Shown one piece after another: positions 1-61,360 of a stretch of 61,360 bases of DNA. The translations under genes were made by a program, and so were the position numbers. The notes beneath the pieces were generated by a model that was not told where the DNA came from, searched no databases, and saw nothing but the letters and a program-made list of their open reading frames with translations. Within the stretch, counting starts at the first letter, position 1. Each line of letters opens with the position of its first letter. The DNA comes from Salinisphaera sp. Q1T1-3 (GTDB lineage Bacteria > Pseudomonadota > Gammaproteobacteria > Nevskiales > Salinisphaeraceae), in the NCBI RefSeq assembly GCF_003602005.1, contig NZ_QZWD01000021.1, forward strand, positions 1-61,360, in the 5' to 3' direction.

Positions 1-127
1 CGACCAGTTCGGCCAGCTCCGCCCAGAACACTTCCGAGCTCACCCCGGTGCCCGACAGCGCTGTCTCCATCAGCTCGTAAAGCGGCCGGCCGATCGCCAG
101 CCCGGCCTTGTCGATTCGATCCGTCAT
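1..127 (-). CDS. glcB: malate synthase G, N-terminal fragment (runs off left edge)
   Basis: Only the first 42 residues are present. They begin MTDRIDKAGLAIGRPLYELM and continue with GTGVSSEVFW. The GTGV..FW pattern about 30 residues from the start is how GlcB-type malate synthases begin, as I recall the Pseudomonas and E. coli proteins. The enzyme joins glyoxylate and acetyl-CoA to give malate in the cytoplasm (glyoxylate bypass or glycolate use). All catalytic residues lie outside the window, so the call rests on the N-terminus alone. Transcription runs leftward, and about 150 bases separate the start from the rimK-like stop. Confidence 0.72.
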   Translation of the reverse strand, partial: MTDRIDKAGLAIGRPLYELMETALSGTGVSSEVFWAELAELV

Positions 128-275
128 TGCCTTGCCTTTTCGTTGGTCACGCATCCTGCGCGACAAAATATCCACACACGCAGTCGCTTGGTGAAATTCG
201 AATTTTTCAGACAGCACCGGAATATAACGAAAGCCCGGTTGGGCGCAAACATGGGACCGGTTCGTCGTTGGCGCT

Positions 276-1748
276 TCAACCGGCCTCGGGCCGTGTTCGA
301 GCCTCCAGCCGCGCGAGAAATGCGCTCATGATCGTGCGATAGAGTGTTTGACCGGCCACGGCATCCTCGATCCCGGCATCGATGCTCGGGTTGTCGTTGA
401 TCTCGATGACGCGCAGACCGTCGGCTGTCTGCTTGATATCCACCCCGTACAGCCCGTTGCCGATCAGGCCGGCCGCCCGCACCGCGATCTCGACCACGTC
501 GGTGGGGGCATCGACGACATCGAGCGTACGCGAGTCGCCTTCGGCGATACCGTCTTGCGAACTGTAGTCCACGATCTGCCAGTGGCCGCCGGCCATCAGA
601 TACTGGCAGACATAGAGCGGCCGGCCGTCGAGCACGCCGACCCGCCAGTCGAACTCCGTGGGCATGAACTCCTGGGCCAGCGCCAGCTCAGAGTCGTCGA
701 ACAGCCGGGCCGCGATCTCGTCGAGTGCGTGCCGGTCATCCGCCTTGAAGACACCCTTGGAGAAAGCGCCCTCGGGAGCCTTGAGCACCATGGGGAATCC
801 GAGCAGCTCGGGCAGCTGATCGACCTCGTCTTCACCGAAGATGTGCGCCCGCGGCGCTGCCACTCGGTGACGTGCCAGAAGCTCGGCGAGATAGACCTTG
901 TTGCTGCAGCGCAGGATCGAGACCGGGTCATCGATGACCACGAGCCCGAGCTGCTCGGCGCGGCGCGCGAATGCATACGTGTGATGATTCAGGCGCGTCG
1001 TCTCGCGGATGAACAGCGCATCGAACTCCGCCAGCCGCCCGAAATCCCGCCGTGTGATGCGCTCCACCGCCAGCCCGAGCGCCTGACCGGCCTCGACGAA
1101 GGCGTTCAGCGCGGCCGCATTCGACGGGGGCTGTGTCTCGTCCGGATCAACCAGAATCGCCAGATCAAAGCGGGCCTGTCGCCGTCGCTTCGGCGACACC
1201 CAGCCGCGTGCCACATAGCCGGCCACGGCTTCGGCCATGAACGTTGCATCCTCGGCCGACAGACTCTTCAGGCCGAGCGCGCGAACCTCGGTGACACGCA
1301 GCGCGGCATCGCGCCGGCTCAGCCCGACCTCCATCAACGGCACTGCGAGCTGCTCGAACAGCTTGCGCGCCACCGGCGCGAGCGCTTCGATACGTGCCCG
1401 GCCCATGAAGACCCGGAACGTATTCGGCAACGCGGCCTGAGTGGTGGCATCCAGCCGCACGAGATCGTGCGCCAACGCCGGAATCTCGGCGCCATAGAGC
1501 ATCTTGCGTGACAGATCGGCGAGCGTGGTCACCGACGGCAGCACGCGATGGCCCCGGGCTTCGGCGAGCAACGAGACGTAATACCCCAGACTCTGGTATC
1601 GCAGCGAGCGACACAGGTTGATGACCCGAAACTCGTCGTCGCCGTATTTCGGATCGGACAGATAATCATCGGCCAGCACCATCGCGACCGGCGTGGCCTC
1701 CGAAGTCCAGTCGCGCCGGGACTCCACCACAATGATCGGCTCAGCCAT
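276..1748 (-). CDS. RimK-like ATP-grasp ligase with RLAN N-terminal domain
   Basis: The 490-residue product starts MAEPIIVVESRRDW, a start fixed by the 8-base overlap with the upstream acetyltransferase. The first 200 or so residues resemble the RLAN domain that precedes ATP-grasp in this RimK subfamily. The C-terminal half is ATP-grasp: a nucleotide-binding stretch around LGFPMVLKAPEGAFSKGVFK and the Mg-binding end IEINDNPSIDAG. Family members join amino acids or peptides through acyl-phosphate intermediates. The substrate is unknown, and true RimK (glutamylation of ribosomal protein S6) is much shorter. The overlap with a GNAT gene implies coupled translation and a shared peptide-modifying role, which is inference. 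The reading frame remains open far upstream of this start, but that stretch is coding for the GNAT in another frame. Confidence 0.85.
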   Translation of the reverse strand: MAEPIIVVESRRDWTSEATPVAMVLADDYLSDPKYGDDEFRVINLCRSLRYQSLGYYVSLLAEARGHRVLPSVTTLADLSRKMLYGAEIPALAHDLVRLDATTQAALPNTFRVFMGRARIEALAPVARKLFEQLAVPLMEVGLSRRDAALRVTEVRALGLKSLSAEDATFMAEAVAGYVARGWVSPKRRRQARFDLAILVDPDETQPPSNAAALNAFVEAGQALGLAVERITRRDFGRLAEFDALFIRETTRLNHHTYAFARRAEQLGLVVIDDPVSILRCSNKVYLAELLARHRVAAPRAHIFGEDEVDQLPELLGFPMVLKAPEGAFSKGVFKADDRHALDEIAARLFDDSELALAQEFMPTEFDWRVGVLDGRPLYVCQYLMAGGHWQIVDYSSQDGIAEGDSRTLDVVDAPTDVVEIAVRAAGLIGNGLYGVDIKQTADGLRVIEINDNPSIDAGIEDAVAGQTLYRTIMSAFLARLEARTRPEAG

Positions 1749-2256
1749 GCGTATCGTCTTCCTCGAGAGATCGTTGCATCCGGACCCCGTCGGCCGGCCC
1801 CGGATAATATGCGACAAGCCGCTGTGTTTCGGTAAAACCCGCCGCCGCGAACAGGCCGCGAGAGGCTGTGTTGGAGACACGTGCCTCGGCGCGCATGACA
1901 CGACAGCCGCGATTTGCGGCCCGCCGGATCGCATCATGCAACAGGCGGCCGGCCATCCCCTGTCCGCGCGCCTGCGCGGCCACGGCGATCGAGTAAAGAC
2001 GAGCCACCCGGCTGTTTGCGCGAAACAGGGTGATGCTGCAGGCCGCGATCGGGTCGTCCGCCGCCGGGGTGGCAATGACGCGCAGATCGGCGTTCGCGCG
2101 CATCAATAACCAGCGCAGACTGCGACGCGACTGGGCATCGACATCGAAGACAGCCTGCTCGAGTGCCCAGAGGTGATCCAGATCGGCCGGCACGGCACTG
2201 CGAATAGCGGAACCGGGACCCGCCGGCGATACGACCGTCACGGATCGATCGCCCAT
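1741..2256 (-). CDS. GNAT family N-acetyltransferase
   Basis: This 171-residue protein starts MGDRSVTVV. The acetyl-CoA binding core is clear: beta-4 LYSIAVAAQARGQGMAGRLL carries the Q/RxxGxG/A loop, and NTASRGLFAAAGF is the usual motif B region. Its stop codon lies inside the start of the RimK-like ligase, so the two are probably translated together. In related genomes a GNAT (sometimes fused to a C39 peptidase) accompanies RLAN-type ATP-grasp proteins. No peptidase domain is visible here. An upstream in-frame start is possible, but the sequence before MGDR does not look like part of the fold. The substrate cannot be read from the sequence. Confidence 0.8.
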   Translation of the reverse strand: MGDRSVTVVSPAGPGSAIRSAVPADLDHLWALEQAVFDVDAQSRRSLRWLLMRANADLRVIATPAADDPIAACSITLFRANSRVARLYSIAVAAQARGQGMAGRLLHDAIRRAANRGCRVMRAEARVSNTASRGLFAAAGFTETQRLVAYYPGPADGVRMQRSLEEDDTHG

Positions 2257-2411
2257 GACAAGACGCACCACCGGTCCGTGGACCGGGCATTCGAGCCCGC
2301 AAGCAGCCGGGATGGGCACGCGACTGCCTGTGTGGAACGACGCGTATCGACGCCGCGGATCGTGACAGGCACGTCGGCCTTCGTATTCGTGATCAGAATC
2401 CGGACTGTAGC

Positions 2412-3194
2412 CTAATCGCGCCTCGTCGGCCGGCACGCGGCGGTCGAGCCGGCCCGTGCCGAGGACGAACGCGCGGCCGGCATGATCCGCGCAAACGCCG
2501 GTTCGAGACGCGCGACGATTCGACCGCCGAGCGGCGTATGCACGACCCAGGGCACGGTGACCAGCGCCGTGCCGAGTCCGCCGACCAGGTCGTCGGTCAG
2601 CCAGTGCGCCCCGGCCACCAGGCGCGGCAGGCAGGCAACGATCGCGATGAGTCCGGCCACGCGGCCGTAATGGCGCCCGGCGAAACACCAGAGGAGATAA
2701 ACGAATGTGGCAACGACCGTGGCGTGATCGCCGGGAAAACTCGTGTGCGAGGCGTCCTTGGCGCCGAGCCCGTTCGTGTTGTCGAGCAACGTGAACGCAG
2801 GCAGCACCAGCGACGGGCTGTCATGCGCCATGCCCTTGAAGATCAGATCGCGTGTGATCGATACGAGACCCACCAGCGCGATACAGACGATGAACGAGGC
2901 GGCTGCCCGCCAGGCCGAAGTGCCTCGGCGACCGTAGACAACGAAATGAACAAGCACGCCCAGCATCAATAGTCCGACAAGATAATCGAAGACCTTGAGA
3001 TTGCCGAACGACCACAGCAGCTGCTGGGTGGGGCTTTGAGCAACCAGTCCGTTCAGGGCATACGCGGTATGGATATCGAGCACGCGCCATAACGCATCGG
3101 TCCCGGGTGCGAGATAAGTAGCGAACAACAGAACAGCCAACCCGAGGCTTAGCCCCAGCGCCCGCGGCTGCCATCTTGGCATCACGTCTTTCAT
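2412..3194 (-). CDS. lpxT: LpxT-like PAP2 membrane phosphatase/phosphotransferase
   Basis: The 260-residue PAP2-superfamily membrane protein starts MKDVMPRW (a second ATG lies four codons in). The conserved acid-phosphatase motifs read KDASHTSFPGDHATV and RLVAGAHWLTDDLVGG, with the catalytic His pair in SFPGDH and GAHW. The unusual SFPGDH in place of PSGH, the preceding KDAS, and the spacing match E. coli LpxT (YeiU), which moves phosphate from undecaprenyl pyrophosphate to lipid A at the periplasmic face of the inner membrane. About five hydrophobic segments are visible. The C-terminal tail is Arg/Ser rich. A general undecaprenyl pyrophosphatase role is the main alternative. An AT-rich stretch immediately upstream is its likely promoter. 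Confidence 0.72.
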   Translation of the reverse strand: MKDVMPRWQPRALGLSLGLAVLLFATYLAPGTDALWRVLDIHTAYALNGLVAQSPTQQLLWSFGNLKVFDYLVGLLMLGVLVHFVVYGRRGTSAWRAAASFIVCIALVGLVSITRDLIFKGMAHDSPSLVLPAFTLLDNTNGLGAKDASHTSFPGDHATVVATFVYLLWCFAGRHYGRVAGLIAIVACLPRLVAGAHWLTDDLVGGLGTALVTVPWVVHTPLGGRIVARLEPAFARIMPAARSSSARAGSTAACRPTRRD

Positions 3195-3223
3195 GATCGA
3201 GAACACCGGCGCCGCCGGCGCAT

Positions 3224-3260
3224 TGCAAAATCGTAATTTAATCTTAATTTTTATTAATGC
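3224..3260 (-). promoter_or_regulatory. AT-rich promoter/operator region upstream of lpxT-like gene
   Basis: A sharp AT island in GC-rich surroundings, 30 to 66 bases upstream of the lpxT-like start. Read toward that gene it holds repeated ATTAA units and then TAAATTACGATTT. The repeats suggest a response-regulator or silencer site. No clean -35/-10 pair can be fixed. A similar TAAATTAC-CGATTT string occurs upstream of the yrbL-like gene (55430-55520). Confidence 0.4.
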
Positions 3261-3504
3261 GATGCACAATACACAATCTAGCCCAGGGCCGTTCCTGTTG
3301 ACGCATCGGGGCCTGGCCGAAAGTCCGCCCCGCTGCCCCAGACGCGGACCGGGACAGCGCCATCGTCGGCGATGCCGGTCATGCATGCCCGAGTGCGCCC
3401 ATCGCACACTCGCAATGCCGTGTCACGGTATGTCGCTCGATACGCGAGCCCGGCGGAAACGGGTTATTCTGGACACCGCACTCTCGATCGCGGCCTGCTG
3501 CCTG

Positions 3505-3990
3505 ATGTCATTCGCCCGCTCGCTCACTGCCGGCCTGCTCCTGGCTACCATGCTGGTGCTCGCAGGCTGTGCCGGTACGCCGAAAACGCCGACACCGAAA
3601 CCGACGACGCCAAGCGGCCCGCCGCCGGCGGCCACCGTGATCGTGCCGAGCGACGACAGCGTCCTGGCTCAGGCGGCCATGCAGGCGCTACGCCAGCGCG
3701 GCTTCCATCTGACCCGCTATAGCGCCGCGATGACGCGTGGCAGCGACGACTACCGCCTGATGGCTCGCAAGGCCCGATATCGCCTCACCCTGCGTTCGGA
3801 ATCCATCGGCCGGTGTCGCAACGGCCAGACCAGTCTTCGATACCGGCTGGCGCTGATCGAGAACGCGAACGGCAACGTACCGGTTTCGTTGTCGGGTGCC
3901 GATTGCCTGGATGCGATTCGACAGGCACTGACGACCGAACTGGATCGGGACCGAATCCGTGCCGGCCGGGCAACAGCCGGGCCACGCTGA
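3505..3990 (+). CDS. putative lipoprotein
   Basis: The product has 161 residues. The start at 3505 gives a standard lipoprotein signal: MSFARSL, a hydrophobic stretch, and lipobox LAGC at Cys22. A Pro/Thr linker follows (TPKTPTPKPTTPSGPPP), typical of proteins tethered to the outer membrane. The mature part, about residues 45-150, has alternating hydrophobic residues (VLAQAAMQALRQRGFHLTRY) and two cysteines that could pair (GRCRNG and GADCLD). I do not recognise the family. The frame is open further upstream, with an ATG at 3430, but only the chosen start places the signal peptide at the N-terminus. Confidence 0.6.
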   Translation: MSFARSLTAGLLLATMLVLAGCAGTPKTPTPKPTTPSGPPPAATVIVPSDDSVLAQAAMQALRQRGFHLTRYSAAMTRGSDDYRLMARKARYRLTLRSESIGRCRNGQTSLRYRLALIENANGNVPVSLSGADCLDAIRQALTTELDRDRIRAGRATAGPR

Positions 3991-4494
3991 CCGACCACAA
4001 CCACCGCACCGCGCGCCATGCCATGTCGGGACATGCTGCGGAAACGCTCTGAACAACCACCTGCAGCTCGCGCTCGCCAACGACACGGCCAGATCGAATG
4101 CCTCGATCAAGGGCCGCCGAGCGCGGCATCCGCGCCAGATGTGGTGAACCCGGTATGACGCTGGCTGATCGTTCGGATGGAAAGCGCGCATACGAGCAGG
4201 CATGTGGCCACGACGGCTGAAGACCGCAACGCCATCGAAAATGGACGAAACACAGTTGGCCGCGTCGCAGACAGCCGATGGGGGCATCTGTTCTGGCCCC
4301 GGATGAATCCAGATCGGCCGGTCATATGCGGCAACGCAGTATTCGCGCTCTTGAGGCCGCCCCGGATCCGGCGCCGGAGACCACGCGTCGGCAGATCGCT
4401 TCCACGCCGGCACAGCGGGCCGACCACATCACGGCTTGGGCGCTCAGCAGGCCGACGCCCCGGGCCTCTCCCTTGTCCGCTCGTGTGTGTCGCG
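3991..4494. other. gene-poor interval
   Basis: About 500 bases lie between the lipoprotein and the YeeZ-like gene. Open frames occur on both strands, but their translations are Arg/Pro/Ser-rich and have no ribosome site or recognisable domain. One minus-strand frame ends with a hydrophobic stretch (ALRSSAVVATCLLVCALSI) but lacks any convincing start. I see no terminator hairpin with a T-run. It may be a decayed gene. Confidence 0.4.
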
Positions 4495-5382
4495 TCAGGC
4501 CGTGACTGTTTCACCACGCAGGCTGGACAACAGACCGTCGCGGTAATCCGGGAAGATGAAACGATACGCCGTATCGGTCACGAGACGGGCATTCGACAGG
4601 CGACGCGACTCCGACAGGAACGACAGACGCATCGCCGAGAATCGTGTCCGGGCCTCGGCCCAGTCGATACGTGGAGGCGCAGCCACACCGAGTAACTCGG
4701 CCAGCGTGTCGTAATACGCGGTGCGCGCGGTGGGCACCCCGTCGCAGACGTTGTAGATTCGATGCGGCCACTGCTCGGTCAGCGCACGCCAGGCGATCGC
4801 GGCCAGATCGTCGATATGAATCCGATTGGTCCAGCCGTTCTCGTCAGCGAGTACCGGCTCACCGGCCCGAACCCGATCGACCGGCAGCCGATTCGGGCCG
4901 TAGATGCCCGGCGCGCGCAATATCGTCGCACGCGACACCGCTGCCAAGAGGCGCTGTTCGGCGTCCAGACGACGCTGCGCCCGATCGGTGGCCGGCGCGG
5001 CCGGCGTGTCCTCGTCGACCCAGGCCCCACCGTGGTCACCGTAGACGCCGGTGGTGCCGATATAGACCCAGTCAGCCGGCGGTGTCTCGGCGAGCCCCAG
5101 CACGCGGGCCAGCCGCGTATCGGCCTCACCGGCGCGCGGCGGCGGCGCACTGTAGAGCAGGCGATCCGCAGCGCCGACAAGCGCTGCAAGTTGGTCGTCA
5201 TCGGTATCGTGATCGAGATCCAGCCGGAAACTCGCCGCACCAACGGCACGCGCCCGCGCCGCGGACTCGGCGCTGCGCACCACGGCACTGACGCGATGGC
5301 CGGCGCCAATGGCGCGCGCGGCCACGCGTACTCCCGTATCGCCGCAGCCGATGATCAGCAGATGCGGCGTTGCCACCGTCAT
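4495..5382 (-). CDS. NAD(P)-dependent SDR-type epimerase/reductase, YeeZ-like
   Basis: This 295-residue extended-SDR protein starts MTVATPHLLIIGCGDTGVRV, a Rossmann fold with GxGDxG at residues 12-17. Further landmarks are WVYIGTTGVYGDHGG (the strand carrying the Ser/Thr and Tyr of the SDR active site), ILRAPGIYGPNRLP and RIHIDDLA. Length and motif order resemble E. coli YeeZ, whose substrate is unknown. The start overlaps the hemY stop by four bases (ATGA), so it is the last gene of the hem operon and translationally coupled. A direct role in heme synthesis is not implied by the sequence. Confidence 0.8.
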   Translation of the reverse strand: MTVATPHLLIIGCGDTGVRVAARAIGAGHRVSAVVRSAESAARARAVGAASFRLDLDHDTDDDQLAALVGAADRLLYSAPPPRAGEADTRLARVLGLAETPPADWVYIGTTGVYGDHGGAWVDEDTPAAPATDRAQRRLDAEQRLLAAVSRATILRAPGIYGPNRLPVDRVRAGEPVLADENGWTNRIHIDDLAAIAWRALTEQWPHRIYNVCDGVPTARTAYYDTLAELLGVAAPPRIDWAEARTRFSAMRLSFLSESRRLSNARLVTDTAYRFIFPDYRDGLLSSLRGETVTA

Positions 5383-6560
5383 GCGCCGTAGGTCACGGTC
5401 TCGAGCCCACGGCGATAGACGAGCCGAGCGCGCTCGGCTTCCTGCAGGCGCTCCAGCAGACGACCGAGATCGAGCAGACCGGTCGCACCGAGCTGGCTGG
5501 CATACTCGCTGGTCAGATAGTCCCGGGCCTCGTCCAGCTGCTGCCGGGCCAGAAACAGCCGGCCGGCGGCAAGCATCAGCTCGGGCTCGCGACCGTGTTG
5601 CGAGATCCAGTCCTGAACGCTGGCCAGCTGGCCCGACTCGTCGCGCGGATTGAGCCGGCCGAACGTCCGCACGAGCTGGCCATCGTAGTGTTTCTTGAGC
5701 GTGGCCCGAATCACGTTCGCGGCCTCGTCGTCTTCGCCCATCTGTGACAACGCCCGCGCATAGTGCTCGACAATCTCGGGCCGTGCCCGCAGATCCTTGG
5801 GCACGTCGCGCCATGCCGAGGTCAGCGCACCGACATCGGCAGGCTGGGACAGATGATGTCGATAGGCCGCGATCGTCATGACACTCAGCCGTTCCGACGA
5901 CAGCGAATCGGCGCGCTTGAGCTCGGGCAGCAAGCCGTAAAGCACGCCGTAATCGCCGGTTGCCAGCGCGTGTTCGGCGTAGAGACGGAGCACCCAGGGG
6001 TGTTTCGGCTCGAGCTCATGCAAACGTGACAACGTGGCGGACGCTTCGACGTCCTCGCCGGCCGCGATCTGCAGTTCGGCCTGTGTCATCAACACGGCAA
6101 GCTCACTGATCGACCGGCTCGCCGAGGCTTTCTGCAGATACGCATCCCGTGCGCTCACATCGTCGCGATAATGCGCCGCTCGGGCTGCGAACAGATGATT
6201 CAGGCCGGGCGATTCATTGGCCTCGGCCTTGGCTTCGAGCTCTTTTTCGGCCGTCGACCAGCGGGCCTCGGCCAGATGCACCAGCCCCGTCTGCCAGGCA
6301 TGCCGGGCCTTGGTGCGCTGGCGCCGATTGCGCAAGCGACGCAGGGTTCGCGGCGCGAACAGGATCGCGACCAGCAGCTGCCAGGCCAGGGCCAGCAGCC
6401 ACACACCGAGCAGTACGCCGGCGACGGCGAACAGTACGGAGGTCTCGATCTGCCAGCCATTGAAAGAGATCAGGACATAACCCTGATGCTCGTGAAAGAC
6501 GAGCGACAGGGCGATGCCGATGACGAGAAATACGACGACTCCGAGCAACAGGCGGCGCAT
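5379..6560 (-). CDS. hemY: HemY-type heme biosynthesis-associated TPR protein
   Basis: The protein has 393 residues. The N-terminus (MRRLLLGVVVFLVIGIALSL) is a transmembrane helix, and a second hydrophobic helix around residues 40-70 completes the HemY_N domain. A basic linker (RTLRRLRNRRQRTKARHAW) and helical TPR-like repeats to the end follow. In proteobacteria this inner-membrane protein is found next to hemX, hemD and hemC. Its exact role in tetrapyrrole synthesis is unsettled, and it is not the unrelated protoporphyrinogen oxidase also called HemY. Its start shares one base with the hemX stop (TAATG), and its own stop overlaps the next gene. Confidence 0.92.
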   Translation of the reverse strand: MRRLLLGVVVFLVIGIALSLVFHEHQGYVLISFNGWQIETSVLFAVAGVLLGVWLLALAWQLLVAILFAPRTLRRLRNRRQRTKARHAWQTGLVHLAEARWSTAEKELEAKAEANESPGLNHLFAARAAHYRDDVSARDAYLQKASASRSISELAVLMTQAELQIAAGEDVEASATLSRLHELEPKHPWVLRLYAEHALATGDYGVLYGLLPELKRADSLSSERLSVMTIAAYRHHLSQPADVGALTSAWRDVPKDLRARPEIVEHYARALSQMGEDDEAANVIRATLKKHYDGQLVRTFGRLNPRDESGQLASVQDWISQHGREPELMLAAGRLFLARQQLDEARDYLTSEYASQLGATGLLDLGRLLERLQEAERARLVYRRGLETVTYGA

Positions 6561-8533
6561 TAGCGATCCTCCTGCCCGTCGGCGGTCGTCGACGCATCGG
6601 GCGACGCCGTGTCATCAGCCGACGTATCGTCGTTCTGGTCGGAAGCGCTGTCGCTCTTATCCGGTGCGTCGCCGCCCTGGCTGTCGTTGGCGTTGTCGGA
6701 CGCCCCGTTTTCCGTCGTGCCGGTATTGTCGGCGCCCTCGTTGCCGGCATCACCACGCTGATCGCCGCCCTGCGCATCATCCGGGGCCTGACCTTCACCC
6801 GAGTCCGATGCGGCGTTTTCGACGTCCGCCGCCGACGTGCTCTGATCGGATGCGCCCGCGGCGTTCGCGATCCGGCGCATATGCGTCAGGCTGGGCGTGA
6901 TATCAGGCGCCTGCCAGTCGAGCTGGACATCGGAGAGCGTCTTGAGCGAGGACAACACGGCCTGGGTCGCGCTGTCGTCGGTATCGAAATACTGCCCGAT
7001 CCAGTCACGGGCCTCCGACAGGCTCTCGTGATAGACCTCACCGTTATGTTCGAGCAGTGCCAGCCGTGCCATGCGCAGTTCGAGCTGTAGATTCTGCACC
7101 AGGAAAAACGACTGGTCCGGCGCGATCAGGGCCGGCGCGTTCTGAGTGCCGTTGGCACTGCGCACGGTCACCATGTGCGATAGCGCATTGCCCAGCCGGT
7201 CGACCATCCGGTGCCAGTGCCCCTGCCAGTCGATGCCGGCGAAACCAGCCTGGCCACGGCTGCCGTCATCTCCCGCACGGTCGCCGGCCTGACCGGTATT
7301 GCCGTTGTGATAGGTCGACGGTACGTCACTATCGGTCGGCAGTTTCGGCACGCGGGCCGCCAGTTGCGACAGCTGTAGTGCGATGCCCTCGATATCCGGA
7401 TCGGGCAGGGCTTCGAGCGATGCAACCTCGTTGGCAATATCGGCCCGCACCGGGTGCAGCTGTGGATAGCCGGCGTGGGCGATGGCCTGGTCCGCCAGCT
7501 TGAGCGCCTGCATGGCGCCCTTGGGATCGTGATAGATGACCAGGCGCTGATTGGCGGCCTCGAGCAACGCCAGAATGCGCTGCTCCACGAACTGTTCGTG
7601 GTTGCCGCCAAGCGCTTGCTGGAGCTTGTTGTTCTGGGTCTGGACCTGGTTGAGCGTGTCAGACAGCGACGACAGCTTCTGGCCGCGATCGTCCAGCGTG
7701 TTGTCGACCCGGCCGAGCTTTTGCGTCAACTGATCGACCTGATCGTTCATCTGCGAGACCCGCGGGCCAAGCTGCTGCTGCAGATTGTGCTGAACGTTGT
7801 CGGTCGCGCTGCCGATTTCGGCATTCAGGGCTGCCATGCGCTGCTGGCTCGCATACCACAGATAACCGGCACCGGCGATGGCCAGCACGGCGACCACCAG
7901 TGCGACGGCAGCCACGATGAGCGCGATACGGCTGTTGCCGCGACCACCGCCACTGCCCTGGCCGCCACGCTGGCCGCCACGGCCACCGTGGCCGCCCGTT
8001 GCCGCGTCGGACGACGCCGGCTTGCTCGCGGGCTTCGCACCGGCGCCGCTTGTCGCGCTGTCGCTGGCCGCCGGGCTCGTTTGGGTGCCAGACGCCGACG
8101 ACGTTTTGCGCGAAGCGCTGCCTGAGTGTTCCGAGCCACTGCGCACCGATCCGTTCCCGCTCGACTGCGGGCTCGACGCCGGCTTTTCAGGCTGTTTTTT
8201 ACCGGCTCCGGCCTTGCTCTGGTCAGGCTTGCTCTGGTCGGTCTTGCTCTGGTCGGTCTTGCTCTGGTCGGTCTTGCTCTGGTCGGTCTTGCTCTGGTCG
8301 GTCTTGCTCTGGTCGGTCTTGCTCTGGTCGGTCTTGCCCTGGTCGGTCTTGGCGGGGCTCGCTGCGGGCTTGTTGTCGGCACCTCCCGCGGCCTTCGACG
8401 ACGATGTCTGCGCCGATGACGACTGCGCCTGCGTGGATGACGTCCCGGCCGGTTTGGCCGCCGGGGTCGTCTTTTGCGAGGCGTCTTCGTTTTTCGATTG
8501 GCGGTTGCTGTCCGTGGACTTGTCCTGGCTCAT
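6560..8533 (-). CDS. hemX: HemX-like membrane protein with long disordered N-terminus
   Basis: The 657-residue product is well above the usual 350-450 for HemX. Residues 1-200 are a Lys/Ser/Gln/Asp-rich disordered cytoplasmic region containing nine tandem five-residue units of the (S)KTDQ type. A single transmembrane helix follows near 205-230 (IALIVAAVALVVAVLAIAGA), then a coiled coil (residues about 235-310) and the conserved HemX domain around FVEQRILALLEAANQRLVIYHD. The last 100 residues are again acidic and disordered. The family is often labelled uroporphyrinogen-III C-methyltransferase, but no methyltransferase motif is present. It lies between hemD (33 bases upstream) and hemY (1-base overlap) in the operon. 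Confidence 0.88.
   Translation of the reverse strand: MSQDKSTDSNRQSKNEDASQKTTPAAKPAGTSSTQAQSSSAQTSSSKAAGGADNKPAASPAKTDQGKTDQSKTDQSKTDQSKTDQSKTDQSKTDQSKTDQSKPDQSKAGAGKKQPEKPASSPQSSGNGSVRSGSEHSGSASRKTSSASGTQTSPAASDSATSGAGAKPASKPASSDAATGGHGGRGGQRGGQGSGGGRGNSRIALIVAAVALVVAVLAIAGAGYLWYASQQRMAALNAEIGSATDNVQHNLQQQLGPRVSQMNDQVDQLTQKLGRVDNTLDDRGQKLSSLSDTLNQVQTQNNKLQQALGGNHEQFVEQRILALLEAANQRLVIYHDPKGAMQALKLADQAIAHAGYPQLHPVRADIANEVASLEALPDPDIEGIALQLSQLAARVPKLPTDSDVPSTYHNGNTGQAGDRAGDDGSRGQAGFAGIDWQGHWHRMVDRLGNALSHMVTVRSANGTQNAPALIAPDQSFFLVQNLQLELRMARLALLEHNGEVYHESLSEARDWIGQYFDTDDSATQAVLSSLKTLSDVQLDWQAPDITPSLTHMRRIANAAGASDQSTSAADVENAASDSGEGQAPDDAQGGDQRGDAGNEGADNTGTTENGASDNANDSQGGDAPDKSDSASDQNDDTSADDTASPDASTTADGQEDR
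8216..8355 (-). repeat. 15-bp tandem repeat inside hemX
   Basis: Nine consecutive 15-base units (plus-strand form GGTCGGTCTTGCTCT) encode KTDQS units. Six (8236-8325) are identical. The unit at 8221 encodes KPDQS, the unit at 8326 differs by one base, and the one at 8341 is partial at its 3' end. The period is a multiple of three, so gain or loss of units keeps the frame. The near-identity of units points to recent expansion by slippage or unequal recombination. Confidence 0.95.
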
Positions 8534-8566
8534 GCGCTTGCGCTTCCCCCGAATGGCGTGGGCTGA

Positions 8567-9331
8567 TCATCGACGAGCCAACCAGGCACGCGTCACCGCG
8601 GCCTGCGCACCCGCTGCATCCATGGCATCGATGACGACCGGCGGGTACTGCCAGTCGATGTCACGATCCGTGTGTTGTACCACACGCAGGCTGGGCGCCA
8701 CGAGCGAAAGCCCGGAAAGACGCTGTTTCCGGGCGCTATCGCAGGCCGATACCAGCGCCTGCCAGGCCGCGCTACTCGTGACGACCAGCACGGTGTGCTC
8801 ATGCAACAACGCATCCAGTCGGTCGGTATCCAGCGCCACGGCCGCACGCCGATAGAGGGCGACACGCGCGACACGCGCACCGCGTGCCACGAGTCCGTCG
8901 GCCAGCGCTTCGCGCCCGCCCTCGCCGGCCAGAATGGCAATTCGTCGCCCGGTCGGCGGCGTTCGATCCAACAGGGCCAGCAATCCTTCGCTGTCGCTGG
9001 TCTGCGGGACTTCGACTCGGGTGCCTACGAACGCCGTCAAGGCCGCGGCCGTAGCCTGGCCGACCGCGATCAGCCGGCCCGACGGCGCCCAATCGGGCGC
9101 GAGCGCACGCGCACCGGCCACGGCATTCGCAGAGGTGGCAATGACAACGTCGGCCGTTGCGGCCTCGGCCAACCCTTGTTGTGCGGCATCCGCATCGGAC
9201 GGCGCCCGGATCTCGAGCAGCGGCGCAATCGTGACTCGGGCACCCGCGGCCATCAGCCCATCGGCCCAGGCACTGGCCTGACCGGCCGGACGCGTCAGCC
9301 AGACCGCGCAGCCTGTCAGCACATCGCCCAC
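8567..9331 (-). CDS. hemD: uroporphyrinogen-III synthase
   Basis: This 254-residue enzyme closes and inverts the D ring of hydroxymethylbilane to give uroporphyrinogen III. It begins at a GTG (MGDVLTGCAVWLTRPAGQA). The family pattern of WLTRP near the start, then ATSANAV, IAVGQATAAAL and LVVTSSAAWQAL is clear. Two interleaved Rossmann-like domains are expected. It lies 9 bases downstream of hemC, supplying the next pathway step, and 33 bases upstream of hemX. Confidence 0.93.
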   Translation of the reverse strand: MGDVLTGCAVWLTRPAGQASAWADGLMAAGARVTIAPLLEIRAPSDADAAQQGLAEAATADVVIATSANAVAGARALAPDWAPSGRLIAVGQATAAALTAFVGTRVEVPQTSDSEGLLALLDRTPPTGRRIAILAGEGGREALADGLVARGARVARVALYRRAAVALDTDRLDALLHEHTVLVVTSSAAWQALVSACDSARKQRLSGLSLVAPSLRVVQHTDRDIDWQYPPVVIDAMDAAGAQAAVTRAWLARR

Positions 9332-9340
9332 GCGGTTCGA

Positions 9341-10276
9341 TCAGCCCAGTTCGGCGAGGATTCGGTCGGCGCCGGCGGCGAGCAGTCTTTCGGCCAGTCG
9401 GTGCCCGATTTCGGCGGCCTCGTCGACCGGTCCGCTGATGGCGTCGCGTACCATCACCGAGCCGTCCGGCTTGCCGACGCACGCGGTCAGGGACAGTGTG
9501 CGGCCGTCGTGGGTCGCATGGGCGGCGATCGGTAGATGACAGCTGCCCTCCAGCCGCGCGTTGACCGCACGTTCGGCATCGATACGAATATGCGTGTATT
9601 CGTCGTCGAGCCGGGCGATGCGTTCGGCGGTTTCGGTGTCGTCGGCCCGGATCTCGATACCGAGCACCCCCTGGCCGATCGCCGGCAGGCTCTGCTCCGG
9701 GGACAACTCGCAGCGGATACGACCCGCCATTTCGAGCCGTTCCAGTCCGGCACAGGCCAGCAGGATGGCGTCGTAATCGCCGGCATCCAGTTTGGCCAGG
9801 CGGGTCTGAACATTGCCACGCAGGCTCTGGATTTCCACATCAGGCCGCAGATGCTTGATCATCGCTGCCCGGCGCAGACTGGAGGTGCCCACGACCGCGC
9901 CGGCGGGCAACGCCTCCGGGCTGTCGTAATCGTTGGAGACGAACGCATCGAGCGGGCTGGCCGGCGCCAGCACGACGGGCAGCGCGAATCCCGGCGGCAG
10001 TTCGGCCGGCACATCCTTCATCGAATGCACGGCCAGATCGGCCTCACCGGCCTCCAGGGCGGCCTCGAGCTCCTTGAGGAAGAGGCCCTTGCCGCCGATC
10101 GCCGAGAGCGGCCGATCGGTCACGCGGTCCCCTTCGGTGGTAATCGGCAGCAACACCACCTCGACGTCGGGCAACGCCGTGGCCAGACGGGCCTTGACGT
10201 GCTCGGCCTGCCAGAGCGCCAGCTGTGACTGACGCGTGGCGATGCGCAGCGTGCGCGGCTTTCCTGTTTCGGTCAT
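9341..10276 (-). CDS. hemC: porphobilinogen deaminase (hydroxymethylbilane synthase)
   Basis: The 311-residue product polymerises four porphobilinogen molecules into hydroxymethylbilane. Visible landmarks are RIATRQSQLALWQ at residues 11-23, the catalytic Asp in HSMKD (Asp88), TSSLRRAA at 131-138 and Cys246 in ARLEGSCHLPI, the attachment point of the dipyrromethane cofactor. The start ATG overlaps the algR stop in an ATGA, so expression is coupled to the two-component genes upstream, an arrangement also seen in Pseudomonas. Confidence 0.97.
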   Translation of the reverse strand: MTETGKPRTLRIATRQSQLALWQAEHVKARLATALPDVEVVLLPITTEGDRVTDRPLSAIGGKGLFLKELEAALEAGEADLAVHSMKDVPAELPPGFALPVVLAPASPLDAFVSNDYDSPEALPAGAVVGTSSLRRAAMIKHLRPDVEIQSLRGNVQTRLAKLDAGDYDAILLACAGLERLEMAGRIRCELSPEQSLPAIGQGVLGIEIRADDTETAERIARLDDEYTHIRIDAERAVNARLEGSCHLPIAAHATHDGRTLSLTACVGKPDGSVMVRDAISGPVDEAAEIGHRLAERLLAAGADRILAELG

Positions 10277-11040
10277 TGAACGCTGTCCCGGTTCGTGAGT
10301 TCGTCGGCCAGCAGCGCGCGCACGTCGGCCAGCCGCCGGCGGGAGACCGGAACGGTGTGATGATGGTGTGCGATCGTCAGCGCGGCGCTGCCGTCGTCAT
10401 TGTATTTGAGACCGGTCACATGTGCCCGGGCGACCAGTGCCTTGCGGTGCACCCGAACGAAGGTTTCGGCCAGCGATTGCTCGAGCTGGGCCAGCGACTG
10501 TTCGATGAGCAGTTCGCCGTGCAGATGGAATACCGACGTGTACTTGTGGTCGGCCCAGAAATACATGATGTCGCGAATGGCCACACGTTCGATGCCCTCG
10601 CGTGTGCGGGCGCTGACATAGCCACTGGCGGTGCCGATATCGACCTGATCGGCAAGTGCGGCGAACTGCGCACGGCTGGGCTGGCGGGCCCGCATCAAGG
10701 CTGCGGCCAGATCGTCGCGACGTACCGGCTTGAGCAGATAACCGGCACAGGCACTGTTATGCGCCGACAGCGCGTGCTCGCTGTGGGCCGTGACGAAGAT
10801 CACCGCCGGCGGCAGCTCGTTACGGGACAGCTCCCCGGCGATCTCCAGCCCGTCGACGCCGGGCATGTGGACATCGAGCAATACGGCGTCGGGCTTGAGA
10901 TCCCCGACTTCGGCCAGGGCATCGCGGGCGTTGCCGATCTCGCCGATCACGGAATAGCCCGGAAAGGTTTCCACCATTCGACGCAACCGTTCCCGGGCCA
11001 ACGGCTCGTCATCCACGATCACCACATTCATGTCATTCAT
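10273..11040 (-). CDS. algR: AlgR-type LytTR response regulator
   Basis: The protein has 255 residues. The receiver domain (about 1-120) shows the acid pocket VDDE (Asp10, Asp11), phospho-acceptor Asp56 in LLDVHMPG, the TAH switch and the KP near 105. The C-terminal LytTR DNA-binding domain starts around residue 145 (GIERVAIRDIMYFWADHKYTSVF) and includes FVRVHRKALVA. In Pseudomonas, AlgR controls alginate, type IV pili and virulence genes. Here the regulon is unknown. The start overlaps algZ by 8 bases and the stop overlaps hemC. Confidence 0.94.
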   Translation of the reverse strand: MNDMNVVIVDDEPLARERLRRMVETFPGYSVIGEIGNARDALAEVGDLKPDAVLLDVHMPGVDGLEIAGELSRNELPPAVIFVTAHSEHALSAHNSACAGYLLKPVRRDDLAAALMRARQPSRAQFAALADQVDIGTASGYVSARTREGIERVAIRDIMYFWADHKYTSVFHLHGELLIEQSLAQLEQSLAETFVRVHRKALVARAHVTGLKYNDDGSAALTIAHHHHTVPVSRRRLADVRALLADELTNRDSVQ

Positions 11041-12079
11041 CTCGTCGCTGCGGCACGATCAACAGCACGGTGAACCAGCCTTCATCCTGCACAAAGTCGA
11101 GCTGTGCTGCATCGCCGTAAGTCAATGCCAGTCGATTCCGGATATTGGCGATCGCCTGGCGGTGCCCGGGTACGTCCGGCACGCCATACGCCATCGGATT
11201 ACGCACGCGTACGTGAAGCATGTCGTTGTCCAGCCAGGCCGTCAGCGACACGGTGCCCCCCTCCGGCAACCGTGCCACCCCGTGTCCGATGGCGTTTTCC
11301 ACCAGCGGCTGGATCGACAACGACGGCAGCCGTGCACGGCGCGCGGCCTCGGAAATGTCTCGCTCGAGGGTCAGACGCTCGCTCAGCCGCAGTTTCTCGA
11401 TACGGACATAGGCCTCGATCAGCGTCATCTCGTCGGCCAGCGTCACCAACCCCGGCGCGTCGCCGCCCGACAGCCGCGCACGCAGCAGCGCGGCCAGATC
11501 CTCGAGCGCGGTCTCGGCCTCAACCGGGCGAACCGCCGTCAGGGCCGCCGCGCTGTTGAGCGCGTTGAACAGGAAATGAGGTTCGATCCGGGCCTGCAAG
11601 GCCTCGAGCCGGGCCTGGGTCTCGGTCTCGGCACGCGCCTGCCAGGAAGCGCGCAACCAGAAATAGCGCAGTCCGAGCGCGCCCACCACGCCGCTGATGC
11701 CCAGACTCCGCATCACGAACGCCATCGGACTGACGCCTTCGAGCAGGACCCAGAACCCGGTATAGGGCCCGGCCAGGAGCGTGATTTCCGTGATCACGAA
11801 CGTGATCAGCAACAGACTGATGTAGGACACCAGCATGACCTGCCGGGTACTGAGGTTGGCGGCCTGGCGCCGAATCAGACACAGCGCGGCCGCGCTGACG
11901 ATGCCGATCCACTGCAGGTAGACCGACAGCAGGAACAGCAGCCGCCACACATCGGCCGAGCGCGAACTGCCGAGCGCGAGAATGATAGCCACCGCTTCGC
12001 AGACCGCCAGCACACGCAGGATACGGGCACCGGTACAGAAATCCGGCAGGATCGTGCGGGTGTCGGGAGAAAGCGGCAT
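11033..12079 (-). CDS. algZ: AlgZ/FimS-type sensor histidine kinase (His_kinase family)
   Basis: This 348-residue membrane sensor of the LytS-like class has four or more hydrophobic helices between about 20 and 145, then the phospho-acceptor block ARIEPHFLFNALNSAAAL with His168. An ATPase domain follows with LSIQPLVENAIGHG as the N box. The class lacks the usual G1/G2 layout, which is normal for AlgZ. It is the first gene of the operon reaching to 4495. The partner regulator overlaps it by 8 bases. The divergent argH promoter lies in the 108-base gap upstream. Confidence 0.93.
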   Translation of the reverse strand: MPLSPDTRTILPDFCTGARILRVLAVCEAVAIILALGSSRSADVWRLLFLLSVYLQWIGIVSAAALCLIRRQAANLSTRQVMLVSYISLLLITFVITEITLLAGPYTGFWVLLEGVSPMAFVMRSLGISGVVGALGLRYFWLRASWQARAETETQARLEALQARIEPHFLFNALNSAAALTAVRPVEAETALEDLAALLRARLSGGDAPGLVTLADEMTLIEAYVRIEKLRLSERLTLERDISEAARRARLPSLSIQPLVENAIGHGVARLPEGGTVSLTAWLDNDMLHVRVRNPMAYGVPDVPGHRQAIANIRNRLALTYGDAAQLDFVQDEGWFTVLLIVPQRRDE

Positions 12080-12143
12080 TGCCGACAGTAATGAAACCGC
12101 AACCGTCCGGCGTCAACTCCGGCATTCCCCGGATCCGGGCCAT

Positions 12144-12152
12144 TGCTATACT
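12144..12152 (+). promoter_or_regulatory. extended -10 promoter element for argH
   Basis: TGCTATACT matches the extended -10 form (TGn followed by TATACT) and ends 35 bases before the argH ATG. The upstream -35 position has only a weak TTCCCC at 12125-12130, consistent with an extended -10 promoter. It lies in the intergenic region shared with divergent algZ. Confidence 0.6.
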
Positions 12153-12187
12153 CGCAAGCCCTTTTTCCATGCACGGTCCGCGCACCG

Positions 12188-13579
12188 ATGAGCACGCAAT
12201 CGAGCCACCAGACCTGGGGCGGGCGCTTCGCCGAAGGCCCGGATGCCCGCGTCGCCGCATTCACCGAATCGATCTCTTTCGAAGCCCGACTCGCGCCCTA
12301 CGATATCCAGGGTTCGATCGCCCATGCGCGCATGCTCTCGCACGTGGGTGTTCTGCAGTCGGACGAGTTCGAAACGATTCGTGGCGGCCTCGAGGCCATC
12401 GGCGAGCGCATCGCCGTCGGCGACTTCACGTGGGACCCGGCGCTCGAAGACGTGCACATGAATATCGAGGCCCGCCTGACCGAGGACATCGGCGCGCTCG
12501 GCAAGAAACTGCACACCGCGCGCTCGCGCAACGACCAGGTGGCCACCGATGTTCGCCTGTGGCTGCGCGCGACGATCGACTCGCTGATCGGCGAGGTCAA
12601 CCGCCTGCGGCGCGGCCTCATCGGCCTGGCCGACCATCACGCCGAGACCGTCATGCCGGGCTTTACGCATCTGCAGGTCGCCCAGCCGGTCACGTTCGGC
12701 CACCACATGCTGGCCTGGCAGGCGATGCTCGCGCGCGACGCAGAGCGGCTCGGCCAGATTCGCGCCCGCGCCAACAAGCTGCCGCTCGGGGCTGCTGCAC
12801 TGGCCGGCACCACGTTCGCGATCGATCGCGAGATGGTCGCGCAGGAGCTCGGCTTCGACGATGTGATCGACAATTCGCTGGACGCTGTCTCGGATCGCGA
12901 TTTCGCTATCGACTTCGTCTCGGCGGCCACCACGATCATGATGCATCTGTCGCGTTTTTCCGAGGAACTGATCCTCTGGATGAGCCCGGCCTTCGGCTTC
13001 GTCGAGCTGCCGGATCGCTACTGCACGGGCAGTTCGATCATGCCGCAGAAGAAAAACCCCGATGTCGCCGAGCTCACGCGCGGCAAGACCGCCCGTGTCC
13101 AGGGTCATCTCACCGCCCTGGTCACCCTGATGAAAGGCCAGCCGCTGGCCTACAACCGGGATAATCAGGAAGACAAGGTGCCGATGTTCGACACCGCCGA
13201 CACTGTCGGCGCGTGCGTGGCGCTGTTCGCGGATATGATGCCGCACGTCGCAGTCGATGCCGCGGCCTGTCGCAACGCGGCCCGGCGCGGTTTCGCGACC
13301 GCCACCGATCTGGCCGATTATCTGGTGCGGGCCGGCGTGGCCTTCCGCGATGCGCATGAAATCGTCGGCAACTGTGTTTCACGTGCGATCCACGAGGATT
13401 GCGACCTGGCCGAGCTGACGCTGGCCACGCTGCAGGAATACAGCACGGCAATCGGCGCGGATGTCTACGAGATTCTCACGCTCGACGGCTCGGTGGCCGC
13501 GCGCGACCATCTCGGCGGCACGGCCCCATCGCAGGTGCGGGCGGCCGCTGCCCGAGCGCGAGCGACGCTCGGCGACTGA
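12188..13579 (+). CDS. argH: argininosuccinate lyase
   Basis: The 463-residue enzyme splits argininosuccinate into arginine and fumarate, the last step of arginine synthesis. The start [17 protein letters not shown] was chosen because WGGRF sits about 10 residues into all members. [10 protein letters not shown] is at 109-118, the catalytic-region His161 lies in GFTHLQ, and the superfamily signature [11 protein letters not shown] with the catalytic Ser pair is at 281-291. Full length for the family. An upstream in-frame TTG at 12143 would add 15 residues, but it sits on the -10 element. A small DUF1269 gene follows after 11 bases. Confidence 0.97.
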
Positions 13580-13590
13580 GACCGCTCGAC

Positions 13591-14088
13591 ATGACGAACC
13601 GACTCCACGTGCTGCTGGCCGATACGGCCATCGCCGAACGCACGGTCATGGCCCTGCGCGAACAAGGTATCGCCGACGAGGCGCTGCACGCCGTTGCCCG
13701 TCATGACCCGGACCACCCCCTGCCCGACGCGGGCCTGCTGGAGACCACGGATATCGCCGGGGCGAGCGGCCGCGGCGCCATGGCCGGGGCCGCGACCGGC
13801 GCGCTGGCCGGCATGGCCGCATTGGTCTTTCCGCCGCTGGGGCTGATCCTCGGCGGCGCCGGGGTGGCGGCTTCGACGTTGGCCGGTGCCGGCGTCGGTG
13901 CATGGATCGCCTCGATGATCGGCGTCAGCGAGTCCTCGGACACGGTTGCCGCCTACGAACAGGCCATCGCCGACGGTCAGGTGCTGCTGTTGATCGACGT
14001 GCCCGACGACCAGCAGGCCGCCTTGATCGAGCGCCTCGAAGAGATTGCCCCCGACGCCGACGTCCAGGATGCCGGTGCCATCGACTAG
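13591..14088 (+). CDS. DUF1269-type membrane protein with glycine-zipper hairpin
   Basis: This 165-residue protein starts MTNRLHVLLADTAIAERTVM. A short soluble N-terminal domain is followed by two closely spaced Gly/Ala-rich membrane segments (about 65-85 and 88-115: GALAGMAALVFPPLGLILGG and AGVAASTLAGAGVGAWIASM) and a C-terminal soluble part (VLLLIDVPDDQQAALIERLEEI). This is the layout of DUF1269 proteins, whose role is unknown. It probably shares the argH transcript (11-base gap). Its TAG stop codon is the first base triplet of a dispersed repeat that begins there. Confidence 0.72.
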   Translation: MTNRLHVLLADTAIAERTVMALREQGIADEALHAVARHDPDHPLPDAGLLETTDIAGASGRGAMAGAATGALAGMAALVFPPLGLILGGAGVAASTLAGAGVGAWIASMIGVSESSDTVAAYEQAIADGQVLLLIDVPDDQQAALIERLEEIAPDADVQDAGAID

Positions 14089-14165
14089 GGCCTGTTGAGG
14101 TTTCGTTCGAGCGCCTTTTCGTCGAGAGACCGCCGTGTGTCCTGCAAGGCGCGCACCGTGGCGCG
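14086..14165 (+). repeat. GGCCTGTT-headed dispersed intergenic repeat, copy 1
   Basis: About 63 bases starting TAGGGCCTGTTGAGG are nearly identical to 47876-47940 and related, in inverted form, to 59662-59722. Within it GCGCC...GGCGC can form a stem closing over about 40 bases. In copies 1 and 2 the repeat begins exactly at the TAG stop codon of the gene to its left. No transposase is nearby. Confidence 0.8.
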
Positions 14166-14269
14166 GGCCGGCACACGGCACGACGAAACGGCAGATGGCG
14201 AGCCGGTCCCATCCCGACGACCGAGCGCCGGACGCATTGCCAGGATGCGGCCGGCTTCGGCCCGCGAGC

Positions 14270-15136
14270 CTATCGATCGAACAGATCGGCTCGGCGTCGA
14301 TACAACGCCGAAATGTCCTCGTCGCCGTGACCGTCGGCCATCAGCGCGTCGTATTCCTCGCGTGTCTGGGCCGCCAGCGGCAGCCGCCCACCGTTGTTCT
14401 CGGCCATGTGCAGACAGATGCCGAGGTCCTTGTGGTGATGCTTGAGCTTGAAGCCCGGCTCGTAGACGTCGGCGACCATGGTCTTGCCGCGATGATTGAC
14501 GAACCAATTACCGGCCGCGCCAGCACCGACGACATCGACGACCTTGTCCAGCGGCAGCTCGACGGCGGCGGCGAAACGCATCGCCTCGCAAACGGCCTGG
14601 TTGATGCCGGCGACCATGATCTGGTTCACGGCCTTGGTGGCCTGGCCGGCCCCGACCGGCCCCATGTGCGTTACGCCGCTGCCCATGGCCGACAGCACGT
14701 CGTGCACGCGCGCAAAGACCGTTTCATCGGCCCCTACCATGATCGACAGGGTGGCGTTCTTGGCGCCTTCCGTGCCGCCGGAAACCGGCGCATCGACGAA
14801 AGCCGCGCCACGGTCGTTGACGCGACGCGCGGCCTCGCGTGCGGTATCGCTGGCAACCGTCGAACAATCGATGACGATGTGATCAGCGGTCAAGGCCGGC
14901 GCCAGCGCATCGATCATCTCCAGAACATCGGCATCGGCCGACACGCACAGCACCAGCACCTCGGCCTGCTCGGCGGCCATCGCCGGTTCGGCAACCGCGC
15001 TGACATCGTGTTCCTCGGCGAATGCCTCGGCCTTCGCGCCGGTGCGGTTGTAGACCGCGGCGAGCGAGCCGGCCGCCTTGAGATTCGCGGCCATGCCGTA
15101 GCCCATGCCACCCAGCCCCAGAAACGCAGTCTTCAT
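14270..15136 (-). CDS. beta-hydroxyacid dehydrogenase (3-hydroxyisobutyrate dehydrogenase family)
   Basis: This 288-residue NAD(P)-dependent oxidoreductase has the dinucleotide site FLGLGGMGYGMA at residues 5-16, the substrate-loop signature DAPVSGG at 115-121, and the catalytic lysine K168 in GQATKAVNQ. The family covers 3-hydroxyisobutyrate dehydrogenase, tartronate semialdehyde reductase and succinic semialdehyde reductases, and the sequence does not decide among them. It stands alone, convergent with the DUF1269 gene and divergent from the DUF748 gene. Confidence 0.88.
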   Translation of the reverse strand: MKTAFLGLGGMGYGMAANLKAAGSLAAVYNRTGAKAEAFAEEHDVSAVAEPAMAAEQAEVLVLCVSADADVLEMIDALAPALTADHIVIDCSTVASDTAREAARRVNDRGAAFVDAPVSGGTEGAKNATLSIMVGADETVFARVHDVLSAMGSGVTHMGPVGAGQATKAVNQIMVAGINQAVCEAMRFAAAVELPLDKVVDVVGAGAAGNWFVNHRGKTMVADVYEPGFKLKHHHKDLGICLHMAENNGGRLPLAAQTREEYDALMADGHGDEDISALYRRRADLFDR

Positions 15137-15284
15137 GAAAATCGTCCGTCGTTGAGTACGGGCCGATGATAAGGTTTGTGGTCATCCCGCCCCAAGCCGG
15201 GCGCTCGATCCGTTCCCGCGTATGACGCGCCTCATCGCTGATCCACTGCCAGGGCCGATGGCTCCGTCGGGGCTCGTCTGAGCC

Positions 15285-18200
15285 GTGACGCGACGACGCC
15301 CTCGCAAGCGAAACGCTTTTCTTGGCACCGGCACGCTGATCGCGCTGGTGGGCGTGGCTGCGGCCGTTGCGCCGCCCTACATCGTGCGGTATGCGCTCGT
15401 CGACTATCTCGAATCCCAGGGCCTGAGCGTCGACATCGGTCAGGTCGAGGCCAATCTGCTGACCGGCCATGTCGCGATCGACAACGCCCGGGCGACCGAT
15501 GGCCAGGGCCACGGCTTCGTCATCGGCCATCTCGGTCTGGATATTCGCTACAGCCCTCTTTTCGATCATCGCGTGGTCGTGCAATCGCTCACGCTATCGG
15601 GCGCTCGTCTCGATGTGACGCGGCTACCGGACAACGGCTTTCGCATCGCCGGCATGACATTCGGCAAGTCGTCGAGCAGCCAGACGACGAAGAACGACTG
15701 GCAGTTCGGGCTGAACGAGGTCTCGCTCGAGGCGCTGGCGATCCACTATCGGCAGCCGGCGCGCGGCCCGCAGGCCGCGATCGACCAGGTGATCACCCTC
15801 AATGCCTCGCAGGCATCCCACATCACCAGCTGGGACACGGATCGCGCGAGCCCGCTACAGGCGAACATCGGGGTCGACGGCGGCAGTATCGCGCTGTCCG
15901 GCCATGTCACGCCGTTCGGCAAGACACGCGGCGCCCGGATACACGTGGTAACCCACGATTTCCCGCTCGGGCTGGTCGCACCGCTGGCGCGCTCGGCGGG
16001 CATCGACCGGGCCCGCGGGCGTCTCGATACCGATCAGCGCATCACGGTCTCCTACACCGCCGACAAGTCGCTCCATGCCACGACCGAAGGCCGTGTGGCC
16101 CTGTCGAAACTCGCGATCGCGCGCGAACGCGGCCTGGATTTGAAAGCCGGCCAACTCGCCTGGCAGGGCCGAGCGCAAATGAACCTGCTGCGCGCCGACG
16201 GCAAGCCGGGCGAAATCGATACCACCGGTCGGTTCAGCCTCACCGATCTATCGATGCAGCAGGGCCAGACATTCGATCTGCGCGCGAAACACGCGACCTG
16301 GCAAGGCAAGGGCGAGACCACCCTGGACAATCCGTTCCGGCTTTCCACACATGGCACCTACGACGACAGCGGCGTGACACTGAAGGCCGCGCGGCAGATC
16401 GCCCTGTCGGCCGACAGCGAACATCTGTCGGGCGATATCGAGATCACGGTCGGCGACGCCAACACCACGATCGTCAGCAACGGCCAATACAATTCGCGCG
16501 CGCTGCGCTTCGCTGTGCCGGGCTCACTGTCCACGGCGACCGACAGTCTGGCCTGGGATGGCACCACACAGACCACGCTCACAACGGATGCGACGCGCAT
16601 CAATACCTACGGCCGCCTCGACGGGAAGAAACTCGATTTCCGGATTCCGGCGACCAGTGACTTCACCGCCGACGATGTTACCTGGCGCGGCGAGACCCAC
16701 ATCGACAGCGGCCAGCTCTTTGTCCACGACGCCGCCGGGCATCTCGTGACCGAACACGCCCGACTGACCATTCCCGACGTGCCGATGGCGTTCAACGCAA
16801 AACGCTTCATCTTCGACGGCCGCTACGGCCAGCAGCCGACGGCCGGCGGCGACACGCTCAAGGTCGTGCTCGACGGCAATGCCGTGGCCAGCGCGCTGGA
16901 TATCATGAACACCCGCATCGGGGCCTCCTGGCTGACGGCGATGGAAAACGATGCCACCGGCATTCACATCGACGGGCTGTCGAACATCCACGTCGATGCC
17001 CTCAAGACCAGCGGCATACGTCTGCTGGCCGATACCGACACCGATGCCTCGGTCGTCCAGGCGGTCTCGCTCGATGCCAAGCAGTTCCAGCTCGATGACC
17101 TGCTGCACTATTCGCTGAACTCGCTCACGCTCGGCGATGCCATCGTGCATCTACGTCGCGACGACAAGGGCATGGGCGTGATCAGCGAATATCTGGGCGC
17201 CACGGCCTCCAAGAAGAACGACACCGCCGCCAGCGACAAGACCGACGACGGCCAGAGCACGGGCGCGGCACCACAGGACGGCGATGGCGCCGACCAAGGC
17301 AGTGCCAACCGTGCGACCTATGCAATCAAGCATCTCGGCATCAGCGGCCCGGCCGTGTATTTCACCGATGTCTCGACCGAACCGACCGTGCGACTGCATG
17401 GCATGGATCTGAACTTCGTGCTTGACGGGCTCGATACGGCCAGGCCGGATCACGATGCGAATTATCGACTGTCGCTGGATATCGGCGCCTACGGCCATTT
17501 CGACAGCGTAGGCAGCATCGCGCCGATGGCATCCGGGGGCATGAACATGGATATCCGGGCCTGGCTGCGCTCGCTGGCCATGCCGCCCCTGTCGGGTTAT
17601 CTCAATGCCGCGATGGGGCGCAAGATCGGGCGTGGGGCGATCGACGGCACGCTCGATCTGAAAGCCAAGAAAGGCCAGCTCAACGGCAAGCTCGATGCCA
17701 CCGTGGCCAACTTTCGCCTGGCCAACGACGACGGCAAGACGACCGAGATCGCTCTCGGCATCAACATGGAAAGCGCGCTCGCCCTGATCCGCGGCGAGGA
17801 TGACGAATTCCACTTCCAGACCAAGATTCTGGGCGATGTCACCAACCCGTACTTCTCGCTCGACAACCTGGTTCGCGAGGCGGTGTTGGCCGGACTGCGC
17901 ACCGCGCTGCTGTCCACCTATTCGCCGGTCGGCATCCTCAACAAGGCGCGTAATGCCTTTCTGAACCTGTTCCGGTCAGTCGAGGGACGGCCGGCGAAAT
18001 TCCGCGAGGGCAAGCACTATGTCCGCCCGGAGGACCGCCACTATCTCGGCTTGATCGCCCAGGGCATGGACCGGAATCCGGACTGGACGCTCACGATCCA
18101 GGGTCAGGCCACGCCGGCCGATGCCAAGGCGATGTCGCTTTTCCAGGACAGCACCCATCTGAACAGCGCGAACCGGCTGAAGCTGGAGCAACTCGCCCGC

Positions 18201-18341
18201 CAACGCGAGGAAGCCGTGCGCGATTATCTGGCCGCGCGCGGGGTGAGTCCGAAGCGCATCGTCGGACGCCCACCCCAGGTCATCGAGACAGAAGATGCTG
18301 AACCGTTGGTCCGCTTCACGCTCGACAAGCATGCCGATTGA
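15285..18341 (+). CDS. DUF748-domain AsmA-like envelope protein
   Basis: The product is large (1018 residues) and starts at a GTG: a basic cap, one N-terminal transmembrane helix (about 12-32: LGTGTLIALVGVAAAVAPPY), then a long periplasmic region of repetitive beta strands, as in AsmA/TamB-like bridge proteins. An acidic low-complexity insert lies near residues 640-675 (NDTAASDKTDDGQSTG). The C-terminal block (TLTIQGQATPADAKAM, then REEAVRDYLAARGVSPKRI) is typical of DUF748 proteins. Such proteins are thought to help move phospholipid or assemble the outer membrane, but this one's role is inferred. It is monocistronic and convergent with speA. Confidence 0.78.
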   Translation: MTRRRPRKRNAFLGTGTLIALVGVAAAVAPPYIVRYALVDYLESQGLSVDIGQVEANLLTGHVAIDNARATDGQGHGFVIGHLGLDIRYSPLFDHRVVVQSLTLSGARLDVTRLPDNGFRIAGMTFGKSSSSQTTKNDWQFGLNEVSLEALAIHYRQPARGPQAAIDQVITLNASQASHITSWDTDRASPLQANIGVDGGSIALSGHVTPFGKTRGARIHVVTHDFPLGLVAPLARSAGIDRARGRLDTDQRITVSYTADKSLHATTEGRVALSKLAIARERGLDLKAGQLAWQGRAQMNLLRADGKPGEIDTTGRFSLTDLSMQQGQTFDLRAKHATWQGKGETTLDNPFRLSTHGTYDDSGVTLKAARQIALSADSEHLSGDIEITVGDANTTIVSNGQYNSRALRFAVPGSLSTATDSLAWDGTTQTTLTTDATRINTYGRLDGKKLDFRIPATSDFTADDVTWRGETHIDSGQLFVHDAAGHLVTEHARLTIPDVPMAFNAKRFIFDGRYGQQPTAGGDTLKVVLDGNAVASALDIMNTRIGASWLTAMENDATGIHIDGLSNIHVDALKTSGIRLLADTDTDASVVQAVSLDAKQFQLDDLLHYSLNSLTLGDAIVHLRRDDKGMGVISEYLGATASKKNDTAASDKTDDGQSTGAAPQDGDGADQGSANRATYAIKHLGISGPAVYFTDVSTEPTVRLHGMDLNFVLDGLDTARPDHDANYRLSLDIGAYGHFDSVGSIAPMASGGMNMDIRAWLRSLAMPPLSGYLNAAMGRKIGRGAIDGTLDLKAKKGQLNGKLDATVANFRLANDDGKTTEIALGINMESALALIRGEDDEFHFQTKILGDVTNPYFSLDNLVREAVLAGLRTALLSTYSPVGILNKARNAFLNLFRSVEGRPAKFREGKHYVRPEDRHYLGLIAQGMDRNPDWTLTIQGQATPADAKAMSLFQDSTHLNSANRLKLEQLARQREEAVRDYLAARGVSPKRIVGRPPQVIETEDAEPLVRFTLDKHAD

Positions 18342-18371
18342 CTCCCGGCTCGGCGACACGCCCGGACGCGG

Positions 18372-20225
18372 TCAGGTGTCGAGAAGGTATGTATACCCGG
18401 CCAGACCGGCCTCGAGCAGCGTCTCGCATTCACGATAGTCGCGCGCGGACAGACCGGCGGCCGCCAGTTTGCGCCGATAGGCCGATCGCAGCGTCTCCGG
18501 CTCGAAATGCACGTATTCGAGCAGCTCGTCCGCCCGATCGCCGTGCTGGGCTTCGCTCAGATGCCAGCCGCTCGCATCGGTCTCGACGTTGACCACATCG
18601 GTATCGCCGAACAGGTTGTGCATGTCGCCGAGATTTTCCTGGTAGGCGCCGACCATGAAGATCCCGATGCGGTAGCTCTCGCCGGGCACCAGCCGATGCA
18701 AGGGCAACGTGGTGTCCAGGCCGGCGTCGTCCACGTAGCGGTCGAGACGCCCATCGGAGTCACAGGTCAGATCGCACAGACGCACGCGCTCGGTCGGCCG
18801 TTCGTCGAGTCGTGCCAGCGGCATGACCGGAAAGACCTGATCCAGGGCCCAGACATCGGGCACCGACTGGAAGACCGAGAAATTGACGAAATACTTGGTC
18901 GCCAGTTTCTCCCGCGCGACGGTCACGGCGGCCCGCTCATCGGCATCGGCAGGCTCGAGTGCGGCCAGCGCGCGATATATGGCGGCCACCTCGTGCTCGA
19001 CGGCGGCCCGCTCGGCCAGGCCGATCTCTCCGGCGGCAAAGCGTGTCTGAGCGTCGGCGGCAAGTGCCGTCGCCCGGTCGAGCTGAGCGCTGGCCGAGCG
19101 CGTGTCGTCGAGCCCGGCCGGCGCGGTCTCGATCGGGGTCTCACTGTCGATGACCTGCGTCAGCAACACCGCGTGATGCGCCGTCAGCGCCCGGCCGGAC
19201 TCGCTGATGATATCCGGCTCAGGCATATCGTGAGCGGCTGCAACGCGCGCCAGTGCGCCGACTACCAGCCGCGCGTAATCGGCCACGCCGTAGTTCATCG
19301 AACAGAACGATTTCGCGCCGCGACCCTCGTAGTCGACGGCCAGCCCGCCGCCGACATCGACGGTATCGATCGGAGCCCCGAGTTCGCGCAGCGAACGATA
19401 CAGATGCGCGGTCTCGTCCATCGAGCGTGTCAGGGCGGCATGATCGGCGACCTGCGAGCCCATGTGGACGTGCAGCATGCGAACACAGTCCAGATGGCCG
19501 GATGCGGCGAGCGTCTCGATGGCGGAGACCGCCTGGCTGGCCGTGAGGCCGAACTTCGATTTCTCGCCGCCGGTGTTCTGCCAGTGCCCGGCGGCCACAC
19601 TGGCCAGACGCAGACGCAGGCCGAGCTGCGGTCGCAGGCCCAGGGCATCGGCCATCTCGGCGATCGGCGCCAGTTCCGAGGGTTTCTCGACCACGATGAA
19701 CACACGATGGCCCAGCTGCTGGCCGGCCATCGCCAGACGCAGAAACGCCCGATCCTTGTAGCCGTTGCACACGATGGTGCTGCCGGGACGGGCGAGCGCG
19801 AGTACCGCCATCAGTTCCGGCTTGCTGCCGGCTTCCAGGCCCGCCCGCTCGCCGCCAGCCGCCACCAGGCGTTCACACACACTGCGCTGCTGGTTGACCT
19901 TGACCGGATAGACGACCGTGTAATCGCCGCCATAATCGCGGGCCGCCCGAGCCGCGCCGAACGCATCCGCCAGGCGTGTGATCCGGTCGGCCAGGATATC
20001 GGTGAAGCGCACGAGCACCGGCAGACGCAGGCCCTGTCGCTCGATCTCGTCGGCCAGCGTGTCGAGATCGATCCCGGCGGCCTGATCGGTCGTGCGCATT
20101 TCGATGTGGCCGGCGTCGTTGAGGCCGAAATAACCGTCGCCCCAGGTGGCGATGCGATACAGACGACGCGCGTCGTCGAGCGTCCAGCCGGCATCGTCGG
20201 TCACGGGAGCGGTATCTGCAATCAT
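18372..20225 (-). CDS. speA: biosynthetic arginine decarboxylase
   Basis: This 617-residue PLP enzyme converts arginine to agmatine for putrescine and spermidine synthesis. The PLP lysine is K109 in YPVKVNQ. GLEAGSKPELMAVLA, the glycine-rich IDTVDVGGGLAVDYEG and the tail block VGAYQENLGDMHNLFGDTD, close to the C-terminal substrate site, fit the SpeA group (fold III). Full length for the family. It is divergent from spermidine synthase with only 50 bases between the starts, which places the polyamine genes in one control region. argH, which makes its substrate, lies 5 kb away. Confidence 0.96.
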   Translation of the reverse strand: MIADTAPVTDDAGWTLDDARRLYRIATWGDGYFGLNDAGHIEMRTTDQAAGIDLDTLADEIERQGLRLPVLVRFTDILADRITRLADAFGAARAARDYGGDYTVVYPVKVNQQRSVCERLVAAGGERAGLEAGSKPELMAVLALARPGSTIVCNGYKDRAFLRLAMAGQQLGHRVFIVVEKPSELAPIAEMADALGLRPQLGLRLRLASVAAGHWQNTGGEKSKFGLTASQAVSAIETLAASGHLDCVRMLHVHMGSQVADHAALTRSMDETAHLYRSLRELGAPIDTVDVGGGLAVDYEGRGAKSFCSMNYGVADYARLVVGALARVAAAHDMPEPDIISESGRALTAHHAVLLTQVIDSETPIETAPAGLDDTRSASAQLDRATALAADAQTRFAAGEIGLAERAAVEHEVAAIYRALAALEPADADERAAVTVAREKLATKYFVNFSVFQSVPDVWALDQVFPVMPLARLDERPTERVRLCDLTCDSDGRLDRYVDDAGLDTTLPLHRLVPGESYRIGIFMVGAYQENLGDMHNLFGDTDVVNVETDASGWHLSEAQHGDRADELLEYVHFEPETLRSAYRRKLAAAGLSARDYRECETLLEAGLAGYTYLLDT

Positions 20226-20226
20226 C

Positions 20227-20232
20227 TATACT
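20227..20232 (+). promoter_or_regulatory. -10 element between speA and speE
   Basis: TATACT is a good -10 hexamer 43 bases before the preferred speE start, inside the 50-base gap shared with divergent speA. I see no good -35 at 16-18 bases. The upstream bases fall inside speA, so transcription of speE would begin almost at the speA start codon. Confidence 0.45.
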
Positions 20233-20275
20233 GTGGCCCTGAAAAAAACGCATGAGACGCAAGGGACGAAAACGC

Positions 20276-21112
20276 ATGGTACGCGATGGCCAGTGGTACA
20301 CCGAAGCCAGCGACGAGCTGGGCCTGGGCTTTTCGCTGAAGATCCGGGACAAGCTCCATGAGGAGCGCTCGAATTTTCAGACGATCGCGGTCTACGAGAC
20401 CGAAACCTTCGGTCGGCTGCTGACCATCGACGGTCTGGTCATGCTGACCGACCGCGACAATTTCATCTACCACGAGATGATGACGCACCCGGCGTTGTTT
20501 TCCCACGGTCGGGCGCGTCGCGTGGTGATCATCGGCGGCGGCGATTGCGGCACCCTGCGCGAGGTTCTCAAGCACGCTACTGTCGAATCGGCCATGCAGA
20601 TCGATATCGACGAACGCGTCACACGGGTGGCCGAGCAGTATTTTCCGCGGTTGACCGAGTCCAACGCCGATCCGCGGGCCGAACTTGCCTTCATCGACGG
20701 CGTGGCCTGGATGCGCGATGCGCCGGCCAACAGCGTGGACGTCATCATCATCGACAGCACGGATCCCATCGGTCCGGCCGAAGGCCTGTTCAACGCAGCC
20801 TTCTACGAACAGTGCCATCACGTGTTGGCCGACGACGGCCTGCTTGTCCAGCAGAGCGAGTCGCCGCTGGTGCACACCACGCTGATCGATGACATGCATG
20901 CTGCCATGCAGGGGGCCGGGTTCGCCGCCCCGCAACTCGTCGGTTTTCCGCAACCCAGTTATCCCAGCGGCTGGTGGTCGGCCTCGCTGGCGCCGGCGCG
21001 AGCGCGGGCGCTCGCCGAGCCCCCCGCCGCGATACCCTTTCACTGCGATTACTACACCGCCGACATCCATCGCGCAGCCTTTGCCAGGCCGGCGTTTCTC
21101 GCCCGCGGCTGA
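20276..21112 (+). CDS. speE: spermidine synthase
   Basis: The 278-residue aminopropyltransferase adds the propylamine group of decarboxylated SAM to putrescine. The nucleotide-binding loop GGGDCGTLREV is at 87-97 and the catalytic Asp in IIIDSTDPIGPAEG at about 160. YHEMMTHPALF at 65-75 is the polyamine-site signature. I prefer the ATG at 20276 (MVRDGQWY), because AAGGGA sits 10 bases upstream. An in-frame ATG at 20252 would add only MRRKGRKR. No speD is visible in the window. Confidence 0.95.
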   Translation: MVRDGQWYTEASDELGLGFSLKIRDKLHEERSNFQTIAVYETETFGRLLTIDGLVMLTDRDNFIYHEMMTHPALFSHGRARRVVIIGGGDCGTLREVLKHATVESAMQIDIDERVTRVAEQYFPRLTESNADPRAELAFIDGVAWMRDAPANSVDVIIIDSTDPIGPAEGLFNAAFYEQCHHVLADDGLLVQQSESPLVHTTLIDDMHAAMQGAGFAAPQLVGFPQPSYPSGWWSASLAPARARALAEPPAAIPFHCDYYTADIHRAAFARPAFLARG

Positions 21113-21135
21113 GCGTTGCGCCGTCCCGGCCTCGC

Positions 21136-22176
21136 TCAGTCGTCGTCCAGAGCCTTGTCGAAGGCCGGCGAGTCATAAAAGGCCCCGATCTGGTCGTCGA
21201 CGAGACGCGCCAGCAGCCCGGTCTCGTCCAGACCCTCGATGAGGGTCGGCGCCAGCGCCTCGATCTCGTCGGCCAGCGTTTCCCGATCCAGGCCGACGTG
21301 ACCGGCGAGTTCGGCCAGCGTGTGATCGCCATAGCGAGCGAAGAATTGCCGCACGCTGGTCTGAACCATGACGCCGAGATATTCGGTTTCACGCAGCGAT
21401 CGCCACACGGCCAGACCGTAATCCACCAGTCGCTGCAGCTCATCGGTATCGATCAGCCCGGCGACGGAGAGCGGCTTGTCGGCGCTCGCGTTCCAGATCT
21501 CGTCGGCGATAGCGCGGATGCGCGCTTCATCGAGCGACTCGAGCAGATAGGCTTCACTGCGCGCCAGGGTCTTCGCGGTGTTGTTCTCGATATAGGCACG
21601 GACGCGTTTTTCCACCTGCGCCTCGAGCCCCGGCATCCGTCGCGACACCGCGCTCGATGACCCCTTGATCAAACGTGAGACGCCCGGAATCGAGCGGATC
21701 GCACCAGAATCCGAAAAAATATAGTCCTTGATGCCCTGGTAGAGCACGTCCGAGGCCAGCGCCGTGTAGACCGGACTGTTCAGGAGCCGCTTGATCAGGC
21801 GGCTGCGCAGCGCTTCGAGCGCCACGAACAGCGCCACGCCGTCGTCGTAGAGCGACTGGTCGACGACATCGCGCACCCGGGTGTCCTCGTTGATCTCGTG
21901 ACGCACGAGATCGTCGGCAATCGCCCCGATCATGCCGGCCAGATGCGTCGGCAGCGGAAAATCGAGCGCCAGGCGGACGGCCGTCTCGCTGATCGTCTCG
22001 GCATCGACCACGGCATCCAGGCGGGTGACCTCCGCCCAGTCCCAGACTCGATCGCCGATCCGGCGCGCCCGGGCCGCACCCTCTTCGCCGCGCCACCAAG
22101 CGAGTTCAAAGGCCACGTGCGCGTCGCGCAGCCGGGCCCGCAGGCCGTGTCGCTTGCTTTCGTCTGCCTGGCCCAT
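21136..22176 (-). CDS. conserved hypothetical, mostly helical protein
   Basis: The 346-residue protein is not one I can name. It lacks a signal peptide and clear transmembrane segments. The sequence is helical and acidic, with blocks such as LLNSPVYTALASDVLYQGIKD, AYIENNTAKTLARSEAYLLE and a C-terminal repeated DELQRLVDYGLAVWRSL / TSVRQFFARYGDHTLAELAG pattern. The even codon usage and length make it a real gene. It is convergent with speE and separated by 190 bases from the divergent host-attachment-family gene. A role in membrane-surface or stress biology is guesswork. Confidence 0.6.
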   Translation of the reverse strand: MGQADESKRHGLRARLRDAHVAFELAWWRGEEGAARARRIGDRVWDWAEVTRLDAVVDAETISETAVRLALDFPLPTHLAGMIGAIADDLVRHEINEDTRVRDVVDQSLYDDGVALFVALEALRSRLIKRLLNSPVYTALASDVLYQGIKDYIFSDSGAIRSIPGVSRLIKGSSSAVSRRMPGLEAQVEKRVRAYIENNTAKTLARSEAYLLESLDEARIRAIADEIWNASADKPLSVAGLIDTDELQRLVDYGLAVWRSLRETEYLGVMVQTSVRQFFARYGDHTLAELAGHVGLDRETLADEIEALAPTLIEGLDETGLLARLVDDQIGAFYDSPAFDKALDDD

Positions 22177-22366
22177 TGCTGACTCGCCGATCGATGATTC
22201 GCGGGCAGCTTACCGGGACCGTCGCCGCTTTGCAGCGGGGCTTGCGTAATAGAACGGATGGCGACGGGCAGCGGCGCTGATAGCGTAACGATCAAGGATC
22301 AGAAGCCGGACCGCTCTGTTCATCGGACCGGCCGAAACAGGCATTCGCACCAAGGTCAGGACAAAC

Positions 22367-22807
22367 ATGGCTACGCAGTGGATCATCGTCGCCGACGCGG
22401 CTGCCGCCCGTTTCTTCTCGCGCACGCCTGATGGCGCACTCGAGCGCATCGGCGCCGACTATCACGAGGAGAGCCGTCTTCATGAAGGCGACCTGCGTAC
22501 CGGTGGCAAGGGCGAAGTGCACGACGCCGGCGGCGCGGGCCAGCGCCAGTCCGATCCGCAGACACGCACCAGTGAAAAGCACGCGGACATATTCGCCAAG
22601 CAAGTTGCCGAGAAACTCAAGTCGGCGAGCAACGACAACGCGTTCGACGAACTCGTGCTGGTTGCCGCGCCCTCGTTTCTCGGCCATCTTCGCGACAAGC
22701 TCGACAACACCGTCAGCAAGCGCATCGTCGACACGATCGACAAGGACTGGACGCAGCACGACGACGAACAGATCGCCAAGCAGCTGAACACCCAGATCAG
22801 AGACTAG
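22367..22807 (+). CDS. host attachment family protein (PF10116 type)
   Basis: The 146-residue protein opens MATQWIIVADAAAARFFSR, the Rossmann-like start of the Host_attach family (bacterial eRF1-like). Further conserved stretches are FAKQVAEKLKSA and FDELVLVAAPSFLGHLRDKL near 85-115. The family was named for a plant-attachment protein of Agrobacterium-type bacteria but is widespread in free-living proteobacteria and probably acts on nucleic acid or the ribosome. That point is family-level inference. It is followed after 148 bases by a DUF1328 gene. Confidence 0.82.
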   Translation: MATQWIIVADAAAARFFSRTPDGALERIGADYHEESRLHEGDLRTGGKGEVHDAGGAGQRQSDPQTRTSEKHADIFAKQVAEKLKSASNDNAFDELVLVAAPSFLGHLRDKLDNTVSKRIVDTIDKDWTQHDDEQIAKQLNTQIRD

Positions 22808-22955
22808 TAGGGCGGTGCGGCTGTCGACAGACGGCTCGCACTTCATTCATGTGGCGTACAACAAACCACGTAATATCCAGAGTTGATCGACGCCGCGGTG
22901 TCAGACCGAGACCGAGTCGATCTCGCCAAAGTGCATCATAAAAAGGAGGCGCACC

Positions 22956-23132
22956 ATGTTGGGTTGGGCAGTCGTATTCTTCGTTATCGCCATCATTGCC
23001 GCTGTGTTCGGCTTCGGTGGTATTGCCGCCGGTGCCGCAGGCATCGCCAAGATCCTGTTCTTCATCTTCCTCGTGCTGTTCGTGCTGGCGCTGATTTCCA
23101 ACGCCGTACGCGGACGCGGTCCGAAGATATAA
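22956..23132 (+). CDS. DUF1328 small membrane protein (YtjA family)
   Basis: The 58-residue protein [20 protein letters not shown]..., with two transmembrane helices joined by a Gly/Ala turn ([13 protein letters not shown]) and ending in a short basic tail ([10 protein letters not shown]), is the DUF1328 signature. A strong ribosome site (AAGGAGG) lies seven bases upstream of the ATG. Members are small inner-membrane proteins linked to osmotic and stationary-phase stress. The biochemical role is unknown. Confidence 0.9.
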
Positions 23133-23235
23133 CCGTCAGACCGCGGCTCGGCCCCAGCGACCGAGCCGCGACACGTCGGGCATGACGCCATGGCAATGCG
23201 CACGGTCCGGCCAACGATGCCTCAGCCCGCCGGGC

Positions 23236-23868
23236 TCAGGATGCTTCGGCGATCGGCTCCTTGCGGGCCGATGCCTCAAGCCAGATTCGAACCAGATGCG
23301 CCAGTGAATTGGCCTGCAGTTTCTGCATGATGTGAACGCGATGCGTTTCCACCGTGCGGGCACTGATACCCAGGTCAGCGGCGACTTCCTTGTTGGCCTG
23401 GCCCTCGACGATGCCTGAAAGCACCTGTTTTTCGCGTGGCGTCAACGTATCGATCAGGGCCGCGCGCTGTCGCGCATCCCGCTGCAGTCGACCGGCGGCA
23501 TCAGCAGCGTGCGCCAAGTGATCGAGTCGATTGAGCAGCTGCTCCGGGTCGAAGGGTTTTTCAAGAAAATCCACTGCCCCCAGCCGCATGGATTCCACGG
23601 CATGTTCGATATCGCCGTAGGCACTGACAACGATGACATCCACTTCGGCCTGCTGTGTGATCAGCGCACGTTGCAGCGCCAATCCGTTCATATCGATGAG
23701 TTTCAGATCGATGATGACGCACCCGGAAACGCCATTCGAGTGGTCGAGAAAGTTCTGACCGCTCGCATAACAGGACACGCCGTAGCCTTCGCCGCCGATC
23801 AATGCCTTGAGCGACTCACGAACGCTCGCGTCGTCGTCGACGATATGTATATGAAAGTCTTTTTTCAC
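23236..23868 (-). CDS. FixJ-type LuxR-family response regulator
   Basis: The 210-residue regulator has a receiver domain with VDDD (11-13), phospho-acceptor Asp54 in VIIDLKLIDMNG, the T/S switch in VSAYGD and KPF near 104. A LuxR-type helix-turn-helix follows (LTPREKQVLSGIVEGQANKEVAADLGISARTVETHRVHIMQKL). I chose the GTG at 23868 because GAGG lies six bases upstream and the receiver begins at once (MKKDFHIHIVDDD). An ATG six codons further up (23886) is possible. It is divergent from a PAS histidine kinase, its probable partner. Confidence 0.9.
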   Translation of the reverse strand: MKKDFHIHIVDDDASVRESLKALIGGEGYGVSCYASGQNFLDHSNGVSGCVIIDLKLIDMNGLALQRALITQQAEVDVIVVSAYGDIEHAVESMRLGAVDFLEKPFDPEQLLNRLDHLAHAADAAGRLQRDARQRAALIDTLTPREKQVLSGIVEGQANKEVAADLGISARTVETHRVHIMQKLQANSLAHLVRIWLEASARKEPIAEAS

Positions 23869-23966
23869 CCTTTCCCTCAGTATCATTTCGGATCAGACGA
23901 ACCGAATCACGATCATCCCATCATACTAGAGGCGACAATGCACCCCCGCCTTCCGTCGAGTACCGC

Positions 23967-25250
23967 ATGTCCGAAGCTTCGCACCTGACTCCCGACGAAT
24001 CGCCCGCCTGTCTCGAGGACGCGCTTGAGACTATCCGTGCCCTGCGTCGCGATAACGAACGCCTCGAACAGCGCGCGGAAACAGCCGAGGCGGATGCACG
24101 CGCTTTCCGCGAGCTGGCCGAGCATATTCACGAAGTCTTCTGGATGACCAATGCGCTCGGCGACAAGTTGATTTATATCAGCCCGGCCTACGAGGCGATC
24201 TGGGGCCAGACCTGCCAAAGTCTGTATTCCGATCCGGGCCGTCGGCTGGCTTGGGTTCACGACGACGACCGCGAACGGGTCTTGAAAGCCTTCAAGCGAG
24301 ACGCCCGCGAGGGCCGCTACGACGAGACCTATCGCATTACCCGTCCGGACGGCGAGATCCGCTGGATCCGCGATCGTGCATGGCGTGTCTACGACGACGA
24401 ACAGGCATTGTACCGGCTTGCCGGCTTCGCCAACGACATCACGAACGAGATCGCAGACAACGATCAACGAGCCGAGCTCGGCGATCGTCTGGCCGTGCGC
24501 GAACGCTTCAGCCTTTTTGCGGCAATCGGTGCCGGTGTCGCACACGACATCGGCCAGCCGCTGACCGCCGCCCGAACGCAGCTGGCCCGTACCCATCACG
24601 CCGGCCGCCACTCCGGGGCGACCTGGTATGACGCCGTCCTTCAAGCCGACGACGAGATCGAGCGCGCCAGCACGATCGTGCGACACCTGCGCGATTATGC
24701 GCGCCACGGTCAACCGAGCATCGATTGGCACCAACTGGATCGAATGCTGGCCGAGGTACAGCGGCTCTACGACAGCGCGCTACGCCGCGAACGTATTCAA
24801 CTTCGATTGCATATCGCCGACGAGGCCGCCGAGAAACAGATCGCCGTCGATCGCATTTTCCTGCAACAGATACTGCGCAACCTCATTCAGAACGCGATCG
24901 ATGCGCTTCTGATGGCCGATACTCCGGACCATCAACGGCGCATCGATGTATCCGTGCGCCTGCCGGATCCCTATCACGTAGAGATCTGTGTTTCTGACAA
25001 CGGCACCGGCATCGAGGACGGCATCGACGCCTTCGCTGCCTTCGATAGCACCAAACTCGACGGCCTGGGCCTGGGACTGCATATCAGCCGCTCGCTCGCC
25101 CGCAGCCATGGCGGAGACCTCGAAATCAGTCGCGCCGTCGAGCCCGGCATGCAGACCAAGTTCGTGCTGAATCTGCCCTGTGACGGACGCTCGGCGCCAA
25201 GGATTCCGCCGGCCGGCGATATCAGCGTGGCGGATGCATTAGGCGCATGA
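23967..25250 (+). CDS. soluble PAS-domain sensor histidine kinase
   Basis: The 427-residue kinase has no membrane helix. An N-terminal coiled coil (about 15-50) leads into a PAS domain at 50-165 (VFWMTNALGDKLIYISPAYEAIWG, then ITRPDGEIRWIRDRAW with a PAC tail). The dimerisation block GVAHDIGQPLTAARTQL carries His193 and has the GQPL ending of the FixL/DctB-type HPK4 family. The ATPase domain shows LIQNAIDAL (N box), DNGTGIEDG (G1) and LGLGLHISRSL (G2). No heme His is obvious in the PAS domain, so the ligand is unknown. It is divergent from the FixJ-type regulator and convergent with the next gene, overlapping it by 29 bases. Confidence 0.9.
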   Translation: MSEASHLTPDESPACLEDALETIRALRRDNERLEQRAETAEADARAFRELAEHIHEVFWMTNALGDKLIYISPAYEAIWGQTCQSLYSDPGRRLAWVHDDDRERVLKAFKRDAREGRYDETYRITRPDGEIRWIRDRAWRVYDDEQALYRLAGFANDITNEIADNDQRAELGDRLAVRERFSLFAAIGAGVAHDIGQPLTAARTQLARTHHAGRHSGATWYDAVLQADDEIERASTIVRHLRDYARHGQPSIDWHQLDRMLAEVQRLYDSALRRERIQLRLHIADEAAEKQIAVDRIFLQQILRNLIQNAIDALLMADTPDHQRRIDVSVRLPDPYHVEICVSDNGTGIEDGIDAFAAFDSTKLDGLGLGLHISRSLARSHGGDLEISRAVEPGMQTKFVLNLPCDGRSAPRIPPAGDISVADALGA

Positions 25251-25647
25251 ACACTGCCACGCCCAGCCCGAACGAACCGTTGAGCGCCATGCCGATCGCG
25301 ACCCGATTGACACTCAACCCGGATACGAGGTCCTCGAGGCTGGCGCCGTGAACGAGCGGCACGATCGACAACGCAACCGCGGTCGGCAGGATCGCGCCCA
25401 GGATGATGGCACCAACATAGTAGCCGGCCGCCTCGGCGCGTCGAATCAACAGCCAGAGCAATACCCCCCAAAGCGCTCCCCAGCACGCCATCGAGATGAC
25501 CGCGGGGATCTCGAACGGCGGCACGGGCGACAGATCCCAGGCCCTGGCCTGCAGATAATCCAGTCGATCGAGCCCCCAGAGCATGCCCTGATGAAACGTC
25601 AGGACAGATAGAAAACCGGCGATCAGCGCCTTGATATACGCGAACAT
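25222..25647 (-). CDS. hypothetical multi-pass membrane protein
   Basis: The 141-residue protein starts MFAYIKALIAGFLSVLTFHQ. It has about four hydrophobic segments (5-25, 50-70, 78-100, 112-132). The first includes a conserved-looking HQGMLWGLD, a motif I associate with small inner-membrane proteins of proteobacteria. I cannot assign a function. The C-terminus overlaps the 3' end of the sensor kinase on the other strand by 29 bases. No partner gene lies in the same direction. Confidence 0.65.
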   Translation of the reverse strand: MFAYIKALIAGFLSVLTFHQGMLWGLDRLDYLQARAWDLSPVPPFEIPAVISMACWGALWGVLLWLLIRRAEAAGYYVGAIILGAILPTAVALSIVPLVHGASLEDLVSGLSVNRVAIGMALNGSFGLGVAVFMRLMHPPR

Positions 25648-26033
25648 CCAACACTCCCGATGAGTCGAACGCGGCGCGCCGGACCGCAGTGCGGCCGCGC
25701 GATGCGGACCTGAAGGCTGCCGATTGTACAAACGCTGTCTTCTGCACGCGACGACTGCCTGACCTGGGGCCAGCGCGATCGGGACGATCGAAGCCGATCC
25801 GATGAATCTCGCGCCCACCCACCTGCCGACCGACCGGGCCCGGCACGGCGCTCCGTCCACCACGAGCGACCACATGATCGACCGAGTGGCAGACCGCTCG
25901 ACTCGGATTCGATGCCATGAAAACGCGCCCGATCGGCCCGCCCGACAGCGCGACATCGTCCGATCGACGCGGCACTAAGCCGGTCGGCCGGATAGGCCTT
26001 GCTTGTTCAGAGATTGGAAAGGGTGGCTTTTTC
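25648..26033. other. intergenic region without recognisable gene
   Basis: Nearly 400 bases between the divergent membrane-protein and lipoprotein genes. Small frames exist on both strands, but they encode Arg/Ser-rich strings without ribosome sites. The only clear signal is a consensus -10 at its right end. Confidence 0.4.
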
Positions 26034-26039
26034 TATAAT
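26034..26039 (+). promoter_or_regulatory. consensus -10 upstream of acidic lipoprotein gene
   Basis: A perfect TATAAT 65 bases before the lipoprotein start. A consensus -35 at the right distance is not apparent. The closest candidate, TTGGAA at 26014, leaves only 14 bases of spacer. It may depend on an activator or use a different sigma factor. Confidence 0.5.
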
Positions 26040-26103
26040 CGGAAGGCTCGCATGGAACATCTGGCGTTTCGTGCCCTCACCGACCTATTTCTGGGAGATT
26101 ACA

Positions 26104-26328
26104 ATGAGCCATAAATTATCCGCGCTGCTGATCGCCGCCGTTCTCGGCGTGTCGACGCTCGGCCTGTCCGCCTGCGATAGCAACGACGGTCCGGCCGAAA
26201 AGGCCGGTGAGAAGGTCGACAACGCGACCGATAACGCCAGCGACGCCGTGGACGATGCCGCGGACAATGCATCGGATGCCATGGACGATGCGGCCGACCA
26301 GGCTGACGACGCAACCGACAACAACTGA
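26104..26328 (+). CDS. small acidic repeat lipoprotein
   Basis: The 74-residue product has a signal peptide with lipobox LSAC (MSHKLSALLIAAVLGVSTLG, then LSAC). The mature part is almost wholly Asp/Ala/Asn in an amphipathic repeat of about 11 residues (DNATDNASDAVDD, AADNASDAMDD, AADQADDATDN), which should form a very acidic helix. GGAG lies eight bases before the ATG. It is transcribed alone and followed by a strong terminator. Similar small Ala/Asp lipoproteins exist in salt-tolerant bacteria, but I cannot name a family. An entericidin-like or periplasmic osmotic-buffer role is only a guess. Confidence 0.75.
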   Translation: MSHKLSALLIAAVLGVSTLGLSACDSNDGPAEKAGEKVDNATDNASDAVDDAADNASDAMDDAADQADDATDNN

Positions 26329-26355
26329 TCGGCGGACGATTTCGTCGCCATCTAG

Positions 26356-26380
26356 GCCCGGCCTCGTGCCGGGCTTTTTT
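26356..26380 (+). terminator. Rho-independent terminator of the acidic lipoprotein gene
   Basis: GCCCGGC / GCCGGGC form a perfect 7-bp stem with a 5-base loop, followed directly by six T. It begins 27 bases after the stop codon. Confidence 0.92.
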
Positions 26381-26437
26381 GTGTCCGGCGAACGCGTCTC
26401 GATCGCACCGGACATCGCCATGCGCGACACGGGCCTG

Positions 26438-26620
26438 TTATTAATCCGGCACCCAAACAGCTGACGACGTCAGCTGTTTTCAACGCCATCGAAAGAAACG
26501 CCGGCACTTGTCCGTCTTTTTATCTTCAATGGCTTCACGGCCGTTGGCCGTGGCGCGCGTGCTGTCGCACACGCGCGTTATCAACCCGAAAAATCATCTA
26601 TTTTTAGGCTGGGTCAATAA
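26438..26620 (+). repeat. 183-bp structured repeat with terminal inverted repeats, copy A
   Basis: It starts TTATTAATCCGGC and ends GCTGGGTCAATAA, imperfect inverted ends. Inside are four hairpins in series: AAACAGCTGAC with a 3-base loop and GTCAGCTGTTT (26455-26479); GCCAT...ATGGC closing a longer AT-rich arm; CACGGCC-GTT-GGCCGTG; and GCGCGTG...CACGCGC. About 90% identical to 31343-31527. It has no coding capacity. The layout suits a MITE-like mobile element or a structured RNA. Confidence 0.88.
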
Positions 26621-26636
26621 CACTTCGCCCGTGACG

Positions 26637-26722
26637 GCGTTGCCGCCCAGAAACCGGCCAGCCAAGGCGTATGGCGCCGGCCTTGGTTATTCCAGGGCCA
26701 AGCCAGTGTGGGCCGGCAACGC
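26637..26722 (+). repeat. short palindromic repeat, copy A
   Basis: The outer inverted ends GCGTTGCCG and CGGCAACGC enclose CCAAGGC...GCCTTGG. The central stretch (GGCGCCGGCCTTGGT) and flanks match 31224-31297. It lies 16 bases to the right of the 183-bp repeat. It is non-coding, although one minus-strand frame runs through it and yields similar peptide strings in both copies because the DNA is repeated. Confidence 0.75.
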
Positions 26723-26891
26723 GGGTGCCGCCTGGTCCGGCAGCCGACCGCATCCGCTGCCCGCGCCCAGGCCTCGCCCCACGGTGCCCGGCGTGCCGAT
26801 CAGCTCTCGCCTGCCATTGTCTGCATACAGCCTGGATATCGTCGACGCCCAGGCTTGAAAGTGTCAGCACACAGTTGTCGTTCATAAAAAA

Positions 26892-26909
26892 GGCCGCCCG
26901 GGGGCGGCC
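26892..26909. terminator. bidirectional terminator 3' of ProP-like gene
   Basis: GGCCGCC-CGGG-GGCGGCC, a perfect 7-bp stem, with TTTT on the right and five A on the left. It can therefore end transcription from both sides. It lies 27 bases beyond the stop of the minus-strand transporter gene. Confidence 0.88.
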
Positions 26910-26935
26910 TTTTCGCTGTCTACGTCCTATCTTGA

Positions 26936-28291
26936 TCAGGCCGCGGGTGCCGGCTCGCGGGCGGGACCACCCCGACCCGAGTACTGGGCCTTCGAGCCCG
27001 GTAGCGGACGCCGTGCGGTCTCCGGAATCAGCATGATCGGCACGAGCGCGACCGCGGCGGCGGCCATCAGATAGAAGGCCGGCACCATCTTGCTGCCGGT
27101 CTCGCCGATCAGCCACTGGATGAGATAAGGCGCGGTACCGCCGAACAGGGACGTGGAGATGTTGTAGGCGATCGCGAAGCCGCCATAGCGTACCCGGGTC
27201 GGAAAGATCGCCGGCAGCGTCGCCGGCATGGTTCCGGCCAGTGAAACCGTCAACAGCCCCAGGATCGCGAGCGCGACCACCACACCGGCGACTGTCGTCG
27301 TGCCCATCAGCCAGAACGCCGGATACGACAACAGAATGAACCCGATACAGGTCCCGATCAGCACCGGCTTGCGGCCGACCGTATCCGATAGCCCGCCGAA
27401 CAGGAAGATCACGCACATCATCACGATCATCGTGATGACAAGAAGACCGGTGGATTCGAGGGAACTCATGTTGAGAACTGACTCGAGATAGCTCGGCAGA
27501 TATGTCAGGACCGTGTAGTAGGCCACGTTGAGAATGATCACGAGTCCGATGCACAACAGCAGCTGCCGCATGTGACTGGTCACCACTTCGGCGAGCGAGC
27601 CGTCGGCCTCACCGGATTCCTTGACCTGCTCGAAGGCCGGACTGTCTTCCAGCTTCAAACGCAGGTACAGGCCGAACAGGCCGAGCGGCGCAGCGATCAG
27701 AAACGGAATACGCCAGCCCCAGTCGGCGAATGCCGCATCGCCCATCCCGAGCTGGGTGCCGAGCACCACGATCGCGCCCAGCGAATAGCCGGCGAGCGTG
27801 CCGAACTCGAGGAAGCTGGCCAGAAACCCGCGTCGATCGTCCGGCGAGTACTCGCAGATGAAGGTGGCCGCACCACCGTATTCACCGCCGGTCGAAAATC
27901 CCTGAACCAGACGCGCGGCGATCAGAAGAATGGGCGCCCAGAGACCGATGGTGGCGAAGCTCGGCAACAGACCGACCACGAAGGTGCCGGCCGACATCAT
28001 GATAATGGTGGTTGCCAGCACCTTGGAGCGGCCGATCTTGTCGCCGAGCGGACCGAAGAACAAGCCACCGAGCGGGCGCACGAGGAAGGCGACCGCGAAC
28101 ACCGCAAGCGCCGACAATAGCGACGCACTGTCGCTGTGTGAGGGGAAAAAGACCTTGCCGACCGTGCCGGCCATGTAGGCATACACGCTGAAATCGAACC
28201 ACTCCAGCGCATTGCCCATGCCGGCAGCGGTAACCGCTTTCTTAACGGCATCGGAATCGACAGTGAAACTGTCGTCGGTCGTCGTACTCAT
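26936..28291 (-). CDS. MHS-family MFS transporter, ProP-like osmoprotectant symporter
   Basis: This 451-residue, 12-helix carrier follows E. coli ProP closely along its length: AVTAAGMGNALEWFDFSVYAYMA near the start, FFGPLGDKIGRSKVLATTI (MFS signature between helices 2 and 3), GFSTGGEYGGAATFICEYSPD, and TLPAIFPTRVRYGGFAIAYN near 370. ProP imports betaine, proline or ectoine with protons under high salt. The C-terminal coiled coil that tunes osmotic response in E. coli ProP is missing here, as in many MHS relatives, so a dicarboxylate or other substrate stays possible. It stands alone and is divergent from osmC, another osmotically linked gene. Confidence 0.8.
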   Translation of the reverse strand: MSTTTDDSFTVDSDAVKKAVTAAGMGNALEWFDFSVYAYMAGTVGKVFFPSHSDSASLLSALAVFAVAFLVRPLGGLFFGPLGDKIGRSKVLATTIIMMSAGTFVVGLLPSFATIGLWAPILLIAARLVQGFSTGGEYGGAATFICEYSPDDRRGFLASFLEFGTLAGYSLGAIVVLGTQLGMGDAAFADWGWRIPFLIAAPLGLFGLYLRLKLEDSPAFEQVKESGEADGSLAEVVTSHMRQLLLCIGLVIILNVAYYTVLTYLPSYLESVLNMSSLESTGLLVITMIVMMCVIFLFGGLSDTVGRKPVLIGTCIGFILLSYPAFWLMGTTTVAGVVVALAILGLLTVSLAGTMPATLPAIFPTRVRYGGFAIAYNISTSLFGGTAPYLIQWLIGETGSKMVPAFYLMAAAAVALVPIMLIPETARRPLPGSKAQYSGRGGPAREPAPAA

Positions 28292-28389
28292 TGCCCTTCC
28301 CCCGGGGAGACCGGTAACGGATGTTGTTGCATGAACCTAGCACATTGTGTGCCGACACGATGCTTGTCAGCCCGTCTGCAGAGCCTTAT

Positions 28390-28407
28390 GTTGATTCGAT
28401 CATCAAC
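28390..28407. promoter_or_regulatory. inverted repeat upstream of osmC-like gene
   Basis: GTTGAT-N6-ATCAAC, 17 bases before the OsmC start. Its symmetry and position suggest a repressor or activator site. It does not match the OhrR or OxyR consensus known to me. Confidence 0.3.
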
Positions 28408-28424
28408 TCAATCGGGAGCGATCA

Positions 28425-28850
28425 ATGCCCGTACGCAAGGCGAATGCGCAGTGGCAGGGTGATCTGAAGTCCGGCAAGGGCGACATGAAGCTCGAGAGCG
28501 GGGCCTATCAGGGTCAGTTCTCTTTCAAGACGCGTTTCGAGGAAGGCACGGGCACCAACCCGGAAGAACTGATCGGCGCGGCCCATGCCGGCTGTTTCTC
28601 GATGCAGTTCTCGGCCATGCTGGCCGAGGAAGGCCATGCACCGGATTCGGTGAAGACCGAAGCCAAGGTGCATTTCTCCGTGGACGGCACACCCACGATC
28701 GAGAAGATCGAACTGATCACGCGTGGCGTGGTCCCGGGCATGGACGATGCCCAGTTCAAGGAAATCGCCGGCAAGGCCAAGGATGCCTGTCCGGTATCCC
28801 GTCTCTACAAGGGCGCCGACATCGTCCTGGACGCCGCACTCGAGGGCTGA
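28425..28850 (+). CDS. osmC: OsmC-family peroxiredoxin
   Basis: The 141-residue thiol peroxidase reduces organic hydroperoxides. The two redox cysteines are Cys57 in LIGAAHAGCFSM and Cys122 in KDACPVSRL, with the supporting Arg37 and Glu48. The LIGAAHAGCFSM context and full-length match place it in the OsmC rather than the Ohr subgroup. Expression in OsmC systems rises with osmotic and stationary stress. A terminator follows 21 bases later, so it is monocistronic. An OhrR-like regulator is found 8.8 kb away. Confidence 0.92.
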   Translation: MPVRKANAQWQGDLKSGKGDMKLESGAYQGQFSFKTRFEEGTGTNPEELIGAAHAGCFSMQFSAMLAEEGHAPDSVKTEAKVHFSVDGTPTIEKIELITRGVVPGMDDAQFKEIAGKAKDACPVSRLYKGADIVLDAALEG

Positions 28851-28871
28851 CCCGACGCCGCGTCACGAACC

Positions 28872-28901
28872 GACAGAGCCGGGGCATGCCTCGGCTCTGT
28901 C
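28872..28901 (+). terminator. terminator of the osmC-like gene
   Basis: GACAGAGCCG / CGGCTCTGTC, a 10-bp perfect outer stem with an internal GGGCATGCCT, followed by GTTTTC. The T-run is short. Confidence 0.75.
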
Positions 28902-29018
28902 GTTTTCAGCCCCGATTCGGGGGCTTTCGCCATCGATTGCAACGATTGCCATTGACTTTGCGATGATCGTCTCAAGGTTTAACGGCTCACAAACGCAAAA
29001 CGTTGCAAAGAGGCCAAC

Positions 29019-29501
29019 ATGCAAGCCCAGCGCGATAACGTCGTCAGCATCCATTACGTCCTGCGCGACAACGACGGCGAGGTCATCGACCAGTCGGCTG
29101 AAGGTCAGCCGCTTTCCTACCTGCACGGCCACGACAACATCGTGCCGGGTCTGGAAAAGGCCATCGAAGGCCACGATGAAGGCGCCGAGGTCCAGACGAC
29201 CGTCGAACCCGAGGAAGGCTACGGCCCCTATCGGGAAGAGCTCGTGCAGAAGGTCAACCGGGAAGCCTTCCAGGGCGTCGACGAGCTGGCGCCGGGCATG
29301 AGCTTCCGGGCCGAGTCCGATGCCGGGCCCATGATCGTGACCATCAAGGAAGTCGATGGCGACGAAGTCACGGTTGACGGCAACCACGTGCTCGCAGGCC
29401 AGACACTGAACTTCACGGTGAACATCGCCGGCGTGCGCGAAGCCAGCGCCACGGAACTCGAGCACGGCCACGTGCACGACGAGAACACCGACCACGGCTG
29501 A
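29019..29501 (+). CDS. slyD: SlyD-like FKBP-type peptidyl-prolyl isomerase
   Basis: The 160-residue protein starts MQAQRDNVVSIHYVLRDNDGEVIDQS. The split FKBP domain reads LSYLHGHDNIVPGLEKAIEGHDEG, then the IF (insert-in-flap) chaperone domain from PEEGYGPYREELVQKV to GNHVLAGQTLNFTVNI, the SlyD pattern. The C-terminal tail holds several His (EHGHVHDENTDHG) but is much shorter than the nickel-binding tail of E. coli SlyD. It helps folding of cytoplasmic proteins and may deliver metal. It is followed by a hairpin region and terminator. Confidence 0.9.
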   Translation: MQAQRDNVVSIHYVLRDNDGEVIDQSAEGQPLSYLHGHDNIVPGLEKAIEGHDEGAEVQTTVEPEEGYGPYREELVQKVNREAFQGVDELAPGMSFRAESDAGPMIVTIKEVDGDEVTVDGNHVLAGQTLNFTVNIAGVREASATELEHGHVHDENTDHG

Positions 29502-29519
29502 TTTCGGTCACCCTGCCGG

Positions 29520-29684
29520 GTGACACGACGCGCGCCGGGCGTGCGTCAGGCGATACAAGCTGTGGGCTAATGGCGGGCGCCAAGGCGCACCGTCGTGGCC
29601 TCTGTCGCGCCGGTAACCACGTGCCGGCGCGGCATCGCTACTGATGTCATCGCATCCGGGCCGCCCTGTCGGGGCGGCTTTTTT
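29520..29684 (+). ncRNA. candidate small RNA or structured 3' UTR after slyD-like gene
   Basis: An intergenic stretch without a credible frame contains CGCGCCGG...CCGGCGCG (8-bp perfect stem, 29607-29632) and a strong terminator at 29660-29684. A weak promoter-like pair, GCGTCA and GCTAAT with a 17-base spacer, lies near 29542-29571. It may equally be the processed 3' end of the slyD transcript. Confidence 0.25.
29660..29684 (+). terminator. Rho-independent terminator
   Basis: GCCGCCC / GGGCGGC, 7-bp perfect stem with 5-base loop and then six T. It ends the slyD-like transcript or a separate small RNA. It lies 40 bases before the convergent SEL1 gene stop. Confidence 0.92.
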
Positions 29685-29723
29685 GTGCCCGATCACCCCA
29701 TACGTCGCGAGGTGCCGACGTGT

Positions 29724-30965
29724 CTACTCGCCGACCAGAAGATAAGCCGCAAGCCAGCCTTTTCGGTTATCAGCGGTCTGCACACGTGCCCAGCCATTCT
29801 TCGTCTCTTCGACGGTCACGACATCGTTTCGGTGAACCTGGCCAACCACCTTGCCGGCACGGCTCGGCCGTGAACGCAGATTGACGGTGCCCGCCCCCAC
29901 GCGACGCTTGACCGACTTCGCGGCCGCGCCCTCATCCGAGCCGCCGGCGGTTGCCGTGGGCTGTTTCGAAACGGTCGCCGCGCCTGGCTTCTCGTTGTCC
30001 GCAGGCTCCGGTTTCGTTCCCGGCGACGTCTTATCCGCGGCGGCGGCCGAATCCGCGGCGGCAGCCGCAACCTTGGCCCCCGATCCGCTCTCCGTCGCTG
30101 AGCGCCTCACCGGGTCGTCATCGCGCGGCGAAGGCGCAGCCGCCTGCTTCGGGCGTGGCGCGGATTCCGTCGGCGCCCCACGCTCCGGCGATGTCGCCAT
30201 GCGACTGTCGTCATCGCCGCCGCCGGCCAACGGGGCGAGGCTGTCGGCGAGCAGGAAATTGGCCACCCAGCCGATCTCGTAGGTCTTCGGGAACAGGACC
30301 TGTGTCCAATCGGCCTCGCGGGCCAGCACCACGACAACGCTGTCACTGTCGGCCTGACGCACGATACGGGCGTTACGATCCGGCTGGTCGCGTACATTTA
30401 CGTCGTCGGCATTGACGTGTCGCTGCGGTAGATCCTCGACGATACGTGGCAGATTATCGATAGCCGCGCCGTTGCCCGCCGCAGCGGCGCGCGCGGTCCA
30501 GAAAGCCGCCTTGCCGGTATTCTGCGGGACCCCGTGCCCTTTCATGTAGAGCACCCCGAGATTGTTCTCCGAGGCTGCCTGCCCGTCCCCGGCGCCGCGC
30601 CGAAACCATTGCGCTGCCTTGACGAGATTCTTGTCCACGCCCTTGCCGGCCTCGTACATGATGCCGAGGTTGTGTTCGGCCCGACCGTAGTGTTGTGCCG
30701 CGGCTTTCTCGTACCAGCCCCGAGCGGTCGCATAATTCTGGGCGACGCCGATGCCACGGTCATACAGCACGCCCATATTGTACTGTGCCGCCGCATCGCC
30801 GCTTTCAGCACGCGGGCGCGTGTCCTCGAGCACCTTCGCGGCCTGTGCCGGCGCCATGGCGTCGGTCTCCGCGTCCGTCGACGATTGCTGTTGCTGTGCC
30901 AGCGCGCCGAGCGGCGTGCAGCAAACGACGGTGGCGAACAGCCAGACAACGGACCTGCGCGTCAT
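29724..30965 (-). CDS. secreted SEL1-repeat protein with two SH3-type domains
   Basis: The 413-residue protein starts MTRRSVVWLFATVVCCTPLG, a cleavable signal peptide ending near ALAQ. AAGGA lies five bases upstream of this ATG, favouring it over one six codons earlier. Three SEL1/TPR-like repeats follow (AAAQYNMGVLYDRGIGVAQN, RAEHNLGIMYEAGKGVDKN, ASENNLGVLYMKGHGVPQN). Next is a bacterial SH3-like domain (DDVNVRDQPDRNARIVRQ), a Pro/Ala/Asp-rich linker and a second SH3 domain at the end (GTVNLRSRPSRAGKVVGQV...GWLAAYLLV). SH3b domains usually bind peptidoglycan, so a periplasmic scaffold near the wall is likely. It stands alone and is convergent with slyD. Confidence 0.82.
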   Translation of the reverse strand: MTRRSVVWLFATVVCCTPLGALAQQQQSSTDAETDAMAPAQAAKVLEDTRPRAESGDAAAQYNMGVLYDRGIGVAQNYATARGWYEKAAAQHYGRAEHNLGIMYEAGKGVDKNLVKAAQWFRRGAGDGQAASENNLGVLYMKGHGVPQNTGKAAFWTARAAAAGNGAAIDNLPRIVEDLPQRHVNADDVNVRDQPDRNARIVRQADSDSVVVVLAREADWTQVLFPKTYEIGWVANFLLADSLAPLAGGGDDDSRMATSPERGAPTESAPRPKQAAAPSPRDDDPVRRSATESGSGAKVAAAAADSAAAADKTSPGTKPEPADNEKPGAATVSKQPTATAGGSDEGAAAKSVKRRVGAGTVNLRSRPSRAGKVVGQVHRNDVVTVEETKNGWARVQTADNRKGWLAAYLLVGE

Positions 30966-31223
30966 GTTGATCCTTGATGACAAAGCGGAATAGGCAGCAT
31001 CGCTACGTTAAACCCGACGCCGCTCGAACGCGAGCCCTGACCCGGCGGCATGACGGCATCGATCCTCCGGAGAGGCCAATAGTCCAGAGCCTGTTAACAC
31101 GTCCCGCGTGCGCCGCGCCGGCGATCTTTTTTTGAAAGACAAGGCATCGGGCGCATACGGCCGTCATTCTGGCGTCGCGAACGACAACGCCGGATTGCGC
31201 AAAAAATGACCGCCGTCCCGTCA

Positions 31224-31297
31224 GGTTGCGCCCCAAAACCGACCAGGCAAGGCGCATCGCGCCGGCCTTGGTCATGCCAAGATCAAACCGTGCAACC
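31224..31297 (+). repeat. short palindromic repeat, copy B
   Basis: GGTTGC...GCAACC closes a core matching 26637-26722 (AAACCG-CCAG-CAAGGCG, then GCGCCGGCCTTGGT). It lies 45 bases to the left of the second 183-bp repeat, whereas copy A lies to the right of the first. The outer stem differs from copy A, but base pairing is kept. Confidence 0.72.
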
Positions 31298-31342
31298 CCG
31301 CATGGCCGGTTTTCGGGCGGCAACGCGATCACGTGTGAAGTA

Positions 31343-31527
31343 TTATTAATCCGGCACCAAAACAGCTGACGACGTCAGCTGTTTTCAACGCCATCGAAAA
31401 ATAAAAGCCGGCACTTGTCCGTCTTTTTATTTTCAATGGCTTCACGGCCGTTGGCCGTGGCGCGCGTGCTTTCGCACACGCGCGTCATCAACCCGAAAAA
31501 TCATCTATTCTTATGCCGGGTTAATAA
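31343..31527 (+). repeat. 185-bp structured repeat with terminal inverted repeats, copy B
   Basis: TTATTAATCCGGCA at the left and TGCCGGGTTAATAA at the right are inverted with one mismatch in 14. The internal order of hairpins is the same as copy A. The second arm is here an almost perfect AT stem (GCCAT-GAAAA..TAAAAG with CTTTTTATTTTCAATGGC). The differences from copy A fall mostly in loops. There is no clear target duplication. It lies 78 bases upstream of the promoter of the outer-membrane channel gene. Confidence 0.9.
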
Positions 31528-31604
31528 AAGGCCTTAAGGTTGCACGGCCCCGCCGATACCGCCGAGGCAGTCCGGGCCGATCTCGGGCGCCAAATTATAT
31601 GCAA

Positions 31605-31633
31605 TTGACAACGACCGACCTGGCACATAGATT
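31605..31633 (+). promoter_or_regulatory. sigma-70 promoter of the outer-membrane channel gene
   Basis: Perfect -35 TTGACA (31605-31610), 17-base spacer and -10 TAGATT (31628-31633). The expected start site is about 48 bases before the ATG at 31688. Confidence 0.75.
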
Positions 31634-31687
31634 GGCGCTCGTTTAACTGCATTCGGCAGTCATTTCCCAGCCGGCTCGGCCCGCCTC

Positions 31688-33238
31688 ATGCGCAGCGTGT
31701 TTTCGACCCCCTATCGGCTCGCATCGACGACGGCGCTCGTCCTTGCCCTCAGTGCCTGCACCGTCGGACCGGATTATCACAAACCGGGCGCCCCCTCCGA
31801 CGATGCATATCGCATCGATGATCGGACCGCCGGTGACGAGGACGGCCAGTCGGCAACCCGCTCCGACGATCAGGCGGTACCGAAACAGGCTTTCGTCCGC
31901 GCCCAGCGTGTGCGCGCGGACTGGTACCGGGTCTTTGAATCCGACAAGCTCGATGCATTGATCGGGCGCGCCATCGCCGATAGCCCGACGCTGGCGGCCG
32001 GCCGGGCACGCATCAAGGCCGCGAACGAGGTGGTCAAGCAGAACAAGGCCGCGCTCTATCCCCAGATCAATGTCGGCGCCGGTTATGACCGTCGTCGTGT
32101 GACGGGTGCCCAGTTCGGCATCAACGATCCGACGTTCACCAACGTATTCAACTTCTACGATGCCCAGGCGACGGCCAGCTACGATCTCGACCTGTTCGGC
32201 AAGACGCGACGTCGTATCGAGGCCGCGGATGCGGCCATGGACGAGCAGCAGTATCGGGTCATCGATACGTACGTCACGCTGATCAACAACATCGTGGCCA
32301 CCGCCATCGCCGAGGCCGGCCTCAACGAGGCGATCCACACCACTGAACAACTCATCAAGAGCCAGTCTGACGCACTGGCCATCGTCAAGAAGCAGATCGG
32401 TTTCGGGGCCGCCATCGAAGCCGATGCGACCCAGATCCGTACGCAGCTGGCCCGCACCCGCGCATCGCTGGAGCCGCTCAAGAAACAGAAGACGCTGGCC
32501 ACGAACCGTCTGGCGGTACTGGTCGGCAGTGCGCCCGGCACGTTCACGGATCCGGATTTCCGGCTGTCGCAGCTGACCCTACCCCAAACGCTGCCCGCCA
32601 GCCTACCCGGCCAGCTGGTGCGTCAGCGCCCGGATATTCTGGCTGCCGAAGCCGCGGTCCACGCCGCCAGCGCGCGTATCGGCGTGGCAACGGCCAATCT
32701 GCTGCCCGATCTGACCATCAGCGGCTCCTACAGCCGCCAGGCGCTGACGCCGGCCGATCTCGGTGACCCAGCCAATGCGCTCTACACCCTGGGTGCCCGG
32801 CTCGCCGCCCCGGTCTTTGCCGGGGGCCGTCTGCGTGCCGAACGACGCCAGGCCCAGGATCTCTACGTTGCGGCACTGGCTGACTACCGGGCCACGGCCC
32901 TGGCTGCATTCGGCGACGTGGCCAATGCGCTGCGTTCGATCGAGGCGGATGCCCGGGCGGTCGATGCACAGCGCACAGCGCTTGATGCAGCACGGGATAA
33001 TTTGTCCATCGTGCAGACCCAGCTCGCCAATGGCGCCGCGGACTACGTGAACCTCTATACCGCACAGGCCCAGTATCAGAGTGCCGAACTGGATTTCACC
33101 GAGGCCCGGGTCACGCGTTATCGCGATACCGCGGATCTGTTTCGCGCACTCGGCGGCGGCTGGTCGCAGCAGTCGGCGGCATCACTGACCCAGGCCACCG
33201 GCGCGTCGACGCCGGCCGCGACGACGACAGGCAATTGA
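31688..33238 (+). CDS. OprM/NodT-family outer-membrane efflux lipoprotein
   Basis: The 516-residue product carries a lipoprotein signal (MRSVFSTPYRLASTTALVLA, then LSACTVGPDYHKP). The motif CTVGPDYHKP is diagnostic of RND-type outer-membrane factors. Two OEP repeats follow (about 85-275 and 300-490), including ASYDLDLFGKTRRRIEAA, the RQRPDILAAEAAVHAASARIGVA block and GGRLRAERRQAQ. It forms a trimeric TolC-like channel across the outer membrane and periplasm. No membrane-fusion protein or inner-membrane pump lies beside it, which is unusual for this family. It has its own promoter, with the 185-bp repeat just upstream. Confidence 0.92.
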   Translation: MRSVFSTPYRLASTTALVLALSACTVGPDYHKPGAPSDDAYRIDDRTAGDEDGQSATRSDDQAVPKQAFVRAQRVRADWYRVFESDKLDALIGRAIADSPTLAAGRARIKAANEVVKQNKAALYPQINVGAGYDRRRVTGAQFGINDPTFTNVFNFYDAQATASYDLDLFGKTRRRIEAADAAMDEQQYRVIDTYVTLINNIVATAIAEAGLNEAIHTTEQLIKSQSDALAIVKKQIGFGAAIEADATQIRTQLARTRASLEPLKKQKTLATNRLAVLVGSAPGTFTDPDFRLSQLTLPQTLPASLPGQLVRQRPDILAAEAAVHAASARIGVATANLLPDLTISGSYSRQALTPADLGDPANALYTLGARLAAPVFAGGRLRAERRQAQDLYVAALADYRATALAAFGDVANALRSIEADARAVDAQRTALDAARDNLSIVQTQLANGAADYVNLYTAQAQYQSAELDFTEARVTRYRDTADLFRALGGGWSQQSAASLTQATGASTPAATTTGN

Positions 33239-33773
33239 CCCGCCGCCGGTCGTGGTCGCCGCGGCGCGCGACGCTTGCCGGGCCACGGGGTCGTCGCAAC
33301 AGATCCGGTCGGCGCGGCGCCCGACCGCCATGCCCCATCAGAGTGCATCGCGACAGGCAGCGGCCAACCGCAGGGCCGATCACATCGGACTTTGGTGGCA
33401 AAACAACGCCGTCGACTGGACGACATGCGCCGTAGATTGCCATGATGCGCCTCGTTGTGGCGTCTGTTGCGCAGCCGGCACCGGATTCGAAACCGACGAC
33501 AAGGCGTGTGCTGAGTACGCGTGTTCCTTTCAATGAAAGGATTTCGGCATTTCGTTTCAACGGCTTCGATAACGCGTTCGGCGACATTCGGCACGACGAT
33601 TGCATCGGCGGCAGGGAGCCGGTCGGCGGGCGCCGGCCGGAGGAAGACGCCTTTTTGCGATGGGCTGGGAAACTTTTTGCGGTGTATGCCGGTCTAGATC
33701 CGGATTCACCACAGTGATCGACGTCGCCTGTGTATTGGAGACAGGGGGATGCGACGTTCATCGAGGGTTTTTG
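33239..33773. other. 535-bp leader region with no recognisable gene
   Basis: Between the efflux channel and the M23 peptidase. Several open frames on both strands lack ribosome sites and domain features. One inverted repeat, CCTTTCA-A-TGAAAGG (33527-33541), could be an operator. The 100 bases before the peptidase gene are comparatively rich in T and G and may form its leader. Confidence 0.4.
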
Positions 33774-35216
33774 ATGCAAGGTAATCGGATGTTGCGCGCG
33801 GGCGCGGCCAGTGCGCTGAGCCTGTCCTTATGTGTTTCGGTCGCCAGTGCCGCGCCACCAGCTGCGCAGCCGGGCGTCGGGCTCGGCTCCGCGCGCAGCA
33901 GCGCGATGACCGACAACGATCACGAAATGCGCATCGAACCCCTGCAGGACAACCAGATGCAGGCGGCCGCAGCCCTCGGCCTGACCACCACGCCGCAGAT
34001 TACGCCCTGGGAACAGATCACCATCCATCGCGGCGACACGCTCTCCGGGGCGCTGGCCCGCATCGGCCTCGGGTCCAGTACATGGCGCCCACTGCTTTCG
34101 CTGCAGGACACGCGGGCGCTACGCCACCTGCGCCCGGGCGATACCCTCAACATCCGCAAGACTCCGACGGGCCAGCTCGCCGAACTCCGATACAAACTGG
34201 ATTCCGTTCGCACCCTGACCGTGAACCGCGACGGCGATCGGCTGCAGGCCGCAATTGCCCACGTACCGACACAGACCCGTGAAATCACCGCGTCCGGCAC
34301 GGTACAGGGATCGCTGGCCCACTCGTTGGCCGACAAGGGCGTGCCGTCGCGCGTGGCCGACGATATGGCCCGTATCTATCGGTATCGACACGACCTGCGT
34401 CAGTTGCACAAGGGTGATCAGTTCTCAGTGATCTACCAGGCGACCTATGCCAACGGCGAAGAAGTCGGCATCGGCCCCGTGGTCGCGGCCAGCATCACCT
34501 CGGATCACAAGATCTATCGAGCGTTTCGTGCCAAGGGCGCGGACGGCAAGTACGCATATTTCGACGGCGCCGGTCACTCGTTCAAACCCGCCTTCACCCG
34601 CAAGCCGGTGGCCTACACACGCATCAGCAGTCCCTTCAACCTGCATCGGATGAACCCGGTCACCCATCACATCCGGCCACACAAGGGCGTGGACATGGCC
34701 GCACCGATCGGTGCGCCGATTCATGCAGCCGCCGATGGCGTGGTCAAGTATTCCGGCTGGATGCACGGCTATGGTCGTCTGGTCGAATTGAAGAATATGG
34801 ACGGCTACAGCACGCGCTATGCGCACATGCACCGCATCCAGAGCGGGTTGCACGTGGGCGAGCACGTTACCAAGGGCCAGGTGATCGGTTACGTCGGCGA
34901 ATCCGGCGAAGCGACGGGGCCACACCTGCACTTCGAGATCCGGCGTTACGGCGTGGCGCACAATCCGCTCACGATCAAATTGCCGAACGGCCGGAACCTG
35001 CCCAAGACGCGGCTGGCAGCGTACAAGCGACGCATTCAGCCCTTGATCGCACGGCTGTCCCCAGCGCCCACGACGCTGCTGGCCAAGACCGCGTCCACGC
35101 CGGCCAACGGCAGTGCCTGTCTTGGACGTAACGGATTCCGCAATACCTTGAGCGAGGGCAACGGCTCGGACAATGGCATTCTATGCCTCGTTCGCAGCCC
35201 TTCGGTCCGCGCCTGA
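33774..35216 (+). CDS. mepM: M23-family murein endopeptidase, MepM-like
   Basis: The 480-residue envelope protease cuts peptidoglycan cross-links. The start MQGNRMLRAG was chosen because GAGGG lies six bases upstream. The N-terminal membrane/signal segment is ASALSLSLCVSVASA. A LysM-like/OapA region (ITIHRGDTLSGALARIGL, LRPGDTLNIRK) and the Csd3-type second domain follow. The LytM zinc site is HKGVDMAAPIGAPIHAAADG (HxxxD) with the distal GPHLHFEI (HxH), both intact near 300 and 385. About 100 extra residues after the peptidase domain are low-complexity. Such enzymes allow wall growth. Confidence 0.9.
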   Translation: MQGNRMLRAGAASALSLSLCVSVASAAPPAAQPGVGLGSARSSAMTDNDHEMRIEPLQDNQMQAAAALGLTTTPQITPWEQITIHRGDTLSGALARIGLGSSTWRPLLSLQDTRALRHLRPGDTLNIRKTPTGQLAELRYKLDSVRTLTVNRDGDRLQAAIAHVPTQTREITASGTVQGSLAHSLADKGVPSRVADDMARIYRYRHDLRQLHKGDQFSVIYQATYANGEEVGIGPVVAASITSDHKIYRAFRAKGADGKYAYFDGAGHSFKPAFTRKPVAYTRISSPFNLHRMNPVTHHIRPHKGVDMAAPIGAPIHAAADGVVKYSGWMHGYGRLVELKNMDGYSTRYAHMHRIQSGLHVGEHVTKGQVIGYVGESGEATGPHLHFEIRRYGVAHNPLTIKLPNGRNLPKTRLAAYKRRIQPLIARLSPAPTTLLAKTASTPANGSACLGRNGFRNTLSEGNGSDNGILCLVRSPSVRA

Positions 35217-35829
35217 CCGCGGATCGCGCCGAACAGGCGCATCCAAATTTCATCGATCACGTGCCGCCGGTGCGTGATCACACCCGGCGACCGGGTATCT
35301 GCGCATCGTTCCATCCATATCATCGCCCCGGCCGCTCATCGTGATGCCAATCGGCCGCGCGTCAGGCGACGCAAGGTGGCGCGCACGGCGGTGCCCTGAC
35401 CTGTCGTCGTTCCTCGCCGTGCAACGACACAGGCGCACGACCTACGATTGTTTCAATCCCGCGGCGATCTTCAGGTCAATCACAGCCTGACCGGGCAATC
35501 GAAACGGCGCCAATCCCGCCGCGCCGTCGCGCGGGCGATCTGCGTATTGATCGGGCATTGCCCTGCGGCATCACGCAGGGCGCGCCGGTCGCCCCGAAGC
35601 GCCACTCGGATATAACTGTTTTTCATGACAGTATCGGATTAATATCCGCTGCAGACGGCGCCGAGTCCGAATGTTTAACCGTGACTGAACGCAATGAACC
35701 GACTGATCTGCGTATGATGTCGCCAGACTTTGTACGCTGGACGGTCTCGATCGTGCCTTTTCGGCTCGAAATCGATATGTTCAACAATCGTCGAGACCGA
35801 GCCCGGCGATCTGCAAGAGGACAATCATC
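35217..35829. other. gene-poor interval before pmp3-like gene
   Basis: Over 600 bases without a convincing coding frame. The stretch near 35340-35400 resembles 29530-29575 weakly (GCGTCAGGCGA-CAAG). CGGAT-TAAT-ATCCG near 35637-35650 is a small inverted repeat. GC falls toward the right end, as expected for a promoter region, but no clear hexamer pair stands out. Confidence 0.35.
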
Positions 35830-35991
35830 TTGGACGTCATTCGCATCATTCTCTCGATTCTCCTGCCGCCGCTGGGCGTGTTTCTCCAGGTCGGCCTCGG
35901 CCTGCAGTTCTGGCTCAACGTCCTGCTGACGATCTTCGGCTACGTGCCCGGCATCATTCATGCCGTGTACATCATCGTCACCCGTAACTGA
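35830..35991 (+). CDS. YqaE/Pmp3-family small membrane protein
   Basis: The 53-residue protein begins at TTG with AAGAGGA eight bases upstream. The sequence LSILLPPLGVFLQVGLGLQFWLNVLLTIFGYVPGIIHAVYI is the Pmp3 signature: two transmembrane helices with the conserved PPLGV and F-GY-PG-IHA-Y. The family is induced by salt and cold stress in bacteria, yeast and plants and affects membrane potential. It stands alone. Confidence 0.92.
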   Translation: MDVIRIILSILLPPLGVFLQVGLGLQFWLNVLLTIFGYVPGIIHAVYIIVTRN

Positions 35992-36090
35992 CATCCGGTG
36001 AGCAGCTATGGCCGCACGGCGCGGCCGTCGTGTTTGTCGTTGCCCGACTGTGCCCCCACAGCTCATGGGTAATTGATACACACATTCGCA

Positions 36091-37095
36091 ATGAGTGTTA
36101 TGGCTTTCGATCTTTCGGTTCTCGATCTGGTTCCCGTTCCCAGCGGCACGACACCGTCCGCGGCGATTCGCGACAGCGTGTCTCTGGCACAGCTGGCCGA
36201 ACGCACGGGCTACCGTCGGTACTGGATCAGTGAACATCACGGCATGCCGGCCATCGCCAGTGCCTCACCGGAAGTGCTGCTCTCGCGTATCGGGGCATTG
36301 ACCTCGCGCATCCGTATCGGCTCGGGCGGCATCATGCTGCCCAATCATTCGCCGATGCGGGTGGCCGAGCACTTCCGGACACTGGAGGCACTCTATCCGG
36401 GCCGGGTCGATCTCGGTCTCGGTCGTGCCCCGGGGTCGGATGCGCGAACCAATCGCGCGCTCGGCGCCGGTTCCGGTGCCCACTTCGGCGACATGCTCAC
36501 GGAAATGCTGTCACTGGCCGATGGGCGCTATGGCCCCGAACATCCCTATGCCGGCGTTCGAGTGATGCCGGACGACGCCCCGCTACCGCCGATCTGGATT
36601 CTCGGCTCATCCGGCGCCAGTGCCCACGTGGCCGGCGCGAGCGGTTTCGGCTACAGCTTTGCCAGTCATTTCAGCCCGGTCGACCCGGCACCGGCGCTCG
36701 CCAGCTATCGGGAGACATTCGAAGCCTCGCCCCAATTCGCCGAACCACACACGATTCTCGGCGTATCGGTGATCTGTGCCGAGACGGAGGCCGAGGCCCA
36801 GCGCCTGGCGAAGACGGTCGATCTGATGTGGTTGCGTCTGCGCAAGGGCGAGTTCCTGCCATTACCCTCGCCGGAGGAAGCCGCGGCCTATCCCTACACC
36901 GCGCCCGAACAGGCAGCGATCGAAGAGAATCGTGCACGCCATATCATCGGCGATCCGGCGCAGGTGGCCGCCCAACTGAGAACGACCGCCGAGCGCACCG
37001 GGGCCGACGAGCTGATGATCGTGTCCAATATTCACGATCCGGGCGCCCGGCTGCACTCCTACGCGCTGGTCGCCGAAGCGCTGGCCGCCTCATGA
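36091..37095 (+). CDS. LLM-class flavin-dependent oxidoreductase (luciferase-like)
   Basis: The 334-residue protein has the bacterial luciferase TIM-barrel. The start region reads MSVMAFDLSVLDLVPVPSGT (a second ATG lies three codons in). YRRYWISEHHGMP, RIRIGSGGIMLPNHSPMRVAEHFRTLEALYPGRVDLGLGRAPG and PPIWILGSS are the conserved strands of the group related to YhbW. Family members use FMNH2 or F420 to oxidise small molecules. The substrate is unknown. It lies 93 bases upstream of, and codirectional with, an OhrR-type regulator, so it may be an oxidant-induced target. Confidence 0.88.
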   Translation: MSVMAFDLSVLDLVPVPSGTTPSAAIRDSVSLAQLAERTGYRRYWISEHHGMPAIASASPEVLLSRIGALTSRIRIGSGGIMLPNHSPMRVAEHFRTLEALYPGRVDLGLGRAPGSDARTNRALGAGSGAHFGDMLTEMLSLADGRYGPEHPYAGVRVMPDDAPLPPIWILGSSGASAHVAGASGFGYSFASHFSPVDPAPALASYRETFEASPQFAEPHTILGVSVICAETEAEAQRLAKTVDLMWLRLRKGEFLPLPSPEEAAAYPYTAPEQAAIEENRARHIIGDPAQVAAQLRTTAERTGADELMIVSNIHDPGARLHSYALVAEALAAS

Positions 37096-37188
37096 TTCAC
37101 CGCACGCTTCGACCGGTCGTTTCACCACCAAGCTGACACGACCGATCGAAAGCGCGCACAATGATCACGTTCGAACCTGTGTAGACCT

Positions 37189-37668
37189 ATGAAGACTGCG
37201 ACTTCATCCCAAGATGCGGCTCAACAAGCCCCGGCGCTCGATGCGCAACTCTGCTTTGCGCTTTATACCGCCACCCATCGCTTGACGCGTGCCTACCGCC
37301 CGCTGCTGGAGCCGCTCGGCCTGACGTACGTGCAGTATCTGGTGATGCTGGTCCTCTGGGAGGACACCCCGCGCTCCGTGGGTGAGCTGGGCGACGCCCT
37401 GTTTCTGGACAGCGGCACGCTCACGCCGCTGCTCAAACGCATGGAGCGCGCCGGGCTGGTGTCACGGCGCCGTGACACCGAGGATGAACGTCGCGTTCTG
37501 ATCGAGCTTACCGAGGCCGGTACCGCGCTCAAGTCGCGCGCTGCCGCCGTATCCGACGAAATGCTGTGCCGTCTGGAGATGACGACCACCGACGCCAAGC
37601 GGATGCGAAGCCAGATCATGCAGTTGGTCCATAACCTCGATCGCTACGACAGTACCAGCGAAGCCTAA
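37189..37668 (+). CDS. ohrR: OhrR-type MarR-family organic-peroxide sensor
   Basis: The 159-residue winged-helix repressor has the reactive cysteine Cys22 in LDAQLCFALY, with the partner tyrosines Tyr36 (TRAYRPLL) and Tyr47 (LTYVQYLVMLVLWE). A second cysteine, Cys127, is at the position of the resolving cysteine of the Xanthomonas two-cysteine type, so disulfide-based sensing is expected. The DNA-binding segment is LGDALFLDSGTLTPLLKRMERAGLVSRRRD. These positions follow my recall of the Xanthomonas protein. Its usual partner gene ohr is not adjacent; an osmC lies 8.8 kb away and a luciferase-like oxidoreductase is just upstream. Confidence 0.9.
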   Translation: MKTATSSQDAAQQAPALDAQLCFALYTATHRLTRAYRPLLEPLGLTYVQYLVMLVLWEDTPRSVGELGDALFLDSGTLTPLLKRMERAGLVSRRRDTEDERRVLIELTEAGTALKSRAAAVSDEMLCRLEMTTTDAKRMRSQIMQLVHNLDRYDSTSEA

Positions 37669-37758
37669 TCTCCGGGCGGTTTTTAACGGTTTTGACCGTT
37701 CAGCTGCGACGTGCGGCAAGCCGTTGGCGTGCGGCCGTGCGTGTCACTCGGTCGGCCG

Positions 37759-37914
37759 TCATTTCGCGGACGGGTTGTGCGCGCGGCGGCACGCCTGGCT
37801 GCAGAACTTGACGTGATGCCAGTCGCGCGCCCATTTCCGGCGCCATTTGAAAGGGCGCGCGCACTGCACGCAGATCTTTTCGGGCAGTTCGCTTTTCTTG
37901 CGCATCCGGGCCAT
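37759..37914 (-). CDS. DUF2256 zinc-ribbon-like small protein
   Basis: The 51-residue product MARMRKKSELPEKICVQCAR continues with PFKWRRKWARDWHHVKFCSQACRR. The family pattern is a K-x-LP-K-C-x2-C start, FxWRxKW and a closing FCSxxCR. The four cysteines (15, 18, 38 and 42) should bind one zinc. The function is unknown, although these genes often sit near photolyase-type or flavin genes. A start three codons later (MRKKSE) is equally possible. Confidence 0.85.
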   Translation of the reverse strand: MARMRKKSELPEKICVQCARPFKWRRKWARDWHHVKFCSQACRRAHNPSAK

Positions 37915-37976
37915 GACGATTTTCTACGCGAGCCGGCAAGACGCGGATGCATTGCGGCGGCGCCGACGATCGGCCC

Positions 37977-38459
37977 TCAGTCGTAGCGCATGATCAACTC
38001 ACCGTACCGGTATTCGCCGGTATCGATGAAACCCAGCGCCGCGTAGAGTTGGCGCGCGGCGTCGTTGCCCGGCAGAAGACTGATGACGATCGCGGCCTGC
38101 GGATATGCTTGGCGGATATGCACCAACGTCGCGGCCAGACCGGCACGGCCATAGCCCCGGCCCTGCCAGGCATGGTCGATCATGAACCGCGGGATGCTGC
38201 AGATCCGCTGTTCGGGCAGATATTCGTACATGACGAACCCGACCACGGTCCGGCCGGCGACGATCGCCATGGGCCGACATGCCGGCACGACATAGGCCTC
38301 GGCCAGCGAATAGAGATTCGAGGCCAGGTTGGCCGCCTGGGCCGCTTCGAGTCGCAGCGCGATGACGGCCTGCCAGTTGTCCGGGGTGACCGGCGCCAGC
38401 GCCACGGGCAGGCGCGGCTCATGCTGCCCGTCAGATCGCTCGTTGCGCTCGGCTGGCAT
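37977..38459 (-). CDS. GNAT acetyltransferase, diamine/spermidine-acetyltransferase-like
   Basis: This 160-residue GNAT has RFMIDHAWQGRGYGRAGLAATL, with the acetyl-CoA loop QGRGYG near 102-107, then NDAARQLYAALGFIDTGE at 130-147. The opening VTPDNWQAVIALRLEAAQ and YVVPACRPMAIVAG resemble the SpeG/BltD-type polyamine acetyltransferases. Its start codon shares a base with the stop of the deacetylase gene, so the two opposing activities are made together. The natural substrate is not determined by the sequence. Confidence 0.85.
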   Translation of the reverse strand: MPAERNERSDGQHEPRLPVALAPVTPDNWQAVIALRLEAAQAANLASNLYSLAEAYVVPACRPMAIVAGRTVVGFVMYEYLPEQRICSIPRFMIDHAWQGRGYGRAGLAATLVHIRQAYPQAAIVISLLPGNDAARQLYAALGFIDTGEYRYGELIMRYD

Positions 38460-39565
38460 CAGTCGGCATCCGAGAACGCAGAATTATGGAATTCGGCGAT
38501 TTCGCTGACTTCGGCCATGCCGGGTTCGACCGGCTCGACAGGCGGGCCGCCGGCCATGACCTCGAGCGTGGTACGCGTGCAGCGCGCCAGGGTTTCCGGG
38601 TTGTAGCCACCTTCCAGTGCCATGACGAGTCGCCCGTCGCAGTATTCGTCGGCCAGCCGCTGGATGATACCGGTCAGCGTGCTGTAGCCCGCATAGGTCA
38701 TGGTCAGGCACAGCTCGGTGATATGGGCGTCCATGCCGGCCGAAACCATGATCAGATCCGGACGGAACCACTCGGCGGCCGGCACGAGTATGTCCTCGAA
38801 AGCCCGAATCATGGCTCGGTCGCCGGCCTCCCCGGGTAACGGCACGTTGACCGTGGTGCCCTCCCCGAGCCCCTCGCCGACTTCCGATATGTGGCCCGTA
38901 CCCGGATAGAACGGCGCGGCCCGGTGCGTATCGAAGAACATCACGCTCGGGTCGGCGGCGAATATGTCCTGGGTGCCGTTGCCGTGGTGGGCATCCCAGT
39001 CGATGATCAGCACGCGATCGGCATCCCAGTGGGCCTGGGCATGCGCGGCGCCGACCGCGATATTGTTGAATAGACAGAATCCGCGTGCGCGCACAGCGTT
39101 GGCGTGATGCCCGGGCGGTCGACACAGCACGAAGGCCGACTCGGCCCGGCGTTCGAATACCGCATCGACGGCGTGGATCACGGAGCCGGCCGCGACTTCG
39201 GCCGCCTCCATGCTGCCGGCGGAAATGGCGGTGGTATCCACGTCGAGCCAGGCCTGCTTGCCCGCGAGTTCGTGGAGGCTTTCGATATAGGACGTGGTGT
39301 GCACCCGCTGCAGCTGCTCCATCGTGGCCTTGTCGCCGGCAGCGAACCGGACACCGGGCACCGGCTGGGCATGGAGCATCTCGTTGACGGCGATGACGCG
39401 CCCCGGATGCTCGGGATAGCTCCACTTGGCCTCGAGCCCCAGGCCGTCGAGAATGCCACGTACGCGGCTGTTCATGCGTCCCGGCAGAAACGGCTCTTCT
39501 GCCTGTGGACGATGCGCGAGCACGCGCTCATCGTAGATCACCAGCACATCACGGTCGCCTAGCAA
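38459..39565 (-). CDS. histone-deacetylase-fold zinc deacetylase (AcuC/acetylpolyamine amidohydrolase family)
   Basis: This 368-residue arginase/deacetylase-fold enzyme has the active site CRPPGHHA with the His pair 153-154, zinc ligands in IIDWDAHHGNGTQ (Asp191, His193) and the later VSAGMDAH, and EGGYN near 325. Bacterial relatives remove acetyl groups from polyamines, from lysines of proteins such as acetyl-CoA synthetase, or from small molecules. It starts at MLGDRDVLVIYDERVLAH and ends by overlapping an acetyltransferase gene, a writer/eraser arrangement that favours a reversible acetylation substrate. Which one is inference. Confidence 0.9.
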   Translation of the reverse strand: MLGDRDVLVIYDERVLAHRPQAEEPFLPGRMNSRVRGILDGLGLEAKWSYPEHPGRVIAVNEMLHAQPVPGVRFAAGDKATMEQLQRVHTTSYIESLHELAGKQAWLDVDTTAISAGSMEAAEVAAGSVIHAVDAVFERRAESAFVLCRPPGHHANAVRARGFCLFNNIAVGAAHAQAHWDADRVLIIDWDAHHGNGTQDIFAADPSVMFFDTHRAAPFYPGTGHISEVGEGLGEGTTVNVPLPGEAGDRAMIRAFEDILVPAAEWFRPDLIMVSAGMDAHITELCLTMTYAGYSTLTGIIQRLADEYCDGRLVMALEGGYNPETLARCTRTTLEVMAGGPPVEPVEPGMAEVSEIAEFHNSAFSDAD

Positions 39566-39627
39566 GCATCACCTCCCGTTGGCACATGGCCCAGTCGGTG
39601 TCAGCCTACTCCGATCGCACGGGCCGG

Positions 39628-40584
39628 TCAGCTGCCCGTGGCGGCGCGTTCGGCCTCGCGGGTCTTCATGGCGACCAAGGCCCGCAGGCCGGCCAGCCGG
39701 GGCACGGGCACATCGAGCCGCGCGGCGATATCGACGATATTGCCGAGAATCGCGTCGATCTCGAGGGGCCGGCCTGCCCGATGGTCGAGCGCCATGCTGT
39801 TGCGATAGGCCGTCATCTGCCGCGTCGCCGCGATGTTGCGCTCGGCCGCATCGTCCGGCATCGGATGACCGTCGGCCGCGGCAACCGCCGCCACCTCGGC
39901 CATTACGCCGCGTACAAGGGCTTCTCCACCGGGTACGCCGAGCATCGTATCGGTATCGGTGCCGTCGGCCAGCACGGAAATCGGGTTGAACGGCGCGTTC
40001 CAGAGGCTCTTCGCCCAGCGTTCTCGCACGATCGTTTCGCTGATCTTCACATCGATGCCACCGGTTTCGAAAAGCGCCGCGAGCGCGCTGAGCGCCGGGG
40101 TCGTGCCGGCCGGCCACGCACCGAGCGTGAGTCGGCCAAAGGCCTGATGCCGGATACGGCCCGGGCCGAGGCGGCTGACACCCACGAAGGCCAGACCACT
40201 GAGCAATTCATGATCCGGCAGGGCCGAGGCGATCTCGGGCTCGATATCGATGCCGTTCTCGATCAGCACGACAGTCGTATCCGGGCCGACCCAGGGCGCG
40301 ATGAGTGACGCGCGGTCGACTGTCGGCAGGACCTTGACGCAACAAACGACGTAATCGGCGCCCGGAACCGGTTCATCGTCCGGTCCATGGACGGCGGCCG
40401 GGGCGAACGACAGATCCCCGAGCGGGCTGTCGACGATCAAGCCGTGCTGTCGGACCGTCTCGACATCCGAGCGGAGCACGAGCGCCACGTGCGCGCCGGC
40501 ACGGTGGGCAATCGCACCGTAGAACCCGCCGACTGCGCCGGCGCCGATCACCACGATCCGCGGCCGGTCTTTTTCGTTGGCCAT
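39628..40584 (-). CDS. 2-dehydropantoate 2-reductase family protein
   Basis: The 318-residue NADPH-dependent reductase has the dinucleotide site VIGAGAVGGFYGA at 13-24, the catalytic lysine region RERWAKSLWNAPFNPISVL and the closing LEIDAILGNIVDIA. PanE makes pantoate for coenzyme A, but many relatives with this fold act on other ketoacids, and this one has neither pan neighbours nor other pathway genes. MANEKDRPRIVV was chosen because the frame further upstream only adds an Arg-rich string. It is separated from surE by a 63-base gap. Confidence 0.85.
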   Translation of the reverse strand: MANEKDRPRIVVIGAGAVGGFYGAIAHRAGAHVALVLRSDVETVRQHGLIVDSPLGDLSFAPAAVHGPDDEPVPGADYVVCCVKVLPTVDRASLIAPWVGPDTTVVLIENGIDIEPEIASALPDHELLSGLAFVGVSRLGPGRIRHQAFGRLTLGAWPAGTTPALSALAALFETGGIDVKISETIVRERWAKSLWNAPFNPISVLADGTDTDTMLGVPGGEALVRGVMAEVAAVAAADGHPMPDDAAERNIAATRQMTAYRNSMALDHRAGRPLEIDAILGNIVDIAARLDVPVPRLAGLRALVAMKTREAERAATGS

Positions 40585-40626
40585 GAGATACCTCTCGTCA
40601 GAGCGTTCGCCGGCGCCACCACGCCG

Positions 40627-40647
40627 CGCCCGCATGCATTGCGGGCG
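40627..40647 (-). terminator. hairpin between surE and the PanE-like gene
   Basis: CGCCCGCA-TGCAT-TGCGGGCG, an 8-bp perfect stem just at the surE stop. It lacks a T-run, so it may attenuate or protect the message rather than end it. Confidence 0.35.
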
Positions 40648-41445
40648 TCAGCCGGATGATGCAATCGGCGCGCGCAGGTCGATCTCCGCGCCGGCCCCCA
40701 GATGGGACAACCGTTCGTTGTCGTGTCGCGTGCAGGTCAGCGGCGTGACCGAGATCGCCCGCTCGCGTATCGCGACCACGTCGGCATGCGGATCGGTCAC
40801 GGCCTCGATGTCGCGCGTGAACGAGAGCCGATAATCGGCACCGGCCTCGGCGCGTGACATGCGCGTCGCCCGGATCGCCCCGCCGGTCTGTCGCGTGAAA
40901 CGCAGCCCGCCGATCGTTTCCGGATCGCCGGACGGGAAATTCACGTTCCAGCAGCAGCCGTGCCGGTCACGCAGTGGCCAGAGGCGCTCGAACACCGCCT
41001 CGCCCCAGGCCCGGGCCACGGAGAAATCGGGCGTTGTCGGACCGTCGAAGGCCTGGCTGAGCGCCATCGCCGGAATATCGAAATGCGCGCCGGCCAGCGC
41101 GGCGCCGACGGTGCCGGAATACATGACCGAGTCCGAGAGATTGCCGCCCCAGTTGACGCCGGACAGCACAAGATCGAACGTCGCCCCGTCCAGCCAGGGC
41201 CCGCCGAGCGCGGCCATCACGCAGTCGGCCGGCGTGCCGGTGACCGCATAACGACGCGGGCCGCGCTGGCTGACGGACAGTTCGTCATGAAGCGTCAGCG
41301 CCTGCGCCGTGCCGGACCGATTGCCGCTCGGGGCAAAGACCCAGACTTCGGCCGCCAGACGCGCAGCCAGCGTTTCGGCCACGGCCAGGCCGGGCGCGTC
41401 GATGCCATCGTCGTTGGTGACGAGCACACGGTTGAGTTCTTTCAT
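40648..41445 (-). CDS. surE: 5'/3'-nucleotidase SurE
   Basis: This 265-residue metal-dependent phosphatase acts on nucleoside monophosphates. The metal site VTNDDGIDAPG carries Asp12-Asp13. Further conserved parts are APSGNRSGTAQALTL, with the catalytic-site Asn/Ser, and LVLSGVNWGGNLSDSVMYSGTVGAA. The start MKELNRVLVTNDDG gives the standard length of about 260. In many gammaproteobacteria surE is next to pcm and nlpD; here those neighbours are missing, and the M23 peptidase at 33774 is not linked. Confidence 0.93.
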   Translation of the reverse strand: MKELNRVLVTNDDGIDAPGLAVAETLAARLAAEVWVFAPSGNRSGTAQALTLHDELSVSQRGPRRYAVTGTPADCVMAALGGPWLDGATFDLVLSGVNWGGNLSDSVMYSGTVGAALAGAHFDIPAMALSQAFDGPTTPDFSVARAWGEAVFERLWPLRDRHGCCWNVNFPSGDPETIGGLRFTRQTGGAIRATRMSRAEAGADYRLSFTRDIEAVTDPHADVVAIRERAISVTPLTCTRHDNERLSHLGAGAEIDLRAPIASSG

Positions 41446-41548
41446 GCCGGCGATTGTGACAGCTGCGTCGTGTTTTGGCCGCATCACTTCGTGTCCACGA
41501 CCAAGCTATGCTATCAATACGGTAGCGTACGGAAACATCGGAAACACC

Positions 41549-42340
41549 ATGCCTCAACTCCCCGACCCCACCAGCGGCCACGTTCGGCTGGATCTCGACG
41601 ACAGCGTCCTGCATATCCATCTGGCACGTGCCGACAAGCGCAATGCGCTCACGCAGGCGATGTACACCGATCTCACGCAGGCGATCGACTTCGCCGCGCA
41701 GGCCACGTCGGTACGCGTTGTGTGTCTCGTCGGCGACGGCGACATGTTCTGTGCCGGCAATGACATCGCCGATTTCGCCGATATCGACCCCGCGGACGGC
41801 GCGGCGGGCGTCGACGGACCGGCGCTGACCTTCGTGCGTCATCTGTCGCAGTGCGACAAGCCCGTCGTGGTCGCGGTCCAGGGCCAGGCCACCGGTATCG
41901 GCACGACCCTCCTGCTGCATGCCGATCTCGTCGTGGCGGCCGACGATGCCCGTTTTTACACGGCTTTCATCGATCTGGCGCTCGTGCCCGAGGCCGGCTC
42001 GTCGACACTCCTGCCGGCCCTGATCGGGCGCCAGCAGGCCAACCGACTGCTACTGGCCGGGGATACACTGAGCGCCGAGGAGGCACTGGCAACGGGCCTG
42101 GTCGCGTATGTCGTGCCCCGCGCGTCGCTGTCGGCCAAGACCGCTGAACTGACGGCACGTCTGGCGGCGAAGTCACCGGGCGCGACGGCCGCGACCAAGC
42201 AACTCTTGCGCGCCGGACGCGGCGACGCACCGCTGGAGGCCCAGATCGCACGCGAGGCCGAGCTGTTCGGTCAGCGGCTGGCCAGTGACGAAGTCGCGGC
42301 CGTCATGCGTCACTTCCTCGACAAGCGCGCCCGTCACTGA
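41549..42340 (+). CDS. enoyl-CoA hydratase/isomerase family protein
   Basis: The 263-residue crotonase-fold enzyme has ARADKRNALTQAMYTDL near the start, the oxyanion-hole strand GDGDMFCAGNDIADF near 70, and VVAVQGQATGIGTTLLLHADLVVAADDARFYTAFIDLALVPEAGSSTLLP. The second catalytic Glu of hydratases appears as Glu in LVPEAGS, while the first is replaced (ATGIGTTLL), the pattern of isomerase-like members. It probably acts in fatty-acid or related acyl-CoA breakdown. A thiolase lies 1.2 kb downstream in the same direction, with an opposing gene between them. Confidence 0.85.
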   Translation: MPQLPDPTSGHVRLDLDDSVLHIHLARADKRNALTQAMYTDLTQAIDFAAQATSVRVVCLVGDGDMFCAGNDIADFADIDPADGAAGVDGPALTFVRHLSQCDKPVVVAVQGQATGIGTTLLLHADLVVAADDARFYTAFIDLALVPEAGSSTLLPALIGRQQANRLLLAGDTLSAEEALATGLVAYVVPRASLSAKTAELTARLAAKSPGATAATKQLLRAGRGDAPLEAQIAREAELFGQRLASDEVAAVMRHFLDKRARH

Positions 42341-42412
42341 ATCGCCCGGCCGGCCCCGGCGCGCCCGGTCGAGGGCTGACCGGGCATCGTCACACCCGAG
42401 CCGGGGCAATCT

Positions 42413-43369
42413 TTATAGCCGCGCGCGAGCGCCTGCGTACTCTGCGACCAGACGCGCCACGATGTCGGCGACCGGCTGGATCTCGTCGATGGTGCCCACG
42501 CCCTGCCCCGCGCCCCAGATATCCTTCCAGGCCTTGGACGCCGACTCCCCGCCACTGGCAAACGACATATGTGACTTGTCGGCCTCGGGCAGATCGTCGG
42601 GATTCAGGCCGGCAGCCGCGATCGAGCCGCGCAGATAGTTGCCATGCACCCCGGTGAACAGGTTCGAATAGACGATATCCGAGGCAGTGGATTCGGTGAC
42701 CATGCGCTTGTAGTCCTCGACCGCGCCGGCCTCGCGGCTGGCAATGAAACGCGTGCCCATATAGGCGAAATCCGCCCCCATCGCACGCGCGGCCAGCACG
42801 TGCTCGCCGCGTGTGATCGCCCCGGACAGCACCAGTGGGCCGTCCCAGAAACGCCGGATCTCCGAAACGAGCGCGAAGGGGCTCAACGTGCCGGCGTGAC
42901 CGCCGGCCCCGGCACAGACCACGATCAGGCCGTCGACGCCGGCCTCGATCGCTTTTTCGGCATGTCGCACGCTGATCACGTCGTGAAAGACATGGCCACC
43001 GTAGTCCCGGGCCGCCGCCACGACCTCGCCCGGTGGCCGTAGGCTCGTGATCATCAACGGCACTCGATGATCCACGCAGACCCCGAGATCGTGATCGAGC
43101 CGGTCGTTCGAGCCGTGCACGATCTGGTTGACCGCATACGGGGCGATCGGCGCTTCGGGGTCGGCCTCACGTGCGGCTGCCAGGCCGGACTCGATCCGGC
43201 TCAACCAGTCGTCAAGCGCGCTGGCCGGTCGTGCGTTGAGCGCCGGAAACGAACCGACGACCCCGGCCGTACACTGGGCGACGACCAGTTCCGGATTGGA
43301 CAGGATGAACATCGGTGCCCCGATCACCGGCAGGCGCATCTGGGCATTGAGCGTATCGACGAGCGACAT
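42413..43369 (-). CDS. nitronate monooxygenase (2-nitropropane dioxygenase family)
   Basis: The 318-residue flavoprotein TIM-barrel starts [21 protein letters not shown], a start supported by GAGGAG nine bases upstream. An ATG 24 codons earlier (43441) only adds a basic stretch. FMN-binding landmarks are [30 protein letters not shown] with the catalytic His, [33 protein letters not shown]. The group oxidises alkyl nitronates such as propionate-3-nitronate, a natural toxin. It is divergent from the thiolase and convergent with the hydratase. Confidence 0.88.
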
Positions 43370-43510
43370 GAACACGATCTCCTCGGTAGTGCGCCGGGGC
43401 TTGGCCGGTGCTGTCTTGACGGTCTTCGAGCGCCTTACCATACTCCACCGTATCGAAAAACACAGCCGGTCGGCCCGTCATTGCCGCGGCGTATCCAGGA
43501 GTTGGGTGTC

Positions 43511-44713
43511 ATGCGTCAGGCCGTCATCGTATCCACTGCCCGCACGCCGATCGGCCGAGCCTATCGCGGTGCCTTCAACAACACCCAGGCCCAGGCCCTC
43601 GGCGGCCACGCCATCGCCCATGCCGTCGCCCGGGCCGGCGTCGATCCCGAGGAAATCGACGATGTGGTCCTCGGCGCGGCCATGCAGCAGGGCACGACGG
43701 CGACCAACATCGCCCGTCAGTGCGCGCTGCGGGCCGGGCTGCCGACATCGGTGCCCGGCATGAGTCTGGACCGGCAGTGCGCCTCGGGCCTGATGGGCAT
43801 CGCGAGCGCGGCCCGCCAGATCGTCGACGACGGCATGAATATCGTCATCGGCGGCGGGCTGGAGTCCATCTCTCTGGTCCAGAATGCACAGTTCAACGGG
43901 TCTCGTGCCGCCGATCCATGGCTGGTCGAACGGGTACCCAGCCTGTACATGTCGATGCTCGAGACCGCAGAGATCGTGGCCGAGCGCTATGGCGTCTCGC
44001 GCGAGGCACAGGACGAATACGCCTACCAGTCGCAGATGCGAACTGCCGAGGCCCAGCGCGACGGGCGATTCGATGCCGAAATCGTGCCGATGACCACGCA
44101 CCAGACGATCGTCGATCGCGAAACCGGCGCCGAGCGGGCGGCCGAAGTCACGCTCGATCGAGACGAAGGCAATCGCCCCGAAACCACACGCGCGGGCCTA
44201 CAGGGCCTGAAGACGGTGTTCTCGGACGGCCAGCAAGTCGCCGACGGGCGCTTCATCACCGCCGGCAACGCCTCGCAGCTCTCCGACGGCGCCGCGGCCT
44301 GCGTGCTGATGGAAGCCGCCGATGCCGAACGTCGCGGCCTGGAACCGCTGGGCGCTTATCTCGGCATGGCCGTAGCCGGCTGTGACCCGGACGAAATGGG
44401 CATCGGCCCGGTGTTCGCGGTGCCGAAGCTTCTCGCGCGATTCGGCCTCACCGTCGACGATATCGGCCTGTGGGAACTCAACGAAGCATTCGCCAGCCAG
44501 TGTCTGTACTGTCGCGACCGACTCGGCATCGATCCGGACAAGTACAACGTCGACGGCGGCGCGATCGCCATCGGCCATCCCTACGGCATGTCCGGTGCAC
44601 GCATGACCGGCCATGCGCTCATCGAGGGCAAGCGCCGCGGCGCGAAATACGCGATGGTCACGATGTGCGTCGGCGGCGGCATGGGGGCCGCCGGTCTGTT
44701 CGAGATTTTCTGA
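43511..44713 (+). CDS. acetyl-CoA acyltransferase (thiolase)
   Basis: The 400-residue thiolase has the nucleophile Cys90 in [13 protein letters not shown], a central [12 protein letters not shown], the conserved [20 protein letters not shown] with the active-site His and the C-terminal [15 protein letters not shown] with the second cysteine. AGGAG is 12 bases before the ATG. It makes or cleaves 3-ketoacyl-CoA, most likely in beta-oxidation together with the hydratase at 41549. No 3-hydroxyacyl-CoA dehydrogenase is close by, so the pathway is spread over the genome. The length is usual for the family. Confidence 0.93.
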
Positions 44714-45017
44714 CGCGCCCGTCGGTCGGCGAGTCGGCAGACCTGCCGCCACGCCGGCACGACACGATCGCCCCGGCGCCTCGATCCGGGCCGGGCGCCG
44801 CGCATCGCGCTGGACTGCCGCATGCCCGGATATGGCATTGCCCGATCGCCTGCCGATCACGCTTGCCTGCCACCGGTGCGGCGGATCATGGCATGCAATA
44901 TGCACTTACTTTCCCCGACACGCGCCGAGGGCGCGTCATACGCCGGGCGATGCACCGTGTTCGATCAAGCAACGACACGGGACCGCGCGGCGTTCGTATC
45001 ATCGCATTGGGGGATAC
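44714..45017. other. intergenic region upstream of TonB-dependent receptor
   Basis: Just over 300 bases. The receptor frame remains open through this stretch, but the translation (Arg/His/Ala-rich) is not protein-like and has no signal peptide. I see no terminator after the thiolase and no obvious Fur box. Confidence 0.4.
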
Positions 45018-47878
45018 ATGCATCATTCCGTTATCCGGCGGCGTTCGTCGCCGGTCGCTTATCGCACCGGGCGATCACTGGTCGCGCCCGGCACCTCGCG
45101 CGCTGCGCTATGCGCCGTGCTTCTCGGTCTGGCGCCATTGAGCAGCGCTGGGCACAGTCCGGCAATAATGACGACGACGTGGCGCCGGCCGCACCGGCCG
45201 ACAGCGATGCCGCACCGGCAGCCCCGGCCACAGCGGCGGCCCCAGCGGCGCCGGCTGGCGCGGCCGCCGCCGCACCGGCGACCGCGGCAGCGCCCGCGAC
45301 GGCAAGCACCGGCGCCGCCACTGCTTCAACGCCCAGCACCGATCTGGGGACGGTCGCCGTGACCGGCACGGCCATCGCCCGCGCCGATGCAGCCACGGCG
45401 CTACCGGTCACAGTCATCCAGGCCGACACACTCCGCGAGCAGGGCATCAACTCGACGGAACAGGCGCTGGCCCAGATTCCACAGAACAATTCGGGCTTCG
45501 GCGAAGGTTTCGGCACCGGGGTCAACGAACCGGCCGGCGCGAACTTCGCCGACCTGCGAGGCCTGGGGCCGAAACACACGCTTGTGCTGCTCAACGGCCG
45601 ACGCCTGTCGAATGATGCGATCAACGGCGGCGCGGTTGACATCAACACGATCCCCTTCGGCGCCGTCGAGCGTATCGAGGTCCTGCGTGACGGCGCCTCG
45701 GCGCTGTACGGCACCGATGCGGTCGGTGGCGTGATCAACTTCATCACGAAGAAGAATCTGCAGGGCGGTTCGGTCGCCACCGGCTATGAAACGCCGACCC
45801 GCGACGGCGGCGGCACGAACAAGAATCTGGAGGTTACCTTCGGCCACGGCGATCTGGACAAGGATCGCTACAACTTCATGGTCACTGGTCAGTATCGACG
45901 CCAGGATGCGGTCTCCACACTGGACCGATCCGGCATCATCGATCCCATTCAGGACGGTCGCGGCCAGAAATCGGTGTCGTCCTATCCCTACCCGGCCAAT
46001 TACAGCCAGGGTTCCAGCCCACTCTACAACCCGCTGCGCAGCGGCGGCTGCGATACGCAGGCACTCACGCCGCGTGACGACAATTCCTGCGGTTTTCTGT
46101 ATTCGCGTTACGGCAAAGTCGTCAACAAGTCCGACCGGGCCTCGGTCTATGCGCGCGGCGCGTTCAAGATCAACGACACGAACAAGGTCTCGCTCAGTTA
46201 TCTGTTCGCGCATGACGAGAACACGGTTCAGTCGGCCCCGGGCGGCACGTTCAACACGCCGCCGCTGTCGATCGATGCCTCGCGTTACTTCGGCCCGGGC
46301 GGCATGACCGCGCCGGCCGGCATCGATCCGAGCCAGCCGATCGACGTCTACTGGCGTGCGGTGCCCTTCGGTCCACGCCTGACCGATAACACCAACGAAG
46401 CCCATCGCGTGGTCCTGGACTTCAGCGGTCGATTCCTCGAACGCATCCACTACGACACCGCGTTCTCCTACAGCCAGAGCTCGACGACGCGCGATTATCG
46501 ATCGGGCTATTTCGATACGTCCGTGGTGGGCGATGCCTTCGAAAGCGGTGCGATCAATCCGTTCTCGAACGAACCGCTATCGGCCGCTGGCCGCGCGGCG
46601 GCTGCCGATGCGGCCATCACGGGTCAGATCGAAGCCGCCAAGGGCCGGACCTACAACTGGGACGGCAAGCTGACGCGCACGATCGGCAACTGGTTCGGCG
46701 CAGGCTCCTCGGCGCTGGCACTCGGTGCCCAGTATCGACACGAAGAGCTTTCGCAGTCGGTCAACAACGCGATCGCCCAGGCCGGCCTGGATTCCGGCGG
46801 CGGCGTCTCCCCGGCCGACCCGGTCAGCGCCGATCGCGACGTCGAATCGGTCTACGGCGAGCTCAACGTGCCGCTTCTCGACAGCCTGGAGCTGACCGCT
46901 GCCGGCCGCTACGACAACTACAGTGACGTCGGCGATACGGTCAATCCGAAAGTCGAGCTGCGCTATCAACCGATCAAGCAGGTGGTGCTGCGCGGCTCCT
47001 ACAGTGAAGGTTTCTCCGCGCCGACCCTCTATGAACTGTCGGACCCGGTCTCGCGTACCCAGAGTGGCGTGCTCAATGACCCGCTGTATTGCCCCGGCGG
47101 CAGCGCGACTCCGGATGCGCCAGGCCGTGTCTGCCGCCAGCAGTTCCTCGTCCAGGGCGGCGGCAACCCGGATCTCGAACCGGAGACGTCCAAGAACTGG
47201 ACGGCCGGCATCATCGTCCAACCGCTCGACAACCTCTCGGCCACGGTCGATTTCTGGTGGATCGAGCTCCAGAAACAGGTTTCCCAGACGCCGCCCGGCT
47301 ATGTCCTGGCCAACAATCCGGACGCGGTCGTGCGTGACGACAACGGCTCGATCCTGTACATCAATGACCCCAACGCCAACCTGGGCTCGACCGAGACCAA
47401 CGGCATTGATCTGGCGTTGAACTACCATGTGGATACCGACTACGGCCGCATCGGTCTGTCGTTCAACGGGACCTATACCGCCAAATACGACTACCAGAAC
47501 GTACCGGACGGCCAGTATTTCAACGCCGTCGGGCAATACAACGACGGCCAGACGCCGGTGATTCCGAACTGGTCACACACCGTCAAGCTCTCCTGGGCCA
47601 AGGCCGGCTGGTCGGGCCAGATTGTCAATCACTACTTCTCGAGCTACACGGACGAGTATCCGGACCTGCACAACGAGGTGAGCCATTACAGCACCTGGGA
47701 CGTCGCCGGCAGCTACAAGTTCGACAACGGCATCAAGTTCACGGTCGGCTCACGGAACGTGTTCGACACCGATCCGCCGTTCTCGAACCAGCAGGACGTC
47801 GGTCAGCCGGGCTACGATGCCCGCTACGCAGATGCGCTCGGACGCACCGTGTATGCGCGTCTGAACTACTCGTTCTAG
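45018..47878 (+). CDS. TonB-dependent receptor, with apparent one-base frameshift in the signal peptide
   Basis: A receptor of about 950 residues. The plug domain runs from AVTGTAIARADAATALPVTVI through GLGPKHTLVLLNGRRLSNDA and IERIEVLRDGASALYGTDAVGGVINFITKKN. A long beta barrel follows, ending RLNYSF with a C-terminal Phe. An Ala/Pro-rich linker precedes the plug. The likely start is ATG 45018 (GGGGGA upstream), giving MHHSVIRRRSS and a hydrophobic core AALCAVLLGLAPLSSA. The rest of the receptor is in a different frame from about 45149. Adding one base at AGCGCT/TGGGCACAG would restore a classic AWAQ cleavage site. Without it the in-frame start (ATG 45110) has no signal peptide. The substrate is unknown. 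Confidence 0.85.
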
Positions 47879-47950
47879 GGCCTGTTGAGGTTCGTTCGAG
47901 CGCCTTTTCGTCGAGAGACCGCAGTGTGTCCGGCAAGGCTCGCAACGCCG
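47876..47950 (+). repeat. GGCCTGTT-headed dispersed intergenic repeat, copy 2
   Basis: TAGGGCCTGTTGAGG at its start coincides with the receptor's TAG stop codon. About 60 of the first 63 bases match 14086-14150. The match fades after GGCAAGG. Confidence 0.8.
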
Positions 47951-48028
47951 TCGGACGTGATTTGCGGCCCAACCCCAAGGTACAAGCGGACTCGCACGAA
48001 ACCCCAACACGCCCTATGGCCCTGGACA

Positions 48029-48061
48029 CCGCCCCGTCGCTGATTGACGGGGCGGCCTTTT
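48029..48061 (+). terminator. terminator downstream of the TonB-dependent receptor
   Basis: CCGCCCCGTC / GACGGGGCGG, a 10-bp perfect stem with 7-base loop, followed by CCTTTTG. It lies 150 bases past the receptor stop, after the repeat. Confidence 0.8.
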
Positions 48062-48067
48062 GAACCG

Positions 48068-48121
48068 CCCGGCAACGAGGTTGCCCGGGCATCGACGGCG
48101 CTCGGCGATCGAGCGCCGTCG
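48068..48121. repeat. two further strong hairpins
   Basis: CCCGGCAAC-GAG-GTTGCCcGGG (one bulged C, 48068-48089), then CGACGGCGCTCG-GCGAT-CGAGCGCCGTCG (perfect 12-bp stem, 48093-48121). With the terminator at 48029 they make three hairpins in under 100 bases. They may insulate the convergent lipoprotein gene or be palindromic repeat units. Confidence 0.7.
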
Positions 48122-48213
48122 GCCATATCAGGCGGCGAACCGTATCGCCGGCGCGATCGCAGCACTATTTGCGTGACTTCGTGTCGTACGGGTTCGCACG
48201 AACGCCCCGATGG

Positions 48214-48588
48214 TCAGGTTGAGCCGACCCCGGATCGTCGCGCCTGACGTACGTAATCGGTCAGTGTCCGCGTCACGCGCTGGCGCCAGACAAGGGCCTG
48301 CTGGCCACCGAGTTGCTCGGCGAGATCGGCGCTATCGGCCTGAACCTTGTGCCGAACCAGTCCCACCTGCGCATTGCGGAACCGCTGATAGGGATCGTTG
48401 CAGCGCGCCTGCGCACGTAGTGCGGCCTGGCGCGGCGGCAAGCGCGTATCACCAACGTAGGGCCGCACGGCCTGACTGGCGCACTGCCAGTAGGCATCGT
48501 ATGCCTCATTCTTGAGCTTTTCCGGGCTCGCGGCACAACCGCCCAGTCCCAGAGCGAGTGCGCTGATCATCAAGAAGCTGTTTTTCAT
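48214..48588 (-). CDS. small lipoprotein of unknown function
   Basis: The 124-residue product starts MKNSFLMISALALGLGGCAA, a lipoprotein signal with lipobox LGGC at Cys18. The mature part is helical and holds two cysteines (YWQCASQ and ARCNDPYQRF). A conserved-looking Gln/Arg helix ends it (ALVWRQRVTRTLTDYVRQAR). I do not recognise the family. It is convergent with the receptor and followed upstream by other secreted-type frames. Confidence 0.65.
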   Translation of the reverse strand: MKNSFLMISALALGLGGCAASPEKLKNEAYDAYWQCASQAVRPYVGDTRLPPRQAALRAQARCNDPYQRFRNAQVGLVRHKVQADSADLAEQLGGQQALVWRQRVTRTLTDYVRQARRSGVGST

Positions 48589-48644
48589 GGCGGCGATCCA
48601 GAGCCTGTTGGCCGGGCAGTGTCGTACGATCGATCGCGGACCGG

Positions 48645-49028
48645 TCAGTGAGAATCGGGCCGACGAATCGGCGGCATACGCCCGAGTTCCGGGCCGCCGC
48701 TGTGTCCGAGCGACGGATGACGCCCGGTCGGGCCGAGTGTACGCGACTGCGGCGTGTTGTCCGACGGCGAAGTTCGGGACGGCGGCTGCATCCACGGACG
48801 CGGCGGCGGCTCGGCCGAGGGCTCGACACGATGTTTCAGGCCGTCGTGAATCGGTGGCACACCGGCCGGCGACGTTCGCGATCGATCTCCATCGTCGCCG
48901 ACACGGGCGCGTTCGATCACCGCCGGGTCCGCTGCGCCAGACGATGTGCTCGGCCGTGGCATCTGGCCGGCGACCACACTCCCCGGGGCGATGGCACCGA
49001 TCAGCATCAGGACAGCGATTGACGACAT
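48645..49028 (-). CDS. putative exported Pro/Ser/Arg-rich protein
   Basis: The 127-residue frame starts MSSIAVLMLIGAIAPGSVVAG, a plausible signal peptide with a VAG cleavage site. The rest is low-complexity (Pro, Ser, Arg, Gly) with no fold signature. Another in-frame ATG lies further upstream, but its translation is an Arg/Thr-rich string. The presence of a signal peptide is the main reason to keep it. It could be a chance frame in GC-rich DNA. Confidence 0.35.
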   Translation of the reverse strand: MSSIAVLMLIGAIAPGSVVAGQMPRPSTSSGAADPAVIERARVGDDGDRSRTSPAGVPPIHDGLKHRVEPSAEPPPRPWMQPPSRTSPSDNTPQSRTLGPTGRHPSLGHSGGPELGRMPPIRRPDSH

Positions 49029-49110
49029 CCAATGCCGTGGCCGCAGGAATACGCGTGGCCACGCTCGGTCCGCTGCGTCACGATTCGGCCGCCTGCCCAC
49101 TGGGCTACGG

Positions 49111-49260
49111 TCACGCGTTGTCGTCGTGCGGGTCCGCCGGGCCATGACTGGTCTGGTTCTTTTCCTTCTGACTGCCCCGCGTCGGCCGGTCCCGGTCGTC
49201 CTGCTGGGACTGCTCGCGCTTTTTCTTGGCATCGTCGGGGTCTGATTCGCGCGGACTCAT
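49111..49260 (-). CDS. small hydrophilic highly charged protein
   Basis: The 49-residue frame starts MSPRESDPDDAKKKREQSQQ and continues with DDRDRPTRGSQKEKN. It is wholly disordered by composition (Asp, Lys, Arg, Gln). Such short charged proteins exist as stress or nucleoid-linked products, but I cannot name one. The ribosome site is weak. Codon use and isolation in a non-shadow region give moderate support. Confidence 0.4.
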   Translation of the reverse strand: MSPRESDPDDAKKKREQSQQDDRDRPTRGSQKEKNQTSHGPADPHDDNA

Positions 49261-49404
49261 GGGTATCTCGATTACGCGGGTGTTGAATGGACTATAACGC
49301 GGCGCCTCGGGCGAATACAGCCTGGTACGCCCTGGGAAACGATTCCCGTAGCCCGCCTGCGTCTGTAGGCTAGTCGGCTCGATTTGAGCCGACCCCGATC
49401 CGCC

Positions 49405-50076
49405 ATGCCCCGCGATGTCTTCTCGTCCACCGGCCACGCCGCCTTTCTGTTCGATATGGACGGCACCGTGCTGACCTCGATCGCGGCCGCCGAGCGGGTC
49501 TGGCGAGGCTGGGCCCGTGATCACGGGCTCGACCCGGACGTCTTTCTCCCGACCCTCCACGGCAAACGCGCCATCGATACGGTGCGCGACAGCGGCGTGA
49601 CCGGCATCGACCCCGAGGCCGAAGCCAAGGCGATTCTCGATGCCGAGGTCGAGGACGTGGCCGGGATCGAGCCCATCGGCGGGGCCCCGGCGTTTCTGGA
49701 TGCCCTGCCGCCGGCGCGATGGGCGATCGTCACATCGGCGCCGCGTCGCCTGGCCGAGGCCCGCATCGCCGCCGCCGGTCTGCCGATGCCTCGCGTGCTG
49801 ATCTCCGGCGACGACGTGACGCGCGGCAAGCCAGCCCCGGACCCGTTCCATCTCGGCGCGCGCGAGCTCGGCGTGGCGACCGAGGATTGTCTGATCTTCG
49901 AGGACGCGGCGGCCGGTATCGAGGCCGCACAGGCCGCTGGTGCACCGACCATCGTAGTTACGGCCGGGCACCCGGCCCCGCTGGCCGCGGCCGAAGGCCA
50001 CGTGCGTATCGATCGATACAACGGGCTGACGGTCGAGACCAACGATGACGGCCGGCTCGTGCTTCACCAGCGCTAG
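49405..50076 (+). CDS. HAD-superfamily sugar/glycerol phosphatase
   Basis: The 223-residue HAD hydrolase has motif I FLFDMDGTVL (Asp17 and Asp19), motif II VTSAPR near 110, the Lys in RGKPAPDPF (about 142) and motif IV IFEDAAAGIEAAQAAG near 165. The C1 helical cap and the GKPAPD form place it in the beta-phosphoglucomutase/YfbT-like group, which hydrolyses sugar or glycerol phosphates. The start MPRDVFSSTGHAAFLF was chosen for the family's N-terminus. Alone and convergent with the UDG-family gene. Confidence 0.88.
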   Translation: MPRDVFSSTGHAAFLFDMDGTVLTSIAAAERVWRGWARDHGLDPDVFLPTLHGKRAIDTVRDSGVTGIDPEAEAKAILDAEVEDVAGIEPIGGAPAFLDALPPARWAIVTSAPRRLAEARIAAAGLPMPRVLISGDDVTRGKPAPDPFHLGARELGVATEDCLIFEDAAAGIEAAQAAGAPTIVVTAGHPAPLAAAEGHVRIDRYNGLTVETNDDGRLVLHQR

Positions 50077-50197
50077 GTTTCCAGCCCCGCCAGACCAGTT
50101 GTTGGCGGGAAGGGCATGACACCACGCCCCGACGCTGGCGCGCCGGCTGCGTGTAAAACGACGGCGGCGTCCTGCATCGTCGCGCGCGGCGCGCATT

Positions 50198-50920
50198 TCA
50201 GAGCATCAGATTGCCCGGCCGGACATCGAGCTGGCGCAGTCGCTGCGTCAGCAGCCCCGGGAATCGCTTGTACCAGGTGGCGTTCAACGGCGAGGGGTGC
50301 GGCAGCGGGTACAGCCGGAATACGGCGTCGCCGTGCGACGGGCTGGTCAACGTCACGTCCAGCGATTGCTCGAATCGATCCGCCGAAGCCCAGAAATCCG
50401 CGATGCGATCCCGCTCGGCTCGCGGGCGGTCGATCCCGAACCACAGAAACGCCTCGCGACCGAGCGTGATCAGATCCCGGCCCTGCCAGGCGTCGATCAA
50501 CAACGTGCGCATCAACGGATGGAAACGACGCTTGATCTTCATGGACCAGGCCTTGTTCCCGGCTGGCTTGTAGGGAACCGTGTTGGCCCAGAAGAAATCC
50601 GCACCGACGGCCCGCGAGGTCTCGAAGTCCGGCATCTGTGCATCGTAGAGGTGTTGATGAATCGCGCCGCGCACGAGCTGGCCGCCCGCGCCGATGAACG
50701 GCTCGGCGTGACGGACTTCGTCACGGCCCGGATCGCGCCCGAAGAAACCGATGCGGGCATCGGCGCGGCCGAGGCCGATGATCGGCTCCCGGGGATCGGC
50801 AGCAAAGCGGTCGTAGACCTCGCGATCGATGCCGTCGATATCGGCGGCGAGTTCACGAAAGGCCTTGCGACGTTCAGGCAATAGAGACACGGCAGCTCGC
50901 AGGCGGATGACAAGGCGCAC
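50198..50920 (-). CDS. uracil-DNA glycosylase superfamily protein
   Basis: The 240-residue protein starts at GTG (MRLVIRLRAAVS), but a second GTG 11 codons in (giving VSLLPERRKAF) is perhaps better. UDG-fold landmarks are IGFFGRDPGRDEVRHAEPFIGAGGQLVR (the substrate-water loop and phosphate contacts) and YPLPHPSPLNATWYKRFPGLL near 205 (the Leu-loop His). The sequence differs from classical Ung and belongs with atypical family 4/5-like members, so removal of uracil is likely but not proved. It shares a 121-base intergenic region with the divergent P450. Confidence 0.8.
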   Translation of the reverse strand: MRLVIRLRAAVSLLPERRKAFRELAADIDGIDREVYDRFAADPREPIIGLGRADARIGFFGRDPGRDEVRHAEPFIGAGGQLVRGAIHQHLYDAQMPDFETSRAVGADFFWANTVPYKPAGNKAWSMKIKRRFHPLMRTLLIDAWQGRDLITLGREAFLWFGIDRPRAERDRIADFWASADRFEQSLDVTLTSPSHGDAVFRLYPLPHPSPLNATWYKRFPGLLTQRLRQLDVRPGNLML

Positions 50921-51041
50921 AGGCTAATCAGGCGCCGCAGTCGAGGCAATCCGAGCGAACCGACCATTACATTGACTGATGTTTGATTTACATCGAACGA
51001 CGGCGTAACGTCGATGCCAGTCCCTACCGGATGATTCAGGC

Positions 51042-52406
51042 ATGCCGCGCTCCTCGACCACTCAGACTTCGCCCCGCTCGGGTCCGTACCTGCCCGATGG
51101 CCCAAGCGCCCCCTTTCTTCTTCGCGTCGCGCTGGCCACCCTCGGTCGTGGCAACGCCATGTCGCTGGATGATCGACGCCGACAATACGGGCCCGACTTC
51201 ACGCTCAAGCTGCCGCTGTTCGGCCGCTCACTGATCGTCAGCGAACCCGCTGAAGTTCGCCAGATCTTCAAGGCCGATCCGGCCGAGCTCGGCAACATGG
51301 ATCCGAACCTCGGGCGGGTGATGGGCAGCGGATCGCTGTTCAATCTGTCGGGGGATCCGCATCGCTCGCAGCGCAAGCTGCTCACGCCGGCCTTTCATGG
51401 CAACCGGCTGGCCGCGTATCGCACCCTGATGCAAGACGAGGCACGCCGGGGCATGGCCGACTGGCCGGTCGACCGCCCTGTGGCGAGCCTGCCGGCGATG
51501 AATGCAATCACACTGAACATCATCCTGCGTACGGTCTTCGGGGCCGAGGGCGCGGACCTGGATGTTCTGCGCGATCTGCTCCCGCGCATGGTCAGGCTCG
51601 GCTCGATCCTCGCGGCGACCCCCATCCCGGCGTGGGACGGCTTCGGCTATGCGCCCTGGGGCCGGTTTCGTCGCATGCGGGCCGAATACGATGCCATCGT
51701 CGGGCGTCTGATCGCGCGCGGCCGCAACGACGAACACGGCGCCGCCGCACGCAGCGATATCCTGTCGATGCTGATCGGCGCGACCTACGACGACGGCAAC
51801 CCGATGACCGATGACGAGATCGCCGACGAGCTCGTCACCCTGCTCACCGCCGGCCATGAAACAACGGCCACGACGCTGGCCTGGGCGGTCGAGCGCATGC
51901 GGCGCCATCCCGATGTGCTGGCGGCCCTGGTCACGGCCGTCGATGCCGACGACGATGAATACCTCGATGCCTTCATCAACGAGGTCCAGCGCACCCGTCC
52001 GGTCATTGCGATGACGCTTCGCCGGGTGGAGGTGGACGATTACGTCCTCGGGCCGTGGCGCGTACCGCGCGGGATGCACATCATGGTCGGTATTTCGTTA
52101 TTGCACACCGATGGCCGGGTGTTTCCCGAGCCATGGCGTTTCGATCCGGAACGATTCCGCGGCGTACGACCGGATCCCTATCAGCTCATTCCCTTCGGGG
52201 GCGGTGTGCGTCGTTGCATCGGCGCCGCGTTCGCACACATGGAGCTGCGTATCGTGCTCAAGACACTGCTGGCCGAGCATGTCATCGAACCGACGCACGC
52301 CCGCGGCGAGCCCTGGCATTCGCGCGGCGTGGCCTTCGCCCCCGGCCACGGCGGCCGCATCGTCCGGCGGCCGCGAGAGCGACAAACGACGCCCGCCGCC
52401 GCGTAA
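51042..52406 (+). CDS. cytochrome P450
   Basis: The 454-residue soluble P450 has the I-helix oxygen-binding AGHETT near 270, the K-helix ExxR in FINEVQRTRPV (about 310), the PERF segment in FDPERFRG and the heme-binding loop FGGGVRRCIGAAFAHME with the thiolate Cys392. The N-terminus has the PxxPxGP-like start and no membrane anchor. GDPHRSQRKLLTPAFHG near 105 is the C-helix signature (HRxxR). The substrate is unknown. No ferredoxin or reductase gene is adjacent. Confidence 0.93.
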   Translation: MPRSSTTQTSPRSGPYLPDGPSAPFLLRVALATLGRGNAMSLDDRRRQYGPDFTLKLPLFGRSLIVSEPAEVRQIFKADPAELGNMDPNLGRVMGSGSLFNLSGDPHRSQRKLLTPAFHGNRLAAYRTLMQDEARRGMADWPVDRPVASLPAMNAITLNIILRTVFGAEGADLDVLRDLLPRMVRLGSILAATPIPAWDGFGYAPWGRFRRMRAEYDAIVGRLIARGRNDEHGAAARSDILSMLIGATYDDGNPMTDDEIADELVTLLTAGHETTATTLAWAVERMRRHPDVLAALVTAVDADDDEYLDAFINEVQRTRPVIAMTLRRVEVDDYVLGPWRVPRGMHIMVGISLLHTDGRVFPEPWRFDPERFRGVRPDPYQLIPFGGGVRRCIGAAFAHMELRIVLKTLLAEHVIEPTHARGEPWHSRGVAFAPGHGGRIVRRPRERQTTPAAA

Positions 52407-52469
52407 AGCTCGCGTCCGCGGCGACCGGCATTCGACCGTATCGTCGACGTTCCGGGCTGAGACCGGCGA

Positions 52470-53027
52470 CTACTCGCTCGTCTGCTGCGGCGTCGCGCGC
52501 GGCGCCAGAAGCCCCGTCACGTAGGCAAACAGGCGGTCGTAGCTGGCTTTCTCCGCAGCACTGAGGAACCCCTGCTGGCGAATCAGCTGGCCGGCCTCGT
52601 CCGAGGCGGCCTCGAGCTGAGCGCGCAGGTCATCGGCGGTCCCGGCATCGATCTGTCGGGACGACACGGCCCCTTTGAGACGCGCTTCCAGTTGTTGCAC
52701 GCGCTGGTTCATCTGCTGTCGGTCGTCCTGATTGACCGCCAGCTGCGTCTCGTCGAAGTGCACTTCGAGGCCCGAGCCGCGAACCAGGCGAATCAAGGCG
52801 ACCGACGGCGTGAATCGGCCCTGCAACGCTGGTGCCTTGTGCCCGTCCAGCAGCTGGGTATTCACATTCACGGGGCAACCGCTGATGTGGGCGAACTCCT
52901 GCAACGCGGTATCCAGCCGCTGCGCGGGCAGGTCGTAATGCGCCGCCGCCGGCTGACAGGCCGCCTCCGCTCGCGCCCCGAACAATAAAATTGCCGTCAG
53001 AATGATCAGTCGCGAGATATGACGCAT
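52470..53027 (-). CDS. periplasmic STN-domain protein
   Basis: The 185-residue product starts MRHISRLIILTAILLFGARA, a signal peptide. Residues about 30-95 form a secretin/TonB N-terminal (STN) domain (HYDLPAQRLDTALQEFAHISGCPVN, then VALIRLVRGSGLEVHF). A coiled coil follows (QQMNQRVQQLEARLKGA...). STN domains usually precede FecA-type receptors or secretins and contact a sigma regulator. Here the domain stands on its own, which is unusual. The start is 15 bases from the MATE stop, so they likely share a transcript. Confidence 0.75.
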   Translation of the reverse strand: MRHISRLIILTAILLFGARAEAACQPAAAHYDLPAQRLDTALQEFAHISGCPVNVNTQLLDGHKAPALQGRFTPSVALIRLVRGSGLEVHFDETQLAVNQDDRQQMNQRVQQLEARLKGAVSSRQIDAGTADDLRAQLEAASDEAGQLIRQQGFLSAAEKASYDRLFAYVTGLLAPRATPQQTSE

Positions 53028-53041
53028 CTTGAAACTCCCGT

Positions 53042-54475
53042 TCAACGCAGTGTGGTCTGAGTAATCTGGCCGGGGCGACAGGTGTCTTCGACTTCGCCCT
53101 CGGGTATCGATGTCTCGATGGCGCTCTGGTGCTTCCAGCCGCCCCGCGCGAACCAGACGGCGGCCAGAATCGCGGTCAGCAGATTCTGTACCGGATACGC
53201 GATCCAGATACCGGTCGCGCCCAGGCCGGCGTGCGAGGATAAAAGCCAGGCCAACGGGAACTGCAGCATCCAGAGCGAGACCAGCGCGATCATCATCGCG
53301 ACTACGGTCTGTCCCGCGCCGCGAAACGCCCCGGTCAACACCTGCTGTGCGCCGATCAGGCCATAACTGACGGCCGTGCATTGCACGAAGAGCGCGCCCT
53401 GAGCGATCACCCCGGGCGCCCCGGGCACGAACAGGGCCACGATGGGTTCGGCGAAAACGAAAGCCAATACACCGATGACGGACAATGCAGCAAACGCTGC
53501 CCCGGCGGCCAGCCAGGCGGTGCGCTCGGCACGGTCGGCCCGACGCGCGCCGACGTTCTGGCCGACCAGGGCCGAGGTGGCCTGAGACAGCCCGAGCGCC
53601 GGAATGATCACGAACGACAGCATACGCGTGCCGATACCGTAAGCCGCCAACGCGTGAGTGCCGAAACCGGCGACCAGAATCGTCATGAGCATCAGCCCGA
53701 GTGCCCGGGTCGACTGCTCCACGGCCGACGGGGCGCCGAGCCGCGTCAGCCGCCAGAGCGTGGCCCCGTCCGGCACCAGGTGATGGGCTCGCAGCGCGAT
53801 GCCGTAGCGGCCGGAAAACAGCATCCCCAATCCGACCGTGGCCGCCAATCCCTGCGTGACGACCGTGGCCAGGGCAGCACCGGACACGCCCATGGCCGGC
53901 ACCGGCCCCCAGCCCAGGATGAAAAGCGGATCGAGCCCGAAATTGAGGATCACCGTGCCGGTCACGATATACAACGGCGTGTGCGCATCGCCCACACCGC
54001 GCATCAATGACTGGAAGATCACATAGGCAAAGAGGAACGGCAGCCCGACAAACGATACCCGCAGATAGGCCGTGGCCAGCGGCAACGTGTCGGCGGCCGC
54101 GCCGAGAAAACCGACGATGTCGCCGGCCGCGTACGCACCGACGACCGCCAGCAGCAGCGACAGCGCGATGACGCCGATCAGGGCCTGGGCCGCGACGTGA
54201 TTGACCTGTGCGCGATCGCCGCGCCCCGTGTACTGAGCCACCAGAATCGTGCCCGCGATCGCCAGACCGAGGCCGAGCGAGATCAGGAAGAAGATCACCG
54301 GGAAACTCAGCGAGACGGCGGCCACGGCGGCCGCCCCCAGACGGCCCACCCAGAAGGTATCGATGAGCTGGTAGGCGGTCTGCAACAGATTCGCGAACAC
54401 AATGGGTACGGCCAGCGCGACCAGTGCGCGCACGATCGAACCCTGTGTCAGATCATCGCGGGGCGTGGGTGCCAA
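53042..54475 (-). CDS. MATE-family multidrug efflux protein
   Basis: The 477-residue, 12-helix exporter opens RALVALAVPIVFANLLQTAYQLIDTFWVGRLG, the MATE N-lobe signature (DxFWVGRLG). The symmetric second lobe starts RLGAPSAVEQSTRALGLMLMTIL near 235 and contains QATSALVGQNVGARR. It uses Na+ or H+ to export cationic drugs and metabolites. The C-terminus is short and charged. The STN-domain gene follows 14 bases downstream. Confidence 0.92.
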   Translation of the reverse strand: MAPTPRDDLTQGSIVRALVALAVPIVFANLLQTAYQLIDTFWVGRLGAAAVAAVSLSFPVIFFLISLGLGLAIAGTILVAQYTGRGDRAQVNHVAAQALIGVIALSLLLAVVGAYAAGDIVGFLGAAADTLPLATAYLRVSFVGLPFLFAYVIFQSLMRGVGDAHTPLYIVTGTVILNFGLDPLFILGWGPVPAMGVSGAALATVVTQGLAATVGLGMLFSGRYGIALRAHHLVPDGATLWRLTRLGAPSAVEQSTRALGLMLMTILVAGFGTHALAAYGIGTRMLSFVIIPALGLSQATSALVGQNVGARRADRAERTAWLAAGAAFAALSVIGVLAFVFAEPIVALFVPGAPGVIAQGALFVQCTAVSYGLIGAQQVLTGAFRGAGQTVVAMMIALVSLWMLQFPLAWLLSSHAGLGATGIWIAYPVQNLLTAILAAVWFARGGWKHQSAIETSIPEGEVEDTCRPGQITQTTLR

Positions 54476-54576
54476 AGCAGGTATCGTCCGTGGGGGGCCG
54501 GCATCTCAGCCTAACGCGCCGGACCGAATCGACAAGGGAATGACCGGATCCGGACCGGTGGCGGCACGGCGGCGGA

Positions 54577-55191
54577 TCACGGCCCGCCGCCGACCTCACG
54601 CGTGACTTCGATGGCCACCTCGTTGCGTCGCAGAAACGGCACCGTCCACGGGGGATCGTAGAACCAGGCCACCGGTGCGCCGTCCGGCTGCCAGGCGCTG
54701 CGGCGCAGATGCTGGCGCAGTATATCGATGTGGCGTTCGACCGCCGTCTGGCTCCGATCGCCCGAAAAACGCAACACGGCATAATCGGCGCCCGGGACCT
54801 GATGCAGGCTGATGCGCTCGTCGTCGGGTTTCGGTGCCTCGGCCATGTGTAGCGTGGGCGGCAGGAAAAAGCGGATACGCCAACCGTCTGTCGTTGCCGG
54901 CGCCTGACCGACCGGCGCGGTCATCTCGATTCGTTCATCGGCGTCGTTGTCACCGAAGATATAGCCGGCCAGACGCTTGAAACCCGTATCGCGCGCATCG
55001 GCGGCCGAGGCGTTTGTCACCTGCGTATCCGCGGTCAGACGCGGCCCATAGTGCCGAATGGCAACCGGGCCGACGGTATCCACCACGTCGAAATGCGGTT
55101 GCGGCGTCCCGCCGCGATATCCGAATACCGAGCATCCGGCGACAAGCATGCTGGGCAGCAGACCGAGCAGTGCCAGGAGTCGTTGTCTCAT
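54577..55191 (-). CDS. SOUL-family heme-binding lipoprotein
   Basis: The 204-residue product has a lipoprotein signal (MRQRLLALLGLLPSMLVAGC). The SOUL domain runs from FDVVDTVGPVAIRHYGPRLTADT through GFKRLAGYIFGDNDADERIEMTAPVGQ to WFYDPPWTVPFLRRNEVAIEV, the normal order and length for the family (HEBP-like). Such proteins bind heme or related tetrapyrroles with low affinity. Location in the outer membrane or periplasm follows from the lipobox. An ORF continuation upstream (to 55398) is rejected because it buries the signal. Confidence 0.85.
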   Translation of the reverse strand: MRQRLLALLGLLPSMLVAGCSVFGYRGGTPQPHFDVVDTVGPVAIRHYGPRLTADTQVTNASAADARDTGFKRLAGYIFGDNDADERIEMTAPVGQAPATTDGWRIRFFLPPTLHMAEAPKPDDERISLHQVPGADYAVLRFSGDRSQTAVERHIDILRQHLRRSAWQPDGAPVAWFYDPPWTVPFLRRNEVAIEVTREVGGGP

Positions 55192-55588
55192 GTCGGACCA
55201 TTCGAAGACTGATGCCCCCAGTTTAGGGCGTGTCGGCGTGTTGTGGTCGGCAAAACAGGGCCACGCCGCGTCCCTCGGACGGCACGGGGCGCGGGCCGCG
55301 GATAGGCGCGCTCGTGCACGGGTATCGCGCTTCGAACCCGGCGCGATCTGCGCGTGAATGGCCTCCGGCGCCCAATGCCGATGCGCGTCGAGGCTCAACG
55401 ACCGTCATAAGCGGCACCCGCTAACACCCCGCCACACATTCGTTTACGCAGATTTAACGAATTTTGATGCCTCCGGAACGATAAATTACCGATTTATTAA
55501 TTTGCACATAACAATTACTTTAGCGCTCATCAGTGATCGCGTCGCTCGCCCGGTGGGCGATCCGCGCCCCCCCGGCTTGGAGCGCTTC
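55192..55588. other. intergenic region with AT-rich control segment
   Basis: The first 240 bases are GC-rich with no credible gene. From 55430 to about 55530 the sequence turns AT-rich (e.g. GTTTACGCAGATTTAACGA and ATAAATTACCGATTTATTAA), likely holding the yrbL promoter. The direct repeat GTTTA / ATTTA at 55442 and 55452 recalls the PhoP box, but the spacing is not ideal. Confidence 0.4.
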
Positions 55589-56266
55589 ATGGCCCTACTC
55601 AGCAAGACTGTCCGTTTGTTTCTGCAGCACAGCGTACCGCTGGCGCCAGCTCACCCGATCCTGGTTCTGGACGACGACAGCCGAATCGGACGTGGCTCGA
55701 AACGCGACTGTCATCGCCACCCCACCGACGACGATCTCTGTATCAAGGTCGCCCGTCGGCCGCATCGACCGGATGCCCAACAACCGAGCATCGTGGAATG
55801 GTACTGCGCACAGAGCCTGGACACGCGCCACGTGCCCTACGAACACCGCGCCCGCTGTCACGGCTGGGTCAATACCAATCGCGGGCCGGGTCTGGTCGTC
55901 GAGCGTATCCGTAATGCCAACGGCCAGGCATCGCGCACTCTGGCCGAACAGGCTGGTGATACAGGGCTGTCCGAAGAAGAACTGAAACCGTTGTTCGACA
56001 GCCTTCACACCTGGGTGATCGAGCACGGCGTACCGGTCACCGATCTGAACAGCGGCAACCTGGTCCTGCGCGAGGTCGATGGGCAGCGCCGGCTGGTGCT
56101 CATCGACGGTATTGGCGGCCAGAAGGTCAAGCTCAAGTTCGTGATGTACCGACGCTCGGCCTGGTTCGCGCGACGGCTGAGCCGCAACCGCTGGCCACGG
56201 CTGGCCCGCGTGGCCCACGAAGAGATCGCCGCGGCGCGTCGCCTGCCGCAGCAGGCCAACGCCTGA
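55589..56266 (+). CDS. yrbL: YrbL-like protein kinase-fold protein
   Basis: The 225-residue product starts MALLSKTVRLFLQHSVPLAP. The core reads SRIGRGSKRDCHRHPTDDDLCIKVARR (glycine-rich loop and ATP lysine), then DLNSGNLVLREVDGQRRLVLIDGIGG (the catalytic and metal-binding segments, with DG in place of DFG). This matches E. coli YrbL, a member of the PhoP/BasR regulon. Its substrate is not known. The frame stays open about 77 codons upstream, but that sequence is the AT-rich control region. Confidence 0.8.
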   Translation: MALLSKTVRLFLQHSVPLAPAHPILVLDDDSRIGRGSKRDCHRHPTDDDLCIKVARRPHRPDAQQPSIVEWYCAQSLDTRHVPYEHRARCHGWVNTNRGPGLVVERIRNANGQASRTLAEQAGDTGLSEEELKPLFDSLHTWVIEHGVPVTDLNSGNLVLREVDGQRRLVLIDGIGGQKVKLKFVMYRRSAWFARRLSRNRWPRLARVAHEEIAAARRLPQQANA

Positions 56267-56378
56267 CGCGACGGCGCGCGGCCGGCAACACGATTCCCCA
56301 TACGATCCGGTATCGCGCGCATCCACGGCGCCGTGCACGCCGTGCACAATGGAGCGCTCGTCCAGACAAGGTCAGCTC

Positions 56379-57638
56379 ATGACGCTGTTCCAATTGACCG
56401 GGCTGTTGCTGGCCCTGACCGCCCTGTTCGCCTGGCTCAATCGCCGTCTGATCGGCCTGCCGGCAACCATCGGCGTGATGCTGCTGGCGCTGGTGCTGTC
56501 GTTGATCGCCCAGGCGCTCGTGCCGCTCGGCGTCGACGTCGCAGGCCCGGCAGGCGAGCTCGTGGCGGCCGTCGATTTCAATCACACGTTGCTGGACGGC
56601 ATGCTCGGTGCGCTGTTGTTCGCCGGGGCGATGCAGGTCGATGTTCGCGCGCTGCTGAAAGAGCGGTGGGTGGTCGGCATCCTGGCCACCGTGGGTCTGG
56701 CGATCTCGACGCTGATCGTCGGCACGCTCACCTGGGGCATGTTCTACCTGCTCGATGCCTCGATCTCGCCGATGTACTGCTATGTCTTCGGCGCGATCGT
56801 CTCCCCGACCGACCCGATCGCCGTACTGGCCATCTTGCGGCGGGCGGGCGTGCCCAAGACGCTGGAAACCCAGTTCACCGGCGAATCGCTGTTCAACGAC
56901 GCGGTCGCGATCGTCGCCTTCCTGGCCCTGTCGGAAGCGGCCGACCCCGGCACCGCGACCGGGCTGTCGGCCGGCCACATCCTGACACTGTTCTCCACCG
57001 AAGCGCTCGGCGGAATCGCTTTCGGCATCGCGCTCGGCGGGATCGGCTTCGGGCTGCTCCGCGGCATCGACGATTACAAGACCGAGGTGCTGGTCACGCT
57101 GGCACTGGTGATCGGCGGCTACGCCGCCGCCGATGCGATTCATGTCTCGGGCCCGCTGGCCATCGTCTCCGCCGGCCTGCTGGTCGGCCATCACGGCCGC
57201 GGGCTCGCCATGTCCGATCGCACCCGCGAGCACGTCGATACGTTCTGGGAGCTGATCGACGAAATCCTCAACGCCGTTCTGTTCGTGATCATCGGGCTGG
57301 AGGTGCTGCACATCAGTTTTTCGCAGAACGCGATCATCGTCGGCCTGGCCGCCATCCCGATCCTGCTGGTGGCGCGGTTCGTCGCGGTCGGCCTGCCGAT
57401 CATCGCATTGAAGAGCCGACGAGATTTCGCCCCGCACACGATCAAGATTCTCACCTGGGGCGGTTTGCGCGGCGGGATCTCGGTCGCGCTGGCGCTATCC
57501 CTGCCCGAAGGCCATGCCCGCGATCTGATCGTGAACATGACCTATATCGCGGTGATCTTCTCGATCTGTGTCCAGGGGCTGACCATCGGCCGCGTGGCAC
57601 GTCTGGCCGTGACCGACAGCGACGAAAAGACCGCCTGA
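56379..57638 (+). CDS. CPA1-family Na+/H+ antiporter
   Basis: The 419-residue, about 12-helix antiporter has the CPA1 core: VSPTDPIAVLAILRRAG near 140, FTGESLFNDAVAIVAF with the ion-binding Asn-Asp (ND) near 172, and ILTWGGLRGGISVALALSLP near 360, the conserved Arg. The start MTLFQLTGLLLALTALF was chosen because AAGG lies about 10 bases upstream. It expels Na+ (or K+) in exchange for protons, in keeping with a salty habitat. Possibly ends with the LysR gene, 5 bases away on the other strand. Confidence 0.93.
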   Translation: MTLFQLTGLLLALTALFAWLNRRLIGLPATIGVMLLALVLSLIAQALVPLGVDVAGPAGELVAAVDFNHTLLDGMLGALLFAGAMQVDVRALLKERWVVGILATVGLAISTLIVGTLTWGMFYLLDASISPMYCYVFGAIVSPTDPIAVLAILRRAGVPKTLETQFTGESLFNDAVAIVAFLALSEAADPGTATGLSAGHILTLFSTEALGGIAFGIALGGIGFGLLRGIDDYKTEVLVTLALVIGGYAAADAIHVSGPLAIVSAGLLVGHHGRGLAMSDRTREHVDTFWELIDEILNAVLFVIIGLEVLHISFSQNAIIVGLAAIPILLVARFVAVGLPIIALKSRRDFAPHTIKILTWGGLRGGISVALALSLPEGHARDLIVNMTYIAVIFSICVQGLTIGRVARLAVTDSDEKTA

Positions 57639-57643
57639 ACGGC

Positions 57644-58546
57644 TCAATCCAACGGCTGCGTTCGGCCACCCCTGTCCGTCGACGGGCCGATATCGGCCAT
57701 GATCAACGCCGCCAGCTGTGCCACGGCCGGGCTCGCCGGCCCGGCCGCCGTGGCCAGACACAGTGCGACGTCGGGCAGTGGCGGCAGGCCATGCACGGCA
57801 TGATCCAGAACCATCAGTTCAGGCCGGTCGGCCAGCATGCTCGGCATGGCCACCGTCACGGCCAAGCCGAGCCCGACCGGGGCGGCGATCGGCGCGAACG
57901 CCTGGGCCTCGTAGGCAATACGCCAGTCACGACCGCTCGCCGCCAGTGCCTCGAGCGCTGCGGCCCGGAACGCACAGCCGCCGTCCGGGCCGAGCGCCAA
58001 CGCCAGCGGCGCCTGGCCCGGCCCATGCGTGCCCCGCCCGCCAACCCACAGCAACGGCTCGCGTCGGAGCAGGCGACCCCACGCCCCGTGATTCGGCAGC
58101 GTCAACAGCGCCAGGTCCACGCGTCCCTCGTCGAGACGATCACATAACGCCGTGCTGAGCTCGGAGCAGACCTGCATCTCGACCTGCGGATGACGTTGGG
58201 CAAAACGGGCCCAGATCGTGCCCATCCAGGGGGCAAGATCGGCGGGCAGGCCGAAACGCAGGCTGCCGCCGATCGCCGCCCCGGTCAGACGTTCCTGCAG
58301 CATCCGACTCGAGGCCAGCATGTCGCGCGCATGGGCGAGCGCGATCTCGCCGGCGTACGTCGGACGAACACACGCCCGGGCACGCACGACGAGCGGCAAC
58401 CCAAAGCGCGCCTCGAGACGTTGCAACTGCATGCTGATCGCCGACTGTGAGTAGGCCAATCGGCGGGCGGCCGCGGTCATGCTGCCCTCTTCGACCACCG
58501 CCACCAGGGTCTGCAGCGCTTTCAGATCGACCGGTCGCGTTGTCAT
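57644..58546 (-). CDS. LysR-family transcriptional regulator
   Basis: The 300-residue regulator has an N-terminal winged helix (DLKALQTLVAVVEEGSMTAAARRLAYSQSAISMQLQRLEARFGLPL) and a substrate-binding domain from about residue 90 (GSLRFGLPADLAPWMGTIWARFAQRHPQVEM). It is divergent from the SMR pair with a 100-base gap that holds an inverted repeat, so it most likely controls the transporter. The ligand is unknown. It is convergent with the antiporter. Confidence 0.92.
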   Translation of the reverse strand: MTTRPVDLKALQTLVAVVEEGSMTAAARRLAYSQSAISMQLQRLEARFGLPLVVRARACVRPTYAGEIALAHARDMLASSRMLQERLTGAAIGGSLRFGLPADLAPWMGTIWARFAQRHPQVEMQVCSELSTALCDRLDEGRVDLALLTLPNHGAWGRLLRREPLLWVGGRGTHGPGQAPLALALGPDGGCAFRAAALEALAASGRDWRIAYEAQAFAPIAAPVGLGLAVTVAMPSMLADRPELMVLDHAVHGLPPLPDVALCLATAAGPASPAVAQLAALIMADIGPSTDRGGRTQPLD

Positions 58547-58558
58547 GAGCCATCAATT

Positions 58559-58580
58559 TTCGTGAAGCAAGCAACACGAA
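58559..58580. promoter_or_regulatory. inverted repeat in the LysR/SMR intergenic region
   Basis: TTCGTG-N10-CACGAA, 12 bases upstream of the LysR start and 67 bases upstream of the first SMR subunit. The symmetry and spacing are those of a LysR-type operator. Confidence 0.55.
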
Positions 58581-58646
58581 TCATCGTTTCACAAATAGCC
58601 GACCGCGGGCGAGACTCGACTGAACGACCTGACTCCGGAGCTTGCC

Positions 58647-59000
58647 ATGCCCCGACGCGCGCCGACCACAGCGACACGGGACCGTCGTGTCTGGCCGTGG
58701 CTTCTGCCGGCCGGGCTGACCGAAACCGGCTGGGTGCACGGGCTCACCGCGGCGCGCAGTGCACCGGCCTGGGGACTGACCGGCCTCGCCATTGTCGCCA
58801 GCCTGTACTGCGCTCTTCAGGCAGCCCGTGTTCTGCCGGCAACGACGGTGTACATCGTCTACATGGCCCTGGGCACCCTCGGCACCTGGCTGGTCAGCCT
58901 CGCGGCCGGAACCAACGTACCTGGCGGTCTGGCCACGCTCTGGCTCGCAATTCTCGCGATCGGCGTCGCCGGCCTGCAGCATACGGATACCGGGTCATGA
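58647..59000 (+). CDS. SMR-family transporter subunit 1
   Basis: The 117-residue four-helix transporter subunit has the essential glutamate in LLPAGLTETGWVHGL (near 26). SLYCALQAARVLPATTVYIVYMALGTLGTWLVSL corresponds to helices 2-3 of the small multidrug resistance family. Its first 15 residues (MPRRAPTTATRDRRV) are a basic extension. The usual GTAYAVWxGIG is replaced by TTVYIVYMALG. The stop overlaps the next subunit by four bases, so the two probably form a heterodimer like EbrAB, YkkCD or MdtIJ. The substrate is unknown. Confidence 0.85.
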   Translation: MPRRAPTTATRDRRVWPWLLPAGLTETGWVHGLTAARSAPAWGLTGLAIVASLYCALQAARVLPATTVYIVYMALGTLGTWLVSLAAGTNVPGGLATLWLAILAIGVAGLQHTDTGS

Positions 59001-59317
59001 TCGCCTGGGCGCTTCTATTGCTGGCCGGCATCTTTGAAGTCCTCGGCGCGCACGGCTTCCAGCGATTGGCCCGGCGGCGATACGGTTCGGGGCTCGCGCT
59101 CACCTGCGGCGGTTTCGCCGTTGCACTCGCCTTCTTGCACGGGGCAATGCAACAGATTCCCGCGCCGATCGCTTACGGCGTGTTCACGGCCGTCGGCACT
59201 GTCGGCAGCGTCGTCAGCGGGCGTTGGCTGAACGGTGAACCGCTGCCGCCACGACGGCTGGCCTGGCTGACGCTCGTGATTGGCGCAATGATCGGTCTCA
59301 AGCTCAGCAGCGGCTGA
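58997..59317 (+). CDS. SMR-family transporter subunit 2
   Basis: The 106-residue partner starts MIAWALLLLAGIFEVLGAHG, with the essential Glu at position 14. Four helices end with LAWLTLVIGAMIGLKLSSG, the typical SMR C-terminus. PAPIAYGVFTAVGTVGSVVSGRWLNGEPL matches the helix 3-loop of the family better than subunit 1 does. The ATGA overlap with subunit 1 implies coupled translation and a two-protein pump. Confidence 0.88.
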   Translation: MIAWALLLLAGIFEVLGAHGFQRLARRRYGSGLALTCGGFAVALAFLHGAMQQIPAPIAYGVFTAVGTVGSVVSGRWLNGEPLPPRRLAWLTLVIGAMIGLKLSSG

Positions 59318-59430
59318 GCTGATCGACTAAAAACCGCCGATTGGCGCCCGCCCTGGTGATCTCCCGAGCAGACAATCGCGAGCACGGATGACGATGATGT
59401 GATCCACCCGCCACGATGCATCAATCACAT

Positions 59431-59634
59431 ATGGCATATGATCCCACCCGCATCGCCGCTTATATCGAAGGCGCCGAGTTCCCGGCCACCGGCGGCGAAC
59501 TCGCCGGCGTTGCCGCCGGTAACGACGCACCGGAAGACCTGCTGGCACGTCTGCGCGGTTTCGAGGGCAAGCATTTCGACAACCCGACCGATGTGGTCAC
59601 CGCGTTGACGCAGGGGCGCAGCCAGGGCCTTTGA
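59431..59634 (+). CDS. DUF2795-like small protein
   Basis: The 67-residue product starts MAYDPTRIAAYIEGAEFPATGGELAGVAAGNDAPEDLLARLRGFEG and ends with PTDVVTALTQG. This follows the DUF2795 pattern of an N-terminal helix, FP, and a C-terminal L-x-PG/F-x(5)-DV helix. These small proteins are soluble and of unknown role. An in-frame ATG five codons earlier (59416) is an alternative. The ribosome site is weak. Confidence 0.7.
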   Translation: MAYDPTRIAAYIEGAEFPATGGELAGVAAGNDAPEDLLARLRGFEGKHFDNPTDVVTALTQGRSQGL

Positions 59635-59661
59635 TGTGTCATGCGCGTGCCGCGTTGGAAA

Positions 59662-59722
59662 CCGCAAATCGTGTCCTGCAAGGCGCGCGAACGAAACATG
59701 AACAGGCCCCGGGGATACGCGT
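59662..59722 (-). repeat. GGCCTGTT-headed repeat, inverted third copy
   Basis: Read on the minus strand it begins GGGGCCTGTT and continues CATGTTTCGTTCG, then CGCGCCTTGCAGGACACGATTTGCGG. The first 30 bases align with 14089-14120. The TGTCCTGCAAGGCGCG block occurs in the plus orientation in copy 1 as well, so the element is itself partly palindromic. Confidence 0.6.
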
Positions 59723-59755
59723 AACATCGATGGCAGAAAACCAATCAGAAGAGCC

Positions 59756-60037
59756 ATGAAACGACACGATCCGGAACATCTGGCCTGGATGGCACTGAGT
59801 GCCGGTGCGGCGATCGGCGCCGGCATGCTAGCCCGCAAGAGCACGACGGCCGCGTGGCGCTACGTTCGTGACGAGGAGCCGCCACAGGATTCGGCCGATC
59901 CGCGACAGCACTGGTACGAGATCCTGATATGGGCAGCGCTGAGCGGCGTCTGTGTGGCCGCGGCTCGACTGGCCGGTCGCAGCCTGGCCAGCAGAATCTG
60001 GCGACGACGCCTGGGCCGGACACCGCCCAGCGCCTGA
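59756..60037 (+). CDS. DUF4235-like small membrane protein
   Basis: The 93-residue protein starts MKRHDPEHLAWMALSAGAAIGAGMLARK, a Gly/Ala-rich helix. A linker with DEEPPQDSADPRQHWYE precedes a second helix (LIWAALSGVCVAAARLAGR) and a basic tail. This helix-linker (PPxDPxxxW)-helix layout is DUF4235. Its role is unknown; members are associated with envelope stress. Two weakly supported small genes follow. Confidence 0.75.
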   Translation: MKRHDPEHLAWMALSAGAAIGAGMLARKSTTAAWRYVRDEEPPQDSADPRQHWYEILIWAALSGVCVAAARLAGRSLASRIWRRRLGRTPPSA

Positions 60038-60420
60038 GATCGGCCCGACACGCATCGGCCCGGCTGACCACGTCACGCAGCGGCGGCGACGACCCGATGG
60101 TATGGATGCCATGGATCACGAACGCGGCATCGAGACACAGCGGTTGCCGACCATCCGGTATTGCGCGCGGGCACCCGACGGCGTGCCGCCTACGGTCGGA
60201 TCCGGGTAATCCGGGAAATCCTGTACGACGAAAAGCGACTTCCGCGTTGTGAACGGCCACGACACTCTGGTCGACATAATGACGATTGTGTGCTTCATGA
60301 AGAATGCAGTGTCTGCACGCCTCATCGGTACGGGCGACGCCGTGTGGCCTGCCGACGTGGCGCCTTCGCCGGCCGGCATCCGATCCGCCGATGCCCTTGG
60401 TCGACCGCGGCGAGAACATC
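60038..60420. other. intergenic region without recognisable gene
   Basis: About 380 bases. Short frames on both strands are Arg-rich and lack ribosome sites. I see no terminator hairpin with a T-run. Confidence 0.4.
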
Positions 60421-60666
60421 ATGTCGGTCGCTAGGCGCCTCAACCGGCCTCTGGTTTTCCTCGGTCGATTGACCGGTGTCGGCGCGCTCGTCGCCACTGT
60501 GATGGTCGCTGGCATGTTCAGTTCGACCGCCGATCGCATGGACGAGTCGCATCGTGCCGTCGAGACAGCCCCGGAGCCAGTCGCCTCCCCTGTCGTTGAC
60601 GAGCCGAAATCCGAGCCGGCACCCGCCGAGACGACGGCTCACGCGGGCACCGCGCACGCCGCTTGA
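60421..60666 (+). CDS. hypothetical membrane-anchored Pro/Glu-rich protein
   Basis: The 81-residue frame starts MSVARRLNRPLVFLGRLTGV. One transmembrane helix (about 12-32: LVFLGRLTGVGALVATVMVAGM) precedes a disordered tail rich in Glu, Pro and Ala. The layout is plausible for a small inner-membrane protein with a periplasmic tail, but there is no family match. The frame is open upstream to 60304. Confidence 0.45.
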   Translation: MSVARRLNRPLVFLGRLTGVGALVATVMVAGMFSSTADRMDESHRAVETAPEPVASPVVDEPKSEPAPAETTAHAGTAHAA

Positions 60667-60755
60667 CGCAGGCCACAGTGCGCGACGGCAGGTCTTGCGG
60701 CGCCGTCCGGCCGCCGTCACCGACCCCGTCGGATGTGCCTGAGCTTCGACCGCGC

Positions 60756-61184
60756 TTACCGTGCCGTCTTCGTCAGCTCTGCCCGCGTGAAACGACGCGC
60801 CGGCATGTCCCGGACCTGCATCACCAGATCGCCGGCCTGATCGGTTCGAAAGGAGACCGCATTGTCCTGCCAGCCGCTATCATCGCTGGCCCACTGTGCC
60901 TGGCCGTGCTCGGTGTCGACATGACACTTGATATTCCGGGTCGCACCGCCATCCCGCGCCGGGAAGGAAACCACCACGTTTGATGCGGTGTGGTCGGTTT
61001 GCATCACGCCGACGTCACGCTGCTCCAGCGTGGCCACCATCGCACGACAGATATCGGCCGGGGCATAGGCTGCCAGCGCCCCGGCAGCTGCCGGCTTGGA
61101 TGTCCCCTGGGTCGCCTGCGCCACACTTGTGGTGGATAGGCCAACGAAGGCCGCGGCCACGAGAAAGATCGTTATCCTGTTCAT
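60756..61184 (-). CDS. secreted protein of unknown function
   Basis: The 142-residue product starts MNRITIFLVAAAFVGLSTTS, a signal peptide with cleavage near VAQA. The mature part (about 25-142) contains two cysteines (DICRAMVATL and IKCHVDTEHG) and the strands VVVSFPARDGG and DLVMQVRDM. I do not know the family. It ends in a basic helix (RRFTRAELTKTAR). It is transcribed leftward with no neighbour in the same direction within the window. Confidence 0.65.
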   Translation of the reverse strand: MNRITIFLVAAAFVGLSTTSVAQATQGTSKPAAAGALAAYAPADICRAMVATLEQRDVGVMQTDHTASNVVVSFPARDGGATRNIKCHVDTEHGQAQWASDDSGWQDNAVSFRTDQAGDLVMQVRDMPARRFTRAELTKTAR

Positions 61185-61295
61185 GCTAGCTTCGAAGAAA
61201 TGGGCTGTCCGGAGCATCGCACGGCGCCCTGTGCGGGTCGACTGGTGGCATCACCGATCATGATCGCCGACTGCGCAACGCGCCGATGCCGCCCA

Positions 61296-61330
61296 TGAAA
61301 AACCCGCCGATCGCAGGGCGATACGGCGGG
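61296..61330 (-). terminator. Rho-independent terminator of a gene beyond the right edge
   Basis: On the minus strand CCCGCCG...CGGCGGG (7-bp stem, about 14-base loop) is followed by TTTTT. It should end a leftward gene that lies beyond 61360. Confidence 0.75.
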
Positions 61331-61360
61331 CCAGCGCTTTCGAAAGCCTTTAGCCCCAGG

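Follow-up and report, generated by a model that had tools for sequence, protein, structure and literature searches.

A TA-flanked, hairpin-rich repeat of Salinisphaera that is probably a MITE, often nested in a second repeat family

What is the hairpin-rich repeat that occurs twice in a 61,360-nucleotide stretch of the Salinisphaera sp. Q1T1-3 genome (contig NZ_QZWD01000021.1; hereafter the window), and does its fold serve a purpose in the copies that carry it? An initial annotation had described two repeats with inverted ends and four shared hairpins, and left open whether they were a non-autonomous mobile element or a structured RNA family; divergence that seemed to fall mainly in loops was taken to favor selection on structure. 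The two repeats are present (copies A and B, Table 1) and are 94% identical by BLAST. Both carry inverted ends, the right end of copy A being less regular (GGCTGGGTCAATAA), and folding copy B gave the four hairpins, with its two ends paired into a stem around them. This fold has an energy of −82.8 kcal/mol, compared with a mean of −43.95 kcal/mol (sd 4.02) for 200 shuffled sequences (z = −9.66). The loop-centered divergence did not hold up: seven of the 12 positions that differ between A and B lie in stems and five in loops (two of the five being gap positions), and since stems take up 120 of the 185 positions (120:65 stem to loop), a 7:5 split is about what chance gives. A compensatory change, A-T in copy B against G-C in copy A, was also lost in the fixed register of the aligned copies, where copy A has a G58-T88 wobble and an A57-C89 mismatch, and copy B has A-T at both.

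Between their flanking TAs, the two window copies measure 177–179 bp, which leaves no room for a transposase gene; the sole listed open reading frame of at least 100 aa that starts inside the element (26508–26858) extends beyond it. A search of the window against Rfam gave no match at gathering score; the best sub-threshold match (E = 0.068) lay around copy B. One terminator-like site was found on the minus strand in the copy B stretch (0.9 expected by chance) and none within copy A, and the single promoter-like site found in the scan falls outside the element. We also noted a weak, decayed relative of the element on the minus strand of the window at 4142–4310 (29.8 bits, E = 2.5e-7).

Table 1. 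Features of the two window copies and of the second repeat family (MITE-2) that houses them.
Feature	Position in window	Strand	Remark
Copy A, including flanking T-TA / TA-A	26438–26620	+	covariance model 201.5 bits
Copy A, element proper	26441–26617		177 bp
Copy A, left target-site duplication, TA	26439–26440		putative, from TA pattern across copies
Copy A, right target-site duplication, TA	26618–26619		putative, from TA pattern across copies
Copy A, hairpins 1–4, same order	26454–26576		copy B structure carried over by alignment
Copy B, including flanking T-TA / TA-A	31343–31527	+	covariance model 215.6 bits
Copy B, element proper	31346–31524		179 bp
Copy B, left target-site duplication, TA	31344–31345		putative, from TA pattern across copies
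Copy B, right target-site duplication, TA	31525–31526		putative, from TA pattern across copies
Copy B, left terminal inverted repeat	31346–31369	+	TTAATCCGGCACCAAAACAGCTGA
Copy B, right terminal inverted repeat	31501–31524	-	TTAACCCGGCATAAGAATAGATGA (minus-strand reading)
Copy B, hairpin 1	31359–31385		palindrome with 1- to 3-base center
Copy B, hairpin 2	31390–31440		
Copy B, hairpin 3	31443–31459		
Copy B, hairpin 4	31460–31483		
MITE-2, split near right end by copy B	31087–31534		left arm match 31088–31105; ends approximate, by eye
MITE-2 part, split in left arm by copy A	26431–26704		end approximate
Left arm pieces of the MITE-2 split by copy A	26431–26437; from 26621		GGGCCTG; CACTTCGC

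The initial proposal depended on the existence of further copies, and dozens were found in the host genome, a draft assembly of 59 contigs (G000). A BLAST search returned 106 candidates, 40 of which were scored, and all 40 were near-full copies. The end motif TTATTAAYCCGGC, allowing at most one mismatch, occurred 58 + 64 times, compared with 0 + 1 for a reversed control. Of these 122 places 100 were listed, and 61 stretches were taken from the genome, from which we recovered 56 near-full copies, the window's two included; truncated or interrupted copies were excluded from all counts on this set. A covariance model built on 40 hand-chosen sequences out of 113 copies gave 115 matches at E ≤ 0.001 among the best 150 of 3347 candidates, although part of them are probably antisense matches on hairpin 1 or the ends, as in the window. 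At least 60 of the matches listed score 166 bits or more, on many contigs, and four at that level are absent from the 56-copy set (C58:87530, C43:7752, C54:22524 and C59:18219). A further stretch of the host genome (L041, contig C8) has two element-like ends near a contig end, which could belong to a longer relative cut by the assembly.

An exact TA is present at both ends of 50 of the 56 copies, and six copies are without it at one or both ends. The 18 copies that lie away from MITE-2 (described below) have TA on both sides in every case (18/18), in flanks that are unrelated to one another. The base outward of the TA in these free copies is T (8), C (6) or A (4) on the left, and A (16) or G (2) on the right. 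In another Salinisphaera genome, G007, most of 19 copies are likewise bordered by TA on each side, the preceding base being C or T. We therefore read the element as a MITE moved by a transposase, the IS630-type partner being inferred, and give this reading a probability of roughly 0.87. The element would be a small DNA transposon without genes of its own, mobilized in trans by a transposase that recognizes its inverted ends (TTAAYCCGGCAYMAAAAYAGMTGA). Insertion would take place at TA and duplicate it, the transposase would be a member of the IS630 (Tc1/mariner-type) family, and copies once resident would decay much like neutral DNA. Source-element lineages would have retained the internal hairpins, whether through a benefit of folded or palindromic DNA to transposition or through mutual correction of the palindrome arms.

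The assignment of the mobilizing transposase to the IS630 (Tc1/mariner-type) family is suggested by the TA target together with the ends of a congener's IS630, which start YTAATCCG / YTAACCCG. The ends of the hairpin element are TA-TTAATCCGGC and TA-TTAACCCGGC (TA-TTAAYCCG), left and right differing. G007 carries five near-identical copies of an IS630 element with ends TA-CTAATCCGTTC and TA-CTAACCCGTTC (TA-CTAAYCCG) and a transposase that scores 254.1 bits against NCBIfam IS630; in this genome, an IS630 with an open 351-aa frame sits within a copy of the hairpin element (L088, 800–2300). TAATCCG and TAACCCG are common to the two elements in register and with the same left-right difference, the agreement extending about 7–8 bases beyond the TA before the ends diverge. 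Ends beginning TA-CTAACC were also found in IS885 of Cupriavidus and in an element of genome G045. A simple end-finder detected no such end at the transposase relatives in Azotobacter, ISAzo32, Rhodococcus, G035 and G015.

The TA target expected of an IS630 passenger is in place in the host genome; an IS630 transposase was not matched in the same genome. PF13358 had no match there among four candidates, and neither did the IS630 transposase of G007 match the host genome. Five of the 14 genus genomes have PF13358 matches (G001, G007, G011, G012 and G013), and among these only G007 has an element with ends related to those of the hairpin element. No autonomous partner carrying the complete 24-bp end turned up in 14 transposase loci, five of them the same G007 element, that were scanned with TATTAAYCCGGCA at up to three substitutions. 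With at most one substitution, this sequence was found only at the two ends of the MITE that houses the L088 insert. The shorter motif TAYTAAYCCG (at most one mismatch) was scanned in 30 loci, one of which is the G007 element again, and matched exactly on both strands only in the G007 element; single one-mismatch matches were seen in L207, L218, L219, L220 and L222. Since no matching transposase was found in the host and its 56 copies differ from their consensus by a mean of 6.5 substitutions, the family is probably inactive there.

Twelve of the 13 other Salinisphaera genomes have at least one match to the covariance model. The numbers of matches, possible antisense matches included, are 53 (G006), 48 (G007), 31 (G002), 13 (G005), 11 (G011), 8 (G012), 7 (G004), 5 (G009), 3 (G008), 2 (G010), 1 each (G001 and G003) and 0 (G013). 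Spread beyond the genus was rejected: outside it we found only matches of 24–37 bases in four genomes, which we judged to be chance (one in a set of 61 genomes that includes the host and the 13 genus genomes, and three in a set of 369 that includes the host and some genus genomes, with two candidates scored per genome). The element had no match among 72,556 plasmid records or 50,697 phage records, and one exact pattern had none in viral contigs; records very near the host genome may be missing from these collections. Among six records of relatives of a protein encoded beside copy B, five are from Salinisphaera (japonica, hydrothermalis, shabanensis and two without a species name), and the sixth is from a metagenome bin filed as Lysobacterales.

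Next, we consider whether the hairpins are under constraint in the copies where they now reside. Private substitutions within a genome were taken as mutations that arose after insertion. Among the 75 private substitutions of the 56 host copies, 48 hit stems (47.8 expected under random placement, sd 4.0) and 31 broke a pair (30.6 expected, sd 3.2); in the inner hairpins alone, 20 breaks compared with 23.7 expected (P = 0.18). Rates per site varied among the helices: 0.46 for the ends and 0.25, 0.26, 0.61 and 0.56 for hairpins 1 to 4, respectively, with 0.42 for loops. Pair breaks numbered 25 vs. 27.9 at random in G007 (19 copies), 89 vs. 91.5 in G006 (17 copies) and 57 vs. 62.6 in G002 (8 copies), all three slightly toward fewer breaks than random, and stem hits in G002 were 67 vs. 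75.5 (P = 0.04). Resident copies seem to be under no clear constraint on pairing, and decay much like neutral DNA.

By contrast, the pairing is well kept between genomes. In an alignment of 40 sequences made without structure, 89.3% of cells were paired, a share that is favored by taking the structure from copy B, compared with 37.3–43.1% with slid partners. Cells changed on both sides numbered 95, vs. 40.3 in shuffled and 24–49 in slid versions, all cell counts being inflated by shared ancestry, and the covariation score was 0.176, vs. 0.122 shuffled and 0.059–0.072 slid. These observed values were reached by 0–3 of 500 shuffles. Pairs with any both-sided change, however, numbered 21, which does not exceed the count in the slid versions (14–22). 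At the level of genome consensus, both-sided changes numbered 4 in G007, 2 in G002, 5 in G011 (3 copies) and 0 in G006, and broken pairs 2, 6, 5 and 1, respectively. The tests within and between genomes thus diverged: covariation between species is real, but it fits upkeep in lineages that spread, and no clear constraint on pairing was seen within genomes. In short, the fold was retained in elements that continued to spread, and copies at rest do not clearly retain it. Taken by itself, the covariation would point to a functional RNA, whereas decay within genomes gives no sign of constraint on the copies; a two-level test of this kind, between-species covariation together with within-genome decay, could serve for other dispersed structured repeats.

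Why, then, would the fold be kept in spreading lineages? One possible answer, which we hold tentatively, is that the hairpins are part of the mobility mechanism, as folded or cruciform DNA or as an RNA of the source copy acting in cis, so that selection would act only at transposition. Covariation between lineages combined with pairing-blind decay within genomes is in keeping with this. Mispairs at the level of the genome consensus in the inner hairpins of four genomes (1 G-T and 7 A-C, one A-C site occurring in two) would give a weak hint of a minus-strand RNA, but they are too few to weigh, and mispairs at the level of cells have no strand bias. Counted once per genome and pair, the latter are 64 G-T and 62 A-C, many of them probably late decay, which would even out the two kinds. 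The same covariation could, moreover, arise without selection if template switching corrected the arms. That transposition makes use of the four hairpins, such that only elements with a fold-keeping source copy spread, seems to us rather unlikely. If true, it would make this an IS630-type MITE whose structural needs extend beyond its ends, under selection at movement and under none in resident copies. We know of no need of an IS630 transposase for internal hairpins, so the basic mechanism leaves their covariation unexplained.

The other doubtful but possible answer is that the covariation is due to mutation alone, template switching within palindromes matching one arm to the other, and that the hairpins have no role. 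Hairpins 1, 3 and 4 are indeed palindromes with loops of 3–4 bases, and G-T and A-C mispairs are equally numerous, which fits a process indifferent to the strand. However, the host copies have no excess of pair-preserving states, and any arm correction must therefore act slowly or only in source copies. Both-sided changes also affect 10 of the 19 pairs in hairpin 2, whose stem is long and interrupted, several of them supported by one sequence.

Much less probable is that the repeats form a family of structured RNAs, either cis-regulatory elements or small RNAs, with selection on the fold of every copy. The strong fold of copy B, the genus-wide covariation of paired and both-sided cells, and the deficit of stem substitutions in G002 speak for it. 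Nevertheless, a regulatory RNA in every copy is disfavored because it predicts the opposite of a fold kept in spreaders and not clearly kept at rest: private mutations break pairs at about the random rate in all four genomes (G000, G007, G006 and G002), and G-T mispairs in the inner hairpins are about as frequent as A-C. Of the hallmarks of such an RNA, covariation between lineages was found but is not RNA-specific; constraint in resident copies and an Rfam family were not found, and relatives have the conserved neighboring genes without the element (see below). Selection on structure, as initially favored, is therefore unsupported for resident copies, given random break rates, the stem differences between A and B and the lack of an Rfam match at gathering score in the window.

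Returning to the MITE reading, 38 of the 56 host copies are inserted at one and the same point, the TTAA of an arm of MITE-2, a second dispersed repeat family (seen in the window and at L237–L246) with arms GGGCCTGTTAACAC and internal length variants. Both arm parts were recognized for 34 of these copies and only the outer part for the other four. The empty arm GGCCTGTTAACACNTCGC, with at most three mismatches, occurred 83 times, compared with 11 in controls. The MITE-2 arms are a strong hot spot for the element in the host genome, because about one-third of them are filled, compared with 18 filled sites among the roughly 63,000 TAs that extrapolation from the window gives for the rest of the genome. 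Ten MITE-2 units were recovered with both arms (155–277 bp). Their left flank is TA in four and CA in four, and their right flank TA in seven, with TA on both sides in two of the ten, so that MITE-2 likely makes a TA duplication of its own, though not a clean one. That the element spread only as a passenger of MITE-2 and never on its own is scarcely credible despite the many arm-borne copies, as the 18 without an arm already refute it as the sole route, and since the element lies in either orientation to the arm (15 vs. 19) and most of the 19 G007 copies, by eye, have no MITE-2 arm beside them (L134 perhaps excepted). In G012, an arm-like AGGCCCTAG was seen by eye on one side of an element copy (L167).

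We also inspected the same loci in relatives. Both genes that neighbor copy A are present in five relatives (L104, L106, L107, L108 and L110), and both that neighbor copy B in five loci (L120, L121, L192, L195 and L196), of which L121 and L192 seem to come from one species; in the remaining loci only one of the two genes matched. The covariance model found no element between the neighboring genes where both are present; its sole match in all 23 relatives' loci, several of them from the same species, lies outside the intergenic stretch (L192, 7328–7458). The flanking genes are only ~65–83% identical in relatives, and therefore the absence of the element is seen at the level of genes and not as base-exact orthologous empty sites. 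The expected empty sites were thus found in part, as paralogous ones in the MITE-2 arms and as gene-level absence in relatives. With dozens of copies, TA on both sides, paralogous empty sites and absence in relatives, the mobile-element half of the initial annotation has good support. As in bacterial MITEs, the element is multicopy and dispersed, is shorter than 200 bp, has no gene, and has terminal inverted repeats and a TA duplication seen through paralogous sites.

We found no description of this family in the Salinisphaera literature on miniature inverted-repeat or insertion sequences, nor in the wider literature searched. Judged from that literature and from descriptions of known families, the element is of an established type, of which it represents a new family; to the known MITEs it contributes one whose insertion signature is clear and whose copies are nested in a second repeat family. 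Two of its traits are less usual, namely that many copies are nested at a single point of another repeat and that the internal hairpins are separate and covary. Its features fit a class of folded sequences of less than 200 bp with inverted ends, TA termini and a duplication, as this class is set out in PMC2229807. By analogy, the nearest known system in mechanism is RUP of Streptococcus pneumoniae, a proposed passenger of IS630-Spn1 (PMC3049150). By the description in PMC2229807, RUP is likewise small, with TA termini and a duplication, IS630-like ends and ends that are paired in the fold. A preference of RUP for insertion into or near IS elements has been proposed (PMC2229807, PMC3049150). 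RUP is 107 bp, however, as against 177–179 bp, and its IS630 is common in its host, whereas none was matched in G000. Going by the same descriptions, four separate covarying hairpins are a feature of the element and not of RUP. Correia/NEMIS elements of Neisseria are described as sharing TA termini and a duplication, 24-bp inverted ends, folding and multicopy occurrence (PMC2229807), but they belong to a different genus, in which they are reported to carry an IHF site and putative promoters. IS630-family insertion sequences encode a transposase, unlike the element, and the ends of those compared (TA-CTAATCCG / TA-CTAACCCG in G007, TA-CTAACC in IS885 and G045) resemble the TA-TTAAYCC of the element, which diverges after about 8 bases. 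ERIC/IRU elements of enterobacteria form one long fold. As described in PMC2229807, they share TA termini and a duplication, dispersal and folding with the element, but their paired ends are 7 bp.

A third repeat of ~275 bp (ends GGAACCTCTGATCTATTCATCCACGG) was noted at L027:1043–1315 and L047:1295–1567, and also at the edge of L050. Its copies in L027 and L047 are 98% identical, and each interrupts a copy of the element at an identical point. We rejected this shared insert as proof that a loaded element had moved, because the left half of each of the two element copies is nearer to some insert-free copies than to the other. Lastly, an element copy on the minus strand of L067 (1209–1391) has an ATG in its right flank that begins 8 bases after the end of the copy, and some element copies may affect translation starts in this way.
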